This document shows, piece by piece, positions 1-64,000 of a stretch of DNA of 64,000 nucleotides; position 1 is the stretch's first letter; every line of letters begins with the position of its first letter. The notes beneath the pieces were generated by a model that saw only the letters and a program-made list of their open reading frames with translations, was not told the origin of the DNA and made no database searches. The translations under genes and the position numbers were made by a program. Location of the stretch: positions 1,116,001-1,180,000 of the forward strand of contig NZ_CP120367.1 in assembly GCF_029892045.1 (NCBI RefSeq), in the 5' to 3' direction. The DNA is from Sinorhizobium numidicum. GTDB taxonomy: Bacteria > Pseudomonadota > Alphaproteobacteria > Rhizobiales > Rhizobiaceae.

Positions 1-524
1 TCGGTATTGTCGGCCGTTTTCACCCGCAGAAGGATCATGGAACATTCTTCAAGGCGGCGGCCGCGGTCATCAAAACCCATCCGCAAACGATCTTTTCCGC
101 TGCGGGCTATGGGCTCTCCCGCGACAATCCCGCGGTGGTCGAGCTCATGGCACGAGCGGGCCTTCCCGCAGACGTGGTAGAACTCAGAGGGGAAATCTCC
201 GATATGGCCGAGTTCTATCAAGGTATCGACACGTTGGTTCTGTCTTCGAGGACGGAGGGATTTCCAAATGTCATTGCGGAAGCCATGAGTTACGCCAAAC
301 CGATCGTCACCACGGATGTCGGCGATGCCGCCGACATTGCCGGAGATGCCGGCATTGCGGTACCCGCCCGTAATCCCGAAGCTCTCGCCGACGCCATCCG
401 CCAAATTCTCGACCTGACGCCTACGGAATATGCTCGCTTTGCCTGCAAGGCACGAGAACGCATCGAAAATGAGTACACACTCGCTGCCGTCGCTAAGAAA
501 TATTCAGCTTTTTTAACAGCTTAA
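1..524 (+). CDS. Glycosyltransferase, GT-B fold (5' truncated)
   Basis: The window opens inside this gene; the frame reads from base 3 to the stop at 522-524, so only the C-terminal donor-binding half (about 173 residues) is visible. It starts with GRFHPQKDHGTFFKAA, the usual opening of the second Rossmann domain of family 4 glycosyltransferases, and later has TEGFPNVIAEAM, the E-x7-E nucleotide-sugar motif, followed by KPIVTTDVGD. The likely job is transfer of a sugar from a nucleotide-sugar donor onto a surface polysaccharide or lipid carrier in the cytoplasm. The acceptor cannot be told. The neighbouring epimerase and sulfate-activation genes fit a polysaccharide locus. Confidence 0.85.
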   Translation, partial: GIVGRFHPQKDHGTFFKAAAAVIKTHPQTIFSAAGYGLSRDNPAVVELMARAGLPADVVELRGEISDMAEFYQGIDTLVLSSRTEGFPNVIAEAMSYAKPIVTTDVGDAADIAGDAGIAVPARNPEALADAIRQILDLTPTEYARFACKARERIENEYTLAAVAKKYSAFLTA

Positions 525-791
525 AAAGCAAGCATTGTTTGCAACCAACATACTGTAAAATCATGGAATTGAGCGGTAAACCGCGCATGGCGCAGGAACT
601 GTTGGACGACGTTTCAATTATTTAACCAGGTTGAATGGCGTTTGATAATTTCTAAGTAAAGTAGTATACTTCGCTTTTCCTTGTATAAAGTTGCGTTTTC
701 TTGCGGTCTCGGGTGGCGGTAGGCTGCGGATCATGTTTGCGCCTCATTCTCTCCTTATCGCCCCCTCGGCAAACAGCTAGAGGAGATCTTG
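525..791. other. AT-rich intergenic region before RTX gene
   Basis: No gene is seen here. The stretch is clearly richer in A and T than its surroundings. It contains a short inverted repeat AAGTA-gta-TACTT at 659-671 that could be a regulator site, and it ends with an AGGAG ribosome-binding site at 781-785. It probably holds the promoter of the RTX gene. Confidence 0.4.
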
Positions 792-1982
792 ATGATTCTG
801 AACGGAACCAATGGCGCCAATCGACTGCTTGGAACCAATTCATCCGATACGATCCGCGGCTTTGACGGTGACGACGAACTTTTGGGCTATGCCGGCGACG
901 ATTATCTCGAAGGCGGAGCCGGCAACGACAGGCTCTTCGGAGGTCTTGGTAACGACCTCATCAAGGCCGGGCCCGGAGACGATTATGCGGAGGGCGGCGA
1001 CGGCAACGACCGTTTCGACGGCAGCATCGGCGCTGACACATTCATCGGCGGATTAGGAAACGACATCTTCGATGGCGGCGACGACAACGATGTCCTCGAC
1101 GGTGGTGACGGCCATGATCATATTCTCGCTGGCGCCGGAAACGATAAGATCTATGGCGGAGCAGGCGAAGAATACATCGACGCTGGCGATGGCGACGACA
1201 TTATCTACGCTGGCTCGGGAAATGATGGCTTCAACAATCGAATAAACCCGGCAACAGGGAAACTCACTCAGCAGGCCGTCAGCGGTGGAGCCGGCAATGA
1301 CACGATCTATGGAGAAGGGGGCAATGACGCCCTGAAGGGCCAATCCGGAAACGACCGCGTATATGGCGGTATTGGCGACGATATCGTCGACGGTGGCGAC
1401 GGGAATAACTACCTCGACGGTGGCGATGGCAATGACGTGATCGACTCTGAAAGCGGCATCGACGAGGCCCACGGCGGAGTAGGCAACGATAGGATCGAGT
1501 TGGGCAGCGGTAATGATCTCGCCTATGGAGATGACGGCGACGACTTCATCTCCGGCGAAGGCGGAGCAGACCTCCTCAAGGGTGGTATCGGCAACGACCG
1601 CTTTTACGGGGGCGATGGCAATGACACTCTGCACGGCGATGCGGGGAAAGACATTCTCCTTGGCGAAGCGGGAAGCGATATTCTTTGGGGTGGAGCCGAT
1701 TCCGATCGTTTCGTCTTCAAAGCGACACCCGCGTTGAACGGTCAGGACACCGTCATGGATTTTCAGGATGGCGTAGACTTCCTCGTCATCGAGAAACTCG
1801 GGATTACACAATATTCCAATTCGGGCGCAGCGGGCACCATCTATGCCTACGACACCGCCGGCGGTGATGTGCTGATAAAGGGTTATGATTCCGCCGGCAA
1901 CACGATGTCGATCCTGGTGGACGATCCCAACAGCAATCTTACCGCCTCGAACTTTTCGAGAGGCGATTTCCTGTTCGCGTAG
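792..1982 (+). CDS. RTX calcium-binding repeat protein, probable type I secretion substrate
   Basis: Almost the whole 396-residue protein is made of GGxGxDxLx nonapeptide repeats (forms such as GGAGNDRLF, GGDGNDVID, GGIGNDRFY), roughly two dozen copies. A non-repeat linker (FNNRINPATGKLTQQ) lies near residue 155, and about 90 non-repeat residues at the C-terminus end in DFLFA. In the RTX family the repeats fold into Ca2+-binding beta-rolls outside the cell, and the C-terminal end carries the uncleaved type I export signal. No N-terminal signal peptide is present, which fits type I export. No catalytic domain is visible, so it is a surface or matrix protein rather than a known toxin. No type I exporter genes are nearby. 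The ATG at 792 is preferred over TTG at 789 because AGGAG lies six bases before it. Confidence 0.85.
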   Translation: MILNGTNGANRLLGTNSSDTIRGFDGDDELLGYAGDDYLEGGAGNDRLFGGLGNDLIKAGPGDDYAEGGDGNDRFDGSIGADTFIGGLGNDIFDGGDDNDVLDGGDGHDHILAGAGNDKIYGGAGEEYIDAGDGDDIIYAGSGNDGFNNRINPATGKLTQQAVSGGAGNDTIYGEGGNDALKGQSGNDRVYGGIGDDIVDGGDGNNYLDGGDGNDVIDSESGIDEAHGGVGNDRIELGSGNDLAYGDDGDDFISGEGGADLLKGGIGNDRFYGGDGNDTLHGDAGKDILLGEAGSDILWGGADSDRFVFKATPALNGQDTVMDFQDGVDFLVIEKLGITQYSNSGAAGTIYAYDTAGGDVLIKGYDSAGNTMSILVDDPNSNLTASNFSRGDFLFA

Positions 1983-1995
1983 GCAATCAAATGGG

Positions 1996-2020
1996 GAAGG
2001 CGTCAGCAGGTGGCGCCTTC
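1996..2020. terminator. Candidate bidirectional terminator hairpin
   Basis: An inverted repeat GAAGGCG ... CGCCTTC (7 bp arms, 11-base loop) lies between the convergent RTX and epimerase genes. There is only a weak T stretch after it, so the terminator call rests mainly on its position. Confidence 0.45.
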
Positions 2021-2097
2021 TTCCATTGTCGGGCGGGCCGCGCAATTGCTGGTTTCGTTCGCCCCGCTCTCCTTCCCGCGGGTTCGCTCGAACTACT

Positions 2098-3024
2098 TCA
2101 CGTCTGGAACTCGGCAAAACCCGTCCTTACCTTCCATGCTTCAATGCCTTCACGGAATGAGCGCGGCTTGTAATTCAGTTGACTTGCTGCTTTGGCAATA
2201 TCAAGCGGGCTGAAGCCCTGGGTTACCGTGTCACTGCCACCCTCGACTGCTATGAGGAGCCGGTCTGCTCCGATGACATCCGCGACTGTTTGGGCGGCGT
2301 CCAGCGACGTGCAGGTTTGCCCGCTACCGGCGTTGAACACGCCCGCGCGCTCATTCTCGATGACCTGCATAGCGAGCGCAACCACGTCGTCTACATACAC
2401 AAGATCGACACGGTAGCGACCGCCATTCTGTATGCTCACAGAACGGTCGCTCCCGAGCGCTCGAATAAACGTCGGCACCATTCCCCTGCCGTGCATGCCG
2501 GGACCATAGACGGATGCGAGACGAAGCACCGTTACCGGTGTCGCGTTCGCCTTTCCGAACGCGATCAGGCAAATCTCGGCCGCGAGCTTGCTCGCCAGGT
2601 AATAGCTGGCGCGATCAATCGGAAAGGCGGGACTTGTTTCCGATACAGGACCGAGGGCAGGCGCATAAACCTGCCCCGATCCGAAAAAGACGAACCTCTT
2701 CACCCCCTTCGAAGCGGCCTGCATCGCAACCTGCAAGGCGCCGTTTGTGTTGACCTCAAAGCATCTGGCCGCCTGATGCGGGTCGCTGAGGTCGGCGGGA
2801 ATATAGGCGGCAAGATGAAAAATGGCATCAGATTGGGTCACCGACGGCAGGGGCTCCCCAATCGACCATTTCTCAATGCGCAAACGAGGGTTCTTTCTGG
2901 CCGACACCCGCTCCGGATTCCGCGCCAGAGCCGTGACCAGATAGCCTCTCGAAAGGGCCTGATCGATCAGCCTCGCGCCGATAAAACCTGTCGCGCCGGT
3001 AACGACGAGCCGCACTGAAGCCAC
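2098..3024 (-). CDS. NAD-dependent epimerase/dehydratase (extended SDR)
   Basis: Predicted to act on a nucleotide-sugar in the cytoplasm. The N-terminus has VRLVVTGATGFIGARL, the GxxGxxG NAD(P)-binding turn. DAIFHLAAY follows, then YYLASK carrying the YxxxK catalytic pair, then VLRLASVYGPG, the usual extended-SDR pattern. Length (about 308 residues) is normal for the family. GTG at 3024 is chosen because it follows a GGGGAAGGG ribosome site and begins just after the end of the ATP-grasp gene; a GTG at 3015 is also possible. It is the last gene of a reverse-strand run with the ATP-grasp and PHP genes. The exact substrate (4-epimerase, reductase or dehydratase) cannot be told from sequence. Confidence 0.82.
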   Translation of the reverse strand: MASVRLVVTGATGFIGARLIDQALSRGYLVTALARNPERVSARKNPRLRIEKWSIGEPLPSVTQSDAIFHLAAYIPADLSDPHQAARCFEVNTNGALQVAMQAASKGVKRFVFFGSGQVYAPALGPVSETSPAFPIDRASYYLASKLAAEICLIAFGKANATPVTVLRLASVYGPGMHGRGMVPTFIRALGSDRSVSIQNGGRYRVDLVYVDDVVALAMQVIENERAGVFNAGSGQTCTSLDAAQTVADVIGADRLLIAVEGGSDTVTQGFSPLDIAKAASQLNYKPRSFREGIEAWKVRTGFAEFQT

Positions 3025-3047
3025 CGCCAACCCTTCCCCTGCAAGCC

Positions 3048-4040
3048 TTACACCTTCTCTTCCAGCCGTTCTGAAGCTGTGATCAAGTCCCCCGGTTTCA
3101 CCACAGTTTCCGACCAGTGTCGTAAGATCGTCACCGGGGTGATCTCCGGCTGTACGACCGACTGACCGAAAAGAATATGGCGAATGCACATTTCGACCTC
3201 GTTGAAGCCTGCATGGATCCTTACCGCCGTGGTTCCGGAAAACCGTGCATTGATCTCGAAAATGCGGGGGACCCCTTCATCCAGGCGGAACTGGAAGTTC
3301 GCCGGACCGTACGCATCGAGAGCATCGGCAGCCTGCACCATCGCCCTGTTCAGAGCGGGAAAGGGCTCGGCAAATGCGCGGTAGGTGTTGCCGTCCCTGA
3401 GATCCCTTCGCATGACGATCGTCGCGCAGCATCCCCCATCAAAGGTCAGCGTGCCGGCAGTATACTCGGTCGTCTCCGAGCCAACATATTTTTGAATAAC
3501 GATTTCAGGCTGCTCGGCAATTGCACGCCTCAGCTGCTCGCGATCACGCACGACGCTGAAGCCGATCGACCGGGCGCCGATCCTGGGTTTGACGACAAGC
3601 GGAAATCCGAATTGCTCGATCAGCGTCTCTTCATCGCCCGGCAAACACGAAGGAACGAAGCCTAAACGCTTTCCCCGGAGAAATTCGGATGTCAGCCATT
3701 TGTCATTGGCGATGGACACGACACGAGGCGAGCTGACGATCACCTTGGTTCCATAGGCTCTTTCAATTGCCTCGCGATTTGCCGCGAGGATCGGAAGTTC
3801 GACGTCGGTTCCCGGAATGAGGACATCCGGCCGTTCGGCACGCAACAGGTCGCCCAGCCTGTCGAGATAGGCTGGATCCCGCGCCATCGGGATCAGATGC
3901 GCCGCATCGCCCCAGTAAAGACCGGCCGAGAGCGGGCTTGGGTCTCCTACGATGATCGTCGCCTTCAAGGTCGAGCGCCTCAAGGCACGAATGATCCCTT
4001 GCCCCAGCAGGGCGCCTGCACCCGTGACAAAAACCTTCAT
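3048..4040 (-). CDS. ATP-grasp ligase, carbamoyl-phosphate-synthase-like
   Basis: A 330-residue protein with an N-terminal Rossmann-like domain (MKVFVTGAGALLGQG) and then an ATP-grasp fold: KWLTSEFL, FPLVVKPRIGARSIGFSVV (ATP-binding lysine and small loop), VIQKYVGSETTEY, and FEINARFSGTTAVR (the metal-binding E-x-N). Such enzymes join a carboxylate to an amine or other nucleophile through an acyl-phosphate. Relatives are common in surface polysaccharide and small-molecule clusters. It is not the biosynthetic CarB, which is about three times longer. Its ATG overlaps the TGA of the PHP gene (ATGA), so the two are translationally coupled. Substrates are unknown. Confidence 0.8.
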   Translation of the reverse strand: MKVFVTGAGALLGQGIIRALRRSTLKATIIVGDPSPLSAGLYWGDAAHLIPMARDPAYLDRLGDLLRAERPDVLIPGTDVELPILAANREAIERAYGTKVIVSSPRVVSIANDKWLTSEFLRGKRLGFVPSCLPGDEETLIEQFGFPLVVKPRIGARSIGFSVVRDREQLRRAIAEQPEIVIQKYVGSETTEYTAGTLTFDGGCCATIVMRRDLRDGNTYRAFAEPFPALNRAMVQAADALDAYGPANFQFRLDEGVPRIFEINARFSGTTAVRIHAGFNEVEMCIRHILFGQSVVQPEITPVTILRHWSETVVKPGDLITASERLEEKV

Positions 4041-4777
4041 GATTGCCCGACCCCCAATTCGATAAGCTGATCCCTGCAACGGCCCAATTCACTCAGCCGA
4101 TGAGCATCGGAGCCGATGGAAACAAACGGATTGATCTCGTCGCACAGAGCCAGAAATGCCGGCATGTCGACGAGATACGAGGAGTTGATCTCGAGTGCGA
4201 TCTGCCGTTCCAGCGATGCCGTCATCAGTTCGCGATAATACGCTTTCGGAAAGCGGCCGTGTCGTCTCAGGCTCATACCGCCCGGATGCCCCAGGACATC
4301 AATAGGCGCATTCCAGATCATTCCCATCGACAGCCGAAACTCTATTTCCGCGGTCTGCTCGAAGGACAATTGCTTGAAGTCCAGGTAACCACCCTTTCCG
4401 TCGGGGAGCCGGTGAACGACGCCGAGGACGATGTCGCATGCGTCGAGCACATCCTGGGAGACGTCGAGCCTGCCCCTGTCATCCATCGCCTTGGTCTCGC
4501 AGCCGACATAAACCCGAATGCCCTCGAAGCCACGCGCTGCGGAAAGGACTTCCTCCCTGAATTGATTAAACCAGGTCGTTTCTTCGCGAACGTGCTCTGT
4601 GAAAGCCAAGGCACCCAGCCCGCGTTCCTTGGCGGTTTCCAGGATCTGAAGCGCCGTCGCCTGCCCGTCGGTCCAACTGGTATGAACCTGGAGTTCGACA
4701 TTCAGCTGCGCCTGGCTGAGATCTCGAAAACGGCAGAACGCAGGCTTGCTGGTGTTCTTCTTCCTTTGCCCGTCCAT
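4037..4777 (-). CDS. PHP-domain metal-dependent hydrolase
   Basis: A 246-residue protein with the PHP-family metal motifs in order: LQVHTSWTDGQ (HxH-like entry and Asp), LAFTEH, GCETKA, VLGVVHRLPDG, DVLGHPG, LEINSS and SIGSDAHR. PHP proteins are phosphoesterases such as histidinol phosphatase or nucleotide and sugar-phosphate hydrolases. The N-terminal 25 residues are variable. It is the first of three coupled genes (PHP, ATP-grasp, epimerase) and lies 89 bases after cysQ on the same strand, so it may be co-transcribed with the sulfate-activation genes. The phosphorylated substrate is not known. Confidence 0.8.
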   Translation of the reverse strand: MDGQRKKNTSKPAFCRFRDLSQAQLNVELQVHTSWTDGQATALQILETAKERGLGALAFTEHVREETTWFNQFREEVLSAARGFEGIRVYVGCETKAMDDRGRLDVSQDVLDACDIVLGVVHRLPDGKGGYLDFKQLSFEQTAEIEFRLSMGMIWNAPIDVLGHPGGMSLRRHGRFPKAYYRELMTASLERQIALEINSSYLVDMPAFLALCDEINPFVSIGSDAHRLSELGRCRDQLIELGVGQS

Positions 4778-4866
4778 TATCGATGTGCCCTTCGATTAAC
4801 GCGCTAAAGTAAAGTACCTGTGCTGCACGCCCGGCGGCAAAACGCATGCGGACAGCACATGAGCTT

Positions 4867-5676
4867 TCAGCATTGGGCGGGCGAAGCCGGGGCCATATTG
4901 GCCCAGGCGACGAAATGCGGGTTGGCGAAATCGCTGTCGCCCTCCTGCATCCTCTTGCCGTAGAGGAGGCGCGAACCGTCCAGCCGGACGACCGACCCCC
5001 CGGCAGCCTGCAGCACGGCGTCTCCGGCGGCCGTATCCCATTCCATCGTCCGGCCGAAGCGCGGATAAACATCCGCCTTGCCTTCGGCAAGCATACAGAA
5101 CTTGAGCGACGAACCGACGGAGGTGTAGTCCGTGACACCATGCCCGACGAGAAACGCCTCGGTTTCGGCGCTGTTGTGCGAGCGGCTGGCAACCGCCGTG
5201 AGAACCGGCCCGCGCGTACGCACGCGTATGGCTTGGCGGTCCTCGATCGCGGCCCTGTCGCCAAAAAGCAGCTTCTCCGCCCTGCCTTTGTCTGCGACAT
5301 AGGCGCAGCGCTGCGCCGGCGCATAGACGATGCCGGCGATTGGGACACTGCCCTCGATAAGCGCGATATTGACGGTGAAGTCATTGCGACGGTTGATGAA
5401 TTCCTTCGTCCCGTCGAGGGGATCGACCAGAAAGAAAGCGCTGCTGCCGATATCTGGAATCCGGCCCGAAGCCACGGCTTCCTCAGCGATGACGGGAATG
5501 TGCGGAAAGGCCGCCGAAAGCCTTTCGAGGATGATGGCCTCCGCACGTTCATCCGCCTCAGTCACGGGCGAATGATCGTTCTTGTAGCAGACATTGGCGC
5601 CGGCCTCGTAAACCTCGAGGATCGCAGCGCCGGCATCAAGCGCAATGCGTTCGAGCAGTTCACAGAGCGGCGTCAT
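4867..5676 (-). CDS. cysQ: 3'(2'),5'-bisphosphate nucleotidase CysQ
   Basis: Hydrolyses PAP (3'-phosphoadenosine 5'-phosphate), the by-product of PAPS use, to AMP and phosphate, so PAP does not inhibit sulfotransferases and reductases. The inositol-monophosphatase fold is clear: [31 protein letters not shown] (the DPxDGT metal motif) and [16 protein letters not shown] (the WDxAAG motif). At 269 residues it has normal family length. It overlaps the end of cysNC by 4 bases (ATGA), completing a cysD-cysNC-cysQ operon. Its presence suggests real PAPS turnover here, either for assimilation or for sulfation of a surface molecule. Confidence 0.93.
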
Positions 5677-7574
5677 TTCTCCTCCATCATCCTGTCGAGG
5701 AATTCCTCGATCTTCAGCGCAAGCGCGGTCGGGTCTTGACCGACCGTCTTGAGATGCAGTTCCGCGTTTTCCGGTACCTCATAGGGAGAGGAGACGCCGG
5801 TGAAGTTTGCAATCTTGCCAGCGAGCGCCTTCTCGTAGAGTCCCTTCGGATCGCGGCGCGCACACTCTTCGAGCGGCGTGTCGACGAAAACTTCGATGAA
5901 CTCGCCCTCGTCCATCAGTTCGCGCGCCATTCGCCGTTCATCGCGGAAAGGCGAAATGAAGGAGACGAGCACGATCAGGCCGGCATCGGCCATGAGCTTC
6001 GCCACCTCCGCCACGCGGCGAATGTTCTCGACGCGGTCCGCTTCAGTGAAACCTAGGTCGCGGTTGAGGCCGTGGCGGACGTTATCGCCGTCGAGCAGAT
6101 ACGTGTGTTTGCCACGCGCGTGCAGAAGTCGGTCGAGCTCGTTCGCGATGGTCGATTTGCCCGAGCCGGAAAGTCCGGTGAACCAAAGAACCGCCGGACG
6201 CTGGTGCTTCATCGCGCTGCGGGCGATCTTATTGACTTCGAGCGCGTGCCAATGGACGTTATCTGCGCGGCGAAGCGGAAAGTCGATCATGCCGGCGCCG
6301 ACGGTCGCGTTGGTCACCCGATCGACGAAGATGAAGTTGCCGGTCGCCCTGTTGTCCTTGTAGGCATCGAAGGCGATCGGCGTCTGCGTCGAAATATTAC
6401 AGACGCCCACCTCGTTCATCTGCAGCGACTTGGCGGCCTCACGAGCGAAGCTGTTGATGTTCACCTGATGCTTGAGCGCGGTGACCGTGGCGCTGACGCT
6501 GTCCGTCTCCGTCCGTAAGATGTAGCTTCGCCCGGGCATCATCGCATTGGCGTCGAACCAGATCACATGCGCCTGGAACTGGTCCGATACGAACGGCCTC
6601 GAGGCCGGCGCGACAAGCATGTTGCCCCGCGACGCATCCACCTCGTCCGAAAGGACAAGCGTCACCGCCTCGCCTTCTGCTGCTGCCGTCAGATTCCCGT
6701 CATGCGTGACGATCGCCTTCACCGACGAGCGCTGTCCGGATTTCGCGACGACGACCGGGTCGCCAACCGAGATCCTGCCGGACGAGACCTGCCCGGCATA
6801 GCCGCGGAAATCCGCGTTCGGCCGCATGACGAGCTGAACCGGGAAGCGGAAAGGACTTTCCTTATTGGCAGGGGCGATTTCGACCGACTCGAGATATTCA
6901 AGAAGCGCCGGCCCTCTATACCAGGGCGTGTTCTCAGACGCCGAAATAACATTGTCCCCGAACCGGGCGGAAATCGGAATGGGCTGGACGCTGACAAAGC
7001 CCAGTTCCTTGGCGAAGACCATGTAGTCGGCGACGATCTCGTCAAACACCTGCTGGCGGAAATCGACGAGATCGATCTTGTTGACCGCCAGCACGACATG
7101 ACGGATGCCGAGCAGCGACGCGATATAGGAGTGGCGCCTAGTCTGCTGGAGTATGCCCTGGCGACTATCGATGAGGATCACCGCGAGATCGGCCGTCGAG
7201 GCCCCTGTGACCATGTTACGCGTATATTCTTCATGGCCGGGCGTGTCGGCGACGATGAATTTGCGTTTTGAGGTCGAGAAATAGCGGTAGGCGACGTCGA
7301 TGGTGATGCCCTGCTCCCGCTCGGCCTCAAGCCCATCCAGGAGCAGCGCGAGGTCAATCTCCTCGCCATTGGCGCCGGCGCGAGGACCGACGCGTCCGAG
7401 GTTTGCCAACTGATCTTCGAAAACCAGCTTGGCGTCGAAGAGCAACCGACCGATCAGCGTCGACTTGCCGTCGTCGACCGAACCGCAGGTGATGAATCTC
7501 AGGATCGATTTGTTGTCGTGATCGGCGAGATGCGCCAGTATGTCATGCGGCGGCACGGAATGAAGATACGACAT
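5673..7574 (-). CDS. cysNC: Bifunctional sulfate adenylyltransferase GTPase subunit / APS kinase
   Basis: The first about 450 residues are the CysN GTPase: P-loop [12 protein letters not shown] near residue 31, DTPGHEEY, and NKIDLVDF, followed by EF-Tu-like barrels. The last about 180 residues are APS kinase CysC, with a second P-loop GLSGSGKST near residue 460 and [20 protein letters not shown]. With CysD it makes APS from ATP and sulfate, driven by GTP, and then PAPS. The fusion is the NodQ arrangement of rhizobia, where paralogues feed either cysteine synthesis or sulfation of Nod factor and polysaccharide. Start and cysD stop overlap by one base (TGATG). No sulfotransferase is visible in the window. 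Confidence 0.95.
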
Positions 7575-8473
7575 CAGAAGTACCCCTCGCGCTTCTTTTT
7601 CTCCATTGCGCCAGCTTCATCCTTATCGATCAGCCGGCTCTGTCGCTCGGACGTGCGCACCGTCAACATTTCGCGCAAAATGTCGGGAAGTGTGGCGGCT
7701 TCGGATTCGACCGCGCCCGTCAGGGGATAGCAGCCAAGCGTGCGGAAGCGAACCATCCGGTTCATGACCTGTTCCTGTGGCTGCAGCGGCATACGATCGT
7801 CGTCGACCATGATCAGCATGCCGTCCCGCTCGACGACCGGCCGCCGCGCCGCGAAATAGAGCGGCACGATCGGAATGTTTTCCCGCAGGATATATTGCCA
7901 GATGTCGAATTCGGTCCAATTGGAAAGCGGAAATACGCGCATCGTCTCGCCCTGACCGACGCGCGTGTTATAGGTCTTCCACATTTCGGGACGCTGGCGC
8001 TTCGGATCCCATCCGTGCTGGGCGTTGCGAATGGAGAACATGCGCTCCTTGGCCCGTGACTTCTCCTCGTCTCGCCGTGCGCCTGCGAGCGCAGCGTCAA
8101 ATCCGTATTTCTCCAACGCTTGGCGCAGCGCAACCGTCTTCATGACATGCGTATGGACATTCGACCCATGCGAGAAAGGGCCAATGCCCTGATCGACGCC
8201 GTCCTGGTTGACGTGAACCAAAAGATCGAAGCCACGCTCCCGCGCCATTCGGTCGCGGAATTCGATCATTTCCCGAAACTTCCATCTGGTATCCACATGG
8301 AGAAAGGGAAAAGGCGGCTTAGCGGGAAAAAACGCCTTGATTGCAAGATGCAACAAAACGGACGAGTCTTTCCCAATGGAATAAAGCACTACCGGATTTG
8401 AAAACGTTGCGACTACTTCTCGGATTGTATGAATTGCTTCAGATTCAAGCCGGCGAAGATGGGGAAGAGACAT
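7574..8473 (-). CDS. cysD: Sulfate adenylyltransferase subunit 2
   Basis: The small catalytic subunit of ATP sulfurylase (NodP type, 299 residues). It shows the PP-loop [13 protein letters not shown] near residue 32, [24 protein letters not shown], and the arginine-rich [13 protein letters not shown] segment typical of CysD. It is the first gene of the cysD-cysNC-cysQ operon, with about 230 bases of AT-rich sequence in front that should contain the promoter. It could serve assimilation or a sulfation pathway; sequence alone does not separate CysD from NodP. Confidence 0.95.
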
Positions 8474-8705
8474 GCCACAATCCCTCTAAACTTTAAAAAA
8501 TAAAATTTATGCTATGCATTTATATGAATTTGTCATCCACGACGGATCAGCCGCAGATGTAATTGATCAAATCAGTTGCGGCGATAAACATCGCCTTGTC
8601 GGCATTAGCCGCATTTAAGCGCTATATCGCTAATATTTCAAGTAACAAGGAAAAATCTATCTCGTGCAGGACGAGAGACGCGAAAATCGCCACGACTTCT
8701 CGCAA

Positions 8706-9932
8706 TCAGGAAGAACCCGCCCGCGTCTTCAGGATCGCGGAAAAGCGCGGGTCGAAGGTGCGGCTGATGGGTTCCGCGGCGGCGCCGATCGCCACCGCCC
8801 AGGGATCCGTGAAACCCAGTTGCAGGCGCGGCACGGTGCGTGTCCGCCGCTCGGCGATCGAGGGCAGCAGCGGGCGGATCGCATCCGTCAGGAGGCGTGC
8901 GAGACCGGAAGGCATGCCGCCACACAAGATAATCGTTTGCGGATCAAAGACGGTCTCTAGAATCTGAATGACGGCCCGCAACTCGAAGGCCGCATCGGCA
9001 ATCCAACCTGCAACGCGCGAGTCCGGCGCCGCCGCAGCAGCCTCGATCCGGCGATAGAGATCAGGGTCTGCAGGGTCGAGATCCAGGATCTTGGAAAGCG
9101 AAGCGATGGAAGCTCGATGTTCGAGCGGCGCACTTGGGCCGCCGGTCACGTTCCGCGGCGGGCTGAGGATCATGCCGATCTCGCCGGCATTGCCGTGGGC
9201 GCCGCGGTAAAGTTCGCCATTCAGGATCAAACCGGCACCGAGACCATAACCGAGATAGATGCAGATCGCCTGATCCAGCCCATGGGCAGCCCCGACCATC
9301 TTTTCCGCCGTCGCCGCGGCCGCCGCATCATTTTGCAGGCGCACGTCGAGGCCCGTTCCTGCCGACAGCGTATCCAGCAAAGGGAAGCTCTGCCACGCGG
9401 CCATCATCCAGGGATCATCGGCATCTGCCTCGACGCCGAACGGTCCGGGCATCGCGACCCCGAGGCCGACGAACCGATCTTTGGATTGGGGTGCGATCGT
9501 TGCCAGTTCGCTACGGGTTTCATCGATCAAGGTCAAAATCGTTTCGACACCTTTTTCCGGCCCTCCGGCCGGCAGGTTTGCCTCGCCTCGTGCAAGCACC
9601 GTCCCGACGAGGTCGACCGCGATCGTCCGCGTCACATGGCGGTCGATCTGCAGCCCGATAGCAAAGGCGCCTTCCGGCACCAGCCGGTAGGGCGTCGAGG
9701 GCTGTCCCCTGCCCCTGCGCACAGCGGCGAGAGAAGTGACCAGGCCGTCGTTTTCAAGCTCGTCAATGATGTTCGAAACGGTCTGCTTGGTGAGTGCCGT
9801 TGCCCGCGCAAGGTCGGCCCGTGACAACTGCCCGTTCAGCCGCAGAGCGTCGATCATGACGCGTCGGTTGTGGGCACTCGTCCCCTCCTGATTGGTGCCG
9901 CTCTTGGCCCGGATCGGGCGCATCTCGTTCAT
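8706..9932 (-). CDS. ROK-family transcriptional regulator
   Basis: A 408-residue protein with an N-terminal winged helix-turn-helix (SRADLARATALTKQTVSNIIDEL near residues 35-60) and a C-terminal ROK sugar-kinase-like domain (GLGVAMPGPFG, YLGYGLGAGLILNGELYRGAHGNAGEIG). The Cys-rich zinc motif of ROK kinases is absent: the stretch after GNAGEIG has no cysteine cluster. It is therefore most likely a sugar-responsive repressor with no kinase activity. It is divergent from the sugar ABC operon starting at 10160 and probably controls it, through an inverted repeat at 9975-9995. ATG at 9932 is chosen over TTG at 9938 because AGAGGGA lies at the right distance. Confidence 0.88.
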   Translation of the reverse strand: MNEMRPIRAKSGTNQEGTSAHNRRVMIDALRLNGQLSRADLARATALTKQTVSNIIDELENDGLVTSLAAVRRGRGQPSTPYRLVPEGAFAIGLQIDRHVTRTIAVDLVGTVLARGEANLPAGGPEKGVETILTLIDETRSELATIAPQSKDRFVGLGVAMPGPFGVEADADDPWMMAAWQSFPLLDTLSAGTGLDVRLQNDAAAAATAEKMVGAAHGLDQAICIYLGYGLGAGLILNGELYRGAHGNAGEIGMILSPPRNVTGGPSAPLEHRASIASLSKILDLDPADPDLYRRIEAAAAAPDSRVAGWIADAAFELRAVIQILETVFDPQTIILCGGMPSGLARLLTDAIRPLLPSIAERRTRTVPRLQLGFTDPWAVAIGAAAEPISRTFDPRFSAILKTRAGSS

Positions 9933-9974
9933 CCACAAATCCCTCTTGACACTGTTAGAATATTGAACAAGAAA

Positions 9975-9995
9975 TAAGTCAAGACAATTGACTTA
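9975..9995. promoter_or_regulatory. Candidate ROK operator
   Basis: A perfect inverted repeat TAAGTCAA-gacaa-TTGACTTA lies in the divergent region between the ROK regulator and the sugar ABC operon. Size and position suit a dimeric repressor site. No binding evidence exists beyond the sequence. Confidence 0.55.
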
Positions 9996-10159
9996 ATAAG
10001 AGGTCGCAAGAAACCTCGGGGGAACGCAAGCGGCAGGAAAAGCTGCAAACGCTCCGATTGATTTGCCGACGGCCGCTAGCTTGAGCGGCAGATTTCTTCC
10101 ATTCGGCGTACCCGCTCGGGCCGCCGCGAAGACTGAACGATCAGTTACAGGAGGCAGCA

Positions 10160-11398
10160 ATGTTGAAAACCACACGCAACGCTCTGATCGGTGCGACACT
10201 CATCGGCGTCACCTTCACCGGCCATGCCTATGCGGAAACCACGCTGAACGCGCTGTTCATGGCGCAGGCGGCCTATAGCGAAGCCGACGTCCGCGCAATG
10301 ACGGAGGCCTTCACCAAGGCCAATCCGGACGTGAAGGTCAATCTGGAATTCGTCCCTTATGAGGGGCTGCACGACAAGACCGTGCTGGCGCAAGGTTCCG
10401 GCGGCGGTTACGACGTCGTCCTGTTCGACGTGATCTGGCCAGCGGAATACGCCACCAACAATGTGCTCGTCGATGTCACCGATCGCATTACCGATGAAAT
10501 GAAAAAAGGTATCCTGCCGGGAGCTTGGACCACGGTCGAATATAACGGCAAACGATACGGCATGCCGTGGATCCTCGACACGAAGTATCTCTTCTACAAC
10601 AAGGAAATCCTTGAGAAAGCGGGCATCAAGGCACCGCCGAAAACCTGGGATGAGCTTGCCGCACAGGCGAAGACGATCAAGGACAAGGGCCTGCTCGCGA
10701 ACCCGATCGCCTGGAGCTGGGCTCAGGCCGAGGCAGCAATCTGCGACTACACGACGCTTGTGAGCGCGTATGGCGGCAAGTTCCTCGACGGCGGCAAGCC
10801 GGCGTTCACAACAGGGGGAGGCCTCGAAGCTCTGAACTACATGGTTTCGAGCTACACCTCCGGGCTGACCAATCCGAACTCGAAGGAATTCCTCGAGGAG
10901 GACGTGCGCAAGGTATTCCAGAACGGCGACGCCGCCTTCGCGCTCAACTGGACCTACATGTACAATCTCGCCAATGATCCGAAGGAGAGCAAGGTTGCCG
11001 GCAAGGTCGGCGTCGTGCCTGCTCCAGGCGTAGCGGGCAAGAGCGAGGTTTCCGCGGTGAACGGCTCCATGGGGCTCGGTATTACCTCGACCAGCAAGAA
11101 TCCGGAAGAGGCATGGAAATACATCGTTCACATGACCTCGCAGGAGACGCAGAACGCTTATGCAAAGCTCAGCCTGCCGATCTGGGCGTCGTCCTATGAA
11201 GATCCGAACGTGACGAAGGGCCAGGAAGAGTTGATCGCCGCGGCAAAACTTGGTCTTGCCGCGATGTATCCGCGCCCCACCACACCAAAGTACCAGGAGC
11301 TTTCGACCGCCCTGCAGCAGGCGATCCAGGAAGCGCTGCTCGCTCAGGCTTCGCCGGAAGAAGCGCTGAAGGCGGCCGCCGAAAACAGCGGCCTTTGA
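10160..11398 (+). CDS. Sugar ABC transporter substrate-binding protein (family 1)
   Basis: A periplasmic binding protein of 412 residues with a Sec signal peptide (MLKTTRNALIGATLIGVTFTGHAYA, cleavage probably after AYA). The mature part has the family-1 (MalE-like) pattern: YDVVLFDVIWPAEYATN, NGKRYGMPWILDTKYLFYNKEIL and AFALNWTYMYNLA. A strong CAGGAGG ribosome site precedes the ATG. It delivers a sugar or amino-sugar derivative to the two permeases that follow after a 310-base gap. The neighbouring SIS and PfkB enzymes suggest an amino-sugar or a sugar-amine conjugate, but the ligand cannot be read from the sequence. Confidence 0.9.
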   Translation: MLKTTRNALIGATLIGVTFTGHAYAETTLNALFMAQAAYSEADVRAMTEAFTKANPDVKVNLEFVPYEGLHDKTVLAQGSGGGYDVVLFDVIWPAEYATNNVLVDVTDRITDEMKKGILPGAWTTVEYNGKRYGMPWILDTKYLFYNKEILEKAGIKAPPKTWDELAAQAKTIKDKGLLANPIAWSWAQAEAAICDYTTLVSAYGGKFLDGGKPAFTTGGGLEALNYMVSSYTSGLTNPNSKEFLEEDVRKVFQNGDAAFALNWTYMYNLANDPKESKVAGKVGVVPAPGVAGKSEVSAVNGSMGLGITSTSKNPEEAWKYIVHMTSQETQNAYAKLSLPIWASSYEDPNVTKGQEELIAAAKLGLAAMYPRPTTPKYQELSTALQQAIQEALLAQASPEEALKAAAENSGL

Positions 11399-11416
11399 CG
11401 TCTGTCGGCTCGCGCC

Positions 11417-11436
11417 CCGGACGAGCAATCGTCCGG
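11417..11436 (+). terminator. GCAA-tetraloop hairpin after binding-protein gene
   Basis: A perfect 8-bp stem CCGGACGA / TCGTCCGG closes a GCAA tetraloop just after the stop codon of the binding-protein gene. There is no T-run. It more likely stabilises the 3' end of the abundant binding-protein mRNA or attenuates transcription than acts as a full terminator. Confidence 0.55.
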
Positions 11437-11581
11437 AGCTCGCCGAGCACGCTCTCCCGGCGAGAGGCACGATCAGAACAGAAAACACCGACGATGGAAC
11501 GGTTTACAGCCGCTTCCGGTCTTAAATTCTCAAGTTGATAGGCTTGCGAGGTGGGCCGATCTCAGCTGAGATCTTCCTGAC

Positions 11582-11686
11582 CTACAGCGCCACGCGTCTT
11601 TTCAGACGCGCAAAAATCGCTGTAGCACTTTGAAATGCTGCATGTTTTTTCCTTAAATCGGAGCCGATTTACGGAAACATGCAGTA
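11582..11686. repeat. RIME-like rhizobial intergenic palindromic element
   Basis: About 105 bases made of two adjacent palindromes: CTACAGCG ... CGCTGTAG (11582-11625), with an inner hairpin GCGTCT-tttc-AGACGC, and CTGCATGTTT ... AAACATGCAG (11638-11684). This arrangement and core sequence match what I remember of the RIME1 repeats scattered in Rhizobium and Sinorhizobium genomes. It sits inside the operon, between the binding-protein gene and its permeases. Confidence 0.75.
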
Positions 11687-11708
11687 AAAGCGACAAAGGT
11701 CTCCATTC

Positions 11709-12590
11709 ATGTCCGGCACCTGGATATCAACGCGCGCGTGGCTGCTGATGTTGCCGCTCCTCGTGGTCATGATCGCTGTCATCGGTTGGCCACTGGTGGA
11801 CACGGTGCGGCTCTCCTTCACGAATGCGAAGCTCGTCGGCACGGAAGGCAGCTTCGTCGGCCTCGACAACTACGCAAGGATGTTCGGCGGATCGAACTTC
11901 CGGCGGGCGCTCGTCACCACAACCTGGTTCGCCGTCGTTTCCGTTGCCGCCGAAATGGTGCTCGGCGTACTTGCCGCCCTGTTGCTCAATCAGCAATTTC
12001 GCGGGCGAACGGCGCTCCGAGCGCTGATGATCCTCCCCTGGGCTCTGCCGACGGTGGTCAATGCGACCCTTTGGCGGCTTATTTACAATCCGGAATACGG
12101 CGCGCTCAATGCGGCGCTGACCCAGCTCGGCCTTCTCGACAGCTATCGTTCCTGGCTCGGCGAGCCCGGCTCGGCATTGGTGGCATTGATCGTCGCCGAT
12201 TGCTGGAAGAACTTTCCGCTGGTGGCGCTGATCGCACTTGCCGCTCTCCAGGCCGTTCCGCGCGACATCACCGCCGCCTCGCTGGTCGATGGCGCCGGCC
12301 CCTTCAACCGTTTCCGCTTCGTCATCATGCCGTATCTGGCTGGGCCGCTGCTGGTGGCGCTGGTGCTGCGCACCATCGAGGCTTTCAAGGTCTTCGATAT
12401 CATCTGGGTGATGACGCGCGGCGGACCGGCGAACAGCACGCGCACGCTTTCGATCCTTGTCTACCAGGAGGCTTTTTCGTTCCAGCGTGCGGGTTCCGGT
12501 GCGTCGCTGGCGCTGATCGTCACGCTGCTCGTGACCATTCTCGCGGGTGCCTATGCCGCGCTGCTTCGCAAGGCCGCAGGAGCGTCATGA
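11709..12590 (+). CDS. Sugar ABC transporter permease (MalF-type)
   Basis: An inner-membrane permease of 293 residues with several hydrophobic helices (for example WLLMLPLLVVMIAVIGWPLV at the N-terminus) and the cytoplasmic EAA loop AASLVDGAGPFNRFRF that docks on the ATPase. It forms the translocation pore with the next gene. It follows the RIME-like repeat and has only a weak ribosome site (AAAGG). Its TGA overlaps the start of the next permease gene (ATGATG), so the two are coupled. Confidence 0.9.
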   Translation: MSGTWISTRAWLLMLPLLVVMIAVIGWPLVDTVRLSFTNAKLVGTEGSFVGLDNYARMFGGSNFRRALVTTTWFAVVSVAAEMVLGVLAALLLNQQFRGRTALRALMILPWALPTVVNATLWRLIYNPEYGALNAALTQLGLLDSYRSWLGEPGSALVALIVADCWKNFPLVALIALAALQAVPRDITAASLVDGAGPFNRFRFVIMPYLAGPLLVALVLRTIEAFKVFDIIWVMTRGGPANSTRTLSILVYQEAFSFQRAGSGASLALIVTLLVTILAGAYAALLRKAAGAS

Positions 12591-13435
12591 TGGAACGCCA
12601 AAGCCCCCTTTTCACCGCCTTCGTCTATACGTGCGCGATGCTTCTCGCTGCGGTCATCCTGGCGCCAGTCGTGTGGCTTTTCGTCATGAGCATTTCGTCG
12701 GCCGCGGATCTCTCGGCAAAACCGCTCAACTGGTGGCCGAGCGAGATCGATCTCTCCCGCTATGGCGCCTTGCTTTCCACCGTCGAAAACAGCGCCGGCG
12801 CCGCTTTCATGGCGTCGCTCTTCAACAGCCTCAAAGTCGCCGGAATGGCGACGCTCGCCGCAATTGCCGTTGCGGTTCCGGCCGGCTGGGCCGTGTCGCG
12901 CACGCCGGCCGTCTCGTGGTCGCTCTATGCGGTGATCGCCACCTACATGCTGCCTCCAGTCGCGCTTGCGGTACCGCTCTATATGGGGCTCGCCTATCTC
13001 GGCCTTCTCAATTCGGTCTTCGGCCTTGCACTCGTCTACCTCACCATTCTGGCGCCCTTCACCACATGGCTGTTGAAATCGGGCTTCGATTCCATACCGA
13101 AGGAAATCGAGAGCGCAGCGATGATCGACGGCGCGCGGCTCGACCAGATTCTCCGGCTCTTGACGCTACCGCTTGCCGCCCCGGTCATGGCGACATCCGC
13201 CCTCTTCGCCTTTCTTCTTGCCTGGGACGAATTCTTCTACGCGCTGCTCTTCACCTCGGATCTGCGCGCCAAGACCCTCACCGTCGCCATTGCGGATCTC
13301 GCTGGCGGCCGTGTTTCCGACTATGGATTGATCGCTACCGCCGGGGTGCTTGCCGCCCTGCCCCCGGTGCTGATCGGTCTCGTCATGCAACGCGCCCTTA
13401 TTTCCGGGCTCACCAGCGGTGGCGTCAAAGGATGA
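12587..13435 (+). CDS. Sugar ABC transporter permease (MalG-type)
   Basis: The partner permease, 282 residues, with a first membrane segment FVYTCAMLLAAVILAPVVWL and the EAA loop ESAAMIDGARLDQILRLLTLP near residue 185. Together with the upstream permease and the ATPase at 15394 it makes a carbohydrate-uptake importer of the CUT1 type. The start is the ATG at 12587 (a second ATG at 12590 is equally possible); it overlaps the end of the first permease. Confidence 0.9.
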   Translation: MMERQSPLFTAFVYTCAMLLAAVILAPVVWLFVMSISSAADLSAKPLNWWPSEIDLSRYGALLSTVENSAGAAFMASLFNSLKVAGMATLAAIAVAVPAGWAVSRTPAVSWSLYAVIATYMLPPVALAVPLYMGLAYLGLLNSVFGLALVYLTILAPFTTWLLKSGFDSIPKEIESAAMIDGARLDQILRLLTLPLAAPVMATSALFAFLLAWDEFFYALLFTSDLRAKTLTVAIADLAGGRVSDYGLIATAGVLAALPPVLIGLVMQRALISGLTSGGVKG

Positions 13436-13437
13436 TC

Positions 13438-14457
13438 ATGCGTGTTTCGAAAGACCGCCCCGCGGCGCTCGTCGCAATCGATCGGGAGATGGCGCGCCAG
13501 CACGCCGATGCCATAGCCTCCTACAGACAGTCTGCCGCTCTCGCGCAAAGGATTGCCGCGTCGCTGAAATCGACCGGCCGGCTTCTCCTGCTCGGCATGG
13601 GGGGCTCGCATGCTGTCGGCCGTGCCGTCGAACCGCTCTATCGCGCGCTCGGGATCGAGGCTGTGGCTCTGCCGCTCTCGGAGCAACTCGGTCAGCCCTT
13701 GCCGATCGAAGGCAAGACCATTCTCGTCAGCTCGCAATCCGGGGAAAGCGCCGAGGTGCTGCGCTGGTTCAGGGAAACGAACGGCGGCACGTCCGATACG
13801 TTCGGCCTGACGCTCGATGAAGATGCGTTCCTGGCGAAAGCGGCGCCGTCACTTGTCGGAACAGGAGGCACGGAGCGGGCATTCGCGGCCACCCGCAGCC
13901 TGACGGTCACCTTCTCGCTGCACCTGGCGATCCTCACCGCCCTCGGAGCCGATCCGGCCGACGCGCTTCGCGCCCTGGAGGCTCCCGAGACGCCCGCGAC
14001 CGACGGCGCCCTTGCGGCGGTCGCCGATGTCGGCGCGATCGTCACCTCCGGTCGCAGGCTCCAGGGCCTCGCCGAAGCCATCGCGCTCGGTCTCACGGAA
14101 CTCTCGCGTCTACCCTGCTTTTCGCTCGAAGGCGGACAATTGCGTCACGGGCCGATGGAAATGCTGGGGCCTTCCGTCGGCGTCGTGCTCTTCCGAGCTG
14201 CCGATCCGACTGCCGGGCTGGTGGCTGCGATGGCAAGATCGGCAGCAGAGGCGGGTTCGCCGGTCGTCGTCTTCGACGCATCGGGCGAGCCGCCAGTCGA
14301 AGGCCTCGCGAACATCCGATTCAAGCCGGCGGCAGGCATGGCCGCGATTTTCGCCCTGTTGCCGGTGGCACAATCCTTCATGCTCGCCTTTGCCGCGGCG
14401 CGCGTCGAGAATGCCGGCACGCCCTTGCGTTCGACGAAGATCACCCGGAGCGAGTAG
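13438..14457 (+). CDS. SIS-domain sugar isomerase / deaminase / deglycase
   Basis: A 339-residue protein with two SIS (sugar isomerase) domains. The first has LLLLGMGGSHAVGRAVEPLYRAL and ILVSSQSGESAEVL, the phosphosugar-binding Ser-rich loop. The second has LEGGQLRHGPMEML, like the KHGP segment of the GlmS isomerase domain. The family acts on sugar 6-phosphates: GlmS, AgaS, or FrlB fructosamine-6-phosphate deglycase. With the PfkB kinase next to it and an ABC importer, the gene set parallels the frl (Amadori-compound) and amino-sugar pathways. ATG 13438 has AAAGGA at good distance; ATG 13432 is an alternative. It overlaps or abuts the permease stop. Confidence 0.85.
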   Translation: MRVSKDRPAALVAIDREMARQHADAIASYRQSAALAQRIAASLKSTGRLLLLGMGGSHAVGRAVEPLYRALGIEAVALPLSEQLGQPLPIEGKTILVSSQSGESAEVLRWFRETNGGTSDTFGLTLDEDAFLAKAAPSLVGTGGTERAFAATRSLTVTFSLHLAILTALGADPADALRALEAPETPATDGALAAVADVGAIVTSGRRLQGLAEAIALGLTELSRLPCFSLEGGQLRHGPMEMLGPSVGVVLFRAADPTAGLVAAMARSAAEAGSPVVVFDASGEPPVEGLANIRFKPAAGMAAIFALLPVAQSFMLAFAAARVENAGTPLRSTKITRSE

Positions 14458-14461
14458 CGAT

Positions 14462-15397
14462 ATGCGTCCGCTTGCAGCCATCGGCAATGTCAATGTCGAT
14501 CTCATCCTCGGCCCCGCCAAGCCCTGGCCGAAGGCCGGGACCGAAGTCATTGTCGATCATGACGAACTCCGTGTCGGCGGCTGTGCCGGAAACAGCGCGC
14601 TTGCCTGGGATTCGCTCGGTGTCGACTATGCGATCGCCGCCAACGTCGGCAATGACCAGTTCGGCGCCTGGCTGAAGGAGGCCTTCGGCGAACGGGCCCG
14701 CGACTGGCCGGTGGAAGCCGTCGGCACCACGCTCTCGGTCGGCATCACGCATCCGGATGGCGAGCGCACCTTCTTCACCACGCGCGGCCACCTGCCGCTC
14801 TTCAGCTTCGACGAGGTGCGCTCGATACTCGACGGTGAGCGCCTTCGCGGTGGCTTTGCATTGCTCTCCGGTTCGTTCCTGACAGACGCTCTGACGTTAG
14901 CCTACGACGACTTCTTCGATTGGGCGGACGCGCATGAGATCGCCGTGGCGCTCGATACCGGCTGGCCGCTCGATGGCTGGACCGATGCGAACAAGCTCAA
15001 AACCCTCGCATGGCTGAAGCGCTGCCATTGCGCGCTCTTCAACGAGGTGGAAACGACGACGCTCACCGGCAACTCAAACACTGCGGAGGCAGCCCGCAGT
15101 CTGAAACAGAGGATGCCTGCTGAGGCCATCGTCGTCGTCAAACGCGGACCTCACGGGGCGCTCGCCCTTGACCGGAACGGTACAGAGTTTTCCGTGCCCG
15201 CACCGCCCGTCAAGGTCGTCGATACGATCGGCGCCGGCGACGTCTTCAATGCAGGCTTCCTGGCGGCGCTTGCGGCCAATATGCCGCTTGAGGCCTGCCT
15301 GAGGACGGGCGTCATCGTTGCGTCCGAAGCAATCTCGACCTTGCCGCGCAGCTACGGCAAACCCCTTTCGGCCTTCCTCCAGGAGACCCGACAATGA
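14462..15397 (+). CDS. PfkB-family sugar kinase
   Basis: A 311-residue ribokinase-fold enzyme. It has the N-terminal substrate motif [28 protein letters not shown] (the Gly-Gly pair), and the C-terminal [13 protein letters not shown] carrying the catalytic Asp and anion hole. It phosphorylates an imported sugar with ATP in the cytoplasm. Paired with the SIS enzyme just upstream (4 bases apart), it may act like FrlD, which phosphorylates fructosamines before FrlB deglycates them, or on an amino-sugar. Its stop overlaps the start of the ATPase gene (ATGA). Confidence 0.88.
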
Positions 15398-16476
15398 GCG
15401 CACTCGAAATCCGCGACATCCACAAGCGATACGGCGAGGTGGAGACGCTTAAGGGCATCGACATCGCGCTTGAAAGCGGCGAGTTCCTGGTGCTGCTCGG
15501 CTCGTCCGGCTGTGGCAAATCCACTCTTTTGAACATCATCGCCGGTCTTGCCGAACCGAGCGGCGGAGACATCCTGATCGGTGAGCAATCGATCCTCGGT
15601 GCGCATCCAAAGGACCGCGATATTGCCATGGTCTTTCAGTCCTACGCGCTCTATCCAAACATGAGCGTCGCCCGGAATATCGGTTTCGGGCTCGAAATGC
15701 GAAAAGTGCCGGCGGCAGAGCGCGACAAAGCGGTGCGCGAGACAGCGAGGCTGCTCCAGATCGAAAATCTCCTCGATCGCAAGCCGAGCCAGCTCTCCGG
15801 CGGCCAACGCCAACGCGTTGCCATCGGCCGCGCGCTGGTGCGCAACCCGGAGGTCTTTCTCTTCGATGAGCCGCTATCCAACCTCGACGCCAAGCTGCGC
15901 ATGGAGATGCGTACGGAGTTGAAGCGGCTGCACCAGATGCTGAAGACGACGGTCGTCTACGTCACCCACGATCAGATCGAGGCGATGACGCTCGCAACGC
16001 GTATCGCCGTCATGCGCGATGGCCGCATAGAGCAGCTTGGTACGCCGGAAGATATCTATGACCGGCCGGCTACACTCTACGTCGCCGGCTTTGTCGGGTC
16101 GCCGCCGATGAACATTCTCGATGCGGAAACGACGGGAAGCGGCCTAAAGCTCGCCGGCTCCGGGGAGATGCTGCCTCTACCTGCGACTTTAAGGAACGCC
16201 GCCGCTGGCCGACGCGTCAAAATCGGCATTCGCCCGGAGGCGTTGCGGCTCGCAGAGGCCGATGCCTCAGGCATCCGCCTCGCAGCGCGTGTCGAAGTCA
16301 TGGAACTGACGGGGCCTGAGCTCGTGACCACGGCCAAGATCGGGGAAGAGCGCATCACGGCCTGTCTTCCGCCGCGCACGGCGATTACTTCCGGATCGGC
16401 GCATGTCTTCTCCTTCGACGAAGCGGCACTGCATCTCTTCGATCCCGAAAGCGGTCGCTCGCTGTTGACGGCATGA
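15394..16476 (+). CDS. Sugar ABC transporter ATP-binding protein (UgpC/MalK type)
   Basis: A 360-residue ATPase: Walker [10 protein letters not shown] near residue 37, Q-loop [14 protein letters not shown], signature [15 protein letters not shown], Walker [13 protein letters not shown], and H-loop YVTHDQIEA. It ends in a TOBE-type regulatory domain of the MalK kind. It powers the importer encoded at 10160-13435 and is the last gene of that operon. It converges with the IclR gene, whose end lies 10 bases away, with no obvious terminator between. Confidence 0.93.
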
Positions 16477-16486
16477 GATCCCGAGC

Positions 16487-17311
16487 TCAATAGCCGGTGG
16501 CTGCCCGCGCCGGGGTCCGCGCCGAAGGTCCGCCATCCTGCCTGTAGCCGAGCTTTTCGGAAAGTTCCCCGGCAGCATCGATCAGCACGCGCAGGTATTC
16601 GGCGCGGTTGCGCAGCCCGTCTTCCTTGGGAGCTACAAGGCAAAGTGTCGCCACGCAAACCTGGCCGGCGTCATAGACCGGCACGGCAAAACAATGCGTG
16701 AAGCTGTCGACGATGCTGTTGAACGTAAAATAACCGTCCAGCTTGGCTTGTCGGACCTGGCGGATGAATTCGGACGGATCGAGGCGCTTGCCGCTCGGCA
16801 GCACGAAGTCTTCTTCCGGAATGAAATCCAATATCTCCTCGTCGCTCATATGATCGACGAGGAGGCGGCCGGAGGCGGTCCACGGAATGGCGACCGGCTC
16901 ACCGATATTGGTGGATATGCGGAACGGTCGGCTGCCCTCGTTCATCAAAACGACGGCATATTTGTTGCCTTCCAGCTGGCACATCTGCGCCGTCTCGCGC
17001 GTTTCTTCGGCGATTCTCGCCAGCAAATGCTCGCATTCGCGCATGAGATCGAACTGTTCGGCATAAGCGGCGCCGAGGAAATAGAGCTTTCGGCCAAGGA
17101 AGACGCGGCCGTCGTCGCCCCGATACTCGATCACACCCTGCCGGATCAGCAGATTGACAAGTTCATAGACCGACGAACGCGGCGCGCCGATTCCCTGGGC
17201 GATCTCGTTTGGGCGCAAGGGCTGCCGCTGCAGCCGCAGAAAGTCGAGAATTTCGAACGCCCGATCGAGCCCCCGTGCCCGCCGATTGATCGTATCTGCC
17301 GCATCAGCCAT
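16487..17311 (-). CDS. IclR-family transcriptional regulator
   Basis: A 274-residue regulator with an N-terminal winged HTH (RAFEILDFLRLQRQPLRPNEIAQGIGAPRSSVYELVNLL) and a C-terminal ligand-binding domain with ETAQMCQLEGNKYAVV and the family pattern IPWTASGRLLVDHM. ATG 17311 has AAGGAGG in front; an upstream extension of the frame is ignored. It is the last gene of a reverse-strand set with RidA and an amino-acid ABC system and most likely regulates them in response to the transported compound. Confidence 0.9.
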   Translation of the reverse strand: MADAADTINRRARGLDRAFEILDFLRLQRQPLRPNEIAQGIGAPRSSVYELVNLLIRQGVIEYRGDDGRVFLGRKLYFLGAAYAEQFDLMRECEHLLARIAEETRETAQMCQLEGNKYAVVLMNEGSRPFRISTNIGEPVAIPWTASGRLLVDHMSDEEILDFIPEEDFVLPSGKRLDPSEFIRQVRQAKLDGYFTFNSIVDSFTHCFAVPVYDAGQVCVATLCLVAPKEDGLRNRAEYLRVLIDAAGELSEKLGYRQDGGPSARTPARAATGY

Positions 17312-17363
17312 CGCGTCCTCCTTGCCGGGCCCGTTCCATGAGCGGCCCCGTGCCAAGCTCACC

Positions 17364-17747
17364 TCATTTAGCCTTGTACGCGACGCAGTCAACTTCGACC
17401 TTGCAGTCGACCATCATGCGCGACTGCACACAGGCGCGTGCCGGCGGGTTCTTGCCGAAATATTCGGCGTAGACGCCGTTGAAGGTCCAGAAATCGCGCG
17501 GATCATCGAGCCAGACGCCGACGCGGACCACGTCTTCCAGGCCGTAGCCCGCCTCATTGAGGATCGCGATCATGTTTTCGATCGCCTTGCGGCTTTCCGC
17601 GATGATGCCGCCGCCAATGACCTCGCCCGCATCCATGGCGACCTGCCCGGAAACATAAAGCCAGCCGTTCGCCTCGACAGCGCGCGCAAAGGGTAAGGCC
17701 TGTTTGCCCGCACCGGTTTCGCCCGTTCCATAACGCTTTATCGTCAC
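17364..17747 (-). CDS. RidA-family reactive enamine/imine deaminase
   Basis: A 127-residue Rid protein with GAGKQALPFARAVEANGWLYVSGQVAMDAG and, near the end, ARACVQSRMMVDCKVEVDCVAYK, the RidA arginine region. RidA enzymes hydrolyse reactive enamines such as 2-aminoacrylate released by PLP enzymes. It starts at GTG 17747 with GGAGTG before it. Its place in an operon with an amino-acid importer and opposite a PLP aldolase/dehydratase suggests it clears imines formed in that pathway. Confidence 0.88.
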   Translation of the reverse strand: MTIKRYGTGETGAGKQALPFARAVEANGWLYVSGQVAMDAGEVIGGGIIAESRKAIENMIAILNEAGYGLEDVVRVGVWLDDPRDFWTFNGVYAEYFGKNPPARACVQSRMMVDCKVEVDCVAYKAK

Positions 17748-17783
17748 AACACTTCACTCCAGTTTTTCATTTCAATCGTTTGC

Positions 17784-18551
17784 TCAGTTGAACGTCGAAG
17801 TTTTCAGAAAGTCCGCCAGGCGTTCGGTCTTGGGCTTCAGGAACATCTCGCGCGGATTGCCCTCCTCGGCGATACGGCCCTGGTTCATGAAGATGACCCG
17901 GGACGAAACCTCATAGGCAAAGCGCATCTCGTGGGTGACGATCAGCATGCTCATGCCGTCTTCCGCAAGGCCCTTGATCACCTGCAGCACCTCGTTGACG
18001 AGTTCCGGGTCGAGGGCCGAGGTCACTTCGTCGAAAAGCATCAGCTTGGGGTTCATCGCGATGGCGCGGGCGATCGCAACGCGCTGCTGCTGGCCGCCGG
18101 AAAGCTGGCCGGGGTAATGATCCATCCGCGACAGAAGGCCGACGCGGTCCAGCCACTTCTCCGCAACCGTCCTTGCCTCGTCGCGGCTCATCGTCTTGAC
18201 CTTGATCAGGCCCAGCATGACGTTGCCGGCGGCGGTCATATGCGGAAAGAGGTTGAACTGCTGGAATGCCATTCCCGTCAGCGCGCGCTGGCGGGCGATC
18301 TCCCGCTCAGGCTTGCGGCGGCGGACACCACCGACTGTCTCGTAGCCGATTTCCTGGCCGTCGATGCTGATCGTGCCGCCCTGGAATTCCTCGAGCATGT
18401 TGATGCAGCGAAGCATCGTCGTCTTGCCCGAACCGCTGGAGCCGATAATGCTGATCACCTCGCCCTGCTGCATGGTGCAGTCGACGCCTTTCAGCACTTC
18501 CACCGTGCCATAGCGCTTGTGAAGATCGCGGATTTCAAGAAGATTGGTCAT
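17784..18551 (-). CDS. Polar amino-acid ABC transporter ATP-binding protein
   Basis: A 255-residue ATPase of the GlnQ/HisP type: Walker [10 protein letters not shown] near residue 37, Q-loop [14 protein letters not shown], signature [15 protein letters not shown], Walker [13 protein letters not shown], and H-loop IVTHEMRFA. The Val in DEV in place of the usual DEP is a small but ordinary change. It energises the two permeases encoded directly upstream on the same strand. Confidence 0.93.
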
Positions 18552-18563
18552 GGATCCGAAGCC

Positions 18564-19223
18564 TCACGATGGGACAGCGGTCTTGCGTTCGACGAATCGA
18601 CCGAAACGCTCAATGCCGTAGTTGATGACGAAATAAAGGAAGCCTGCGAAGAAATAGAATTCGAGGCTCATGAACGTGCGCGAGATCAGTTCCTGGGTGC
18701 GTAGCAGCAGTTCCGCAACGCCGATGATCGAGAGCAAGGTCGACGCCTTGACCATTTCGGCCGCGGTATTGACCCAGGCAGGTAGCGCCTGCCGCAGGGC
18801 CTGCGGCCCCAGCACATAGGCGAAGGTTTGCGGAAAGGTCAGCCCGATCGCCTTCGCGGCTTCCGTCTGCCCCTTGGGAATCGATTGCAGCGCGCCGCGC
18901 ACCAGTTCGCCGACATGTGAGCTACAGAAGACGGCGAGCGCCAGGATGCCCGCCTGGAACGGCCCGAGGTCGATGCCGACAGTGCTCAGAACGTAGTAGC
19001 TCGCAAGCACAAGAACGAGCACCGGCGTGCCGCGGATGAAGTCGGTATAGCCGCGCACCACCCATTGCAGCGGGCGGTAGCCATAGGTGAGTGCAAGCCC
19101 CACGAAGACGCCGAGCACGGTACCCACCGCAATCGACAGGAACGAAATGGAAATCGACACGCCGAGCCCCTTTAGGAGCGGAATCCGGGCGAGCCAGAGT
19201 TGATCGAGAAAAGCGAAGTCCAT
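18564..19223 (-). CDS. Amino-acid ABC transporter permease (second)
   Basis: A 219-residue HisMQ-type inner-membrane permease with hydrophobic helices and the EAA loop SIPKGQTEAAKAIGLTFPQTFAYV near residue 125. ATG 19223 is used; the frame extends further upstream but that part overlaps the first permease gene and lacks family sequence. It pairs with the permease at 19229. Confidence 0.9.
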   Translation of the reverse strand: MDFAFLDQLWLARIPLLKGLGVSISISFLSIAVGTVLGVFVGLALTYGYRPLQWVVRGYTDFIRGTPVLVLVLASYYVLSTVGIDLGPFQAGILALAVFCSSHVGELVRGALQSIPKGQTEAAKAIGLTFPQTFAYVLGPQALRQALPAWVNTAAEMVKASTLLSIIGVAELLLRTQELISRTFMSLEFYFFAGFLYFVINYGIERFGRFVERKTAVPS

Positions 19224-19228
19224 GACGA

Positions 19229-19891
19229 TCACCTCGGAACCGCAAGTCGCCGTTCGACCCCGCGCATCAGCGCGGCCAGCAGCGAACAGGTTGCAACATA
19301 GAGGCAGCTCGCGACGATCCACGTCTCGATGACACGGAAAGTCTCGACATTGATCTTGCGCGCCTCGAAGGTGAGTTCGGGCACCGCGATCGCCGCGGCA
19401 AGCGAGGTGTCCTTGAAAAGCGAGATCATGGTGCTGCCGAGGGAGGGCAGGACATTGCGCAGCATGAGCGGAATAATAATCGAGGTGCGAATCTGCATCT
19501 CCGTCAGTCCGATCGCCAGCCCCGCTTCCCTTTGGCCCGGCGGAACGGCGATGAGGCCGCCGCGGAAGACTTCAGCGAGATAGGCGCCGGAATAGACCGC
19601 CAGAGTCAGCACGAAACTTTCGATTTTACCGAGACGGACACCGAGTTCGGGGAGCGCGAAATAGGTGAAGAGGATGAGGACCAGGATCGGCGTGTTGCGG
19701 ATCACCGTGACATAGAGTCCGGCGGGTTTGCGCAGCAACACGCTCTTGGAAACGAGGCCGAAAGCGGTGATCAGCCCGAGCACGCAGCCGGCGAGGATCG
19801 CCACCACTGCCAGGCCGAGACTGAGCGCCAGCCCTTCCAAAAGAAGGTCGAACGAGCGCCAGACAGCCGCGAAGTTCAATGAATAAGTCAT
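19229..19891 (-). CDS. Amino-acid ABC transporter permease (first)
   Basis: A 220-residue HisMQ-type permease with IRNTPILVLILFTYFALPELG, typical of this family, and the EAA loop VPPGQREAGLAIGLTEMQIR. It starts at ATG 19891, 71 bases after the binding-protein stop. With the second permease, five bases further on, it forms a heterodimeric channel. Confidence 0.92.
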   Translation of the reverse strand: MTYSLNFAAVWRSFDLLLEGLALSLGLAVVAILAGCVLGLITAFGLVSKSVLLRKPAGLYVTVIRNTPILVLILFTYFALPELGVRLGKIESFVLTLAVYSGAYLAEVFRGGLIAVPPGQREAGLAIGLTEMQIRTSIIIPLMLRNVLPSLGSTMISLFKDTSLAAAIAVPELTFEARKINVETFRVIETWIVASCLYVATCSLLAALMRGVERRLAVPR

Positions 19892-19962
19892 GGACGCCAG
19901 CCATTGCCGTGGGGAGCGGACGGCAACCCCGCCGATTAAGCAGGGTCGCCAAAGAGCGAAGC

Positions 19963-20805
19963 CTATTTGTACTCGACGGGGAAACCGATCTGCGGCGGAG
20001 TGAGGTCCTTGCCGAACCAGGTCTTGAAGGACTTGGCGTAGAAGTCGAATTCGACTCCCGTCATCGCCTCATGCAACGCCGTGTTGACGAAGTTCAGCCA
20101 GTCCTGATCGCCGCGCTTGACGCCGCATGCATAGGTTTGCGGGTTCCAGCCATAGCCTGCGTCCTTGTAGCGGCCCGGGTTCTGGGTCATGTACCAGGCA
20201 AGCGAAGACTGGTCGGTTGCCGCGGCGTCGGCACGGCCGGATTCCAGCGCCTGATAGATCAGGTCGACGGATTCGTATTGATCCACCGTCGCCTCGGGCA
20301 GCGCAGCGTGCACCATGTCCTCGGCATAGACGTTCTGCAGCACCGAAATCGTAACCGATGAGCCAGCGCCCTTCAGCGCCTCGTAATCGCCATGCTTGCC
20401 GTCGGCCTTCAGCATCAGGCCCACGCCCTCACGATAGTAGGGAATGGTGAAGGCGATCTGCTGGGCGCGCTCGCCCGTTACCGTCATGAACTGGCAGGTG
20501 ATGTCCACCTTGTCTGTGGTGATGTTCGGAATGCGGGCATCCGACGACTGATTGACGAATTCGATCTTTTCGGGGTCGCCGAACAGCGCCTTGGCAATGA
20601 TGCGGCCCATATCAACGTCGAAACCCTGCAGCTTGTCTTCGGCGCTCTTGAAGTGCCACGGCGCGTTGGTGCTGCCGGTGCCGAGCACCAGATGGCCGCG
20701 CGACAGTACTTCGTCGAGCTTGCTTGACGGCTGCTGCGCAATGGCCGGCATGGCGGCTAACGTTGCGACGACGAGGCTCGCGGCCGCAGAAAATGTCTTG
20801 ATCAT
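19963..20805 (-). CDS. Amino-acid ABC transporter substrate-binding protein
   Basis: A 280-residue periplasmic protein of family 3, with a Sec signal peptide (MIKTFSAAASLVVATLAAMPAIAQ) and LVLGTGSTNAPWHFKSAEDKLQGFDVDMG at the start of the mature chain, the usual opening of polar amino-acid binders. DITCQFMTVTGERAQQIAFT also fits. The ligand is unknown; the nearby D-threonine-aldolase-like enzyme hints at a D- or beta-hydroxy amino acid. It is the first gene of the reverse-strand operon. Confidence 0.9.
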   Translation of the reverse strand: MIKTFSAAASLVVATLAAMPAIAQQPSSKLDEVLSRGHLVLGTGSTNAPWHFKSAEDKLQGFDVDMGRIIAKALFGDPEKIEFVNQSSDARIPNITTDKVDITCQFMTVTGERAQQIAFTIPYYREGVGLMLKADGKHGDYEALKGAGSSVTISVLQNVYAEDMVHAALPEATVDQYESVDLIYQALESGRADAAATDQSSLAWYMTQNPGRYKDAGYGWNPQTYACGVKRGDQDWLNFVNTALHEAMTGVEFDFYAKSFKTWFGKDLTPPQIGFPVEYK

Positions 20806-20964
20806 CGGAGTTCTCCCCTTTTTTGGTTCCCAATACTGAGATCCAATATACTGGACATGCGTCCTGAATAGTGGATTGACGTATCAAAGGCTCTGGGCCA
20901 TGACTTGTCAAGCGGAACCGCCTAAATTCATTCACCCACCCTTCCGAAAGAGGAAACAAGCCGC
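20806..20964. promoter_or_regulatory. Divergent promoter region with possible IclR site
   Basis: This 159-base gap separates the amino-acid ABC operon (reverse) from the PLP enzyme gene (forward) and should hold both promoters. A short palindrome TCCA-atatac-TGGA at 20842-20855 could be an IclR operator, but the arms are only 4 bp. Confidence 0.35.
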
Positions 20965-22020
20965 ATGAGCCTGCCAGACACCCCCGCCGTCCTCGTCGAT
21001 ATCGATGTCGCCCGGCGCAACATCCGCGCCTTCCAGGCCTACGCCGACCGGCATGGCATCCGCGTGCGGCCGCATATTAAGACCCACAAGCTGCCGCAGA
21101 TGGCCGAGCTGCAGCTCGAGGCCGGGGCGATCGGCATCACCTGCCAGAAAGTCACCGAGGCGGAGGCGATGGTCGACGGCAGCCCGCGGATCAAGGACGT
21201 GCTGATTACCTACAACATCCTCGGAGAGGAGAAGCTCGCGCGCCTCGCCAGATTGAACGAACGGGTGCGTCTCAGTGTCGTCGCGGACAATACTGCGGTT
21301 ATCGACGGCCTGGCGGCGCGTTTTGCGCGCGAAGGCAAGCCGCTCACGGTGCTCGTCGAGTGCAACACCGGCGCAGATCGCTGCGGCGTCGCGACGCCGG
21401 CGGAGGCGGCCCACCTTGCCGAACGTATTGCCGAGGCCCCGGGGTTGCGCTTCGGCGGGTTGATGACCTATCCGCCGGCCGACGGGGCGGCGCGCGTCCA
21501 ATCCTTCATGAGCGAGGCGAAGGAGCTGATCGAGGCGGCGGGCCTGGAAGTTCCAACCATCACGTCCGGCGGCACGCCCAGCATGATGCAGGCAGCCGAT
21601 GTGCCGGTGGCAACGGAGTATCGGCCGGGCACCTATATTTACAACGACCGCTCGCTGGTTGAGCGCGGCGTCGCGACTTGGGACGATTGCGCCCTGACGG
21701 TGCTCGCGACCGTCGTGTCCGTTCCGGCGGAGAACCGGGCGATCATCGACGCCGGCAGCAAGGTCCTGACCTCCGATCTCCTCGGCCTCACCGGCTATGG
21801 CCACGTGCTCGGGCGCGACGACATCCGCATCGACCAGCTTTCGGAGGAGCACGGCCGGCTCGTTTCGAATGGCCCCATTGGCCTTGCCGTCGGCGACCAG
21901 GTCCGCATCGTTCCGAACCATGCCTGCGTGGTCACCAACATGGTCGACGTCGTGCACATCGTGGACGGCGATGAACCGAAGGAAGAATGGGCCGTCGTGG
22001 CGCGCGGCCACATCCTCTGA
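20965..22020 (+). CDS. D-threonine aldolase / D-serine dehydratase-like PLP enzyme
   Basis: A 351-residue fold-type III (alanine racemase-like) PLP enzyme. The Schiff-base lysine is in RPHIKTHKLPQM near residue 37, the barrel continues with VLVECNTGADRCGV, and the C-terminus has VGDQVRIVPNHACVVTNMVD, where the HxC pattern matches the metal site of D-threonine aldolase and D-serine dehydratase. It would split or deaminate a D-beta-hydroxy amino acid in the cytoplasm. It is transcribed divergently from the amino-acid importer with RidA and IclR, implying one uptake-and-breakdown unit. Aldolase versus dehydratase activity cannot be settled from sequence. Confidence 0.85.
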   Translation: MSLPDTPAVLVDIDVARRNIRAFQAYADRHGIRVRPHIKTHKLPQMAELQLEAGAIGITCQKVTEAEAMVDGSPRIKDVLITYNILGEEKLARLARLNERVRLSVVADNTAVIDGLAARFAREGKPLTVLVECNTGADRCGVATPAEAAHLAERIAEAPGLRFGGLMTYPPADGAARVQSFMSEAKELIEAAGLEVPTITSGGTPSMMQAADVPVATEYRPGTYIYNDRSLVERGVATWDDCALTVLATVVSVPAENRAIIDAGSKVLTSDLLGLTGYGHVLGRDDIRIDQLSEEHGRLVSNGPIGLAVGDQVRIVPNHACVVTNMVDVVHIVDGDEPKEEWAVVARGHIL

Positions 22021-22369
22021 GGGCGCTTCCTCCCTGGTGACGCCTCACGTCGCCGGCGAATTCCTCGCAGGCGCGCGATCGCTTCATTGGCCGTCTCTTC
22101 GTCCGAGCAGCAACACCTGCCGCAACCGGACGTGGAATAGCGCTTTCGTTGCCGGACGGCGGAGGCAAAGTCCAGGTTCCCACATATTGGGTGCATCTCT
22201 AAAATACCGTGCTATCTTGCACTCGCGGCTGCCCGCTGCGGGCAAGAAATTTCTGATTAGGCTGCACCGGCGATAGGACATTTCACGAAAGGCGCCTTCG
22301 GCGTCATATGTTTGCGTTGTAGTAGTCGATTAAATTGATAGTTTTATCTGGCAAAGGATGGAGGTCGAT
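22021..22369. other. Intergenic region before the sulfate-transport operon
   Basis: No convincing gene is present. It holds a small hairpin TGCCCG-ctg-CGGGCA at 22230-22244, then an AT-richer stretch and a GGATGGAGG ribosome site before sbp. It probably carries the promoter of the sbp-cysTWA operon; I saw no clear CysB-type operator. Confidence 0.4.
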
Positions 22370-23395
22370 ATGAGCTCGAATAGACTTGCCGGAATAGTAA
22401 AACTGGCGCTCGTGGTCGGAAGCCTGCAGCTTGGCTCGATTGGCTTAGCTCAAGCGGACACTACGATCCTGAACGTGTCCTACGACCCGACCCGGGAACT
22501 TTACAAGGACTTCAATGCGGCCTTTGCCGAAAAATGGGAGGCCGACACCGGCGAAACCGTAACGATCCAGACCTCGCATGGCGGGTCGGGTAAGCAGGCT
22601 CGATCAGTGATCGACGGTCTGGAGGCGGATGTCGTGACGCTCGCCCTCGAAGCAGATATCGATGCAATCGCCAAGGAGAGCGGCAAGATCCCGGCCGACT
22701 GGAAGACCCGCTTCGAAAACAACAGTGCGCCTTACACCTCGACGATCGTCTTTCTCGTCCACAAGGGCAATCCGAAAGGCATCAAGGACTGGGGCGACCT
22801 TATCAAGGAAGACATCCAGGTGATTACGCCCAACCCGAAAACTTCGGGCGGCGCGCGCTGGAACTTCCTTGCGGCCTGGGCCTGGGCACGATCCGCCAAT
22901 GGCGGTGACGACGCCAAGGCGCAGGAATACGTAGCGCAATTGTTCAAACATGTTCCGGTCCTCGATACCGGCGCGCGCGGTGCGACGACCACCTTTGTCC
23001 AGCGCGGCCTCGGTGACGTACTGCTTGCTTGGGAAAATGAAGCCTATCTGTCGCTTGAAGAACTCGGGCCGGACAATTTCGAGATCGTCACGCCGTCGAT
23101 CTCGATCAAGGCGGAACCGCCAGTGGCGCTCGTGGACGGCAATGTCGATAGCAATGGCACGCGCAAAGTGGCCGAGGCCTATCTGAACTATCTCTACAGC
23201 GATGTAGGCCAGAAGATCGCGGCCAAGCACTACTACCGGCCGTACAAGCCCGAGGTTGCGGACCCCAAGGACACGGCCCGCTTCGCCGACGTGAAGCTGG
23301 TCACTATTGACGAATTCGGCGGTTGGAAGGAAGCTCAGCCGAAGTTCTTCGCCGATGGTGGAATTTTCGACCAGATCTACAAGCCGGGACAATAA
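22370..23395 (+). CDS. sbp: Sulfate/thiosulfate-binding periplasmic protein
   Basis: A 341-residue binding protein with a signal peptide (VKLALVVGSLQLGSIGLAQA) and the sulfate-binder pattern: LNVSYDPTRELYKDFNAAF, QTSHGGSGKQARSVIDGLEADVVTLAL and NPKTSGGARWNFLAAW. It captures sulfate or thiosulfate for the CysTWA importer encoded next. ATG 22370 is chosen over ATG 22358 because GGAGG sits five bases before it. The cysD-cysNC activation genes lie 14 kb upstream. Confidence 0.93.
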   Translation: MSSNRLAGIVKLALVVGSLQLGSIGLAQADTTILNVSYDPTRELYKDFNAAFAEKWEADTGETVTIQTSHGGSGKQARSVIDGLEADVVTLALEADIDAIAKESGKIPADWKTRFENNSAPYTSTIVFLVHKGNPKGIKDWGDLIKEDIQVITPNPKTSGGARWNFLAAWAWARSANGGDDAKAQEYVAQLFKHVPVLDTGARGATTTFVQRGLGDVLLAWENEAYLSLEELGPDNFEIVTPSISIKAEPPVALVDGNVDSNGTRKVAEAYLNYLYSDVGQKIAAKHYYRPYKPEVADPKDTARFADVKLVTIDEFGGWKEAQPKFFADGGIFDQIYKPGQ

Positions 23396-23401
23396 GATTC
23401 C

Positions 23402-24259
23402 ATGGCCTTTCGCAGCAGCACGCGATGGCGGTTTCGGCAGCCGAGCGTCATTCCGGGGTTCGGATTGGCGCTCGGCGTCACACTGGCGTGGCTTATCCTC
23501 ATCGTTCTCATCCCCCTCTCCGGCCTGCTTTGGCGATCGAGCGGCCTTGGCTGGTCGAAGTTCCTGGCGCTGGCACTGGACCAACGCACCGTCAACGCAT
23601 TGACGATCAGCTTCGGCACGGCCTTCGTTGCCGCAATCATCAATCTCGTTTTTGGAGTCGTCCTTGCCTGGGTGCTGGTACGCTACCGCTTTCCCGGCAA
23701 GCGCGTGATCGACGCCATGGTCGATCTGCCCTTCGCACTGCCGACGGCAGTCGCAGGCATCGCCTTGACGGCACTCTACGCTCCGAATGGCTGGATCGGC
23801 TCGCTTCTCGCGCCGCTCGGCATCAAGATCGCCTTCACGCCGGCCGGCATCGTCGTAGCGTTGGTCTTCGTGGGGCTGCCTTTCGTTGTCAGGACGGTGC
23901 AACCGATCATGGAGGAGATCGACAAGGAGGTCGAGGAAGCGGCGGCCACGCTTGGTGCCACTCGGTTTCAGACGATTAGCCGGGTGTTGCTACCGGGCCT
24001 GCTGCCGGCCGGTTTGACCGGCTTCGCGCTCGCCTTCGCGCGCGGCGTCGGCGAATACGGGTCCGTGATCTTCATTGCCGGTAATCTGCCTTACGTCTCG
24101 GAGATCGCACCGCTCCTGATCATCATTCGTCTCGAGGAGTTCAACTATCCGGCAGCGACCGCGATCGCCGCGGTGATGCTGCTCCTCTCCTTTATCATGC
24201 TGCTGGTCATCAACCTGATTCAGGCTTGGAGCAGACGGAGATATGCTAATGGCGCATGA
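23402..24259 (+). CDS. cysT: Sulfate ABC transporter permease CysT
   Basis: A 285-residue inner-membrane permease with several helices ([20 protein letters not shown] near the start), [19 protein letters not shown], and the EAA loop [23 protein letters not shown]. It forms the sulfate channel with CysW and begins six bases after sbp. Its last bases overlap the start of cysW by 11, indicating coupling. Confidence 0.93.
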
Positions 24260-25136
24260 AGTCACCTCCGCGTCGGTCGCGGCGCCATCCAGCCTGGTCA
24301 ACGCGGCAACCTCGGAGAGCCGGTTTGCGCGCACGATTTTGATCGTGATCGCGCTCGGTTTCGTGGCACTCTTTCTGCTATTGCCGCTCGCCACCGTGTT
24401 CATCGAGGCATTTCGAAAGGGACCGACAGAGTTCTTCTCGGCGCTCCGCGACGCAGAAACCTTTTCGGCTATCCGGCTGACTCTGCTGGTCGCAGCGATC
24501 GCCGTACCGCTCAACCTCATCTTCGGGGTGGCGGCCGCCTGGGCGATCGCCAAATTCGAGTTCAAAGGCAAGGCGTTCCTGACGACGCTCATCGACCTGC
24601 CCTTCTCGGTCTCGCCGGTGATCTCCGGTCTCGTCTTCGTTCTGCTCTTCGGCTCGCACAGCCTGCTTGGCCCCATCCTGCAGAGTTACGGTATTCAGAT
24701 CCTGTTCGCCGTGCCCGGCCTGGTGCTCGCCACTGTTTTCGTCACCTTCCCCTTCGTCGCCCGCGAACTGATACCCTTGATGCAGGAACAGGGCACGAGC
24801 GACGAGGAAGCGGCACTGTCGCTCGGCGCCACGGGCTGGCAAACCTTCTGGCATGTGACGCTCCCCAACATCAAATGGGGCCTGCTCTATGGAGTGCTTC
24901 TCTGCAACGCCCGCGCCATGGGCGAGTTCGGGGCAGTCTCCGTTGTCTCGGGCCATATTCGCGGTCAAACGAACACCATGCCGCTGCAGGTAGAAATCCT
25001 CTATAATGAATACAATTTCGTCGCCGCGTTCGCGGTGGCCGCACTCCTTGCGCTTCTGGCGCTGGTAACGCTCGTATTGAAAACGGCGCTTGAACTTCGC
25101 TACAGCGACGAGATCGCTGCCAGTCGCAGACACTGA
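24249..25136 (+). CDS. cysW: Sulfate ABC transporter permease CysW
   Basis: A permease of about 295 residues with [20 protein letters not shown] and the EAA loop [21 protein letters not shown], plus [21 protein letters not shown], a CysW hallmark. Partner of CysT. ATG 24249 has GGAG eight bases ahead; ATG 24243, two codons earlier, is also possible. Confidence 0.93.
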
Positions 25137-25151
25137 AAGGTCCAGACATCC

Positions 25152-26258
25152 ATGGAAGTCCGCGTCCAGAACATACGCAAGGAATTCGGCCGCTTTCCGG
25201 CGCTCGACGACGTCTCGCTCAATATTCGGTCCGGCGAGTTGATTGCGCTGCTCGGCCCCTCCGGCTCCGGAAAGACCACGCTGCTCAGACTCGTGGCCGG
25301 GCTCGAAAGTCCGACCGAGGGTATGATCTTCTTCGGCACCGAGGACGCGTCGAAGAAAAGCGTGCAGGAGCGAAACATCGGTTTCGTCTTCCAGCACTAT
25401 GCCCTATTCCGGCATATGACGGTGCTCGACAACGTCTCCTTCGGTCTGAAGGTACGGCCCGGCAGCCGACGGCCGCCCGCCGCCGAGATACGCCGCCGAG
25501 CGCTGGACCTTCTCGAGCTGGTGCAGCTCTCGGGGCTTGAAAAACGCTATCCGGCCCAGCTTTCCGGCGGCCAACGGCAGCGCGTGGCACTCGCCCGCGC
25601 CATGGCGGTCGAGCCCAATGTGCTGCTTCTCGACGAGCCCTTCGGCGCGCTCGATGCGCAAGTGCGCAAAGAACTCAGGCGCTGGCTGCGTGAAATCCAT
25701 GACCGCACCGGCCACACCACCATATTCGTCACGCACGACCAGGAGGAGGCGCTCGAACTCGCCGACCGCGTCGTCGTCATGAGCAAGGGCGCAATCGAGC
25801 AGGTTGGCACGCCGGACGAGATCTATGACCATCCGGTCTCGCCTTTCGTCTATGGCTTCATCGGCCAATCCAACTGCCTCAACGTCATGCTTTCCAACGG
25901 CGAAATTTGGTTCGAGGACCGACCGATAGGCCTGCGGTCCGCAAACGAGGCCGACGGGCCGGCGACCCTCTTCTTCCGCCCGCACGACGTCGAACTCATC
26001 GACGGTTGCGGCGGCTGTCTTGCCGGCCTGGTCACTGCCAGCCGCCGAGTGGCCGGTACCCGGCACCTCGAACTCGATCTTGGCAGGACCCACCCTTCGG
26101 TCGAGATCGAACTGCCGCCGGAACGCGCCAGCTCCACCGATCACACCCGCATCGCCTTCCGACCTACGAAGTGGACGCTCTTCCGCAAGGAGGAGACCGT
26201 TCAGGTGACCCAGCGTGGAGCGGAAACAGCGGCCGAACTGGCACGCACGGGCACCTGA
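25152..26258 (+). CDS. cysA: Sulfate ABC transporter ATP-binding protein CysA
   Basis: A 368-residue ATPase: Walker [10 protein letters not shown] near residue 37, Q-loop [14 protein letters not shown], signature [15 protein letters not shown], Walker [12 protein letters not shown], and H-loop [14 protein letters not shown]-like C-terminal domain follows. The [14 protein letters not shown] segment is typical of CysA. It completes the sbp-cysTWA operon. Confidence 0.94.
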
Positions 26259-26367
26259 AATCGGATCGCCCTTAGTGCGTCCGTCGCGGCAAGGGATCTG
26301 CGCGTGCTTCCGATAGCAACAATCCCGGGCCGTGGCCGACAAGGCCGTATATTTCCAGGAACACGCC

Positions 26368-27732
26368 ATGCCCGTCATCGACGAACTCACCCGATCCCTT
26401 GGCGACGCAGTGCTGACCGGTAGCCGGATCGCCGAACGTCATCGCAGCGATGCAAGCCTCACCGGGCGCCACCTCCCGAAGGCGGTTATTCGTCCGAGAG
26501 ATGTGGCGGAAGTTGCCGCTGCCCTGAAGATCTGCAACGACCATCGCCAGAGCGTGGTGCCGCAGGGCGGCATGACCGGCCTTGCCGGCGGCGCCAATCC
26601 GGGCGTGCGCGACATCGTCATTTCACTGGAAAGACTTTCGGGCATCGAGGAGATCGATGCCGCGGCCGGCACGATAACCGTTCTCGCCGGTACGCCGCTT
26701 GAGGTGGCGCAGCGTGCCGCCGAGGACGCCGGCTATCTGCTGCCTATCGACCTCGGTGCACGCGGATCCTGCCAGGTCGGCGGCAATCTCGCGACCAATG
26801 CCGGTGGCATCCGGGTCATCGGCCATGGCGTTGCGCGCGACAACCTACTCGGCCTTGAGGTCGTGCTTGCGGACGGGACCGTGCTTTCGTCGCTCAACAA
26901 GATGGTCAAGAACAACACCGGTTATGATCTGAGGCAGTTTTTCATCGGCTCCGAAGGCACGCTCGGCATCATCACCCGCGCAGTGTTGCGCCTGCGTCCG
27001 CTCCCGGCAGGGCGGTTGACCGCGCTCTGCGCCCTTGACGCCTATCCCGGCGTGGTCGACCTGCTCAAGCGGGCACAGAAGGCGCTTTCCGGCGTGTCGG
27101 CATTCGAGGCAATGTGGGAAAGCTACTTCCGCTTCAATTGCGAAGCCGAAGGGCAGCATTTCTTCGAGACGCCGCCCGCCTTCGCTGTGATCCTCGAGCA
27201 GGATATCCGTGGCCATGACGGCGAGGGTGAAGAGTTCGAGGCCTTTCTCGGACAGGCGCTTCAGGACGGGCTGATCGCCGATGCCTTGATCGCACAGTCG
27301 GAGAAGGAGAGCCGGGCGTTCTGGCGCGTGCGCGAAGGCCACGCGATGGACAGGTTGCCCTCGCTCGTCAATCTCGACATCAGTCTGCCGATCGGCGAGA
27401 TCGGTCGCTTTGCCGATGAATGCGGTGAAGCCCTTTCCGCCCGAGTTCCCATAGCGCATGTATCATTCTTCGGCCATGTCGGCGACAGCAACCTGCACAT
27501 CGCCTTTTCTCTTCCGGGCACGAACGACGAGACACTGCACGAGGTCGACGCCATCGTCTATACTCTCGTCGGCCGCTATCGTGGCTCGATCTCGGCGGAG
27601 CATGGCATCGGCGTCCTGAAGCGCGACTTTCTCGATCGATCCCGCAGTCCTGCTGAACTCGAAGTGATGCGCCGCATCAAGAAGGCGCTCGACCCGAACG
27701 GCATCCTCAATCCAGGCAAGGTCCTTGGTTAG
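26368..27732 (+). CDS. FAD-binding oxidase/dehydrogenase of the GlcD/D-2-hydroxyacid type
   Basis: A 454-residue flavoprotein of the VAO/PCMH fold: VVPQGGMTGLAGGANPG (FAD pyrophosphate loop), ARGSCQVGGNLATNAGGIRVIGHG, and the C-terminal HVSFFGHVGDSNLHIAFS and SAEHGIGVLKRDFL, with the metal and substrate histidines. Relatives oxidise glycolate, D-lactate or D-2-hydroxyglutarate, passing electrons to a quinone or ETF. ATG 26368 follows CAGGAA and gives a normal family length. It stands alone, convergent with the leucine-degradation operon. Confidence 0.88.
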   Translation: MPVIDELTRSLGDAVLTGSRIAERHRSDASLTGRHLPKAVIRPRDVAEVAAALKICNDHRQSVVPQGGMTGLAGGANPGVRDIVISLERLSGIEEIDAAAGTITVLAGTPLEVAQRAAEDAGYLLPIDLGARGSCQVGGNLATNAGGIRVIGHGVARDNLLGLEVVLADGTVLSSLNKMVKNNTGYDLRQFFIGSEGTLGIITRAVLRLRPLPAGRLTALCALDAYPGVVDLLKRAQKALSGVSAFEAMWESYFRFNCEAEGQHFFETPPAFAVILEQDIRGHDGEGEEFEAFLGQALQDGLIADALIAQSEKESRAFWRVREGHAMDRLPSLVNLDISLPIGEIGRFADECGEALSARVPIAHVSFFGHVGDSNLHIAFSLPGTNDETLHEVDAIVYTLVGRYRGSISAEHGIGVLKRDFLDRSRSPAELEVMRRIKKALDPNGILNPGKVLG

Positions 27733-27756
27733 GCAGCATCCCCGCGCAACCGACGC

Positions 27757-28542
27757 TCAGGTTCGCCAGGAGGGATCGCGGCGTTCGAAGAAAGCAGACA
27801 CACCTTCCCTCGCCTCTTCCGTTTCCCAGCTATCGGCAAGCCGCTCGATCGTCGTGGCGATGATGGCATCGGTGATAGGCAGCCCGAGCGAACGTGCAAG
27901 CCGCTTGGCGCGCCCGGTTGCCCCAGGGGCGGCGGCGAGATAGGACGCCGCTTCGTTATCGATGGCCGCTTCCAGTCCTTCAGCGTCGACCACGGTTGTC
28001 ACCAAGCCGGCGGCGTGCGCCTCGTCAGCCCCGAAAATTCGCGCCGACATGAAGAGCGGGCGCGCTCTTGCCTCACCGATCCGGGCCACGACATAGGGGC
28101 TGATCGTGGCCGGGATCAGCCCGAGACGGGTTTCGGTGAGACCGAACTTTGCGCTCCTCGCAGCAACAACGGCATCGCAAACGCTGATCAGCCCGACGCC
28201 GCCGCCGAAGGCATTGCCATGTACCCGTGCGATCAGCGGCTTCGGCATTTCGTTCAACAGTTTAAACATCATTGCGAGCCGCGTCGCCTCTGCGATCCGC
28301 GTCTGCCGGTCGGCAGTAAACTGCTGTCGCATCCACTCGAGATCGCCGCCCGCACAGAAGCTTTTCCCTTGAGCGTCAAGAATGACAACACGCGCGGTCG
28401 CGTCAGCCGCGAGCCGGCCCGCGATATCCGACAACTCACTGATCATCATCGCGGAAAGCGCGTTGTGCTTTTCCGGGCGGGCAAGCGTCAGCCGGGCGAT
28501 GCCGCGGGCGTCGGTAGCACAGCGGATCGTTTCGTAGGTCAT
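27757..28542 (-). CDS. liuC: Enoyl-CoA hydratase, probable 3-methylglutaconyl-CoA hydratase
   Basis: A 261-residue crotonase: RPEKHNALSAMMISEL, GKSFCAGGDLEWMRQ (oxyanion hole), and HGNAFGGGVGLISVCDAVVA (second oxyanion and catalytic segment). As the last gene of the ivd-mccB-mccA-hmgL set it most likely hydrates 3-methylglutaconyl-CoA to HMG-CoA. Its start overlaps the hmgL stop by 4 bases. The liuC name rests on context. Confidence 0.85.
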   Translation of the reverse strand: MTYETIRCATDARGIARLTLARPEKHNALSAMMISELSDIAGRLAADATARVVILDAQGKSFCAGGDLEWMRQQFTADRQTRIAEATRLAMMFKLLNEMPKPLIARVHGNAFGGGVGLISVCDAVVAARSAKFGLTETRLGLIPATISPYVVARIGEARARPLFMSARIFGADEAHAAGLVTTVVDAEGLEAAIDNEAASYLAAAPGATGRAKRLARSLGLPITDAIIATTIERLADSWETEEAREGVSAFFERRDPSWRT

Positions 28543-29408
28543 GCCGCACTCCTCAACGATCGTGCGAAGGCAGCCGCACGATCGAGCTTTCCGGCGTCGA
28601 GCCCTGTCGCGAATCCACGCTCCCGCAGAAAGGCATTCACCGCAAGCGTGTCGACATTACCCGCGGCGCCGGGCGCATAAGGGCAGCCGCCGAGACCGCC
28701 GGCGGATGCATCGAACACCCTAAGCCCGCGCTCCAGCCCGACCGCGATATTTTCCAGCGCGAGGCCTGACGTGTCATGGAAATGACCTGCAAGATTCGCC
28801 GGCGAGATCTCGCCGAGCACGGTCGCCAGCATCGCGTCGACCGCTTCCGGCGTTCCGCGCCCGATCGTATCGCCGAGGCTGATCTCATAGCAGCCGAGAT
28901 CACGGAGCAAGCCTACGACGCGGCCGGCCGCCTTCGGCGCGATCGGTCCTTCATAGGGACATTCCACCACGCAGCTCACATAACCGCGCAGGGGAACGCC
29001 ACGCTCCCGGCTCGCTTCCGCGACCGGACGAAATCGTTCGATGCTTTCGGCGATCGAGCAGTTGATATTCTTCTGCGAGAAACTTTCCGACGCGGAGGCA
29101 AAGATCGCCACCTCGTCGGCGCCGGCTGCAAGCGCGGCCTCGAAGCCCCGCATGTTCGGCGCCAGGGCCGCGTAGCGCGTGCCCCGGCGTCTGGTTATGC
29201 CGGCCATTACCGCTGGCGCGTCGGCCATCTGCGGCACCCACCTCGGGCTGACGAAACTTGTCACCTCGATCCGCTCGTAGCCGCAGTCCGAGAGGAGATC
29301 GACCAGCCTGATCTTGTCGCCGGTGTCGACGAGCCGGGACTCGTTCTGAAGCCCGTCCCGCGGCGCCACCTCGACGATCGTGACATGCTCGTTTACCGGC
29401 GATGTCAT
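28539..29408 (-). CDS. hmgL: Hydroxymethylglutaryl-CoA lyase
   Basis: A 289-residue TIM-barrel lyase that splits HMG-CoA into acetoacetate and acetyl-CoA, the last step of leucine breakdown. Motifs: VEVAPRDGLQNES near residue 12 (metal-binding Asp), VTSFVSPRWVPQMAD, GHFHDTSGLALENIAVGLE (metal His-x-His), and GGLGGCPYAPGAAGNVDT, with the catalytic cysteine loop. It overlaps mccA and liuC by four bases on each side. Confidence 0.95.
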   Translation of the reverse strand: MTSPVNEHVTIVEVAPRDGLQNESRLVDTGDKIRLVDLLSDCGYERIEVTSFVSPRWVPQMADAPAVMAGITRRRGTRYAALAPNMRGFEAALAAGADEVAIFASASESFSQKNINCSIAESIERFRPVAEASRERGVPLRGYVSCVVECPYEGPIAPKAAGRVVGLLRDLGCYEISLGDTIGRGTPEAVDAMLATVLGEISPANLAGHFHDTSGLALENIAVGLERGLRVFDASAGGLGGCPYAPGAAGNVDTLAVNAFLRERGFATGLDAGKLDRAAAFARSLRSAA

Positions 29409-31393
29409 TGCGCAGCCTCCTCGTTGAGCGTGACGAGAACGGTGCCTTCGCTGACCTGTGCGCCCTCCGCCACATGGACGCTCGCGACGGTTCCTTCTCG
29501 CGTGGCCGAAAGCGTCAGCTCCATCTTCATAGCCTCCATGACGACGAGCGGTTGGCCCTTGGCGACGGCCTCACCGGCCCCGACGCGCACCATCTTCACC
29601 AGGCCCGGCATCGGCGCGACAAGTTCGTCATCGGCAATCTCTCCGCCGTGTCCGCCGGACAACGGGTCCGGAAGATGGAACAATAGGCTCCGCCCATCGA
29701 GAAAGAGCGTCAAGGTGTCGCCCTGCCGCAGGTACCGAAGTGTTCGCTTCTGTCCGCCAACCTCTAGCTGCGCTCCGTTCTCGAAGCGCTCCAGCACCAG
29801 GACCGGTAAAGTGCTTGCCCCGGCATGGACCGCAAACTGATCGCGGCCCCGCGACGCCATGGTCACCGCCGCACGCCCGCCCGCATGATCCAGTGCAACC
29901 GTGCGATGCGCATCGCCCCAGATCTGCCAATAGCCGAGCGCCGCCCAGGGATCTGCCGACGCAAGCGGCTGAAGCACGCCGGTCGAGACTACCGCGGCAA
30001 GCGCCAGGGCCTCGTCATCCGGGATCGTCGGCGCCGCCAGCCGCTCGATAGCCCGGTCGATCAGCCCCGTGTCCGGTCTGGCGGAGCGGAAATCATGGTC
30101 GTCCGTCAACCGGATGAGGAAATCGAGGTTGGTGACGGTTCCACCGATCCGGCATTCCTTCAGGGCGGTCTGCAATCGGGCAAGTGTCGCCGAGCGGGTG
30201 GGACCATGCACGATCAGCTTGGCGATCAGCGGATCATAGTAGGGCGTTATCATATCGCCCTGCTGGACACCGGAATCAATTCTCACGCTGCCGTCGGGAA
30301 AACTCAAGTGTGCCAGCCGGCCTGTTGCCGGCAGGAAGCCGCGGGCAGGATCCTCCGCATAGATTCGCGCCTCGAAAGACCAGCCGTTTATGCCGATGTC
30401 GGCCTGTTTTCTCGGCAGGGGCTCGCCTGCCGCTATGCGGAGTTGCCATTCAACAAGGTCGATCCCGGTGATCGCCTCTGTTACCGGATGCTCCACCTGC
30501 AGGCGCGTGTTCATTTCCATAAAATAGAACTGGTCCGGCCAGAGTCCGTTCGTCACGTCGGCGATAAACTCGACCGTTCCGGCGCCGACATAACCGATCG
30601 CATGCGCCGCCTTGACGGCGGCGTCGCCCATGGAGCGGCGCATCTCTGCCGTCATTCCGGGCGCCGGCGCCTCCTCGATCACCTTCTGGTGCCGCCGCTG
30701 CAACGAGCAGTCGCGCTCGTATAGGTGCACGACATTGCCGTGCCGGTCACCGAAAATCTGGACCTCGATGTGGCGCGGCCTGGTCAGGTATTTCTCGAGC
30801 AGGACGTGATCATCGCCGAAAGCGGCTTGCGCTTCCCGCCGTGCCGCCTCCAGTGCCGGGCCGAAATCCTCCTGCCGGTCGACACGCCGCATCCCCTTGC
30901 CACCGCCACCGGCGCGCGCCTTGATGAGCACCGGAAAGCCGATCTCGCCGGCCTGCGCGGCAAGGAAAGCGGCATCCTGCCCTTCGCCGTGATAGCCCGG
31001 CACGACGGGGACGCCGGAACGCTCCAGCAGCGCCTTCGCCGCGTCCTTGAGCCCCATGGCCCGGATCGCCTCGGGCGACGGCCCGACAAACACCATGCCC
31101 GCGGCATCGACCGCTTCGGCGAAATCGGCGTTCTCCGACAAAAAGCCGTATCCGGGATGGATCGCATCCGCGCCCACAGCCCTTGCCGCCTCGATGACCC
31201 GCTCGATCGAGAGATAGCTTTCGGCGGCTGCGGCCGGACCTATGCGTACGGCCTCGTCGGCAAGCGCCACATGAAGCGCATCGCCATCTACATCGGAATA
31301 GACGGCGACGGTCCGGACGCCGAGGCGCCGTGCGGTGCGGATGATGCGGCAGGCGATTTCACCGCGATTGGCGATCAGGAGCTTGGAAAACAT
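29405..31393 (-). CDS. mccA: Methylcrotonyl-CoA carboxylase, biotin-containing alpha subunit
   Basis: A 662-residue biotin carboxylase: MFSKLLIANRGEIACRIIRTARRLG, the ATP-grasp loop ARAGGGGKGMRRV near residue 162, and EMNTRLQVEHPVTE, then a carrier domain with VVMEAMKMELTL (biotinyl lysine near residue 623). It carboxylates biotin with bicarbonate and ATP, then hands the carboxyl to MccB. Acyl-CoA carboxylases for acetyl- and propionyl-CoA look alike; the ivd and hmgL neighbours fix the methylcrotonyl role. Confidence 0.94.
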   Translation of the reverse strand: MFSKLLIANRGEIACRIIRTARRLGVRTVAVYSDVDGDALHVALADEAVRIGPAAAAESYLSIERVIEAARAVGADAIHPGYGFLSENADFAEAVDAAGMVFVGPSPEAIRAMGLKDAAKALLERSGVPVVPGYHGEGQDAAFLAAQAGEIGFPVLIKARAGGGGKGMRRVDRQEDFGPALEAARREAQAAFGDDHVLLEKYLTRPRHIEVQIFGDRHGNVVHLYERDCSLQRRHQKVIEEAPAPGMTAEMRRSMGDAAVKAAHAIGYVGAGTVEFIADVTNGLWPDQFYFMEMNTRLQVEHPVTEAITGIDLVEWQLRIAAGEPLPRKQADIGINGWSFEARIYAEDPARGFLPATGRLAHLSFPDGSVRIDSGVQQGDMITPYYDPLIAKLIVHGPTRSATLARLQTALKECRIGGTVTNLDFLIRLTDDHDFRSARPDTGLIDRAIERLAAPTIPDDEALALAAVVSTGVLQPLASADPWAALGYWQIWGDAHRTVALDHAGGRAAVTMASRGRDQFAVHAGASTLPVLVLERFENGAQLEVGGQKRTLRYLRQGDTLTLFLDGRSLLFHLPDPLSGGHGGEIADDELVAPMPGLVKMVRVGAGEAVAKGQPLVVMEAMKMELTLSATREGTVASVHVAEGAQVSEGTVLVTLNEEAAQ

Positions 31394-31411
31394 GCACCTC
31401 TGTTCCGATTT

Positions 31412-31795
31412 TTACTGCGCTGCGACCACTTCGACTTCCAGGAGCCAGGCGGAATCGAAGATGCCGGCAATCACGACCGTCATCGCCGGCGCGAGCGAAC
31501 CGAGATAATCGTTGCGTATCTCGCGATTGGCGACGACGTGATGTCTGTCGGCAAGATAGGTCGTCACCTTGACGATGTCGGTTTTCGTCATGCCGGCTGC
31601 CTTGAGCTGTGCATCGACATTCAGCCAGACCTGGCGAGCCTGCGCCTCGAAACCGTCCGGCAGGAGATCATCCGAGTTCATCGGAATCTGGCCGCTGACG
31701 AAAAGCAGACGCTGAAAATTCTCAAGGCTGACCGCCTGCGAATAGCCGCCGCGCGGCTGCGGTGCGTTCATGGCGTTGATGTTGTCGCGCTTCAT
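31412..31795 (-). CDS. RidA-family protein within the mcc operon
   Basis: A 127-residue Rid-family protein (YSQAVSLENFQRLLFVSGQIPMNSD, KVTTYLADRHH). The C-terminal segment is APAMTVVIAGIFDSAWLLEVEVVAAQ and lacks the RidA catalytic arginine pattern (R-x-x-V), so it is probably a Rid subgroup without the usual deaminase activity. It lies between mccB and mccA, 15 and 18 bases from its neighbours. Its role in leucine catabolism is unknown. Confidence 0.8.
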   Translation of the reverse strand: MKRDNINAMNAPQPRGGYSQAVSLENFQRLLFVSGQIPMNSDDLLPDGFEAQARQVWLNVDAQLKAAGMTKTDIVKVTTYLADRHHVVANREIRNDYLGSLAPAMTVVIAGIFDSAWLLEVEVVAAQ

Positions 31796-31810
31796 CTCAA
31801 AGGCTTTCCG

Positions 31811-33418
31811 CTACATCCTGAACAATCCAAAACAAGTCTGCTCTATCGGTGCGTTCAAGGCAGCCGAGAGCGAAAGCGCCAGCACGTCCCGACTTTTCCG
31901 CGGGTCGATCACGCCATCGTCCCAGAGGCGCGCCGATGCATAAAGCGGATGACTTTGCCGTTCGAAGAGATCGAGCACCGGTTGGCGGAAACGAGCCTCC
32001 TCCTCCTCGCTCCATGGCGTGCCCGCCCGCTTCAACGCGTCGCCGCGCACCGTCGAAAGCACGCCCGCCGCCTGCTCGCCGCCCATCACCGAGATGCGGC
32101 TGTTCGGCCAGGTCCAAAGAAAGCGCGGCGAAAAGGCACGACCGCACATGCCGTAGTTGCCGGCACCGAACGATCCGCCGACGAGCATGGTAATCTTCGG
32201 TACCTTCACCGTGGCCACCGCAGTCACCAATTTGGCGCCGTGCTTGGCGATGCCCTCGGTCTCGTATTTTCGGCCCACCATGAAACCGGTGATGTTCTGC
32301 AGGAAGACAAGCGGGATCCTGCGCTGCGCACAGAGCTCGACGAAATGCGTGCCCTTCAATGCCGATTCCGAGAACAGCACGCCATTATTGGCGACGATGC
32401 CGACCGGCACCCCATGAACATGCGCAAAGCCACAGACCAGAGTCGTACCGAAGCGTGCCTTGAACTCGTCGAAACGGGAGCCGTCGACGATGCGCGCGAT
32501 CACTTCGCGAATTTCATAGGGCGTCCTGAGATCGGCGGGAACGATGCCGGTGATTTCCTCCGGATCGTAAAGCGGCGCCTCCGGAGTGCGAAGCTCCAGC
32601 GACCAGGGCTTCTCACGGTTCAGGGCCGAAACGGCGCGCCGGGCCAGCGCCAACGCATGCGCATCGTCGCGCGCCAGGTGATCGGCAACGCCGGAGAGCC
32701 GCGTGTGTACATCGGCGCCGCCGAGATCTTCGGCGGACACAACTTCGCCGGTCGCCGCACGCACCAGCGGAGGCCCTGCCAGAAAGATCGTGCCTTGCCG
32801 CTCGACGATGATCGCCTCGTCCGACATGGCCGGCACATAGGCGCCGCCTGCCGTGCACGACCCCATCACGACCGCGATCTGGGGAATGCCCGCCGCGGAC
32901 ATGTTTGCCTGATTGTAGAAGATGCGCCCGAAATGCTCGCGATCAGGAAAAACGTCGTCCTGGTTCGGCAGGTTAGCGCCGCCGGAATCGACGAGATAGA
33001 CACAGGGAAGCCGGTTCTCGGCGGCGATCTCCTGAGCTCTCAGATGTTTCTTGACCGTTATCGGATAGTAAGTGCCGCCTTTGACGGTCGGGTCGTTGCA
33101 GACGATCATGCATTCGCGATCGGAAATCCGGCCGACGCCGGCGATCAATCCGGCGCCCGGCGCATCGCCGTTATACATGCCATGCGCGGCCGTGGCGCCG
33201 ATCTCCAGAAAGGGCGTGCCCGGATCGATCAGCAAAGCGACCCGGTCTCGCGGCAGAAGCTTGCCCCGGCTCGCATGGCGCTCTCGCGCAGTCTCTCCAC
33301 CGCCGTTGGCGGCGAGGCGCACCGCCTCCTCGATTGTCGAGATGGCATTCGCCATGGCAGCGCGGTTCGCCTTGAACACATCCGAGGACGGCGAGATGTG
33401 CGATCGCAATATCGTCAT
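31811..33418 (-). CDS. mccB: Methylcrotonyl-CoA carboxylase, carboxyltransferase beta subunit
   Basis: A 535-residue carboxyltransferase of two crotonase-fold halves: [50 protein letters not shown] and [30 protein letters not shown], then [20 protein letters not shown] and [18 protein letters not shown]. The last block is the MccB acyl-CoA pocket. It moves the carboxyl from biotin to 3-methylcrotonyl-CoA. Confidence 0.95.
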
Positions 33419-33487
33419 GAAGCCCCCAACCTTGCCCGCCTTGCGCGAACGGCTCGCCCGCGCCCTACACAGCTCCGCGCGCTGATC

Positions 33488-33560
33488 TTAGACACGCAGC
33501 AGTCGCCGTAGTCCTTTGAATTTCTGCATGAACCGGTTTCGGTTTAGACATTTTATGCAG
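33488..33560. repeat. Degenerate RIME-like repeat
   Basis: The sequence between ivd and mccB resembles the element at 11582-11686: GCAGTCGCCGTAGTCCTTTGAAT, then CTGCAT ... ATGCAG (33524-33560). The palindrome arms are partly eroded, and the left half is incomplete. It looks like a decayed copy of the same repeat family. Confidence 0.55.
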
Positions 33561-33563
33561 TCG

Positions 33564-34727
33564 CTATTTCGTCTCGGCGAACAGCTCACGGCCGATCAGC
33601 ATGCGGCGGATCTCGCTCGTGCCGGCGCCGATTTCGTAGAGCTTGGCATCGCGCAGGAGTCGGCCGGCCGGATAGTCATTGGTATAGCCGTTGCCGCCCA
33701 GCGCCTGGATCGCCTCCAGCGCCATCGCAGTCGCTTTTTCCGCCGCATAAAGAATGCAGCCGGCGGCATCCTTGCGCGCCGTCTCACCGCGATCGCAGGC
33801 GGCCGCCACCGCATAGACGTAGGCGCGCGCTGCATTCATGCTCACATACATGTCGGCAAGCTTTCCCTGCATCAATTGGAACTCGCCGATCGGCTGGCCG
33901 AACTGCTTGCGCTCATGGAGATAGGGGACGACGACATCGAGGCAAGCCGCCATGATGCCGAGCGGCCCGGCGGAAAGCACGACCCGCTCGTAGTCGAGAC
34001 CGGACATCAACACGTTGACGCCTTCGCCAACGCTGCCGAGCACGTTCTCTTCCGGCACCTCGCAGTCCCTGAATATGAGTTCGCAGGTGTTCGAGCCGCG
34101 CATACCGAGCTTGTCGAGCTTCTGACCAGTCGAGAAGCCTGCAAAGCTTTTCTCGACAAGGAGGGCGGTAATGCCGCGCGGGCCGGCTCCGGGGTCGGTC
34201 TTCGCGTAGACCACAAGCACATCCGCGTCGGGACCATTGGTGATCCACATCTTGTTGCCGTTCAGAACGTAGCGGTCACCGCGCTTCTCCGCTCTGAGCT
34301 TCATGGAAACGACATCCGAGCCAGCGCCTGTTTCAGACATGGCCAGTGCGCCGACATGCTCGCCGGAAATCAATTTTGGCAGATATTTGGTCTTTTGTGC
34401 TGCGTTGCCGTTTCGGTTGATCTGGTTGACGCAGAGATTGGAATGGGCGCCATAGCTCAAGCCCACCGACGCAGAGGCGCGGCTGATCTCCTCCATCGCC
34501 ACGCAATGAGCGAGATAGCTAAGGCCGGCGCCGCCGTATTCCTCATCTGCCGTAATCCCGAGCAGGCCGAGCGCTCCCATTTCCCGCCAAAGCTGCGTCG
34601 GAAAAGCGTTGTTGCGGTCAGCCTCGTCTGCCAGAGGCGCAATTCGCTCCGACGCAAAGCGGCGTACGCTGTCACGCAATGCATCGATTTCCTCGCCAAG
34701 CGCGAAGTTCAGTCCACTTTCAAACAT
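33564..34727 (-). CDS. ivd: Isovaleryl-CoA dehydrogenase
   Basis: A 387-residue acyl-CoA dehydrogenase: [62 protein letters not shown], and the C-terminal [44 protein letters not shown]. The [19 protein letters not shown] segment contains the Glu-region of isovaleryl-type enzymes in an unusual place. It oxidises isovaleryl-CoA to 3-methylcrotonyl-CoA, feeding MccAB. ATG 34727 has GGAGGAG upstream. A longer frame exists but the extra residues are not family sequence. Confidence 0.94.
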
Positions 34728-34994
34728 AGTACCATTCTCCTCCCGACGCCTCTGTCCCGTGATCTCCTCATCATCGGGCAGCAACGCGCGACCTGCGGCC
34801 ATGTTACCGCCGCAGCGCCTTAGTCGCGAACGATAACATCGCTGCCGGCTAATTTCCTTCCAAAGAGCCGATCGGCCAAGCACGATCTGCAAAGGCGGAC
34901 GCTCGCATGCGGCAGAACAATGCTTCGGTCACGGCAGCAGGCGCAGGCCCATCCATCAGCGACTCGTCGCCGCGAAGAACGTTTCGATTCTTCT

Positions 34995-35537
34995 CTATAG
35001 CCGTCCGAGCCCGGTCAGAGCCTCGCGAACGGTATCTTCCAGCGGCTGGCCGACGTCTACCGCGACGGTGTTTTCCTCGCCTGTCGGATCTTCCAGTGTC
35101 GCAAGCTGCGTTTTGAGGAGAGAGGTCGGCATGAAATGGCCGGTGCGGTGCCGCATGCGTTCCGAAAGTAGAGCCTCGCTGCCATGAAGATAGACGATGG
35201 CAAGCCCGTTCGGAGCGCTTTCGCGAAGCTTCTGTCGATAGCTGCGCTTCAAAGCCGAGCAGGTAACAACGACCGGTCCGTCGCTCGACGACAGCCGCTC
35301 TCCGATTGCCGTCAGCCAAGGCCAACGATCGTCGTCGGTGAGCGGAATGCCCTCCGACATTTTCCTGATGTTTTCCGGCGGATGCAGCGCGTCGCCCTCG
35401 ATGAAGGGGTAGCCATAGGCCCGTGCAATCCCCTCCCCGACCGACGATTTGCCGCTGCCGGAGACCCCCATGACGACGATCGATCCCGGAAACCGGCGTA
35501 GCGGATCGGATACTTCGGGCGTGCTCTTAATGATCAT
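34995..35537 (-). CDS. gntK: Gluconokinase-type small-molecule kinase
   Basis: A 180-residue P-loop kinase: VVMGVSGSGKSSVGEGIARAYG near residue 16, FIEGDALHPPENIRKMSEGIPLTDDDRWPWL (substrate loop, GDxLHP), and VVTCSALKRSYRQKLR. These are the classic GntK motifs (D-gluconate + ATP to 6-phosphogluconate). It is the last gene of the sugar operon, 118 bases after the class II aldolase. ATG 35537 is used, since the upstream frame extension is not family sequence. A related acid or sugar as substrate is possible. Confidence 0.88.
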   Translation of the reverse strand: MIIKSTPEVSDPLRRFPGSIVVMGVSGSGKSSVGEGIARAYGYPFIEGDALHPPENIRKMSEGIPLTDDDRWPWLTAIGERLSSSDGPVVVTCSALKRSYRQKLRESAPNGLAIVYLHGSEALLSERMRHRTGHFMPTSLLKTQLATLEDPTGEENTVAVDVGQPLEDTVREALTGLGRL

Positions 35538-35655
35538 CGGCGCAGGCCTCGTTCGCTGAGGAAAAGACAAGAATGGAGCGTCTGGTGATAGCGTCCCGGC
35601 TGCCGGCGAGCAAGCGGCGTCGCACGCTACCTGAACCGTCGGCCCGGTGGAAACC

Positions 35656-36360
35656 TCATGCAGCGCCCCGCGGCCGGGCAATATCGTTGACCCCCTCGCC
35701 ATCGGGCGCCTGACCGTAGCTCATCCGCCGCATCTGCGCGATGACGCGCTCCATCTCCTCGTCCGTCAGGACCGGCGGCTCCCCCAACGTCAGGGCCTGA
35801 ACGTAGATGCGCGACAGCGTCTCGACCTCGATCGCAAGCCAGAGCGCCGATTCGAGCGTCTTGCCAAGCGATATTTGGCCGTGCTGACCAAGCAGGCAGG
35901 CGGTGCGGTCCTTGAGCGCGACGAGCGCATTGTCGGAAAGCGCCTGTGTGCCGAAGGTGGCATATTCGGCGCAGCGGATGGTCGTGCCGCCGGCAATGCC
36001 GGTCATGTAGTGGAAGCTCGGGATCGTCTTATGATGGCAGGCGAGCGTCGTTGCGTAAATCGAGTGGCAATGCAGCACGACGTTTATGTCTGTGCGCTCG
36101 CGCAATATGTCGCGATGGAAGCGCCATTCGGATGACGGCCGGCGACCGACATAGGTGCCGTCGAAGTCCATCTCGACCAGATCCTCCGGCTGCATCGTCT
36201 CGTACGCCATCGAGGAGGGAGTTATGAGAAACCCATCGCTGGTCCGTACGGACAGATTGCCGGCAGTACCCTGATTGATGCCGCTCGAATTCATCCGGCG
36301 GCAGATGTCCACCATTTCGCGCCTGAGCGCCAGCTTGTCGGTTGTTGCGGTCTCAGCCAT
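35656..36360 (-). CDS. Class II aldolase (fuculose/ribulose-phosphate type)
   Basis: A 234-residue zinc aldolase/epimerase-family protein: REMVDICRRMNSSGINQGTAGNLSVR (phosphate loop), LITPSSMAYETMQPEDLVEMDFDG, WRFHRDILRERTDINVVLHCHSIYATTLACHH (the HxH and Glu zinc site), and LLGQHGQISLGKTLESALWLAIEVETLS (third His). It would split a ketose 1-phosphate into dihydroxyacetone phosphate and an aldehyde, after the FGGY kinase upstream. ATG 36360 has AAAGGA ahead and overlaps the kinase end by 8 bases. Confidence 0.88.
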   Translation of the reverse strand: MAETATTDKLALRREMVDICRRMNSSGINQGTAGNLSVRTSDGFLITPSSMAYETMQPEDLVEMDFDGTYVGRRPSSEWRFHRDILRERTDINVVLHCHSIYATTLACHHKTIPSFHYMTGIAGGTTIRCAEYATFGTQALSDNALVALKDRTACLLGQHGQISLGKTLESALWLAIEVETLSRIYVQALTLGEPPVLTDEEMERVIAQMRRMSYGQAPDGEGVNDIARPRGAA

Positions 36361-37837
36361 GGAAGCTTCCTTTCGTGTTCTCGATATCGTCTCGGAGCCG
36401 CGGCGCAGCGCGGGCAAGTGACCACCAAGCGGCTGCATAGCGGGCAAGTTCGGTCTCGAGTGCGGCAAGCTCGATCGGCTCACTGAGGATGAGTGGCGCC
36501 GGCTGCCGGCGCGCTTCTTGCCTCGCAAGCAACGCCGCACCGGAAGCAACGCCATGCGTGTCGAGATTGAAGCGCACCCGGCGGCCAGGAAGGAGGGCTG
36601 CCACGACTGCCGCATAGAGAGGGTCTCGCAAGAAGCTTCCGTCGAGCACGACAAGGCGGTCATCGCCGAGCGCTTCCAGACACTCGACCGTCAGCAAGGC
36701 ACAATAAAGAAGGGCGAGCGCCTTGCGTTCCATTGCCGTGTGGACGGGGGGTCCGAGGATGCGTCCTGCCCCTGCGCTTCCGGGAAAAAGGCCGTCATCG
36801 TCGCCGAACGATGGAAGTGCCATCGTTTGCTGCGCGATCAGGCGTTTCAATATCTCGACCGGCACGTCGTCCGCGGGCGGATCGATGCCGGCGATATGGG
36901 AAAATTCGCGTCCGCCCATCGTCAGAATGCCGCCGAGCGGATTGCCGAAAACGTCGCTGTTCAACGTCATGCCACGATGCTCGTCCAGGCGAGTGATCGG
37001 CGTGGATCCGGAAAAGCCGACAATCCAGGTCCCCGTCGAGATTACTGTGAAATCCTGCAGGCCCGCCGCATGGTAACGATAGTGATTGAGGCTGCTGTCA
37101 TGGCCTCCGGTCAACACCCGCAATCCTTCCGGCAGCGAGAACCGGCGGACGAGTTCAGGGCGCATGGCCCCAAGCGGCTGCCAAGCCTTGGCAAAAGGCG
37201 GCATAAGCCGCTCCCATCCGAGGTGCGCTACAATTGGCGCCCAGCGACGTTCCGCAACGTTCCAAAGATGCGACTGGGCACCGAGAAAGCTCGTTTCCGA
37301 CGCGGCGACACCGCAAAGGCGCCAGGCCCAATATTGCGGCAGGCCGAGATACCAACGTGCTTGCGAGAAAGCGCGCGGCTCCCGCTGCTGCATCCAGTAG
37401 AGCTGGCGGGCCTGGTGGGTAGCCGCGTGCATCGTGGCGCTGCCGCGATCGAGAAAAGAACCGGCAAGCGGTACATAACCGTCGCGGACAGCGGCGGGCA
37501 GCGGCTGCTCGTAGTCGATCATCGGGAGCACGGTACCGTCACCCGCATCAGGGTCGGCGCCCGTGAGAACGCCGCCGGAGCCGTGCCCGGCCGTCACGAA
37601 AGCGCCCAATGGATGACGGCGTGCGAGACCGGCTAACATCTCGAGAACCCACTCGCTCAAAGATTTGAGATTGTGGTGTCGCCAGGGTGGGCCCGGCAAA
37701 ACCGGGTTCGGAACGCTCAGCGTCTCGACGACCGTGCCGCCTGCTTCGACTGCGCTGAGCTTAACGTTGGTCTTGCCGACGTCGAGCACGGCAACCGTCG
37801 CCGGTGCATTTCCATGATCGTTCGTCGCCGCATCCAA
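36353..37837 (-). CDS. FGGY-family carbohydrate kinase
   Basis: A 494-residue sugar kinase of actin-like fold: VAVLDVGKTNVKLSAVE at the N-terminus (phosphate 1), VTAGHGSGGVL, STGTWIVGFSGSTP (phosphate 2), and RLVVLDGSFLRDPLYAAVVAALLPGRRV near the C-terminus. Probably phosphorylates a ketose (rhamnulose/fuculose/ribulose-like) for the class II aldolase. No good ATG exists at this end; TTG 37837 follows AAGGTGA at proper distance and is the likely start. Low translation from TTG may be intentional. Confidence 0.87.
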   Translation of the reverse strand: MDAATNDHGNAPATVAVLDVGKTNVKLSAVEAGGTVVETLSVPNPVLPGPPWRHHNLKSLSEWVLEMLAGLARRHPLGAFVTAGHGSGGVLTGADPDAGDGTVLPMIDYEQPLPAAVRDGYVPLAGSFLDRGSATMHAATHQARQLYWMQQREPRAFSQARWYLGLPQYWAWRLCGVAASETSFLGAQSHLWNVAERRWAPIVAHLGWERLMPPFAKAWQPLGAMRPELVRRFSLPEGLRVLTGGHDSSLNHYRYHAAGLQDFTVISTGTWIVGFSGSTPITRLDEHRGMTLNSDVFGNPLGGILTMGGREFSHIAGIDPPADDVPVEILKRLIAQQTMALPSFGDDDGLFPGSAGAGRILGPPVHTAMERKALALLYCALLTVECLEALGDDRLVVLDGSFLRDPLYAAVVAALLPGRRVRFNLDTHGVASGAALLARQEARRQPAPLILSEPIELAALETELARYAAAWWSLARAAPRLRDDIENTKGSFHG

Positions 37838-37905
37838 TTTGCGTCACCTTGTTGAGCCATGCGACGGTCCAGCTTGCCGAACCGCCGCATGAGGGCGAGG
37901 TCTTG

Positions 37906-38760
37906 TCAGATCAGACGGTACTGCTTCGCCTTGTTGCGAAGGAACGGCAGCCCGTTGCCCATCACTTCCTCTTCGTCCTTGGCGACCGGGCGCCAGACGG
38001 CCAGGCCGTAGGCGACCTCCGGCGGCATGTTGATGAAGCTTTCCATGGCAAGCCCACCCTTAAAGCCGATCGCCGCAAGGGTTGCGAAGATCTCGTCCCA
38101 ATCGCAGGTGCCGTAGCCCGGCGTGCCGCGGTCGCTCTCCGACAGATGGATGTATTTCAGATGCTCGCGGGCATCGAGAATGCCGTTGCCGACGCCCTTT
38201 TCCTCAATGTTCATGTGATAGGTGTCGAGATGCACGAAGATGTTGTCGGCGCCGACCCGTTCGATCATCTGCACGGCCTGCCGGCCGGTGTTGATCAGGT
38301 GGTTCTCATAGCGATTGACCGCCTCGACACCGAGCTCGATGCCACGCGTTTTCGCGTGCTTGGCCGCCGCCGTCAGCACCCGGGCGATATTGTCGTATTC
38401 CTCCTCGGTCGGGGGAACGCCGGTCCGCTCGCCGATACCGCCATAGATGACGCCGGAAAGGGCTTCGCCGCCGAGATCGGCCGTCTTGTCGATGGCAACC
38501 TTCAAGTGATCAATCGCCGCATCGGGACGCACGGATGCCCAGGCGCGCTCGGGCAGGCCGAGCGAGCAGAGGGCACGCAGGCCATGTTTCTCAAGCAGCG
38601 CGCGGGTGTGGTCTGTATCGACGGCCGGCGGGTTCAGCATCGGGATTTCGATGAAATCCACCTTGTACTTGACCGCGGCGGCAACCGCCCGCTCCGCCCC
38701 CGGACGGTCCCAATTCATTGTCCACATGCTCGTATGGACGCCAAAACCCTGCATGGTCAT
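37906..38760 (-). CDS. Ketose 3-epimerase-like TIM-barrel protein (D-tagatose 3-epimerase family)
   Basis: A 284-residue TIM barrel. Family motifs: FGVHTSMWTMNWD at the N-terminus, GVEAVNRYENHLINT near residue 150 (metal Glu), VHLDTYHMNIEE (metal Asp and His), YIHLSESDRGTPGYG, and LAMESFI (last Glu). These match D-tagatose/D-psicose 3-epimerases, which invert C3 of ketoses. It sits between the permeases and the FGGY kinase, so it probably converts the imported sugar before phosphorylation. Its ATG overlaps the permease stop (ATGA). Confidence 0.87.
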   Translation of the reverse strand: MTMQGFGVHTSMWTMNWDRPGAERAVAAAVKYKVDFIEIPMLNPPAVDTDHTRALLEKHGLRALCSLGLPERAWASVRPDAAIDHLKVAIDKTADLGGEALSGVIYGGIGERTGVPPTEEEYDNIARVLTAAAKHAKTRGIELGVEAVNRYENHLINTGRQAVQMIERVGADNIFVHLDTYHMNIEEKGVGNGILDAREHLKYIHLSESDRGTPGYGTCDWDEIFATLAAIGFKGGLAMESFINMPPEVAYGLAVWRPVAKDEEEVMGNGLPFLRNKAKQYRLI

Positions 38761-39755
38761 GATCCTCTTCTGACAATGGAAATCTTGATCTTGGAAGCGA
38801 CCCAACGGAGGATCATCACGGTGACGAGCAGGATACCCCAGACGGCGGTCGCGAGATGCTGGTTGGCTCCGATGAGATTGAGCCCGGACGAAAGAAGCTG
38901 CAGCACCACCAGTGCTACGAAGACCGGGATGACCCGGCCAAAGCCGCCGAACGGGTTGACGCCGCCGAGGAAGCAGGCAAGTACGGTGATCAGCAGGTAG
39001 GATTCGCCATGGCCGATGCGCACGGAATTGAACCGCGCCAGCATGATGATGCCGGCAATGGCGCACATGATGCCTGAGAGCGTATAGACAAGCACGATTG
39101 CCTTGCGTGTGTTGATACCGGAATAGCGGGTCGCTTCGAGATTGGAGCCGATCATATAGGTGTTGAAGCCGAGCTTGGTTCGGCCGAGGAGCACGTGCCA
39201 GGCCAGCACACAGACGATGAAGACGATCAGCGGCACGGGAATGCCGGCGATCGAGCCGTGGCCGATCGGCCCCACGAAGGCGGGGAAACCGGAAATATCG
39301 CCGCCGCGCGTCAGGAATTCGCCGAGCCCGCGCAGGAATATCATCATCGAAAGCGAGACGAGGATCGGATGGGCGCGGGTATAGGCGATCACCAGTCCCA
39401 TTACGACGCCACTTGCGGCCCCGACCAGCAACGCCAGAAGGCAGCCGACGACGAAGATGCCGATGCCGGCATCAACGCCGCCATTCGCCTTCAGGACCCA
39501 GGCCACCGTCAAGCCGGCGATATTGGCCGTGAAGGTGATGGCGAGATTGAGCCCGCCGGTGAGGATCGGCAGCAGCATGGCGAGCGTCAGCAGCCCGAGT
39601 TCCGGGAGCTGGAAGGCGACGGAACCGAAGGTCGCAGCGCTCAGGAACTGCGGCGATGCAATGCCGAAGACGAGGACGACGGCAGCGAAGGCGAGACTGG
39701 GCCCGGCCATTTCCGGTCCGAAAGCGGCTCTGACGCGGTCGACGAGAGCTGTCAT
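38757..39755 (-). CDS. Sugar ABC transporter permease (RbsC-type, second)
   Basis: A 332-residue permease with many hydrophobic helices (LSLAFAAVVLVFGIASPQFL), GGLNLAITFTANIAGLTVAW and the C-terminal FGGVNPFGGFGRVIPVFVAL, typical of CUT2 family permeases for pentoses and deoxy-sugars. It pairs with the permease at 39752, which it overlaps by four bases. Confidence 0.9.
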   Translation of the reverse strand: MTALVDRVRAAFGPEMAGPSLAFAAVVLVFGIASPQFLSAATFGSVAFQLPELGLLTLAMLLPILTGGLNLAITFTANIAGLTVAWVLKANGGVDAGIGIFVVGCLLALLVGAASGVVMGLVIAYTRAHPILVSLSMMIFLRGLGEFLTRGGDISGFPAFVGPIGHGSIAGIPVPLIVFIVCVLAWHVLLGRTKLGFNTYMIGSNLEATRYSGINTRKAIVLVYTLSGIMCAIAGIIMLARFNSVRIGHGESYLLITVLACFLGGVNPFGGFGRVIPVFVALVVLQLLSSGLNLIGANQHLATAVWGILLVTVMILRWVASKIKISIVRRGS

Positions 39756-40753
39756 CGTCCCGCTCCCTTCGGACCGACAAAGGGCAGCAGGCGCTCTATG
39801 CGGGTATTGGAAAGCGTGATGGCGACCAGGATGATGGCACCGATGATCATCTTGAAAGCGAAGGGCGAGACGCCCATCAGGTTCAAGCCGTTCTGGGTGA
39901 TCGAGATCAGCAGCACGCCAAGAACGCAGCCGAGGACCGACCCCTTGCCGCCGCCGAGGCGCGCGCCCCCCAAGACGACGGCGGCGAGCACGTCCAGTTC
40001 GCGGCCATAGAGCGCGTTCGGCACCACCTCCTGGGCGTAATGCGCCTGGATGAGCCCGGCGATGCCGGCCATCAAGCCGAGCCAGCCGAAGGCGATGAAT
40101 TGCATGGCGCCGATGTTGATGCCGAACCGACGTGCGCCTTCCGGATTGTCGCCGAAGGCATAGAGCTGCCGCCCGGTCGTTGTGCGGGTGATCAGAGTCC
40201 AGGTCGCAATAACGCAGAGAATCATCACGAGAACCGGCAATGTGATTTCGATCCAGCTTCCGTTTGCCATTTCATGTTCGAAGAGCACGACGCGGTCGGT
40301 CAGCCAGTCCGGCAGATCGTAGATCGACACACCCCTGGTGAAGAACATCAGCAGGCCGAAGTAGATATTGAAGGTGGAGATCGTCGCGACGATCGAGATG
40401 ATGCGAAACCGATGAATCAGGAAGGCGTTGATGCAGCCGAGGAGGACGCCGAGCGAGCCGGCAATCAGCAGCCCGGAGACCCAGCCCCCGCCGCCGATCC
40501 AGCCGAGCGCAATCGCCGTTCCGTACTGGACGACGGAAGCGGCGACGGCAAAGGAGATGTCGATGCCGCCTGCGATCAGCACCACTAGCAGGCCGACGGC
40601 GAAGATGATGTTGACCGCACTGATATTCAGGAGATCGAAGGCGTTGCCGAGCGAGAAAAAATTCGCCGTAGTGAGAGACAGCACGATGCTGATGAGGGCG
40701 ATGACCGCAAACAGTGAGACTTCGGTGGCGTGGGTGCGGATGAAGCTACGCAT
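39752..40753 (-). CDS. Sugar ABC transporter permease (RbsC-type, first)
   Basis: A 333-residue CUT2 permease: NLLNISAVNIIFAVGLLVVLIAGGIDISFA-like segment near residue 45 (visible as AVGLLVVLIAGGIDIS), GYGVRRF-like loop as EGARRFGIN, and AAVVLGGARLGGGKGSVLG. It starts at ATG 40753, overlapping the ATPase stop by eight bases. Confidence 0.9.
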   Translation of the reverse strand: MRSFIRTHATEVSLFAVIALISIVLSLTTANFFSLGNAFDLLNISAVNIIFAVGLLVVLIAGGIDISFAVAASVVQYGTAIALGWIGGGGWVSGLLIAGSLGVLLGCINAFLIHRFRIISIVATISTFNIYFGLLMFFTRGVSIYDLPDWLTDRVVLFEHEMANGSWIEITLPVLVMILCVIATWTLITRTTTGRQLYAFGDNPEGARRFGINIGAMQFIAFGWLGLMAGIAGLIQAHYAQEVVPNALYGRELDVLAAVVLGGARLGGGKGSVLGCVLGVLLISITQNGLNLMGVSPFAFKMIIGAIILVAITLSNTRIERLLPFVGPKGAGR

Positions 40754-42260
40754 AGACGGCCGCCTCGATGTCTTGCAGGCTTACCCGCCGCGGATCGTAG
40801 CTGCCGACGATGCGACCCTGCTTCATATGCAGAACCCGGTCTGCGTTGAAATAGACCTCCGGCACCTCGTCGGAGATCAGGATGATCGCGAGCCCGCTCT
40901 CGGCGAGCCGCGCGACGATATCGAAGATGCCGGCGCGCGCCCCAACGTCGACGCCGACGGTGGGAGCGTCGAGAATGAGGAGCTTCGGATCGGTGGCGAG
41001 CCATTTCGCGATCGCGACCCGCTGCTGGTTACCGCCCGACAGGGTCAATAGCGCATCCGACTGCCGGCCGATCTTGATGCCGAGATCGGCGATCCAACGG
41101 GAAACGAGGCCGCGCTTGCGATCATCGGAAATGAGCCCACTGGAGAGAATCTTCCGGAGTGAGGCGATGACGAGGTTATCCGCAATCGACTGCGGCTGAA
41201 TGAGCCCGAGCGACAGCCGGTCCTCCGAGAGGTAGGCGACGCCGGCCTTGATTGCGTCCCGATTCGAGGCGAACCGCACCGTCCGCCCCTCTAGCCGAAT
41301 TGTGCCCGAAGCGGGCTTCAGCATGCCGAAGAGGGAAAGCGCAAGTTCGGTGCGACCCGCCCCGAGGAGCCCGGTAATGCCAAGTGTTTCGCCACGCCTG
41401 ACGGCAAGCGAAATATCCTCGAACTGGCCCGGACGTGTCAGTCCTTGAACCTCGAGCACCGTCGGCTGGTCGTCCTTCGAGCGCGCGCGGACATGCTGGT
41501 CGAAAGTCTTGCCCGTCATCAGTTCGGTGATGCGCGATTGCGTCATGCCGGCGGCCGGATAAACCCCGACCAGCGCGCCGTCGCGCAGAACCGTAATGCG
41601 GCTTGAGATCTCCAGAACCTCAGCCAGGCGGTGACTGACGAAGACGACCGCGACGCCGGAGGCGGAAAGATTGCGGACGATATCGAGCAGATGGTCGGTT
41701 TCCGATTGGGTGAGCGATGCGGTCGGCTCATCCATGAAGACGAGCTTCGCCTCGCCGACCAGTGCCCGCGCGATCGCCACGATCTGCCGCTGGGCAATGG
41801 CGTATTCCTTAAGCGGCAGGTCGACATCTAGGCTGACGCCCAGGCGCTGCAGCGCCTCGATCGCGATCTGGCGCATGCGGCCGTAGTCGACGAGACGCGG
41901 ACCTCGGCCGAGAACCGTCTGGAAGGCGATGTTTTCAGCAACGCTCATTTCCGGGAAAAGCGCGAGATCCTGCCAGATGACCTGGATGCCTCGGTCCTGA
42001 GCGGTGACCGGCGACATATGCGAATAGATCTCGCCATCATATTCGATGACGGCGCCGTCCGCGGGGCGATAGACGCCGGTGATCACCTTGATCAGCGTGC
42101 TCTTGCCGCTGCCATTTTCACCGGCGAGACAATGCACCTCGCCGGGGCGCACATCGAAACTCACATTCTTCAGCGCCTTGACGCCGCCGAAGGTCATATT
42201 GATATCGCGCAAGGACAGTAGCGGCTTTTCGCCGGCCGTCGCGCTCGTTACCTGATGCAT
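40746..42260 (-). CDS. Sugar ABC transporter ATP-binding protein with two ABC domains
   Basis: A 504-residue RbsA/XylG-type ATPase. The first domain has Walker A GENGSGKST and Walker B LVFMDEPTASL; the second has a degenerate Walker A (LLGAGRTE) and signature LSGGNQQRVAIAKWL with ILDAPTVGVDVGAR (DAP rather than DEP). The degenerate second site is normal for CUT2 importers. ATG 42260 is used and matches the family start. Confidence 0.92.
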   Translation of the reverse strand: MHQVTSATAGEKPLLSLRDINMTFGGVKALKNVSFDVRPGEVHCLAGENGSGKSTLIKVITGVYRPADGAVIEYDGEIYSHMSPVTAQDRGIQVIWQDLALFPEMSVAENIAFQTVLGRGPRLVDYGRMRQIAIEALQRLGVSLDVDLPLKEYAIAQRQIVAIARALVGEAKLVFMDEPTASLTQSETDHLLDIVRNLSASGVAVVFVSHRLAEVLEISSRITVLRDGALVGVYPAAGMTQSRITELMTGKTFDQHVRARSKDDQPTVLEVQGLTRPGQFEDISLAVRRGETLGITGLLGAGRTELALSLFGMLKPASGTIRLEGRTVRFASNRDAIKAGVAYLSEDRLSLGLIQPQSIADNLVIASLRKILSSGLISDDRKRGLVSRWIADLGIKIGRQSDALLTLSGGNQQRVAIAKWLATDPKLLILDAPTVGVDVGARAGIFDIVARLAESGLAIILISDEVPEVYFNADRVLHMKQGRIVGSYDPRRVSLQDIEAAVYA

Positions 42261-42397
42261 GAACCCTGCGCCTGTCGAACTTCGTTTCTTAAGACTTACC
42301 AGGCCGGCCGGAGCCGGCCCAGCAGCCGGGAGAATCCTTCGATGGGAGCGGGAGGGAAACACGTGTTGGTTTCCCTCTGCGTCCTGATCACCCGACC

Positions 42398-43390
42398 TCA
42401 GAGGCCCATGGCCGCGAGATCGGCGACCGTATCCTTGTTGATCGGCACGAGTTGGTCGACGATAATATTGCGGTTTTCGAAATCAGGATGGATTACGCCG
42501 AGACCTTCGATCTCCTCGCCGTCCTTGATTTCCTCGCCCTTCATGAGCTTGTCGGCAAGCGTCACGAATACTTCGCCCGCCTGTTTCGGATTCCACATGA
42601 AACCGCCGGAAATCGCGTCGGATTTCACGAGCTTCTGGCCCTGTCCGGGCGAGAAGGGGCCGAGGACAAAGATTTCACCCACCTTACGGCGTTCTTCGAT
42701 GGCGCGGCCGGCGCCGATCGGACCCTGGCTGCCGAAAGCCAGGAAACCTTTGAGGTTCGGATGGGCTGAAATCAGGTCGAGGGCGGTCGAGCGGCTCTCG
42801 TCGACGTCTTCGGCAACGCCGTAGCGATCGCCGACGAGCGTCATCTCGGGATAGTTTTTCTTGATATAGGCAATCGCGGCATCGGCCCAGGCATTGTGCA
42901 GCGGCACGGTCAGCGATCCCACAAAGACGGCATATTCACCCTTGCCGCCCATTTTCTCCGCCAGCAGCTTCCCATGCGCTTCGCCGAAGCCCGTGGAAGA
43001 GGCCAATTCGAAATCCCAATCGGCGCCCTTCTGCCCAGGAGATTCATGCGTGATGACGATGATGCCCCTCTCCTTGGCCTTCGTCAGAACCGGCTCCAGC
43101 ACCTTGGCATCGTTCGGCACCACGCCAATGACCTTCACGCCCTGAGCAATCAGGTCCTCGATAGCGCGGACCTGCAATGCCGGATCGGCACTCGTCGGCC
43201 CGACCATGAAGGCATCAACGCCGAGCTCTTGACCGCGCTCTTTGATGCCGGCTTCCATGGCATTGAACCATGGAATGCCACCGATCTTCACGACGATACC
43301 GACCTTGGCGGCCTCCTGGGCCGCAACGGAAAAGGCACCAGCAAGCGAAAGCGACGTCGCCAGGGCGGCGACGAGAAGTTTTCTGAACAT
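42398..43390 (-). CDS. Sugar-binding periplasmic protein (LsrB/RhaS-like)
   Basis: A 330-residue family-2 binding protein: signal peptide MFRKLLVAALATSLSLAGAFSVAAQ, then VGIVVKIGGIPWFNAMEAGIKE, GPTSADPALQVRAIEDLIAQGVKVIGVVP and VFVGSLTVPLHNAWADAA. It is in the group of LsrB and RhaS. The Asp-Gln pair and Pro-x-Ala that LsrB uses to hold AI-2 (from memory) are replaced here (LTVPLHNAW, LAFGSQGP), so AI-2 is not expected; a pentose or deoxyhexose is likelier. GAGGAG precedes the ATG. It heads the operon. Confidence 0.88.
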   Translation of the reverse strand: MFRKLLVAALATSLSLAGAFSVAAQEAAKVGIVVKIGGIPWFNAMEAGIKERGQELGVDAFMVGPTSADPALQVRAIEDLIAQGVKVIGVVPNDAKVLEPVLTKAKERGIIVITHESPGQKGADWDFELASSTGFGEAHGKLLAEKMGGKGEYAVFVGSLTVPLHNAWADAAIAYIKKNYPEMTLVGDRYGVAEDVDESRSTALDLISAHPNLKGFLAFGSQGPIGAGRAIEERRKVGEIFVLGPFSPGQGQKLVKSDAISGGFMWNPKQAGEVFVTLADKLMKGEEIKDGEEIEGLGVIHPDFENRNIIVDQLVPINKDTVADLAAMGL

Positions 43391-43519
43391 GTTGCTCCTC
43401 CACAGGTTCCCGAAGGGAACTCTCCCGGGCGCTTGAGCGCCCGCCTCCGGTTCAATCCCGACCAACGGAAGACGAAATTCCGTCTCCCGAACTGCCGCCT
43501 CCTCAGACGACCCAAAGAC

Positions 43520-43561
43520 TTGCACAATCGGTGTTTCTTTGTTGCACAATCGATGGTGCAA
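43520..43561. promoter_or_regulatory. Candidate LacI-type operator with direct repeat
   Basis: The divergent region holds two copies of TTGCACAATCG (43520-43530 and 43542-43552). The second forms a palindrome TTGCAC-aatcgatg-GTGCAA (43542-43561). It lies between the binding protein and the LacI gene and is the obvious site for that regulator. Confidence 0.6.
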
Positions 43562-43628
43562 CGACTATCCTGCAGACTTAATCTTTCGTCAAGCGGAAAT
43601 CGGCTCTAAGACATTCGGGGAGGCTGGC

Positions 43629-44684
43629 ATGGCGAACGGCAGCAAAAAAAAGGCGACGATCTATGATCTTTCAGTGCTTTCGGGGAGTTCGCCGTCGACG
43701 GTGAGCGCGGTGCTGAACGGCACCTGGCGCAAGCGGCGTATCAAGGAGAGCACCGCGGAACTCATTCGCAACCTCGCCGAAACCAACCAGTATACGGCCA
43801 ATCGCCAGGCACAGGGGTTGCGCAGTTCCCGTTCCGGGCTCGTCGGTCTCTTGCTGCCCGTGCATGACAACCGCTATTTTTCCTCGCTCGCCCAGACTTT
43901 CGAGGCGCATGTGCGAAGCAAGGGCCAATGCCCGATCGTCGTCAGCGCTAGCCGCGACCCGCAAGAAGAGCGCAAGACGGCCGAAACACTGATCTCCTAT
44001 TCCATCGACGAGTTGTTCGTCTGCGGCGCCACCGACCCGGACGGCGTCCACGAGGTCTGCGACGCCGCAGGGTTGAAGCATATCAACATCGACCTGCCCG
44101 GCACAAAGGTCCCATCCGTCATCAGCGACAATTTCGAGGGCGGGCGGCTTTTAACCGAAGCCATCATCCGCCATTTCCCCGCCGACAGGCCGCTCGGGCC
44201 AGATGACCTTTACCTGTTCGGCGGCCGGGACGATCACGCCAGCCGCGAGCGCATCCGGGGCTTTCGCGCCGTGAAAAAGGAACTGCTCGGCGGAGATCCG
44301 GACGAATGCATTCAGCCGACCGGCTACGCACCGGACAACGCGCGAAAAGCCTTCGAAGCCTTCTATTCACGGCACGGCAGGCTGCCGCGCGGGCTCTTTG
44401 TCAATTCTTCGATCAACTTCGAGGGATTGCTGCGCTTTATGGCGGGGCATCCTCATGAGAACTTCGCCGACCTCGTCGTCGGCTGTTACGACTACGACCC
44501 CTTCGCTTCCTTTCTGCCCTTCCCGGTCATCATGATCCGCCAGGACGTCGAGGGCATGATCACCAAAGCCTTCGAGATCATCGAAGAAGCGCGGCCGTCG
44601 CCGCAGATCCATCTCATCCAACCGGAACTCGTCCCGCCGAGGACCGCGCTGACCGGTCCGCTCGACGCACTGAAGGATATCTAG
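43629..44684 (+). CDS. LacI-family transcriptional regulator
   Basis: A 351-residue regulator: N-terminal HTH TIYDLSVLSGSSPSTVSAVLNG with the LacI hinge following (IKESTAELIRNLAETNQYTANRQAQGLRSSRSGLVGLLLPVHDN), then a sugar-binding periplasmic-like domain ending VPPRTALTGPLDAL. ATG 43629 follows GGGGAGG. Divergent from the ketose operon, which it probably represses. Its TAG stop (44682-44684) is exactly where the IS630 element inserted; the stop is kept. Confidence 0.92.
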   Translation: MANGSKKKATIYDLSVLSGSSPSTVSAVLNGTWRKRRIKESTAELIRNLAETNQYTANRQAQGLRSSRSGLVGLLLPVHDNRYFSSLAQTFEAHVRSKGQCPIVVSASRDPQEERKTAETLISYSIDELFVCGATDPDGVHEVCDAAGLKHINIDLPGTKVPSVISDNFEGGRLLTEAIIRHFPADRPLGPDDLYLFGGRDDHASRERIRGFRAVKKELLGGDPDECIQPTGYAPDNARKAFEAFYSRHGRLPRGLFVNSSINFEGLLRFMAGHPHENFADLVVGCYDYDPFASFLPFPVIMIRQDVEGMITKAFEIIEEARPSPQIHLIQPELVPPRTALTGPLDALKDI

Positions 44685-44690
44685 AGCGTT

Positions 44691-45380
44691 TCATGTTTTG
44701 ACGGAAGCGTAGCCTGCGTTGGCCAGATAGTTTGAGCATTCGTGTGGTTCGATTGTCTGGACGAGCGCTCCGATGTGTCGCCAGGCGTCTTCGACGGTTC
44801 GCTTCTGGGCCTGCCGCATCCAGTGCTTGATCTTGGAGAAAGCCTGCTCGATCGGATTGAGATCCGGCGAATAGGGCGGCAGGAACCAGAGCCGTGCACC
44901 GGCCGCCTTTATGATCTGCCGGATAGCTGCCGATTTGTGGCTGCCGAGATTGTCGATGATGACGATATCGCCGGGTTTGAGCGCGGGCACGAGCTGTTGC
45001 TCGACATAGGCGCGGAAACACTGGCCGTTGATCGGTCCGTCGAAGACACAGGGAGCAGTCAGCCGATCGCTGCGCAAGGCACCGAGGAAGGTCAGCGTCC
45101 GCCAGTGGCCGTGCGGAGCAAAGGCACGCAGGCGCTTGCCCTTTGGTCCCCAGCCTCGAAGCGGTGTCATGTTGGTCTTGATCCAGGTCTCGTCGATAAA
45201 GACCAGCCGCTCAGGATCGAGATTGCGCTGAAAGGTCTTCCATCGCTCCCGCCTGCGAGCGATGTCGGCGCGGGCTTGCTCAAGGGCGAACAGGGTTTTT
45301 TTTGAAGCGCAGTCCCTCGCGCCGGATGAATTCCCAGATCGTATTGTGGGAGACCGTGACGCCGCGTCTTGCCAGTTCAT
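44691..45380 (-). CDS. IS630 transposase, catalytic part (second frame)
   Basis: DDE domain of the IS630 transposase: LVFIDETWIKTNMT (first Asp), VIIDNLGSHKS (second Asp), and LPPYSPDLNPIEQAFSKIKHW (catalytic Glu). It lies in the +1 frame relative to the DNA-binding part and joins it at a run of eight A (coding strand) near 45296-45303. The first residues are out-of-frame padding. Activity needs frameshifting, or the element is broken. Confidence 0.85.
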   Translation of the reverse strand: MNWQDAASRSPTIRSGNSSGARDCASKKTLFALEQARADIARRRERWKTFQRNLDPERLVFIDETWIKTNMTPLRGWGPKGKRLRAFAPHGHWRTLTFLGALRSDRLTAPCVFDGPINGQCFRAYVEQQLVPALKPGDIVIIDNLGSHKSAAIRQIIKAAGARLWFLPPYSPDLNPIEQAFSKIKHWMRQAQKRTVEDAWRHIGALVQTIEPHECSNYLANAGYASVKT

Positions 45381-45639
45381 CCTTCAAGCCATGCAGCGTC
45401 AGATGCGGGTTCTGATTGAGCCGCTCGGCAATGAAAGCGCGATGCGGTTCCAGAATACGCTTGCGATGCCCGCCCATCTTGCCCGGTGCGCCAGAACCGG
45501 TCGCACGATAGCGCTGCGACCATTTCACCACGGACGAGACGGCAACTCCGAAGCGCGCCGCCACCACACGGCTGGTCTCGCCGCTCAAAACCGCTGCCAA
45601 AACGCGGTCGCGAAGGTCGTTCGATAAGGGTCGCGTCAT
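45280..45639 (-). CDS. IS630 transposase, DNA-binding part (first frame)
   Basis: 119 residues with two HTH regions: LSNDLRDRVLAAVLSGETSRVVAARFGVAVSSVVKWSQRY and LHGLKDELARRGVTVSHNTIWEFIRREGL. It ends just after the A-run, and the catalytic domain continues in the next frame. Together the two frames form one full-length IS630 transposase. Confidence 0.85.
   Translation of the reverse strand: MTRPLSNDLRDRVLAAVLSGETSRVVAARFGVAVSSVVKWSQRYRATGSGAPGKMGGHRKRILEPHRAFIAERLNQNPHLTLHGLKDELARRGVTVSHNTIWEFIRREGLRFKKNPVRP
45296..45303 (-). promoter_or_regulatory. A8 frameshift site in IS630 transposase
   Basis: Eight T on the + strand (A8 in coding sense) at the overlap of the two transposase frames. 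The second frame is +1 relative to the first. Either programmed slippage on the A-run or a one-base mutation explains this. Confidence 0.6.
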
Positions 45640-45747
45640 CCAATGCTGGCCTCCTTCCAGCCAGCATCTTGATGATGTGGACGCCCCCGCACCGGCTGCG
45701 GCTATGATGCCGACCTGTCATCCGAAGCAGCAAGAGGAGCATTCACG

Positions 45748-46770
45748 ATGAAGATCACGATCATGGGATTGGACCTGGCCAAGAGCGTGTTTCAGGCGCA
45801 TGGCATCGACGAGACAGGCAACACCGTGCTCGTGAAGCGGTTGCATCGGAAGCAGATGCTGCCCTTCTTCTCAAAGCTACCATCATGCCTGATCGGGATG
45901 GAGGCGTGCGGAACAGCGCATCATTGGGCTCGCACGCTCGCGGCGATGGGGCACGAGGTCCGGCTCATCCCGCCGTCCTATGTGAAGGCCTATGTCAAGC
46001 GTGGCAAGAGCGACGCGCTGGATGCCGAAGCAATCTGCGAAGCCGTGCAGCGCCCGACGATGCGGTTCGTGCCTGTGAAGACGGTGGAGCAGCAGGGCAT
46101 TCTCATGACCCACCGCGCGCGAGCGCTGCTCGTTCGCCAGCGCACCATGGTCGCAAATGCGCTGCGGGCGCATTTGGCAGAATTCGGCCTTGTCGCCAAT
46201 CCCGGCATTGCCAATCTGGCCAAGCTGGCGCAGCAAGCGCTGTCCGATGAGGACGGCCTACCTTCTTATGCACGCACTTCGCTGGATATTCTGATCCGGC
46301 AGATCATGGTGTTTACCGATGAGATTGCGGTGCTGGATCAGCAACTTCACGCTTGGCATGTCGACAGCGAAGCCAGTCGTAGGCTCGCAGCGATCCCCGG
46401 CCTCGGCGTAGTCACGGCCACGGCTGTTGCTGCCACCGTCACCGATCCCGATCAATTCCGTTCAGGTCGGCAATTTGCCGCTTGGCTCGGCCTGACGCCG
46501 CAACAGCATTCGACAGGGGGCAAAACCCAGCTCGGTGGCATCTCCAAGCAAGGAGACCGATATTTGCGCCGATTGCTGGTTGTCGGTGCTACCGCCGTCA
46601 TCCGTCACACGAAGGACAAGGCAACACCCATGGCGAATTGGATCAGAAAGCTCTTGGAGAAAAAGCCGTTCAGGCTCGTCTCCGTCGCGCTCGCCAACAA
46701 GCTCGCGCGGATCGCATGGGTCGTACTGACCCGAAAGGAAGCTTATAGGGCTCATGAGCTGACGGCCTGA
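45748..46770 (+). CDS. IS110-family DEDD transposase
   Basis: A 340-residue recombinase: N-terminal RuvC-like DEDD domain with IMGLDLAKSVFQAHGID (first Asp), LIGMEACGTAHHWAR (Glu), and YVKRGKSDALDAEAICEAV (Asp-Asp), and a C-terminal Tnp20 domain with LAAIPGLGVVTATAVAATV and the GGISKQGDRYLRRLLVVGA segment holding the serine region. The frame is intact. It inserts the circular element at a target chosen by an RNA from its own non-coding end. Confidence 0.93.
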   Translation: MKITIMGLDLAKSVFQAHGIDETGNTVLVKRLHRKQMLPFFSKLPSCLIGMEACGTAHHWARTLAAMGHEVRLIPPSYVKAYVKRGKSDALDAEAICEAVQRPTMRFVPVKTVEQQGILMTHRARALLVRQRTMVANALRAHLAEFGLVANPGIANLAKLAQQALSDEDGLPSYARTSLDILIRQIMVFTDEIAVLDQQLHAWHVDSEASRRLAAIPGLGVVTATAVAATVTDPDQFRSGRQFAAWLGLTPQQHSTGGKTQLGGISKQGDRYLRRLLVVGATAVIRHTKDKATPMANWIRKLLEKKPFRLVSVALANKLARIAWVVLTRKEAYRAHELTA

Positions 46771-47019
46771 GTTCGATCCCAGACAACCCGAATTGGTAAC
46801 GGCAGTCGATGATGTGTAACGATCGAGCCAATGGTGAGGCCAACCCGTCTGATTCAATGCGCTTCAAAAGCGCGCCAGCTTGATCAGGGACCTCACCGGC
46901 GGATTTCCATCAGGGCCAGCGGTCAAACTCTACGCCGCACAAACAGGCCGGACATATGAAAGCAACCGATCAAACCATCCCCGACAAAAGGCCCTTGCCA
47001 TAGGGGCGTCCACATATGA
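46771..47019 (+). ncRNA. Candidate seekRNA/bridge-RNA region of the IS1111 element
   Basis: The 249 non-coding bases between the transposase stop and the right end. In the IS1111 group the targeting RNA is encoded downstream of the transposase. A hairpin GCGCTT-caa-AAGCGC lies at 46859-46873. No RNA boundaries can be set from sequence alone. Confidence 0.5.
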
Positions 47020-47078
47020 ATCACAACAACGACGATTCGGGAATCGGCAACGATTCAATCAAACACGGAAACGCTCTA
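47020..47078 (-). mobile_element. IS630 right-end remnant
   Basis: The last 59 bases of the interrupted IS630 element, ending GGAAACGCTC-TA, inverted relative to the left end at 44682. It would have contained the transposase promoter, now cut off by the IS110 insertion. Confidence 0.75.
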
Positions 47079-47079
47079 G

Positions 47080-47121
47080 CGGGATGAGGAAAAATGTGCG
47101 CGGTTTTCCGCCCGCATCCCG
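47080..47121. repeat. Intergenic palindrome, GC-rich type
   Basis: CGGGATG ... CATCCCG arms (47080-47086, 47115-47121) enclose AGGAAAA ... TTTTCC, so a long stem-loop can form. I recall the same sequence as a common intergenic repeat in Sinorhizobium. It may have been the transcription end of the LacI gene before the IS630 insertion. Confidence 0.6.
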
Positions 47122-47149
47122 TGCTAACTTATTAGAATCGATCACGTTC

Positions 47150-47180
47150 ATGATTTTAGGTCGATCCGACCTAAAATCAT
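47150..47180. repeat. Perfect palindrome, 14-bp arms
   Basis: ATGATTTTAGGTCG-atc-CGACCTAAAATCAT is perfect on both arms. It follows the GC-rich palindrome by about 30 bases, and the two together look like a composite mobile repeat unit of rhizobia. Confidence 0.65.
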
Positions 47181-47269
47181 CGTGGTCTAGGGCCGCGTAC
47201 TCATTAATTGCGAAGCAGCGGCTGACAAGCAAGGCAAAGCCCTGCCTGCCAATCACTGTCAGGTCGCAT

Positions 47270-47683
47270 TCAGCTCGGCGGCATTTTCTCGAATTTCGGC
47301 AGGGCCGGATCAAGATGATCCCAGGCGTTCGCGGCGGCGTGCCAGGTAACGAATTGCGGCTGGTACCGGCTCGGATCATCGAGGCTGCCAGCGCGCACGG
47401 CGACAATGTCGGGCATGGCCGGAAACGTAATAAACACCGGCGACCCGCAGGTGGCGCAGAAGGCGCAGCTTTTGACCGTTCCGCCATCGCCGACCACTTC
47501 CCAGGTCTTCGGTTCGCCCTCGACCTTCCGGGCCGCGTCAGAGAAGGTCAGGTACGATGCGTGGCCGGCGCCGGTTTGATGCTGGCATTGGCGGCACTGA
47601 CAGTCGACCATCACCACCGGTTCGGCCGAGATTTCATAGCGGATCGCGCCGCAGGCGCATCCGCCGGTATAGGGCTTGCTCAT
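47270..47683 (-). CDS. GFA/CENP-V-family zinc protein
   Basis: A 137-residue protein with the GFA zinc ligands: GGCACGAIRYE, VDCQCRQCQHQTGAG, and CAFCATCGSPVF. The family was named for glutathione-dependent formaldehyde activation, but most members have no proved function. The last gene of a small ArsR-SRPBCC-GFA set on the reverse strand (37 bases after SRPBCC). Confidence 0.88.
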   Translation of the reverse strand: MSKPYTGGCACGAIRYEISAEPVVMVDCQCRQCQHQTGAGHASYLTFSDAARKVEGEPKTWEVVGDGGTVKSCAFCATCGSPVFITFPAMPDIVAVRAGSLDDPSRYQPQFVTWHAAANAWDHLDPALPKFEKMPPS

Positions 47684-47719
47684 GTTTCCTCCCTTAAATG
47701 CTGTTGGAACGCGGACATG

Positions 47720-48184
47720 TCAGTCCTTCTCGCCGGCGGCGGCGCCGATGTTTTTGACGACCTTCTTCCAGCCTTCGCTCATATTCTTGAAAGCGGTGTC
47801 GTTTCTGGGCAGCACGAAGCCGGAATGAACAAGGCGAAGGCGCGTGCCGTTTTCAACCTTGGAGAGAATCCATGTGACGACGGTGTCCAGTCGTGAGCCG
47901 TATCCGACATTTCCCTCGTGTCCGCCTTTCCAGGCATAGGCGAAGCGTTCGTTCGGTTTCACCTCGAGTACTTGGCAGTGAATGATACCGTCCCATGCTC
48001 CGGCCGGCGTGGTCTGAAATGTGAAGCGCTTGCCCTCCACCGGCTCGAACCCTGTCGGCGGCATCAGCCAGCGGTCGATCAGTTCCCCGGTTGTCAGCGT
48101 TTTCCATATCGTCTCCGGCGAATGCGGGAGGACCTCGTCGACCACGATGTCTTGCGTGTCGGACTTCAATGCGGCGTCGTTCAT
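47720..48184 (-). CDS. SRPBCC (AHSA1-like) domain protein
   Basis: A 154-residue START/Bet v1-like protein: VVDEVLPHSPETIWKTLTTGELIDRWLMPPTGFEPVEGKRF, DGIIHCQVLEVKPNERFAYAWKGG, TVVTWILSKVENGTRLRLVHSGF and GWKKVVKNIG. The fold has a hydrophobic pocket for a small ligand. Rhizobial ArsR-AHSA1 pairs are common; the role is unknown. Overlaps the ArsR stop by four bases. Confidence 0.85.
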   Translation of the reverse strand: MNDAALKSDTQDIVVDEVLPHSPETIWKTLTTGELIDRWLMPPTGFEPVEGKRFTFQTTPAGAWDGIIHCQVLEVKPNERFAYAWKGGHEGNVGYGSRLDTVVTWILSKVENGTRLRLVHSGFVLPRNDTAFKNMSEGWKKVVKNIGAAAGEKD

Positions 48185-48510
48185 GGATCGATCTCCTTCA
48201 GGAGGGTTCTAAGGTTGGCGAAGCGCTCGCGCCAGAAGACGCCGTAGTGGCTCATCCAATCGACCAGCGGCTCGAGGCCCTCGGGTTGGGCGCGATAGTA
48301 AACATTCCGGCCCTCGGGACGCTCGACGACCAGGCCGGCCTGCTTCAATGACTTGAGGTGTTGGGAGATGGCGCCCTGCGTGACCCCACTCCCCCGCGTC
48401 AGCTCGACCACTGTAATCTCGTCCGACCTGACGATCCGCTCGAACACGGCTCTCCGAGTGGGATCCGCAAGCGCGCGCATGACAGTGGTGATGTCGTTGG
48501 CTTCATTCAT
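48181..48510 (-). CDS. ArsR-family transcriptional regulator
   Basis: A 109-residue winged HTH: MRALADPTRRAVFERIVRSDEITVVELTRGSGVTQGAISQHLKSLKQAGLVVERPEGRNVYYRAQPEGL. No metal-binding cysteines are seen at the usual ELCVCD site (it reads TVVEL), so it is not a metal sensor of the classic kind. It leads the reverse operon with SRPBCC and GFA and is probably autoregulated. Confidence 0.9.
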   Translation of the reverse strand: MNEANDITTVMRALADPTRRAVFERIVRSDEITVVELTRGSGVTQGAISQHLKSLKQAGLVVERPEGRNVYYRAQPEGLEPLVDWMSHYGVFWRERFANLRTLLKEIDP

Positions 48511-48696
48511 ACCAAAATCATTAGTGTATACTCATCAATTAGTCAATACTATTTTGATTGATGCGACTCCGATGCTTCAATTGCTGATTTTAAGCGCCAA
48601 TTTCGTGTCTGTGGCGGGACATTTAGCTCACGGCAGCCAATTACGCGACGCATGATTCCTCTGTACTTTCCAGATCACTCCACGTATTTTTCTCTC
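48511..48696. promoter_or_regulatory. Divergent promoter region of ArsR and AsnC genes
   Basis: A 186-base AT-rich gap between the divergent arsR-type and asnC-type genes, containing AGTGTATACTCATCAATTAG-type sequence near 48515-48545 that could hold the ArsR site. No palindrome is strong enough to name. Confidence 0.3.
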
Positions 48697-49140
48697 ATGG
48701 ACGCAGTCGACAGAAAAATCGTCGGCATTCTCGCCATCGATGCCCGCTCTTCGCTGACGGACATCGGCGCAACGGTCGATCTCTCGCCGTCGGCGGTCAA
48801 CGAACGCATCCGCCGTCTCGTGGCGAATGGCATAATCCGCCGCTTTACGCTCGACGTCGATCACCGGGCCCTCGGCCTCGACGTTCTCGCCTTCGTGTGG
48901 ATCGCGCTTGCCGTCGACGCCGATGAGACCGAATTCCGCGATTTCATGGCCGCCCATCCGGCCGTTGCGGAGTGCCATCACGTGACCGGCGGATGGTCCT
49001 ATTGCGCCAAGATCCGCATGCCGACGCTTGGCGACATCGAACCGTTTCTCGCGGAATTGAAGGCGCGCCGCTATCTCGCCCGCAGCGAAACGGTGATCGC
49101 GCTCTCCACGGTTGCCGACAAGCTTTTACAGGTCCCTTAA
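48697..49140 (+). CDS. Lrp/AsnC-family transcriptional regulator
   Basis: About 147 residues: MDAVDRKIVGILAIDARSSLTDIGATVDLSPSAVNERIRRLVANGII (HTH), then the RAM ligand domain with WIALAVDADETEFRDFMAAHPAVAECHHVTGGWSYCAKI. ATG 48697 fits the family; an upstream ATG at 48652 would add 15 unlike residues. It is 26 bases from the LysE gene and likely controls it in response to an amino acid. Confidence 0.88.
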   Translation: MDAVDRKIVGILAIDARSSLTDIGATVDLSPSAVNERIRRLVANGIIRRFTLDVDHRALGLDVLAFVWIALAVDADETEFRDFMAAHPAVAECHHVTGGWSYCAKIRMPTLGDIEPFLAELKARRYLARSETVIALSTVADKLLQVP

Positions 49141-49166
49141 GCGAGACAGACAAGGCGAAATAGATC

Positions 49167-49796
49167 ATGTCCCTACTGCTTTTCGGAAAAGGCCTCTTGC
49201 TCGGGCTTGCGATAGCAGCGCCGCTCGGACCGATCGGCACGCTCTGCATCAGCCGCACGCTTGAGCGCGGCTTTTTGGCCGGCGTCGCTGGCGGCCTCGG
49301 CACTGCACTCGCCGACGCGACCTACGCCCTGCTGGCCGCCGCCGGTTTCGCAGCTTTCGCGACGGTTCTGTCGGCGATATCGACCCCGCTCAGCTTGGCA
49401 GGCGGCCTGTTCATGCTCTGGCTCGGCTGGTGCGGATTGTCGCCGAGGCCGGTCGCAACGGCGGCCGAGCTCGGCGCGCGTGATCTCGTTCACACGACGG
49501 CGGCGACCTTTCTGCTGACGATCACGAGCCCTACGACGATCCTGTCTTTCGCCGCCATTTTCGCAGGTCTAGGTCTCGCGGCTTTCGGCGATGGAACGAA
49601 TGTCGCCATCCTTGTCGGCGGCGTCTTTGTCGGTTCGCTTGCCTGGTGGCTTTTCCTGACCGGCGGTGTGACACTCGCGAAAGCCAGGCTTCCCGCAAGC
49701 TTCGCCACATGGACATCGCGCATCTCCGGCCTGGTGCTGATCGGCTTCGGTCTTGCGGCGCTCACGTCGGCGATAGTCAGTCTGATCGTGGCGTGA
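49167..49796 (+). CDS. LysE-family amino-acid exporter
   Basis: A 209-residue membrane protein of six predicted helices: FGKGLLLGLAIAAPLGPIGTLCISRTLERGFLAGVAGGLGTALADATYALLAAAGF at the N-terminus (the LysE signature with the PxGP kink), then TAATFLLTITSPTTILSFAAIFAGLG and WWLFLTGGVTLAKARL. It exports amino acids or related metabolites across the inner membrane. Paired with the AsnC regulator just upstream. Confidence 0.9.
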   Translation: MSLLLFGKGLLLGLAIAAPLGPIGTLCISRTLERGFLAGVAGGLGTALADATYALLAAAGFAAFATVLSAISTPLSLAGGLFMLWLGWCGLSPRPVATAAELGARDLVHTTAATFLLTITSPTTILSFAAIFAGLGLAAFGDGTNVAILVGGVFVGSLAWWLFLTGGVTLAKARLPASFATWTSRISGLVLIGFGLAALTSAIVSLIVA

Positions 49797-49943
49797 TCGC
49801 CGATTCACCAGCATTCTTGGGAGTAGACCCCTAAAATTGCTGCATTGCAGCAATCTCCGGCAAGCGCTAGCCTCCGTGACCTCTGAAAGGCGGCACCCTC
49901 GCGCTTGCGGCTGGAATCGCCTTCGCCCCCAAAAGGATACCGG

Positions 49944-50909
49944 ATGCTTGTCTCCCCCTCTCCCCGATCGAACGATCTCGAAACGATCGCCCGCAGCGGC
50001 GGGCGGCTACGCCGCATGATGGCACGGGTGCCTACCTATTGGGCCGACGTCCGCGAGAACCCGGCATGGCTGCCAATGTTCCTACTCGCCCGCACCATGC
50101 CGTTTCGCGGGGCCCATTGGCTGACGGCCAAGCAGGTATCCCTGCCACAGAACACGACGCCTTCCATGTTCGAGGGCCTCCAGGCAGAAACGGTGGTCGA
50201 GGCCTTGCGCATGGACGGTCTTTTCTCGGGGCTGGTACTGCCATCGGAAATCCAGGAGGGGATTGCACTTTTTGCGAATGAGACGCCATGCTTCGCCAAC
50301 TTCGATCGGCGACTGGAATTCCGCGCCGCCGATCACGCGGCAGCCGAGACGCGTTTCGGCCGCGCCATTCTCAGCGGCCATCACTTCGATAGAGTCTTGA
50401 GCTGCGACGCCGCCATGGCCGTGCAACGCGACCCGCTGCTTCTCGACGTGGCAAAGCGGTATCTCGGCGGGCAGGCTCAATTGATCACGACACGGATCTG
50501 GTGGACCTTTCCGACGAAGTCTGCTTCCGATGCCGATATCAGCCTCGCCTCGTTCAAATATCACTTCGATCTCGACGACTGGCGTATGCTGAAGTTCTTC
50601 TTCTATCTCTGCGACGTCGATGAAAATGCCGGTCCTCACGTCTATGTGCGGGGGAGCCATCGCCGCCGTTCGCTGAAGCACCAGCTGACATTGCTTGTCG
50701 GCCATCCGGCCAGCGAGGTTCTAGGCTTCTACGGCGAAGACAAAGCGATCACTCTGACAGGCAAGGCCGGTCTTGGCTTTGTCGAGGATCCTTTCGGCTT
50801 CCATATGGGAACGGTTGCGAAAGAGACACCCAGGCTGATGATGGAAGTCGGCTTTGGCGTATCGAAGCCCTCGCGGCGCCGCTTCCACGGAGAACCGGTC
50901 GTGCGCTGA
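49944..50909 (+). CDS. Phytanoyl-CoA-dioxygenase-like 2OG/Fe(II) protein
   Basis: A 321-residue protein. The middle contains KYHFDLDDWRMLKFFFYLCDVDENAGPHVYVRGSHR, where HxD and GSH match the PhyH iron-binding strand, and PFGFHMGTVAKETPRLMMEVGF supplies the distal His and the Arg that holds 2-oxoglutarate. The N-terminal 150 residues are unlike other families I know. The substrate is unknown. ATG 49944 follows AAAAGGA; the frame begins earlier at TTG 49905. It stands alone, between LysE and the XRE regulator. Confidence 0.75.
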   Translation: MLVSPSPRSNDLETIARSGGRLRRMMARVPTYWADVRENPAWLPMFLLARTMPFRGAHWLTAKQVSLPQNTTPSMFEGLQAETVVEALRMDGLFSGLVLPSEIQEGIALFANETPCFANFDRRLEFRAADHAAAETRFGRAILSGHHFDRVLSCDAAMAVQRDPLLLDVAKRYLGGQAQLITTRIWWTFPTKSASDADISLASFKYHFDLDDWRMLKFFFYLCDVDENAGPHVYVRGSHRRRSLKHQLTLLVGHPASEVLGFYGEDKAITLTGKAGLGFVEDPFGFHMGTVAKETPRLMMEVGFGVSKPSRRRFHGEPVVR

Positions 50910-51018
50910 AAGCGATCAACGCCCAATCCGGTCGCGGTGAGCGGACGGAGGCCGGCACCCGCATAAAAGTGCATCCAGTCGGCAGAATCTGACGCGCACT
51001 GATTGCATCACGTCATTT

Positions 51019-51054
51019 ATTCGAGCAGACTTATATGCATGAGGTTGCTCGAAT
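51019..51054. promoter_or_regulatory. Inverted repeat upstream of the XRE gene
   Basis: ATTCGAGCA ... TGCTCGAAT: perfect 9-bp arms 18 bases apart, ending 19 bases before the start of the XRE regulator. A good candidate autoregulatory operator. Confidence 0.55.
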
Positions 51055-51072
51055 TCGCGAGGAGAATCGCAG

Positions 51073-51528
51073 ATGAACAAGAAGGATCCTAACCCGATCG
51101 ATGCCTTCGTCGGTTCGCGTGTACGAATGCGCAGACTGATGGTCGGGTTAAGCCAGGAAAAGCTGGCCGATGGCCTGGGCATCACCTTTCAGCAGGTGCA
51201 GAAATACGAAAAAGGCACGAATCGCATCGGCGCGAGCCGGCTACAGGCGATTGCCGATATCCTGGGGGTCCATCCGAGCTTTTTCTTTCAGCAGGATGAA
51301 AACAAGCCTCTGTCGCGCGACGCGGGCGACGTCCACGAGTCGCAGGAAATTTCGTCTTTCGTTGCCTCGAAGGAGGGCATCGCCCTCAACAGGGCTTTCC
51401 TGAAGATTGCGGACCCGGTCTTGCGGAAGAAGATCATCTCACTTGTCGCAGCTATGGCGCATGCTCCGGAGACAGAGCAGACCAGTATCCCTTCCGGTGC
51501 CCGCCGCGCCGAGCCTCTGCACGGCTAG
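51073..51528 (+). CDS. XRE-family HTH transcriptional regulator
   Basis: A 151-residue regulator with an N-terminal Cro/CI HTH: VGSRVRMRRLMVGLSQEKLADGLGITFQQVQKYEKGTNRIGASRLQAIADILGVHPSFFF. The C-terminal third has no clear domain (SLVAAMAHAPETEQ). It belongs to a paralogue-rich rhizobial group with this exact N-terminus. GAGGAG precedes the ATG. It lies directly upstream of the TfuA gene. Confidence 0.9.
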   Translation: MNKKDPNPIDAFVGSRVRMRRLMVGLSQEKLADGLGITFQQVQKYEKGTNRIGASRLQAIADILGVHPSFFFQQDENKPLSRDAGDVHESQEISSFVASKEGIALNRAFLKIADPVLRKKIISLVAAMAHAPETEQTSIPSGARRAEPLHG

Positions 51529-51537
51529 CAAGGGAAT

Positions 51538-51645
51538 TGCTTTGTTGCGAGCGATGACCGCTTGAGTCGCGTGGCGCTGCGCGTCTTCAATGACGTGGAG
51601 GCCATTGCAAGCAGTGCACTCACACGCGCACTGGAGGCTCCATGA
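51538..51645 (+). pseudogene. In-frame C-terminal remnant coupled to the TfuA gene (possible YcaO tail)
   Basis: Between the XRE stop and TfuA lies an open stretch ending in TGA that overlaps the TfuA ATG (ATGA). It reads FVASDDRLSRVALRVFNDVEAIA followed by SSALTRALEAP, with no start of its own. TfuA genes normally follow ycaO and are translationally coupled to it, so this could be the truncated 3' end of a lost ycaO gene. I have no alignment to prove it; it could also be chance. Confidence 0.35.
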
Positions 51646-52367
51646 AGGTCGTGTTCGTCGGTCCGACCATCCCCGATGCCGTGCAGATGGCCGGCGAGCC
51701 TTTCGTGATCCGTCCGCCTGCCATGCAAGGCGACATTCTTCGCGCCGTGCGCGGCGGTGCAACGGCGATCGGCCTCATCGACGGCAATTTCGAATATGCC
51801 GCGCCCGTCTGGCACAAGGAGATACTCTTCGCCTTGTCGGAGGGTGCAGAGGTCTTTGGCGCAGCCAGCATGGGCGCCTTGCGCGCGGCTGAATGCGCGG
51901 CCTTCGGAATGATCGGGGTGGGCGAGATATATCGCCAATACGCCGCAGGCGAGATCGTGGATGATTCGGACGTGGCGCTGCTCCATGCGCCGAAGGAGCT
52001 CAGGTACGCGCCGCTGACCATTCCCCTCGTCAATGTTCGGGCGACGCTTCTTGGTCTTACCCGACAACTGTCTCTCGCTGCCACCGATGCCGAGCGGATA
52101 GAGCAATCGGCCACTGCACTTTTTTACAAGGAGCGCACATGGCCGGCGATCGTTGCTTGCGCGCGGCTTGCAAGGGACTGCGACAAGGCGGCGTTAACGG
52201 CAAAGCTGCGCGCGCAATATGTCGATCAGAAGCGTGCGGACGCGCTTGAACTTCTCGACGCGCTGCGCGGCCGGCCTTGCCAAAGACGGGCTCCAAACCG
52301 AGAATGGGAGTTCCATTCGACCAGCCTTTGGAAAACGTTGCTTGGTCAGCGCGAGGCGTCCGGCTAA
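51642..52367 (+). CDS. TfuA-family protein (orphan)
   Basis: A 241-residue TfuA domain: VFVGPTIPDA, PPAMQGDILRAVRGGATAIGLIDGNFEYAAPVWHKEILFALSEGAEVFGAASMGALRAAE, and EIYRQYAAGEIVDDSDVALLHAP. In known systems TfuA supports YcaO in forming thioamides or related backbone changes, in trifolitoxin-like peptides and other targets. No intact ycaO lies in this window. The protein is full length, so it may work with a YcaO elsewhere, or be a leftover. Confidence 0.88.
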   Translation: MKVVFVGPTIPDAVQMAGEPFVIRPPAMQGDILRAVRGGATAIGLIDGNFEYAAPVWHKEILFALSEGAEVFGAASMGALRAAECAAFGMIGVGEIYRQYAAGEIVDDSDVALLHAPKELRYAPLTIPLVNVRATLLGLTRQLSLAATDAERIEQSATALFYKERTWPAIVACARLARDCDKAALTAKLRAQYVDQKRADALELLDALRGRPCQRRAPNREWEFHSTSLWKTLLGQREASG

Positions 52368-52404
52368 GAGCAAGACGGGCAGCTAATGGGTCCTGCGGCC
52401 TGCC

Positions 52405-52455
52405 TCACTCTCAATGGCGGGCCTGCAGTAAGTGCCTCAAATGCAGGCAGAGTGA
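52405..52455 (+). terminator. Nested stem-loop after the TfuA gene
   Basis: Outer arms TCACTCT ... AGAGTGA and inner arms GCCTGCA ... TGCAGGC (52421-52427 and 52442-52448) stack into one long hairpin with a one-sided bulge. There is no T-run. It could end the TfuA transcript or be a small structured RNA. Confidence 0.45.
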
Positions 52456-52517
52456 CGAAACGAGGATATTTTAGGCAACCGTATTGCGAAACTTGCTGCA
52501 CTGCATCATGATACGCC

Positions 52518-53108
52518 ATGACCTACCGGGACCTCACCATCCTTGTGATTGACGAAAACGCCATCCGCGCCTCGATTATCGAGGAAGGTTTGCGTGAAGC
52601 CGGGCATGGCAAGGTCACGGTCATTCATGAAGTGCAGGGGGTCGCCCGGATCATCGAGACCCTTCGGCCGGACGTGATCGTCATCGATATCGAAAATCCC
52701 AACCGGGACATGATGGAGCACCTGTTCCAACTGACGCGAACCGTCGGCCGGCCGATCGCCATGTTCGTCGATCGCTCGGATACGGCGTCCATCGAGGCCG
52801 CCGTCGAGGCCGGCGTCTCCGCCTACATCGTCGACGGGCTCAAGAAAGAGCGCGTCAAGCCGATCCTCGACATGGCCGTCAGCCGCTTCAATGCCTTCAG
52901 CCGATTGCAGCGTGAACTCGCCGACGCGAAGTCCGCACTCGAAGAACGCAAGCTCGTCGAACGCGCCAAGGGCATTCTCATGAAAATGCGTGGGCTCTCC
53001 GAAGAGGAGGCATTCACGCTGCTGCGCCAGACCGCGATGAACGAGAAGAAGAAGATATCGGAGATCGCACAAAGCGTGGTGACCGCCGCCGGATTGCTGA
53101 TTCGATGA
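52518..53108 (+). CDS. nasT: Nitrate-responsive antiterminator NasT (ANTAR)
   Basis: A 196-residue response regulator: receiver domain (LTILVIDENAIRASIIEEGLREAGHGKVTVI, DVIVIDIENPNRD with the phosphoacceptor-type Asp), a coiled linker (NAFSRLQRELADAKSALEERKLVERAKGILM), and the C-terminal ANTAR RNA-binding domain (MRGLSEEEAFTLLRQTAMNEKKKISEIAQSVV). NasT binds twin hexaloop hairpins in leader RNA and lets polymerase pass a terminator; NasS holds it inactive without nitrate. Confidence 0.93.
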   Translation: MTYRDLTILVIDENAIRASIIEEGLREAGHGKVTVIHEVQGVARIIETLRPDVIVIDIENPNRDMMEHLFQLTRTVGRPIAMFVDRSDTASIEAAVEAGVSAYIVDGLKKERVKPILDMAVSRFNAFSRLQRELADAKSALEERKLVERAKGILMKMRGLSEEEAFTLLRQTAMNEKKKISEIAQSVVTAAGLLIR

Positions 53109-53154
53109 ACGACGCGCGCCGCCTTTGCCGGGCAGCACGTCGGGAGACACCGGA

Positions 53155-54459
53155 GTGAACATATTGACGGATATCGACAGGTTCAAAAGCAAGAAGCTCT
53201 CCGCTGGCGAGGCTCAGCCCGGGACGGTAAGTCTCGGTCATGAGGGTGCGCGCACGGTGCGCGCCGGCTTCATTCCGCTCGTCGATGCGGCCGTGTTGAT
53301 CGCGGCCGCGGAATTCGGCTTCGCGCAGAGAGAGGGCATCGCGCTCCATCTCGTGAAGGACGTCTCCTGGGCGAACGTCCGCGACCGTCTTGCCTTTCGC
53401 CAGTTCGACATCGCGCACATGCTCTCGCCGATGCCCGTCGCCGCGATGCTCGGCCTCGGCTCCAATCCGTCGCCAACGATCACTCCCTTTTCGCTTGGGC
53501 GCGGCGGCAATGCGATCACCTTGTCAACCCGGCTCTACGGTCAGATGCAAAACGAGGGCGAGTTGACGGGGAGAGAGGGCGCGCTTGCGAATGCGAGGGC
53601 CTTGGCGGCGGTCATTCGCCGCGCGCAGGCAGCCGGCAAACCGCGCCTGACGCTCGGCGTTACCTACCCCTTCTCGTCGCATAACTATGAATTTCGCTAC
53701 TGGCTCGCCGCCGGCGGCATCGATCCGGACCGCGACGTCAAGCTGGTGGTCGTGCCGCCGCCGATGACTTCCGATGCGTTGGCGGCCGGAGCCATCGACG
53801 GCTTCTGCGTCGGCGCCCCTTGGAACATGGTCGCCTCGGAGCGAGGCGTCGGCCGCATCGTCGCGACCAAGCAGGACATATGGCCATCCGCACCGGAAAA
53901 AGTGATCGGCATGCGGCCCGAATGGGCGGAGAACAACCCGGAAACCGTATCGCGGCTGATCGTTGCTCTGGACCGCGCTGCCCGCTGGTGCGACGCGCCG
54001 GAAAATCGCAACGCGCTCGCGGAGCTTCTCGCAGAACCGCGCTATGTGGCGGCACCCGTCGACATTATCCGCAGGGTTCTCGCGGGCGAATTCACCGTTG
54101 ATCCCCACGGCAATCAGCGGATCATCGAGAACTATTTTGTCTTTCACTCCGGCTTCGCCAACTTCCCGCGTCCTAGCCAAGCACTCTGGACCTACAGTCA
54201 AATGGTACGCTGGGGACAGGCGTCTCTGTCTGCGTCGGGAATGGAGGCATGCATCTCCGCTTATCGTCCTGATCTCTATCGTCAGGCACTCGGGGCGGAT
54301 GCAGCCGCGGCGGAGGCGGACATCGGCCCGCAAGGCACAGCAGCCGGCGACCACTTCCTGGACGGCCACATCTTCGATCCGAAGCGGATGGAGGAATATA
54401 TCGAGGCGTTCCCGGTCAAAGCGACAGGCCGCCCCCCGCTGTCGCTCGAAGATATCTGA
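53155..54459 (+). CDS. nasS: Nitrate sensor NasS (NrtA-like, without signal peptide)
   Basis: A 434-residue NrtA/CmpA-family protein without any signal peptide, so cytoplasmic: RAGFIPLVDAAVLIAAAEFGFAQREGI, DIAHMLSPMPVAAMLG, GVTYPFSSHNYEFRYWLAAGGIDPDRDVKLVVVPPPMT and GFCVGAPWNM. Without nitrate it binds NasT; with nitrate it lets it go. GTG 53155, with GGGAG eight bases ahead, is preferred to the TTG at 53125. It follows nasT by 46 bases. Confidence 0.88.
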   Translation: MNILTDIDRFKSKKLSAGEAQPGTVSLGHEGARTVRAGFIPLVDAAVLIAAAEFGFAQREGIALHLVKDVSWANVRDRLAFRQFDIAHMLSPMPVAAMLGLGSNPSPTITPFSLGRGGNAITLSTRLYGQMQNEGELTGREGALANARALAAVIRRAQAAGKPRLTLGVTYPFSSHNYEFRYWLAAGGIDPDRDVKLVVVPPPMTSDALAAGAIDGFCVGAPWNMVASERGVGRIVATKQDIWPSAPEKVIGMRPEWAENNPETVSRLIVALDRAARWCDAPENRNALAELLAEPRYVAAPVDIIRRVLAGEFTVDPHGNQRIIENYFVFHSGFANFPRPSQALWTYSQMVRWGQASLSASGMEACISAYRPDLYRQALGADAAAAEADIGPQGTAAGDHFLDGHIFDPKRMEEYIEAFPVKATGRPPLSLEDI

Positions 54460-54470
54460 CGGTGACCTCG

Positions 54471-54490
54471 TGCTGCTTGTTTAAGCAGCA
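54471..54490 (+). terminator. Hairpin after nasS
   Basis: TGCTGCTT-gttt-AAGCAGCA: a perfect 8-bp stem with a 4-base loop, 11 bases after the nasS stop. No T-run follows. It may weaken read-through from nasTS into nrtA, making the sigma-54 promoter the main one. Confidence 0.5.
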
Positions 54491-54515
54491 TGAAAGAGAC
54501 GCTAAATACCGCAGC

Positions 54516-54576
54516 GCACAATTATTCATCACACATCGGCAGTGGTTATTTATAAGGCACAATCGCGATATTGCGC
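54516..54576 (+). promoter_or_regulatory. Candidate NtrC enhancer sites
   Basis: GCACAAT-cgcgat-ATTGCGC at 54557-54576 is a near-perfect inverted repeat (one mismatch), close to the NtrC consensus (TGCAC ... GTGCA type). A second half-site GCACAAT lies at 54516-54522. Relative to the predicted start near 54646 these are at about -70 to -130, the usual place for enhancer sites. Confidence 0.5.
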
Positions 54577-54620
54577 TTTATCCTTTTTAGTTCAAATGCA
54601 TAGTCAAGACGTTTCAAAAC

Positions 54621-54636
54621 TGGCACGCCGCTTGCT
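54621..54636 (+). promoter_or_regulatory. Sigma-54 (-24/-12) promoter of nrtA
   Basis: TGGCACGCCGCTTGCT matches the sigma-54 consensus TGGCACG-N4-TTGCW exactly, GG and GC being ten bases apart. Predicted transcription start near 54646, giving a leader of about 175 bases before nrtA. Confidence 0.8.
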
Positions 54637-54676
54637 TTTCTAAAATTGCTTCGGTCAACGGCGATTGAAGCGAGCT

Positions 54677-54697
54677 CAAGCGCCATAGAAGCGCTTG
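54677..54697 (+). promoter_or_regulatory. Candidate ANTAR-target hairpin in the nrtA leader
   Basis: CAAGCGC-catagaa-GCGCTTG forms a 7-bp stem. With one bulged C the loop becomes the hexanucleotide ATAGAA, which has the A1 and G4 of ANTAR-target loops. It lies in the transcribed leader after the sigma-54 start. The second hexaloop of the pair was not identified with confidence. Confidence 0.5.
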
Positions 54698-54732
54698 CCG
54701 AAGACACCGACGTCGCAAGGTCTTTGCCTCCA

Positions 54733-54780
54733 CGGGATTCCTCCCAATCCCGGAGCGCGATTTCCGAGCGGCGTTTTTTT
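54733..54780 (+). terminator. Leader terminator region before nrtA
   Basis: CGGGATT-cctccc-AATCCCG (7-bp stem, 54733-54752) and a weaker CGGAG ... TTCCG stem lie just before a run of seven T (54774-54780), 40 bases ahead of nrtA. This looks like an attenuator that NasT could overcome. The exact terminator stem is uncertain. Confidence 0.45.
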
Positions 54781-54820
54781 GTGTCCGGCTTCACCGGCCA
54801 CCAGCAGAGGGAACCTGCGC

Positions 54821-56110
54821 ATGACCAAGATTTCGACCGGCCTCACCCGCCGCAGCCTGCTGAAGACGACCGCGACGGCCGCGATGGTCGGAGCAATGAA
54901 AACGGCATTTCCATCGGGAGCCTTCGCCCAGACCGCCGGCCCGGAGACGGCAAAGGCCGTTCTCGGCTTCATCGCGCTCACCGATTCCGCCCCGCTGATC
55001 ATCGCCAAGGAAAAGGGGTTCTTCGACAAATACGGCATGACCGAAGTCGACGTTGTGAAGCAGGCCTCCTGGGGCACGACCCGTGACAACCTGGTGCTGG
55101 GCTCGGCCGGCGCCGGCATCGACGGCGCCCACATCCTGACGCCGATGCCCTATCTCATCTCCACCGGCAAGGTGACGCAGAACAATCAGCCGCTGCCGAT
55201 GGTCATCCTTGCCCGCCTCAATCTCGATGCCCAGGCGATCTCGGTAGGCTCCGCATATGCCGATCTGAAAGTGGGCCTCGACGCCTCCGTCTTGAAGGAA
55301 ACCTTTGCCAAGAAAAAGGCCGAAGGCGCCGCTGCAAAGGTGGCAATGACGTTCCCCGGCGGCACGCATGATCTCTGGATCCGCTACTGGCTTGCGGCCG
55401 GCGGCATCGACCCGGACAGCGACGTCGAAACCATTGTCGTCCCGCCGCCGCAGATGGTCGCCAACATGAAGGTCGGTACCATGGACTGTTTCTGCGTCGG
55501 GGAGCCGTGGAACGAGCAGCTCGTCAACCAAAAGATCGGCTACACCGCCGTCAACACCGCCGAGATCTGGGCCAAGCATCCGGAAAAATCCTTCGCGATG
55601 CGCGCCGACTGGGTGGAAAAGAACCCGCGCGCAGCAAAGGCGCTCATGATGGCCGTACAGGAAGCCGCGCAATGGTGCGACGACATGGCCAACAAGGACG
55701 AATTGGCAAAGCTCGTTGGCAAGCGCAGCTGGTTCAACGTGCCCGCCAAAGACATCGTCGATCGGCTCAAGGGCGAATACGACTACGGCAACGGCAAGGT
55801 CGTAGAGAACAGCCCGCATTTCATGAAATTCTGGCGCGACCACGCCTCCTATCCCTTCCAGAACCACGACGCGTGGTTCCTGACCGAGAACATCCGCTGG
55901 GGCAAGTTCGCGCCGGATACGGACATCAAGGGGCTGATAGCCAAGGTGAACCGCGAGGACATCTGGCGTGAGGCCGCAAAGGAGCTCGGCGTCTCCGACG
56001 TTCCGACCTCCACCTCGCGCGGCCCCGAGACCTTCTTCGATGGCAAGGTCTTCGATGCCGCCAACCCGGAAGCATATCTGAAGAGCCTCGCCATCAGCCG
56101 CATCGCCTGA
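54821..56110 (+). CDS. nrtA: Nitrate ABC transporter substrate-binding protein
   Basis: A 429-residue binding protein exported by the Tat route: MTKISTGLTRRSLLKTTATA with the twin Arg, cleavage probably after GAFAQ. The mature chain has KAVLGFIALTDSAPLIIAKEKGFF, SAGAGIDGAHILTPMPYLIS, KVAMTFPGGTHDLWIRYWLAAGGIDPDSDVETIVVPPPQM and DCFCVGEPWNEQL, the NrtA nitrate-site region. ATG 54821 has AGAGGGA ahead; the frame runs earlier but that part is leader. Paralogue of NasS. Confidence 0.93.
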   Translation: MTKISTGLTRRSLLKTTATAAMVGAMKTAFPSGAFAQTAGPETAKAVLGFIALTDSAPLIIAKEKGFFDKYGMTEVDVVKQASWGTTRDNLVLGSAGAGIDGAHILTPMPYLISTGKVTQNNQPLPMVILARLNLDAQAISVGSAYADLKVGLDASVLKETFAKKKAEGAAAKVAMTFPGGTHDLWIRYWLAAGGIDPDSDVETIVVPPPQMVANMKVGTMDCFCVGEPWNEQLVNQKIGYTAVNTAEIWAKHPEKSFAMRADWVEKNPRAAKALMMAVQEAAQWCDDMANKDELAKLVGKRSWFNVPAKDIVDRLKGEYDYGNGKVVENSPHFMKFWRDHASYPFQNHDAWFLTENIRWGKFAPDTDIKGLIAKVNREDIWREAAKELGVSDVPTSTSRGPETFFDGKVFDAANPEAYLKSLAISRIA

Positions 56111-56173
56111 CGCTTGTTACGGCAGCCGGCGGCTCGCCCGGCTGCCGTTCGACCCGAACCCTAGGAGAACGGC

Positions 56174-57067
56174 ATGTCCGTCACCAATCTCAAGCTCAAA
56201 CCGCAGACGACGCACCAGCCATCGGCGCACGTCATCGCCCTCACGCGCACAGTGAGGCCGAGCATCGATGGCCGCTTGTCGCGCCTTTTCTCCACGGCAG
56301 CCGCGAACCTCCTCCCGCTTCTCGTCACGTTGAGCCTTTTCCTTCTCGCCTGGCAGCTCATCTGTTCGTCGCCGGAGTCGAGCCTGCCGGCGCCAACGCG
56401 CGTCCTTGAGGAAAGCTGGGAACTGATCGTGCATCCCTTCTATATCGGCCAGGGGGTTGACCAAGGTCTGTTCTGGCACGTCTTTGCCAGCCTGCAGCGC
56501 GTGGCCCTCGGTTACGCCATGGCTGCGGTGGTCGGCATCGCCCTCGGTGTGCTGGTCGGTCAAAGCGCGCTGGCGATGCGCGGCCTCGATCCGATCTTCC
56601 AGGTGCTTCGCACGGTGCCGCCGCTCGCTTGGCTGCCGCTCTCGCTCGCAGCCTTCCAGGACGGCAATCCTTCGGCGATCTTCGTCATCTTCATCACGGC
56701 GATCTGGCCGATCATCATCAACACCGCGGTTGGTATCCGCAACATTCCGCAGGACTACCAGAACGTCGCCAAGGTGCTGCGGCTGAACGGCTTCGAGTAT
56801 TTCGGCAAGATCATGCTGCCGGCTGCCGCGCCGTACATCTTCACCGGCCTGCGGATCGGGATCGGCCTCTCGTGGCTCGCGATCGTTGCCGCCGAAATGC
56901 TGATTGGCGGCGTTGGAATCGGCTTCTTCATCTGGGATGCGTGGAACTCGTCGCTGATCAGCGACATCATCGTGGCGCTGATCTATGTCGGCATTGTCGG
57001 CTTTCTCCTCGACCGCGTCATCGCACTCATCGGCCGCGCCATCACCCGCGGCACGGCAAACGCTTGA
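56174..57067 (+). CDS. nrtB: Nitrate ABC transporter permease
   Basis: A 297-residue permease with about six helices (AANLLPLLVTLSLFLLAWQLI), RTVPPLAWLPLSLAAFQDGNPSAIFVIFITAIWPIIINTAVGIRNIPQDY (NrtB signature), and FGKIMLPAAAPYIFTGLRIGIGLSWLAIVAAEML (EAA loop region). GGAG precedes the ATG. It forms the channel as a homodimer with NrtD. Confidence 0.93.
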   Translation: MSVTNLKLKPQTTHQPSAHVIALTRTVRPSIDGRLSRLFSTAAANLLPLLVTLSLFLLAWQLICSSPESSLPAPTRVLEESWELIVHPFYIGQGVDQGLFWHVFASLQRVALGYAMAAVVGIALGVLVGQSALAMRGLDPIFQVLRTVPPLAWLPLSLAAFQDGNPSAIFVIFITAIWPIIINTAVGIRNIPQDYQNVAKVLRLNGFEYFGKIMLPAAAPYIFTGLRIGIGLSWLAIVAAEMLIGGVGIGFFIWDAWNSSLISDIIVALIYVGIVGFLLDRVIALIGRAITRGTANA

Positions 57068-57080
57068 AGAGGGAAGCCCC

Positions 57081-57881
57081 ATGACCAAGAGCTATCTTTC
57101 GCTTGAACTCCTGGACAAGAGCTTCGAACGCGGCGGCACGCGCACCGAGGTTCTCAAACAGATCTCCCTTACAGTCGACAAGGGCCAATTCATCTCGATC
57201 ATCGGCCACTCCGGCTGCGGCAAGTCGACACTCCTCAACATCGTCGCCGGCCTGACGCAGGCGACGACCGGTGTCGTCCTACTCGACGGCAAAGTGGTCG
57301 ACGAGCCGGGGCCGGACCGCGCGGTCGTCTTCCAGAACCACTCGCTGCTGCCGTGGCTGACGGTCTACGAGAACGTCCGGCTGGCCGTGGACAAGGTGTT
57401 TTCGAGGATCCGCAACAAGCAGGAGCGTCATGACTGGACGATGCGCAATCTCGAGCTCGTCCAGATGGCGCATGCGGCGGACAAGCGCCCCTCCGAAATC
57501 TCCGGCGGCATGAAGCAGCGCGTCGGCATTGCCCGGGCGCTCGCCATGGAACCGAAAGTGCTCCTGCTCGACGAGCCCTTCGGCGCGCTCGATGCGCTCA
57601 CGCGCGCCCATCTGCAGGACCAGGTCATGCAGATCCACGCCACGCTTGGCAACACGGTGCTGATGATCACGCACGATGTTGACGAGGCCGTCCTTCTCTC
57701 CGACCGGATCGTCATGATGACCAACGGCCCATCCGCCCGGATCGGAGAAATCCTCGATGTGCCGCTTGTACGCCCGCGGCGGCGCATCGAGCTCGCTTCC
57801 GACCGAACCTACCTGAAATGCCGCGAGGCGGTGCTCAAGTTCCTCTACGAGCGCCACCGCTTCGTCGAAGCTGCGGAGTGA
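57081..57881 (+). CDS. nrtD: Nitrate ABC transporter ATP-binding protein
   Basis: A 266-residue ATPase: Walker A GHSGCGKST, Q-loop VVFQNHSLLPWLTV, signature ISGGMKQRVGIARAL, Walker [12 protein letters not shown], and H-loop MITHDVDEA. It is of the SsuB/NrtD type. No NrtC (the fused ATPase with a binding domain found in cyanobacteria) is present. ATG 57081 has GAAGAGGGA before it. Confidence 0.93.
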   Translation: MTKSYLSLELLDKSFERGGTRTEVLKQISLTVDKGQFISIIGHSGCGKSTLLNIVAGLTQATTGVVLLDGKVVDEPGPDRAVVFQNHSLLPWLTVYENVRLAVDKVFSRIRNKQERHDWTMRNLELVQMAHAADKRPSEISGGMKQRVGIARALAMEPKVLLLDEPFGALDALTRAHLQDQVMQIHATLGNTVLMITHDVDEAVLLSDRIVMMTNGPSARIGEILDVPLVRPRRRIELASDRTYLKCREAVLKFLYERHRFVEAAE

Positions 57882-57887
57882 TCCCCA

Positions 57888-60350
57888 ATGGCTGAAAATA
57901 CCCCAGAAAAACTCGTCATCATCGGCAACGGCATGGCGCCAGGCCGCATGCTCGAAGAACTTTTCGAAAAAGCGCCCGGGCACTATGACGTCACGATCTT
58001 CAACGCCGAGCCGCGTGTCAACTACGACCGCATCCTGCTCTCGCCGGTGCTTTCCGGCGAAAAAACCTATGAGCAGATCGTCATTCATGGCGACGGCTGG
58101 TACATCCAGCACGGCATCACCCTTTATAAGGGCCATAAGATTGTTGCGATCGATCGGGACGCGAAGACGGTCACCTCCGACCATGGCGTTACGGAAAGCT
58201 ACGACAAGCTGGTGATCGCCACCGGTTCGGTGCCCTTCATTATTCCCGTTCCGGGTAAGGACCTGCGCGGCGTCATCACCTATCGCGATCTCGATGACGT
58301 GCAGGCGATGCTGCTTGCAGCCCAGTCGCGCGAAAAGGCGATCGTCATCGGTGGCGGTCTGCTCGGGCTCGAAGCGGCAGCCGGCCTAAAGGCGCGCGGC
58401 ATGGACGTCACCGTGCTGCACGTCATGCCGACCCTGATGGAGCGCCAGCTCGATCCAGCTGCCGGCTACCTGCTGCAGAAGGCGGTCGAGGAGCGCGGCA
58501 TCAAGGTCATTACCAAGGCGAATACCAAGCGGATCGTTGGCGAGAGCAAGGTCGAGGGTATCGAGCTCGATGACGGCCGGATCATTCCGGCGACATTGGT
58601 CGTGATGGCGGTCGGCATCAGGCCGAATGTCGGTCTTGCCAAGGAGGCGGGGCTCGCCATCAACCGCGGCATCGTCGTCGACGCCGGCATGCAGACGTCC
58701 GACGGGGATATCATGGCGCTCGGCGAGTGCGCCGAAGTCGGAGGCATGGTCTACGGCCTCGTCGCGCCGCTCTATGAAATGGCACGAGTTGCGGCCGCCC
58801 ACCTTGCCGGAGACCGCAGCGCCGCCTTCGTCCATTCCGATACGCCGACGAAGCTGAAGGTCACCGGGATCAACCTCTATTCGGTCGGCGATTTCGCCGA
58901 TGGCGAGGGGCGCGAGGAGATCGTGCTGCGCGATGCCACGGCCGGCATCTACAAGCGGCTCGTCCTCAAGGACAACCGCATCATCGGCACGGTGCTCTAC
59001 GGCGAGACCGGCGACGGCGCTTGGTTCAACGATCTGTTGAAGCGCGGCACCGACATCTCCGAAATGCGCGACACTCTGATTTTCGGCCAGGCCTATCAGG
59101 GAGGATCCCCGCTGGACCCTATGGCGGCCGTTGCAGCCTTGCCGGATGATGCGGAAATCTGCGGCTGCAACGGCGTCTGCAAGGGCAAGATCGTCGGGGC
59201 GATTACCGGCAAGGGGCTGACTTCGCTTGACGATGTGCGCGCCCACACGAAAGCATCGGCCTCCTGCGGCTCCTGCACCGGTCTCGTCGAGCAACTGATG
59301 TCGCTGACCCTCGGCGATGCCTACAATCCCGCCGCCGTGCAGCCGATGTGCACCTGTACCGAGCTCGGCCATGACGACGTGCGCCGTCTGATCAAGGCGA
59401 AGAAGCTGAAGACCATCCCCGCCGTCATGCAGGAACTCGAGTGGAAGACCTCCTGCGGCTGCGCCAAATGTCGCCCGGCGCTCAACTACTATCTCGTCTG
59501 CGACTGGCCGGACGAATATGCCGACGACTACCAATCGCGCTTCATCAATGAACGCGTCCACGCCAACATCCAGAAGGACGGCACCTATTCGGTCGTACCG
59601 CGCATGTGGGGCGGGGTCACCAATTCCAAGGAACTGCGCGCCATCGCCGATGTCGTCGACAAGTTCAACGTGCCGCTGGTCAAGGTCACCGGCGGCCAGC
59701 GTATCGACCTGCTCGGCATCGAGAAGGAGGATCTGCCCGCTGTCTGGGCCGATCTCGGCCAGGCCGGCTTCGTCTCCGGCCAAGCCTACGCCAAGGGCCT
59801 TAGAACGGTGAAGACTTGCGTCGGCTCCCAATGGTGCCGTTTCGGCACGCAGGACTCGACCGGTCTCGGCATCCGCATCGAGAAGTTCATGTGGGGTTCT
59901 TGGACGCCAGCAAAGGTGAAGATGGCCGTCTCCGGCTGCCCACGCAACTGTGCCGAAGCGACCTGCAAGGACGTCGGCGTCATCTGCGTCGATTCCGGCT
60001 ACGAGATCCATTTCGCCGGGGCCGCCGGCCTTGACATCAAGGGCACCGAAGTTCTCGGGCTGGTCAAGACCGAGGACGAGGCGCTGGAGCATATCGTGGC
60101 GCTGACGCAGATGTATCGCGAGCAGGCCCGCTATCTCGAACGCATCTACAAATGGGCAAAACGCGTCGGCCTCGACGAGATCCGCCGGCAGATCATGGAG
60201 GATGCCGAGAAGCGCAAGACCTATTTCGACCGCTTCGTCTTCAGCCAGAAGTTCGCTCAGGTCGATCCCTGGTCGGAGCGTGTCTCTGGCAAGGACAAAC
60301 ATGAGTTCCGGCCGATGGCGACGGTCGAGTTCAACCAGGCAGCGGAGTGA
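57888..60350 (+). CDS. nirB: Assimilatory nitrite reductase [NAD(P)H] large subunit
   Basis: An 820-residue enzyme: FAD domain (VIIGNGMAPGRMLEEL), NADH domain (AIVIGGGLLGLEAAAGL), two BFD-like [2Fe-2S] cysteine groups (CGCNGVCKGK near residue 424 with SCGSCTGL near 461, and later CTCTELG with SCGCAKC), then the siroheme/[4Fe-4S] module (TCVGSQWCRFG near 642 and SGCPRNCAEATCKD near 683). It reduces nitrite to ammonium with six electrons. Seven bases after nrtD. Confidence 0.95.
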   Translation: MAENTPEKLVIIGNGMAPGRMLEELFEKAPGHYDVTIFNAEPRVNYDRILLSPVLSGEKTYEQIVIHGDGWYIQHGITLYKGHKIVAIDRDAKTVTSDHGVTESYDKLVIATGSVPFIIPVPGKDLRGVITYRDLDDVQAMLLAAQSREKAIVIGGGLLGLEAAAGLKARGMDVTVLHVMPTLMERQLDPAAGYLLQKAVEERGIKVITKANTKRIVGESKVEGIELDDGRIIPATLVVMAVGIRPNVGLAKEAGLAINRGIVVDAGMQTSDGDIMALGECAEVGGMVYGLVAPLYEMARVAAAHLAGDRSAAFVHSDTPTKLKVTGINLYSVGDFADGEGREEIVLRDATAGIYKRLVLKDNRIIGTVLYGETGDGAWFNDLLKRGTDISEMRDTLIFGQAYQGGSPLDPMAAVAALPDDAEICGCNGVCKGKIVGAITGKGLTSLDDVRAHTKASASCGSCTGLVEQLMSLTLGDAYNPAAVQPMCTCTELGHDDVRRLIKAKKLKTIPAVMQELEWKTSCGCAKCRPALNYYLVCDWPDEYADDYQSRFINERVHANIQKDGTYSVVPRMWGGVTNSKELRAIADVVDKFNVPLVKVTGGQRIDLLGIEKEDLPAVWADLGQAGFVSGQAYAKGLRTVKTCVGSQWCRFGTQDSTGLGIRIEKFMWGSWTPAKVKMAVSGCPRNCAEATCKDVGVICVDSGYEIHFAGAAGLDIKGTEVLGLVKTEDEALEHIVALTQMYREQARYLERIYKWAKRVGLDEIRRQIMEDAEKRKTYFDRFVFSQKFAQVDPWSERVSGKDKHEFRPMATVEFNQAAE

Positions 60351-60354
60351 AACG

Positions 60355-60693
60355 ATGACGATGAACTGGATTGCTATTGGCGACATCAGCGAAATCCCGC
60401 TGCGTGGCGCGCGTTGCGTCAAGACGCCGATCGGCAAGATCGCCGTCTTCCGGACCGCCGAAAACGACGTCTTCGCGATCGAGGACCACTGCCCGCACAA
60501 AGGCGGGCCGCTTTCCCAAGGCATCGTGCATGGCACTGCCGTCACCTGCCCGCTGCACAATTGGGTCATTTCGCTCGAAACAGGCAAGGCCCTCGGCGCC
60601 GACCAAGGCGAGGTGCGCACCATCCCGGTGCGCAACGACAAGGGTGCGCTTTTCATCGCGCTTGAAAGCCTAGCATTGGCAGCGGCGGAATAA
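60355..60693 (+). CDS. nirD: Nitrite reductase small subunit (Rieske-like)
   Basis: A 112-residue Rieske-fold subunit. The ligand motif CPHKGGPLSQG ... CPLHNW is present in full (Cys-x-His and Cys-x2-His), so it likely binds a [2Fe-2S] cluster; many NirD proteins have lost it. It partners NirB, five bases upstream. ATG 60355 (or 60361) follows GGAG. Confidence 0.93.
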   Translation: MTMNWIAIGDISEIPLRGARCVKTPIGKIAVFRTAENDVFAIEDHCPHKGGPLSQGIVHGTAVTCPLHNWVISLETGKALGADQGEVRTIPVRNDKGALFIALESLALAAAE

Positions 60694-60695
60694 AG

Positions 60696-63353
60696 ATGGC
60701 GTGCGAGGTCAAGACCACCTGCCCCTATTGCGGCGTCGGCTGCGGTGTCATCGCCCGTGTGGACGATGACGGCGCGGTTAGCGTCAAGGGTGATCCCGAG
60801 CATCCGGCCAATTTCGGCCGGCTCTGCTCCAAGGGCTCGGCGCTTGCCGAGACCCTCGATCTCGACGGCCGCCTCCTCCATCCGGAGATCGGCGGCCGCC
60901 GTGCAGGCTGGAACGAAGCGCTTGAGCTCGTGGCCGAGCGTTTTTTGCAAAGCATCGCCGAGCACGGCCCGGATTCGGTTGCCTTCTACGTGTCGGGGCA
61001 ATTGCTGACCGAAGATTACTACGTCGCCAACAAGCTGATGAAAGGGTTCATCGGCTCGGCCAATATCGACACCAATTCGCGCCTTTGCATGTCGTCCTCG
61101 GTCGCCGGCCACCGCCGCGCCTTCGGCTCCGATACGGTGCCGGGCATGTATGAGGACCTGGAGCTGGCCGATCTCGTCGTGCTAACGGGCTCCAACCTCG
61201 CCTGGTGCCATCCGGTCCTCTATCAGCGCCTTGCGGCGGCAAAGGCCAGCCGTCCGGAAATGAAGGTGGTCGTCATCGATCCGCGCCAGACGATGACGGC
61301 GGACATCGCCGATATGCATCTGGCAATCGCGCCCGATGGGGACGTTGCCCTCTTCAACGGCCTGCTTGTCCATCTGACAACCAGCGGCGCCATCGATCAG
61401 AATTATGTTTCGGCACACACAACAGGGTTTGCCGAGGCCTTTGCCGCCGCCTCTGCCCTGAACCTCGATGGACTTTCGGCAGCAACCGGCCTTGCGCAAA
61501 AGCAGTTGCGCGATTTCTTCCGGCTGTTCGAAACGACGGAAAAGGTCGTCACCTGCTACAGCCAGGGCGTCAACCAGTCATCCGCCGGAACGGACAAGGT
61601 CAACGCCATCATCAACTGTCACTTGGCAACCGGCCGTATCGGCCGGCCGGGCATGGGGCCGTTCTCGCTGACCGGTCAGCCCAATGCCATGGGCGGACGT
61701 GAAGTGGGCGGGCTTGCGAACATGCTTGCCGCCCATATGGATATCGAAAAATCACTGCACCGAGATCAGGTGCGACGCTTCTGGGGTGCGCCAGCGGTGG
61801 CGAGCAAGCCGGGCCTCAAGGCAGTCGACATGTTCCGAGCCGTTGCCGACGGGCGGATCAAGGCGCTCTGGATCATGGCGACGAACCCGGTCGTTTCCAT
61901 GCCCGATGCCGACGTGGTCGAAGCGGCACTCAAGGCCTGCCCCTTCGTCGTCGTCTCCGACATTTTGCGCGACACCGACACGACCCGTCATGCGCACGTG
62001 CTGCTGCCATCGCTCGGCTGGGGCGAGAAGGACGGCACCGTCACCAATTCCGAACGACGTATCTCGCGTCAGCGCGCCTTTCTCGATGCGCCGGAAGAGG
62101 CGAGCGCCGACTGGTGGCAGCTGGCGGAAGTCGCTCGGCGGATGGGCTTTTCGGAGGCTTTCGGCCATGCGTCTTCAGCCGAAATCTTCGCCGAACACGC
62201 CGCGCTTTCCGGCTTCGAGAATGATGGCCGCCGCGATTTCGATATCGGTGCTCATGCGTCGATCGATCGAGCGGCCTATGACTGTCTTGAGCCTTTCCAG
62301 TGGCCGCAGCCTAAGGAAACGGCGCCGCAGGAAGGACGCTTCTTCGCCGACGGCCGCTTCTATCATCCGGACGGCCGCGCTTGCTTTGTCCCGGTGCAGG
62401 CGCCGAAGGCCAGACTCGCCGATGACGCCCTCCCTTTCACGCTCAACACCGGAAGGGTGCGCGACCACTGGCATACAATGACCCGCACCGGAAAGAGCGC
62501 GCGGCTCTCCGCCCACATCGCTGAGCCCTTCGTCGAAATTCATCCGAGCGACGCACAGACAATCGGCGTAGCGGATGCCGACCTCGTGCGAATCGAGAGC
62601 CCCTGTGGTACGGTGATCGTCCGCGCGCTCGTCACCGCGCGCCAGGCGCCGGGCAACCTCTTCGCGGCTATGCACTGGAACGATCAGTTCGCCTCGAAAG
62701 CGCGCATCGACGCACTGGTGCCGCCGATCACCGATCCTTTCTCCGGCCAACCCGCCTCGAAAAACGTCGCGGTAAAGGCCGCCCGTTTCGCAGCCCGGAC
62801 CTACGGCTTCGCTGTGTCGACGGCAAAGCCCCGTAAGCTTCAAGCAGTCTATTGGGCGATCGCGAAGGCCGAGGCCGGATGGCGAGCGGAGCTCGCCTTC
62901 GATGGCGCACAGGACAATTGGATCGACTGGTGCCGGCAAGCCTTCTCCATTCCGGGCGGCATCGAGCCGATCGGCTATACCGACCGGCAATCAGGCGAGT
63001 TCCGCCTCGCCTTCTTCGAAGGTGAGAGGCTTTTTGCCGCCCTTTTCCTTTCGCCCCGCCCCGTCGCCGTCGCGCGCAGTTGGGCCGTGTCGCAGCTCGC
63101 GGTTCCACATGCCGATCTCAGCAAACGCTTCGCCGTCGCCGCCGGCCGTCCCGGTGCCGACAAGCCGGATCCGGGCGCCACCGTCTGTTCGTGCTTCAGC
63201 GTCGGCGTCAACCAGATCACCGCCGCCATCCGCGACGGATGCCACAGTGTCGAAGCGGTCGGCCAGAGGCTCAGTGCCGGCACCAATTGCGGCTCCTGCC
63301 GCTCCGAAATCAGGGGGATCATCAATGGATGTCTTGCCGCGGCCGCTGAGTGA
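60696..63353 (+). CDS. nasA: Assimilatory nitrate reductase catalytic subunit
   Basis: An 885-residue molybdopterin (bis-MGD) oxidoreductase: [4Fe-4S] ligands C9, C12, C16 and C44 (TCPYCGVGC, RLCSKG), NSRLCMSSSVAGHRRAFGSD, GSNLAWCHPVLYQR and ATNPVVSMPD, then molydopterin dinucleotide domain (NTGRVRDHWHTMTRTGKS). The last about 60 residues add a BFD-like [2Fe-2S] domain (TVCSCFSVGVNQITAAI ... NCGSCRSEI). It reduces nitrate to nitrite in the cytoplasm. Two bases after nirD. The C-terminal domain suggests direct coupling to a small reductase or to NirB. Confidence 0.94.
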   Translation: MACEVKTTCPYCGVGCGVIARVDDDGAVSVKGDPEHPANFGRLCSKGSALAETLDLDGRLLHPEIGGRRAGWNEALELVAERFLQSIAEHGPDSVAFYVSGQLLTEDYYVANKLMKGFIGSANIDTNSRLCMSSSVAGHRRAFGSDTVPGMYEDLELADLVVLTGSNLAWCHPVLYQRLAAAKASRPEMKVVVIDPRQTMTADIADMHLAIAPDGDVALFNGLLVHLTTSGAIDQNYVSAHTTGFAEAFAAASALNLDGLSAATGLAQKQLRDFFRLFETTEKVVTCYSQGVNQSSAGTDKVNAIINCHLATGRIGRPGMGPFSLTGQPNAMGGREVGGLANMLAAHMDIEKSLHRDQVRRFWGAPAVASKPGLKAVDMFRAVADGRIKALWIMATNPVVSMPDADVVEAALKACPFVVVSDILRDTDTTRHAHVLLPSLGWGEKDGTVTNSERRISRQRAFLDAPEEASADWWQLAEVARRMGFSEAFGHASSAEIFAEHAALSGFENDGRRDFDIGAHASIDRAAYDCLEPFQWPQPKETAPQEGRFFADGRFYHPDGRACFVPVQAPKARLADDALPFTLNTGRVRDHWHTMTRTGKSARLSAHIAEPFVEIHPSDAQTIGVADADLVRIESPCGTVIVRALVTARQAPGNLFAAMHWNDQFASKARIDALVPPITDPFSGQPASKNVAVKAARFAARTYGFAVSTAKPRKLQAVYWAIAKAEAGWRAELAFDGAQDNWIDWCRQAFSIPGGIEPIGYTDRQSGEFRLAFFEGERLFAALFLSPRPVAVARSWAVSQLAVPHADLSKRFAVAAGRPGADKPDPGATVCSCFSVGVNQITAAIRDGCHSVEAVGQRLSAGTNCGSCRSEIRGIINGCLAAAAE

Positions 63354-64000
63354 TACGCTCTCTAGGCCACAGCCGCAGCGCGTAGCCGCGCTCGCGACAC
63401 TGCCCCTTTTCTGGCCCCTAAGTCGCAAACCCGTCGTGATTGCTGGCGGCAGCGATGCGGCGGCGTGGAAGGCCGAGCTGCTGGCGGCCTGCGGGGCAGA
63501 GGTTCATGTTTATGCTCCGCGCGCCGATCTCAGTGACACCTTTCTAGGCCTGATTGCGCGGGGTGGCGCGCATGCCTGCGGTCGTTTCATTCATCATGAC
63601 GCCGTCTGGCATGACGGCATTTTTCATGGTGCGGCCATGGCGATCGGGGATTGCGAGGACGATCGAGACGCGCAAGCCTTTTTCGAAGCGGCGCGCGCGG
63701 CAGGTGTTGCCGTCAATGTCATCGACAGGCCTGCGTTTTGCCAGTTTCAGTTCGGATCGATCGTCAATCGGTCCCCGGTCGTCGTAGCGATCTCGACCGA
63801 CGGCGCTGCGCCGATCCTCGCGCAGGCGATCCGCCGTAGGATCGAGACCTTGTTGCCGCCGGCGGTCAAGCATTGGGCAACAATCGCACGGGCGATCCGC
63901 GAGCGCGTGAATAGCCACTTGAAAGCGGGTGCCGCACGCCGCGTATTCTGGGAGCGTTTCGCCGATCGGGCTTTTCTGGAGACACCGGAGGAGGGTGTCG
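63326..64000 (+). CDS. cysG: Siroheme synthase, N-terminal part (3' end outside window)
   Basis: An open frame from ATG 63326, overlapping nasA by 28 bases, runs off the end of the window (225 codons). It reads PLFWPLSRKPVVIAGGSDAAAWKAELLAACGAEVHVYAP, NVIDRPAFCQFQFGSIVNRSPVVVAISTDGAAPILAQAIRRRIETLLP, the CysG-B (precorrin-2 dehydrogenase/ferrochelatase) domain. It makes siroheme for NirB. The methyltransferase half should follow beyond the window. The N-terminal 40 residues are longer than usual. Confidence 0.9.

Follow-up and report, generated by a model that had tools for sequence, protein, structure and literature searches.

A predicted NasT-type antitermination leader with a candidate bridging hairpin upstream of the nrtABC-nirBD-nasA genes of Sinorhizobium numidicum

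In Sinorhizobium numidicum, nasT and nasS are followed on the same strand by a row of nrt, nir and nas genes, and the intergenic region between nasS and nrtA (361 bp) raises the question of whether its RNA is a leader on which NasT acts, and, if so, which of its hairpins NasT would bind. We analysed the surrounding stretch of 64,000 nucleotides, here called the window. A NasT-type antitermination leader directly after the sigma-54 start, as the earlier note had proposed, is a well-supported prediction from the sequence; its anatomy stood up in comparison with other leaders, but the hairpin then named as the NasT target was the wrong one, and the hexaloops that fit lie on either side of it.

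Locus, promoter and nitrogen control signals

The genes and the upstream elements are located as follows:

52518..53108, forward strand: nasT, a protein with a receiver-like and an ANTAR domain (Pfam ANTAR 75.1 bits, Response_reg 39.4 bits)
53125..54459, forward strand: nasS, an NrtA-like nitrate/nitrite sensor of the NMT1_2 family
54516..54521, forward strand: GCACAA box, a candidate activator site at about -131
54621..54635, forward strand: sigma-54 promoter TGGCAC-N5-TTGC, TGGCACGCCGCTTGC, a -24/-12 site with zero mismatches
54821..63353, forward strand: nrtA, nrtB, nrtC, nirB, nirD and nasA, the regulated genes downstream of nasT and nasS

NasT is the sole ANTAR protein of the host genome (E <= 0.001), and its gene and nasS adjoin the leader, as noted earlier. 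The name nasS was given from the position after nasT and the resemblance to substrate-binding proteins named NasS in the literature; nrtA (ATG at 54821) and nasA were named by place and family, with no model above its cut-off. In the window, nrtABC-nirBD-nasA form one gene row behind a single leader. In S. meliloti and S. fredii (L212, L213 and L214) nrtABC lies apart from nirBD-nasA, and each has its own leader of the same form.

The sigma-54 start of the earlier note was borne out. TGGCAY-N5-TTGC has one exact match in the window, at 54621-54635, while a search allowing one mismatch gave 8 matches, which is not above the shuffle level. The GG and GC of the -24 and -12 elements, by which sigma-54 promoters are recognised, are present in TGGCACGCCGCTTGC at the correct spacing, and from the usual sigma-54 spacing transcription is predicted to start at about 54647.

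An NtrC equivalog (701 bits) is encoded in the host genome. Upstream of the promoter, GCAC[AT]A was found in 43 of the 57 leaders described below, clustering at -127 to -131, -159 to -162 and -169 to -174. Relative to the predicted start, GCACAA boxes (in the window at 54516 and 54557) fall at about -129, -161 and -172, like helically phased activator sites. Agreement with the published NtrC consensus was weak: sites matching at least 9 of 11 positions numbered 35 in 27 of the 57 leaders, against 15.2 in shuffled and 14 in reversed sequences, and the window reaches 8 of 11 at best. Dyad patterns for NtrC occurred little above the shuffle level.

Fold and conservation of the leader

The leader RNA (54647-54788) is more stable than all 200 of its shuffles (z -4.19), and the predicted fold consists of P1, H2 and a long terminator hairpin followed by a run of seven T; thus the further stems and the T7 just before nrtA that had been noted earlier are both present. 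The elements are:

54646..54673, forward strand: P1, an 11-bp hairpin with hexaloop AACGGC (54657-54662)
54677..54697, forward strand: H2, a spacer hairpin of 7 bp with a 7-nt loop, CAUAGAA
54703..54714, forward strand: P2, mini-hairpin GAC[ACCGAC]GUC, a candidate antiterminator; GAC[ANNGRC]GUC is present in 57/57 leaders
54709..54716, forward strand: terminator 5′ arm GACGUCGC, which overlaps P2 and pairs with 54768-54775
54768..54775, forward strand: terminator 3′ arm GCGGCGUU, with T7 at 54774-54780

P1 and P2 had been missed when only one clear hexaloop was reported. In each hexaloop A1 and G4 are present, with C:G as the closing pair. P2 and the terminator have 54709-54714 in common, and GCGGCGTT with the terminator 5′ arm was found in most aligned leaders. 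A simple-terminator scan missed the leader terminator, whose loop exceeds the length that the scan allows. Within the host genome the P1-P2 pattern matched once, at the nrtA leader only.

Comparison was made with 80 nrtA loci, 56 of which combine an exact promoter with a T-run further on and make up, with the window, a set of 57 leaders. P1 and P2 were found in 57/57, a result to be read as none failing, for the search patterns already held A1 and G4. The P1 loop is AACGGC in 39 leaders, AATGGC in 11, AACGAA in 5, and AATGAC and AACGAC in 1 each. TTGC is followed 20-22 nt on by the A1 of this loop, and GAC[ANNGRC]GUC begins 42-53 nt beyond that A1; the P2 loop varies at its second and third letters, with A1 and G4 constant. 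Among the 24 loci left out, lacking the exact promoter plus T-run, four (L017, L019, L022 and L074) retain P1 and P2; with these included, the alignment comprises 61 leaders, the window among them. L020, L021 and L023 were omitted from the alignment as P2 is divergent or, in L021, doubtful. The other 17 have no such P1/P2 before nrtA.

Two variant forms were observed among these loci. In 16 of the 17 (L027, L030, L032, L033, L035, L040, L049, L051, L055, L058, L066, L070-L072, L075 and L077), which are of Bradyrhizobium type, TGGCAY-N5-TTGA, with GA in place of GC at -12, is followed 18-19 nt on by GACGCC[ANNGNN]GCCGT, an A1/G4 hexaloop whose stem contains a C-C mismatch; no P2 or terminator has so far been recognised upstream of nrtA in these loci. 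The Aurantimonadaceae-type loci L017, L019 and L022 keep P1 and P2 and have no sigma-54 site, CATTTGGACTTT and then CAAA being found instead.

The search for covarying bases in homologous leaders, which the earlier note had suggested, succeeded for P1 (changes on both sides in 9 of 11 pairs) and for H2 (see below) but not for P2, whose three pairs are invariant across the 61 aligned leaders, so that covariation neither supports nor opposes P2 pairing there. C:G closes both loops in each of the 60 distinct rows of the alignment. A compensated change is seen at one terminator pair in L001, and two of the divergent leaders have a paired P2 in other letters (AGC[AACGCC]GCU in L020, GGC[AACGAC]GCC in L023). 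Folding of the growing transcript gave P2 at ends 54717, 54722, 54760 and 54770 and a different pairing at 54730 and 54745; from end 54776 on, the terminator replaces P2. Forcing P2 to form costs 12.8 kcal/mol relative to the terminator fold (-53.2 versus -66.0), a deficit that in such a model would be expected of a hairpin needing a protein. Mutual exclusion of P2 and terminator is also the design described in the cited text of PMC3369931.

The leader was recovered by our covariance models. Model R2 was built from 36 leaders, with no record titled Sinorhizobium or Ensifer among them; it scores the window leader at 67.4 bits (E 1.8e-15), the next place at 16.5 bits, and leaders of S. meliloti and of S. 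fredii at 54.7-60 bits. Model R1, of 61 leaders, scores the window leader at 73.7 bits, a partly circular score as the window is included, and the next place in the host genome at 22.3 bits (E 0.02). Over 297 genomes of the order, R1 matched in 52 with E <= 0.01 and in 10, the host genome included, at 39.9 bits or more, a cut chosen once the drop to 32 bits had been seen; besides the host genome, at least one of these ten contributed a sequence to the model. All ten carry nasT, against 134 of the 297 overall. The weaker matches that were inspected appeared by eye to be mostly chance-like, L130 being a short-linker leader and L131 a promoter with P1.

In the Rfam search no family reached its gathering threshold in the window. 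RF03032 (narK RNA) scored 26 bits (E 0.0048; gathering 43.2 bits), and its alignment covers P1 and P2 with a 24-nt insertion in the window at H2. The RF03032 consensus includes CGACAAAGACGUCGC as well as a -24/-12 site and a hairpin whose loop is AACGGC; it differs from the window in having no H2, and Rfam draws one hairpin. Across the order RF03032 matched 22 of 297 genomes with E <= 0.01, none above gathering, and the six best all carry nasT. In several RF03032 matches (L091, L092, L093, L095 and L102; the window match is 54622-54716) P1 and P2 are both present, separated by a short linker. Thus the narK RNA looks like a sigma-54 promoter with an ANTAR dual-hexaloop leader.

The middle hairpin and the length of the linker

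The strong hairpin that the earlier note had placed at 54677-54697 was confirmed (-9.8 kcal/mol; 0/200 shuffles as stable). In a thinned alignment (36 of the 61 leaders, chosen by the author, with no rows titled Sinorhizobium or Ensifer), 7/7 pairs of H2 show changes on both sides and 84.9% of cells are paired. The covariation score is 0.472 against 0.201 in shuffles, none of 500 reaching it, and 0.03-0.13 in versions slid out of register, the better control, as kinship alone may lift covariation above shuffles. An earlier 61-row alignment, with H2 out of register, gave 60.7% of cells paired and changes on both sides in 5 of 7 pairs. All 61 linkers fold into a hairpin of at least 5 pairs, and 49 are among the best 5% of their own shuffles. 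Hybrid linkers, with halves from different leaders, average -8.1 kcal/mol versus -10.4 for the native ones. Against H2 as a bridge stand the 12 of 61 linkers outside the best 5% and the 25% of hybrids that reach the native mean.

Two A1/G4 hexaloop hairpins, the second overlapping an intrinsic terminator, are likewise reported for Enterococcus eut (EutV), Klebsiella nasF (NasR) and Pseudomonas amiE (AmiR) in the cited portions of PMC3369931, PMC7496416 and PMC3369936. NasR SELEX, as given in the cited part of PMC7496416, selected an A1/G4 hexaloop closed by C:G, which P1 and P2 fit. The window leader differs from these in having a covarying hairpin between P1 and P2 and a linker of 29 nt, against 5-12 nt in eut. 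Over the 61 leaders the linker, by the rule used, is 27-39 nt, 55 of them having 27-31 nt; its part outside the fold is 8 nt in the window and 8-12 nt in 40 of the 61. Natural eut linkers are given as 5-12 nt, with reduced induction at 3 or 14 nt (PMC3369931, in part), and a 20-nt extension abolished antitermination (PMC8934654, in part); by analogy, this limit may also be valid for NasT. A linker of 29 nt agrees with the variable linker between hairpins worded in the cited text of PMC3369931, but lies outside the 2-25 nt of the curation filter quoted from PMC8164766; since it is filled by H2, we class the leader as a variant.

To place this linker among others, 140 author-chosen nasT regions from genomes of the phylum, a sample not independent by descent, were scanned on both strands for P1 and P2 together with an overlapping terminator. 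Matches were found in 66 regions (73 matches, 69 distinct), and the same regions reversed gave none. The strict criteria found no match in the other 74 regions, and they miss leaders with a hairpin in the linker (bridged leaders) whose P1 has 4 pairs, such as L125-L127. The 69 distinct leaders fall into 48 with linkers of 0-10 nt and 21 with linkers of 22-76 nt, with none at 11-21 nt. Of the 21 long linkers, 13 are more stable than about 95% of shuffles; the 8 that do not are a further point against the bridge, and by eye four of them (L199, L203, L210 and L298) have an extra A1/G4 hairpin in the linker, which would make it short. L023, outside the survey, has a linker of 62 nt. C:G closes both loops in 64 of the 69 leaders; it was not required by the survey but aided the choice among candidates at one terminator.

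Proposed mechanism and alternatives

The sequence, its conservation and covariation, the overlap of P2 with the terminator and the presence of NasT as sole ANTAR protein are observed; on this basis we consider the region probably to be a nitrate-responsive three-hairpin ANTAR antitermination leader, in which H2 is a bridge rather than a NasT target. The sigma-54 polymerase would start at about 54647 and make P1 at the extreme 5′ end, next H2, and next the short P2. With no free NasT, P2 would yield as the 3′ arm (54768-54775) emerges, the terminator would form, and transcription would stop before nrtA. With nitrate, NasS would free NasT, which by sitting on the A1/G4 hexaloops of P1 and P2 would keep GACGUC in P2, so that the polymerase reads through. 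H2 would reduce the 29-nt linker to 8 unpaired nt and one helix, holding P1 and P2 close.

Release of NasT by nitrate, its RNA binding and read-through are proposed here by analogy with Paracoccus nasA and Bradyrhizobium nosR, where a NasT-NasS pair serves the same signal (cited portions of PMC3795266, PMC5424462 and PMC6759348): in Paracoccus NasT binds a leader and nitrate releases NasT from NasS (PMC3795266), and for Bradyrhizobium NasT and a leader hairpin of nosR are described (PMC6759348). In the one Paracoccus denitrificans record compared (L216), we recognise by eye a P1 of GGCGC[AACGGC]GCGCC, an 11-nt linker and CGC[AATGAT]GCG; a survey-type scan of this record reported no leader. The mechanism is already known, and the bridge and the gap in linker length are the new part; we found no description of a three-hairpin bridged ANTAR leader in the passages of open-licence papers that were searched.

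The AND gate of the earlier note, with initiation by NtrC and elongation by NasT, is plausible, and combinations of Ntr control with ANTAR antitermination (Klebsiella nas) and of NtrC with NasTS (P. denitrificans) are on record in the cited part of PMC5424462. A leader of this form also precedes nrtA in S. meliloti 1021 (on pSymA) and nirB in S. meliloti BL225C; in S. fredii SMH12 one lies between nasTS and nirB. In S. meliloti, according to the cited text of PMC6616083, nirB/narB rise about 1000-fold on ammonium removal and nitrate is "only slightly" inducing; NasS/NasT homologues are named there as candidates and the regulation of nirB/narB as "not known yet". The small nitrate effect counts against our reading. 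By analogy the nitrate gate may be leaky in these leaders too, which leaves the strict AND gate a conjecture. The leader could be a leaky attenuator that trims expression or answers nitrate weakly, with NtrC and sigma-54 regulating nearly everything, and the same ammonium response favours this, as do the rise of nrtABC and nirBD in S. meliloti on glutamate when nitrogen is limiting (PMC3596328, in part) and the nas transcript of P. denitrificans on glutamate (PMC5424462, in part). We regard it as unlikely, though the most credible of the alternatives: the two hexaloops, and the overlap of P2 with the terminator, are retained in 57/57 leaders, as if a NasT response were under selection.

The other alternatives concern single hairpins. 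Being retained while its letters change, and lying between P1 and P2 in transcription order, H2 might slow the polymerase so that NasT loads on P1 before P2 and the terminator are made; this we find slightly less likely still, for 48 of the 69 surveyed leaders have linkers of 0-10 nt, many without a hairpin there, and the gap at 11-21 nt is explained by a spatial reading and not by pausing. That P1 alone matters, with P2 a mere terminator 5′ arm, is suggested by the shortness (3 pairs) and invariance of P2, which also weigh against our preferred reading, as does the report that in P. denitrificans HI alone was essential while mutation of HII hardly mattered (PMC5424462, in part). It is nevertheless improbable, since positions 2 and 3 of the P2 loop vary while A1 and G4 stay, the P2 stems of L020 and L023 change jointly with the terminator, and C:G closes both loops in most surveyed leaders. 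Finally, H2 itself had been taken as an A1/G4 hexaloop. Its loop can be drawn as AUAGAA if a C is bulged, but the predicted loop has 7 nt, A1/G4 is not conserved, and no A1/G4 hexaloop on at least 4 uninterrupted pairs lies between P1 and P2 in any of the 57 leaders; H2 is very improbable as a binding site for NasT.

Given a three-hairpin leader with H2 as bridge, it is possible, though we put it a little below even, that bridged ANTAR leaders form a distinct class in which an H2-type hairpin serves as a ruler that sets where the two hexaloops lie, and long linkers are tolerated only with a hairpin inside. Linker length is a reported spatial limit on ANTAR antitermination; bridged leaders exceed it in nucleotides but may respect it in space, and are thus a natural experiment on how an ANTAR dimer engages two loops. 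If the ruler reading is true, they would test whether the dimer grips the two loops at once or one after the other, and searches restricted to short linkers would miss NasT targets in Alphaproteobacteria. The bridged leader also suggests an identity for the narK RNA family of Rfam, and as the same leader form is present in S. meliloti, the question is testable in a model rhizobium.
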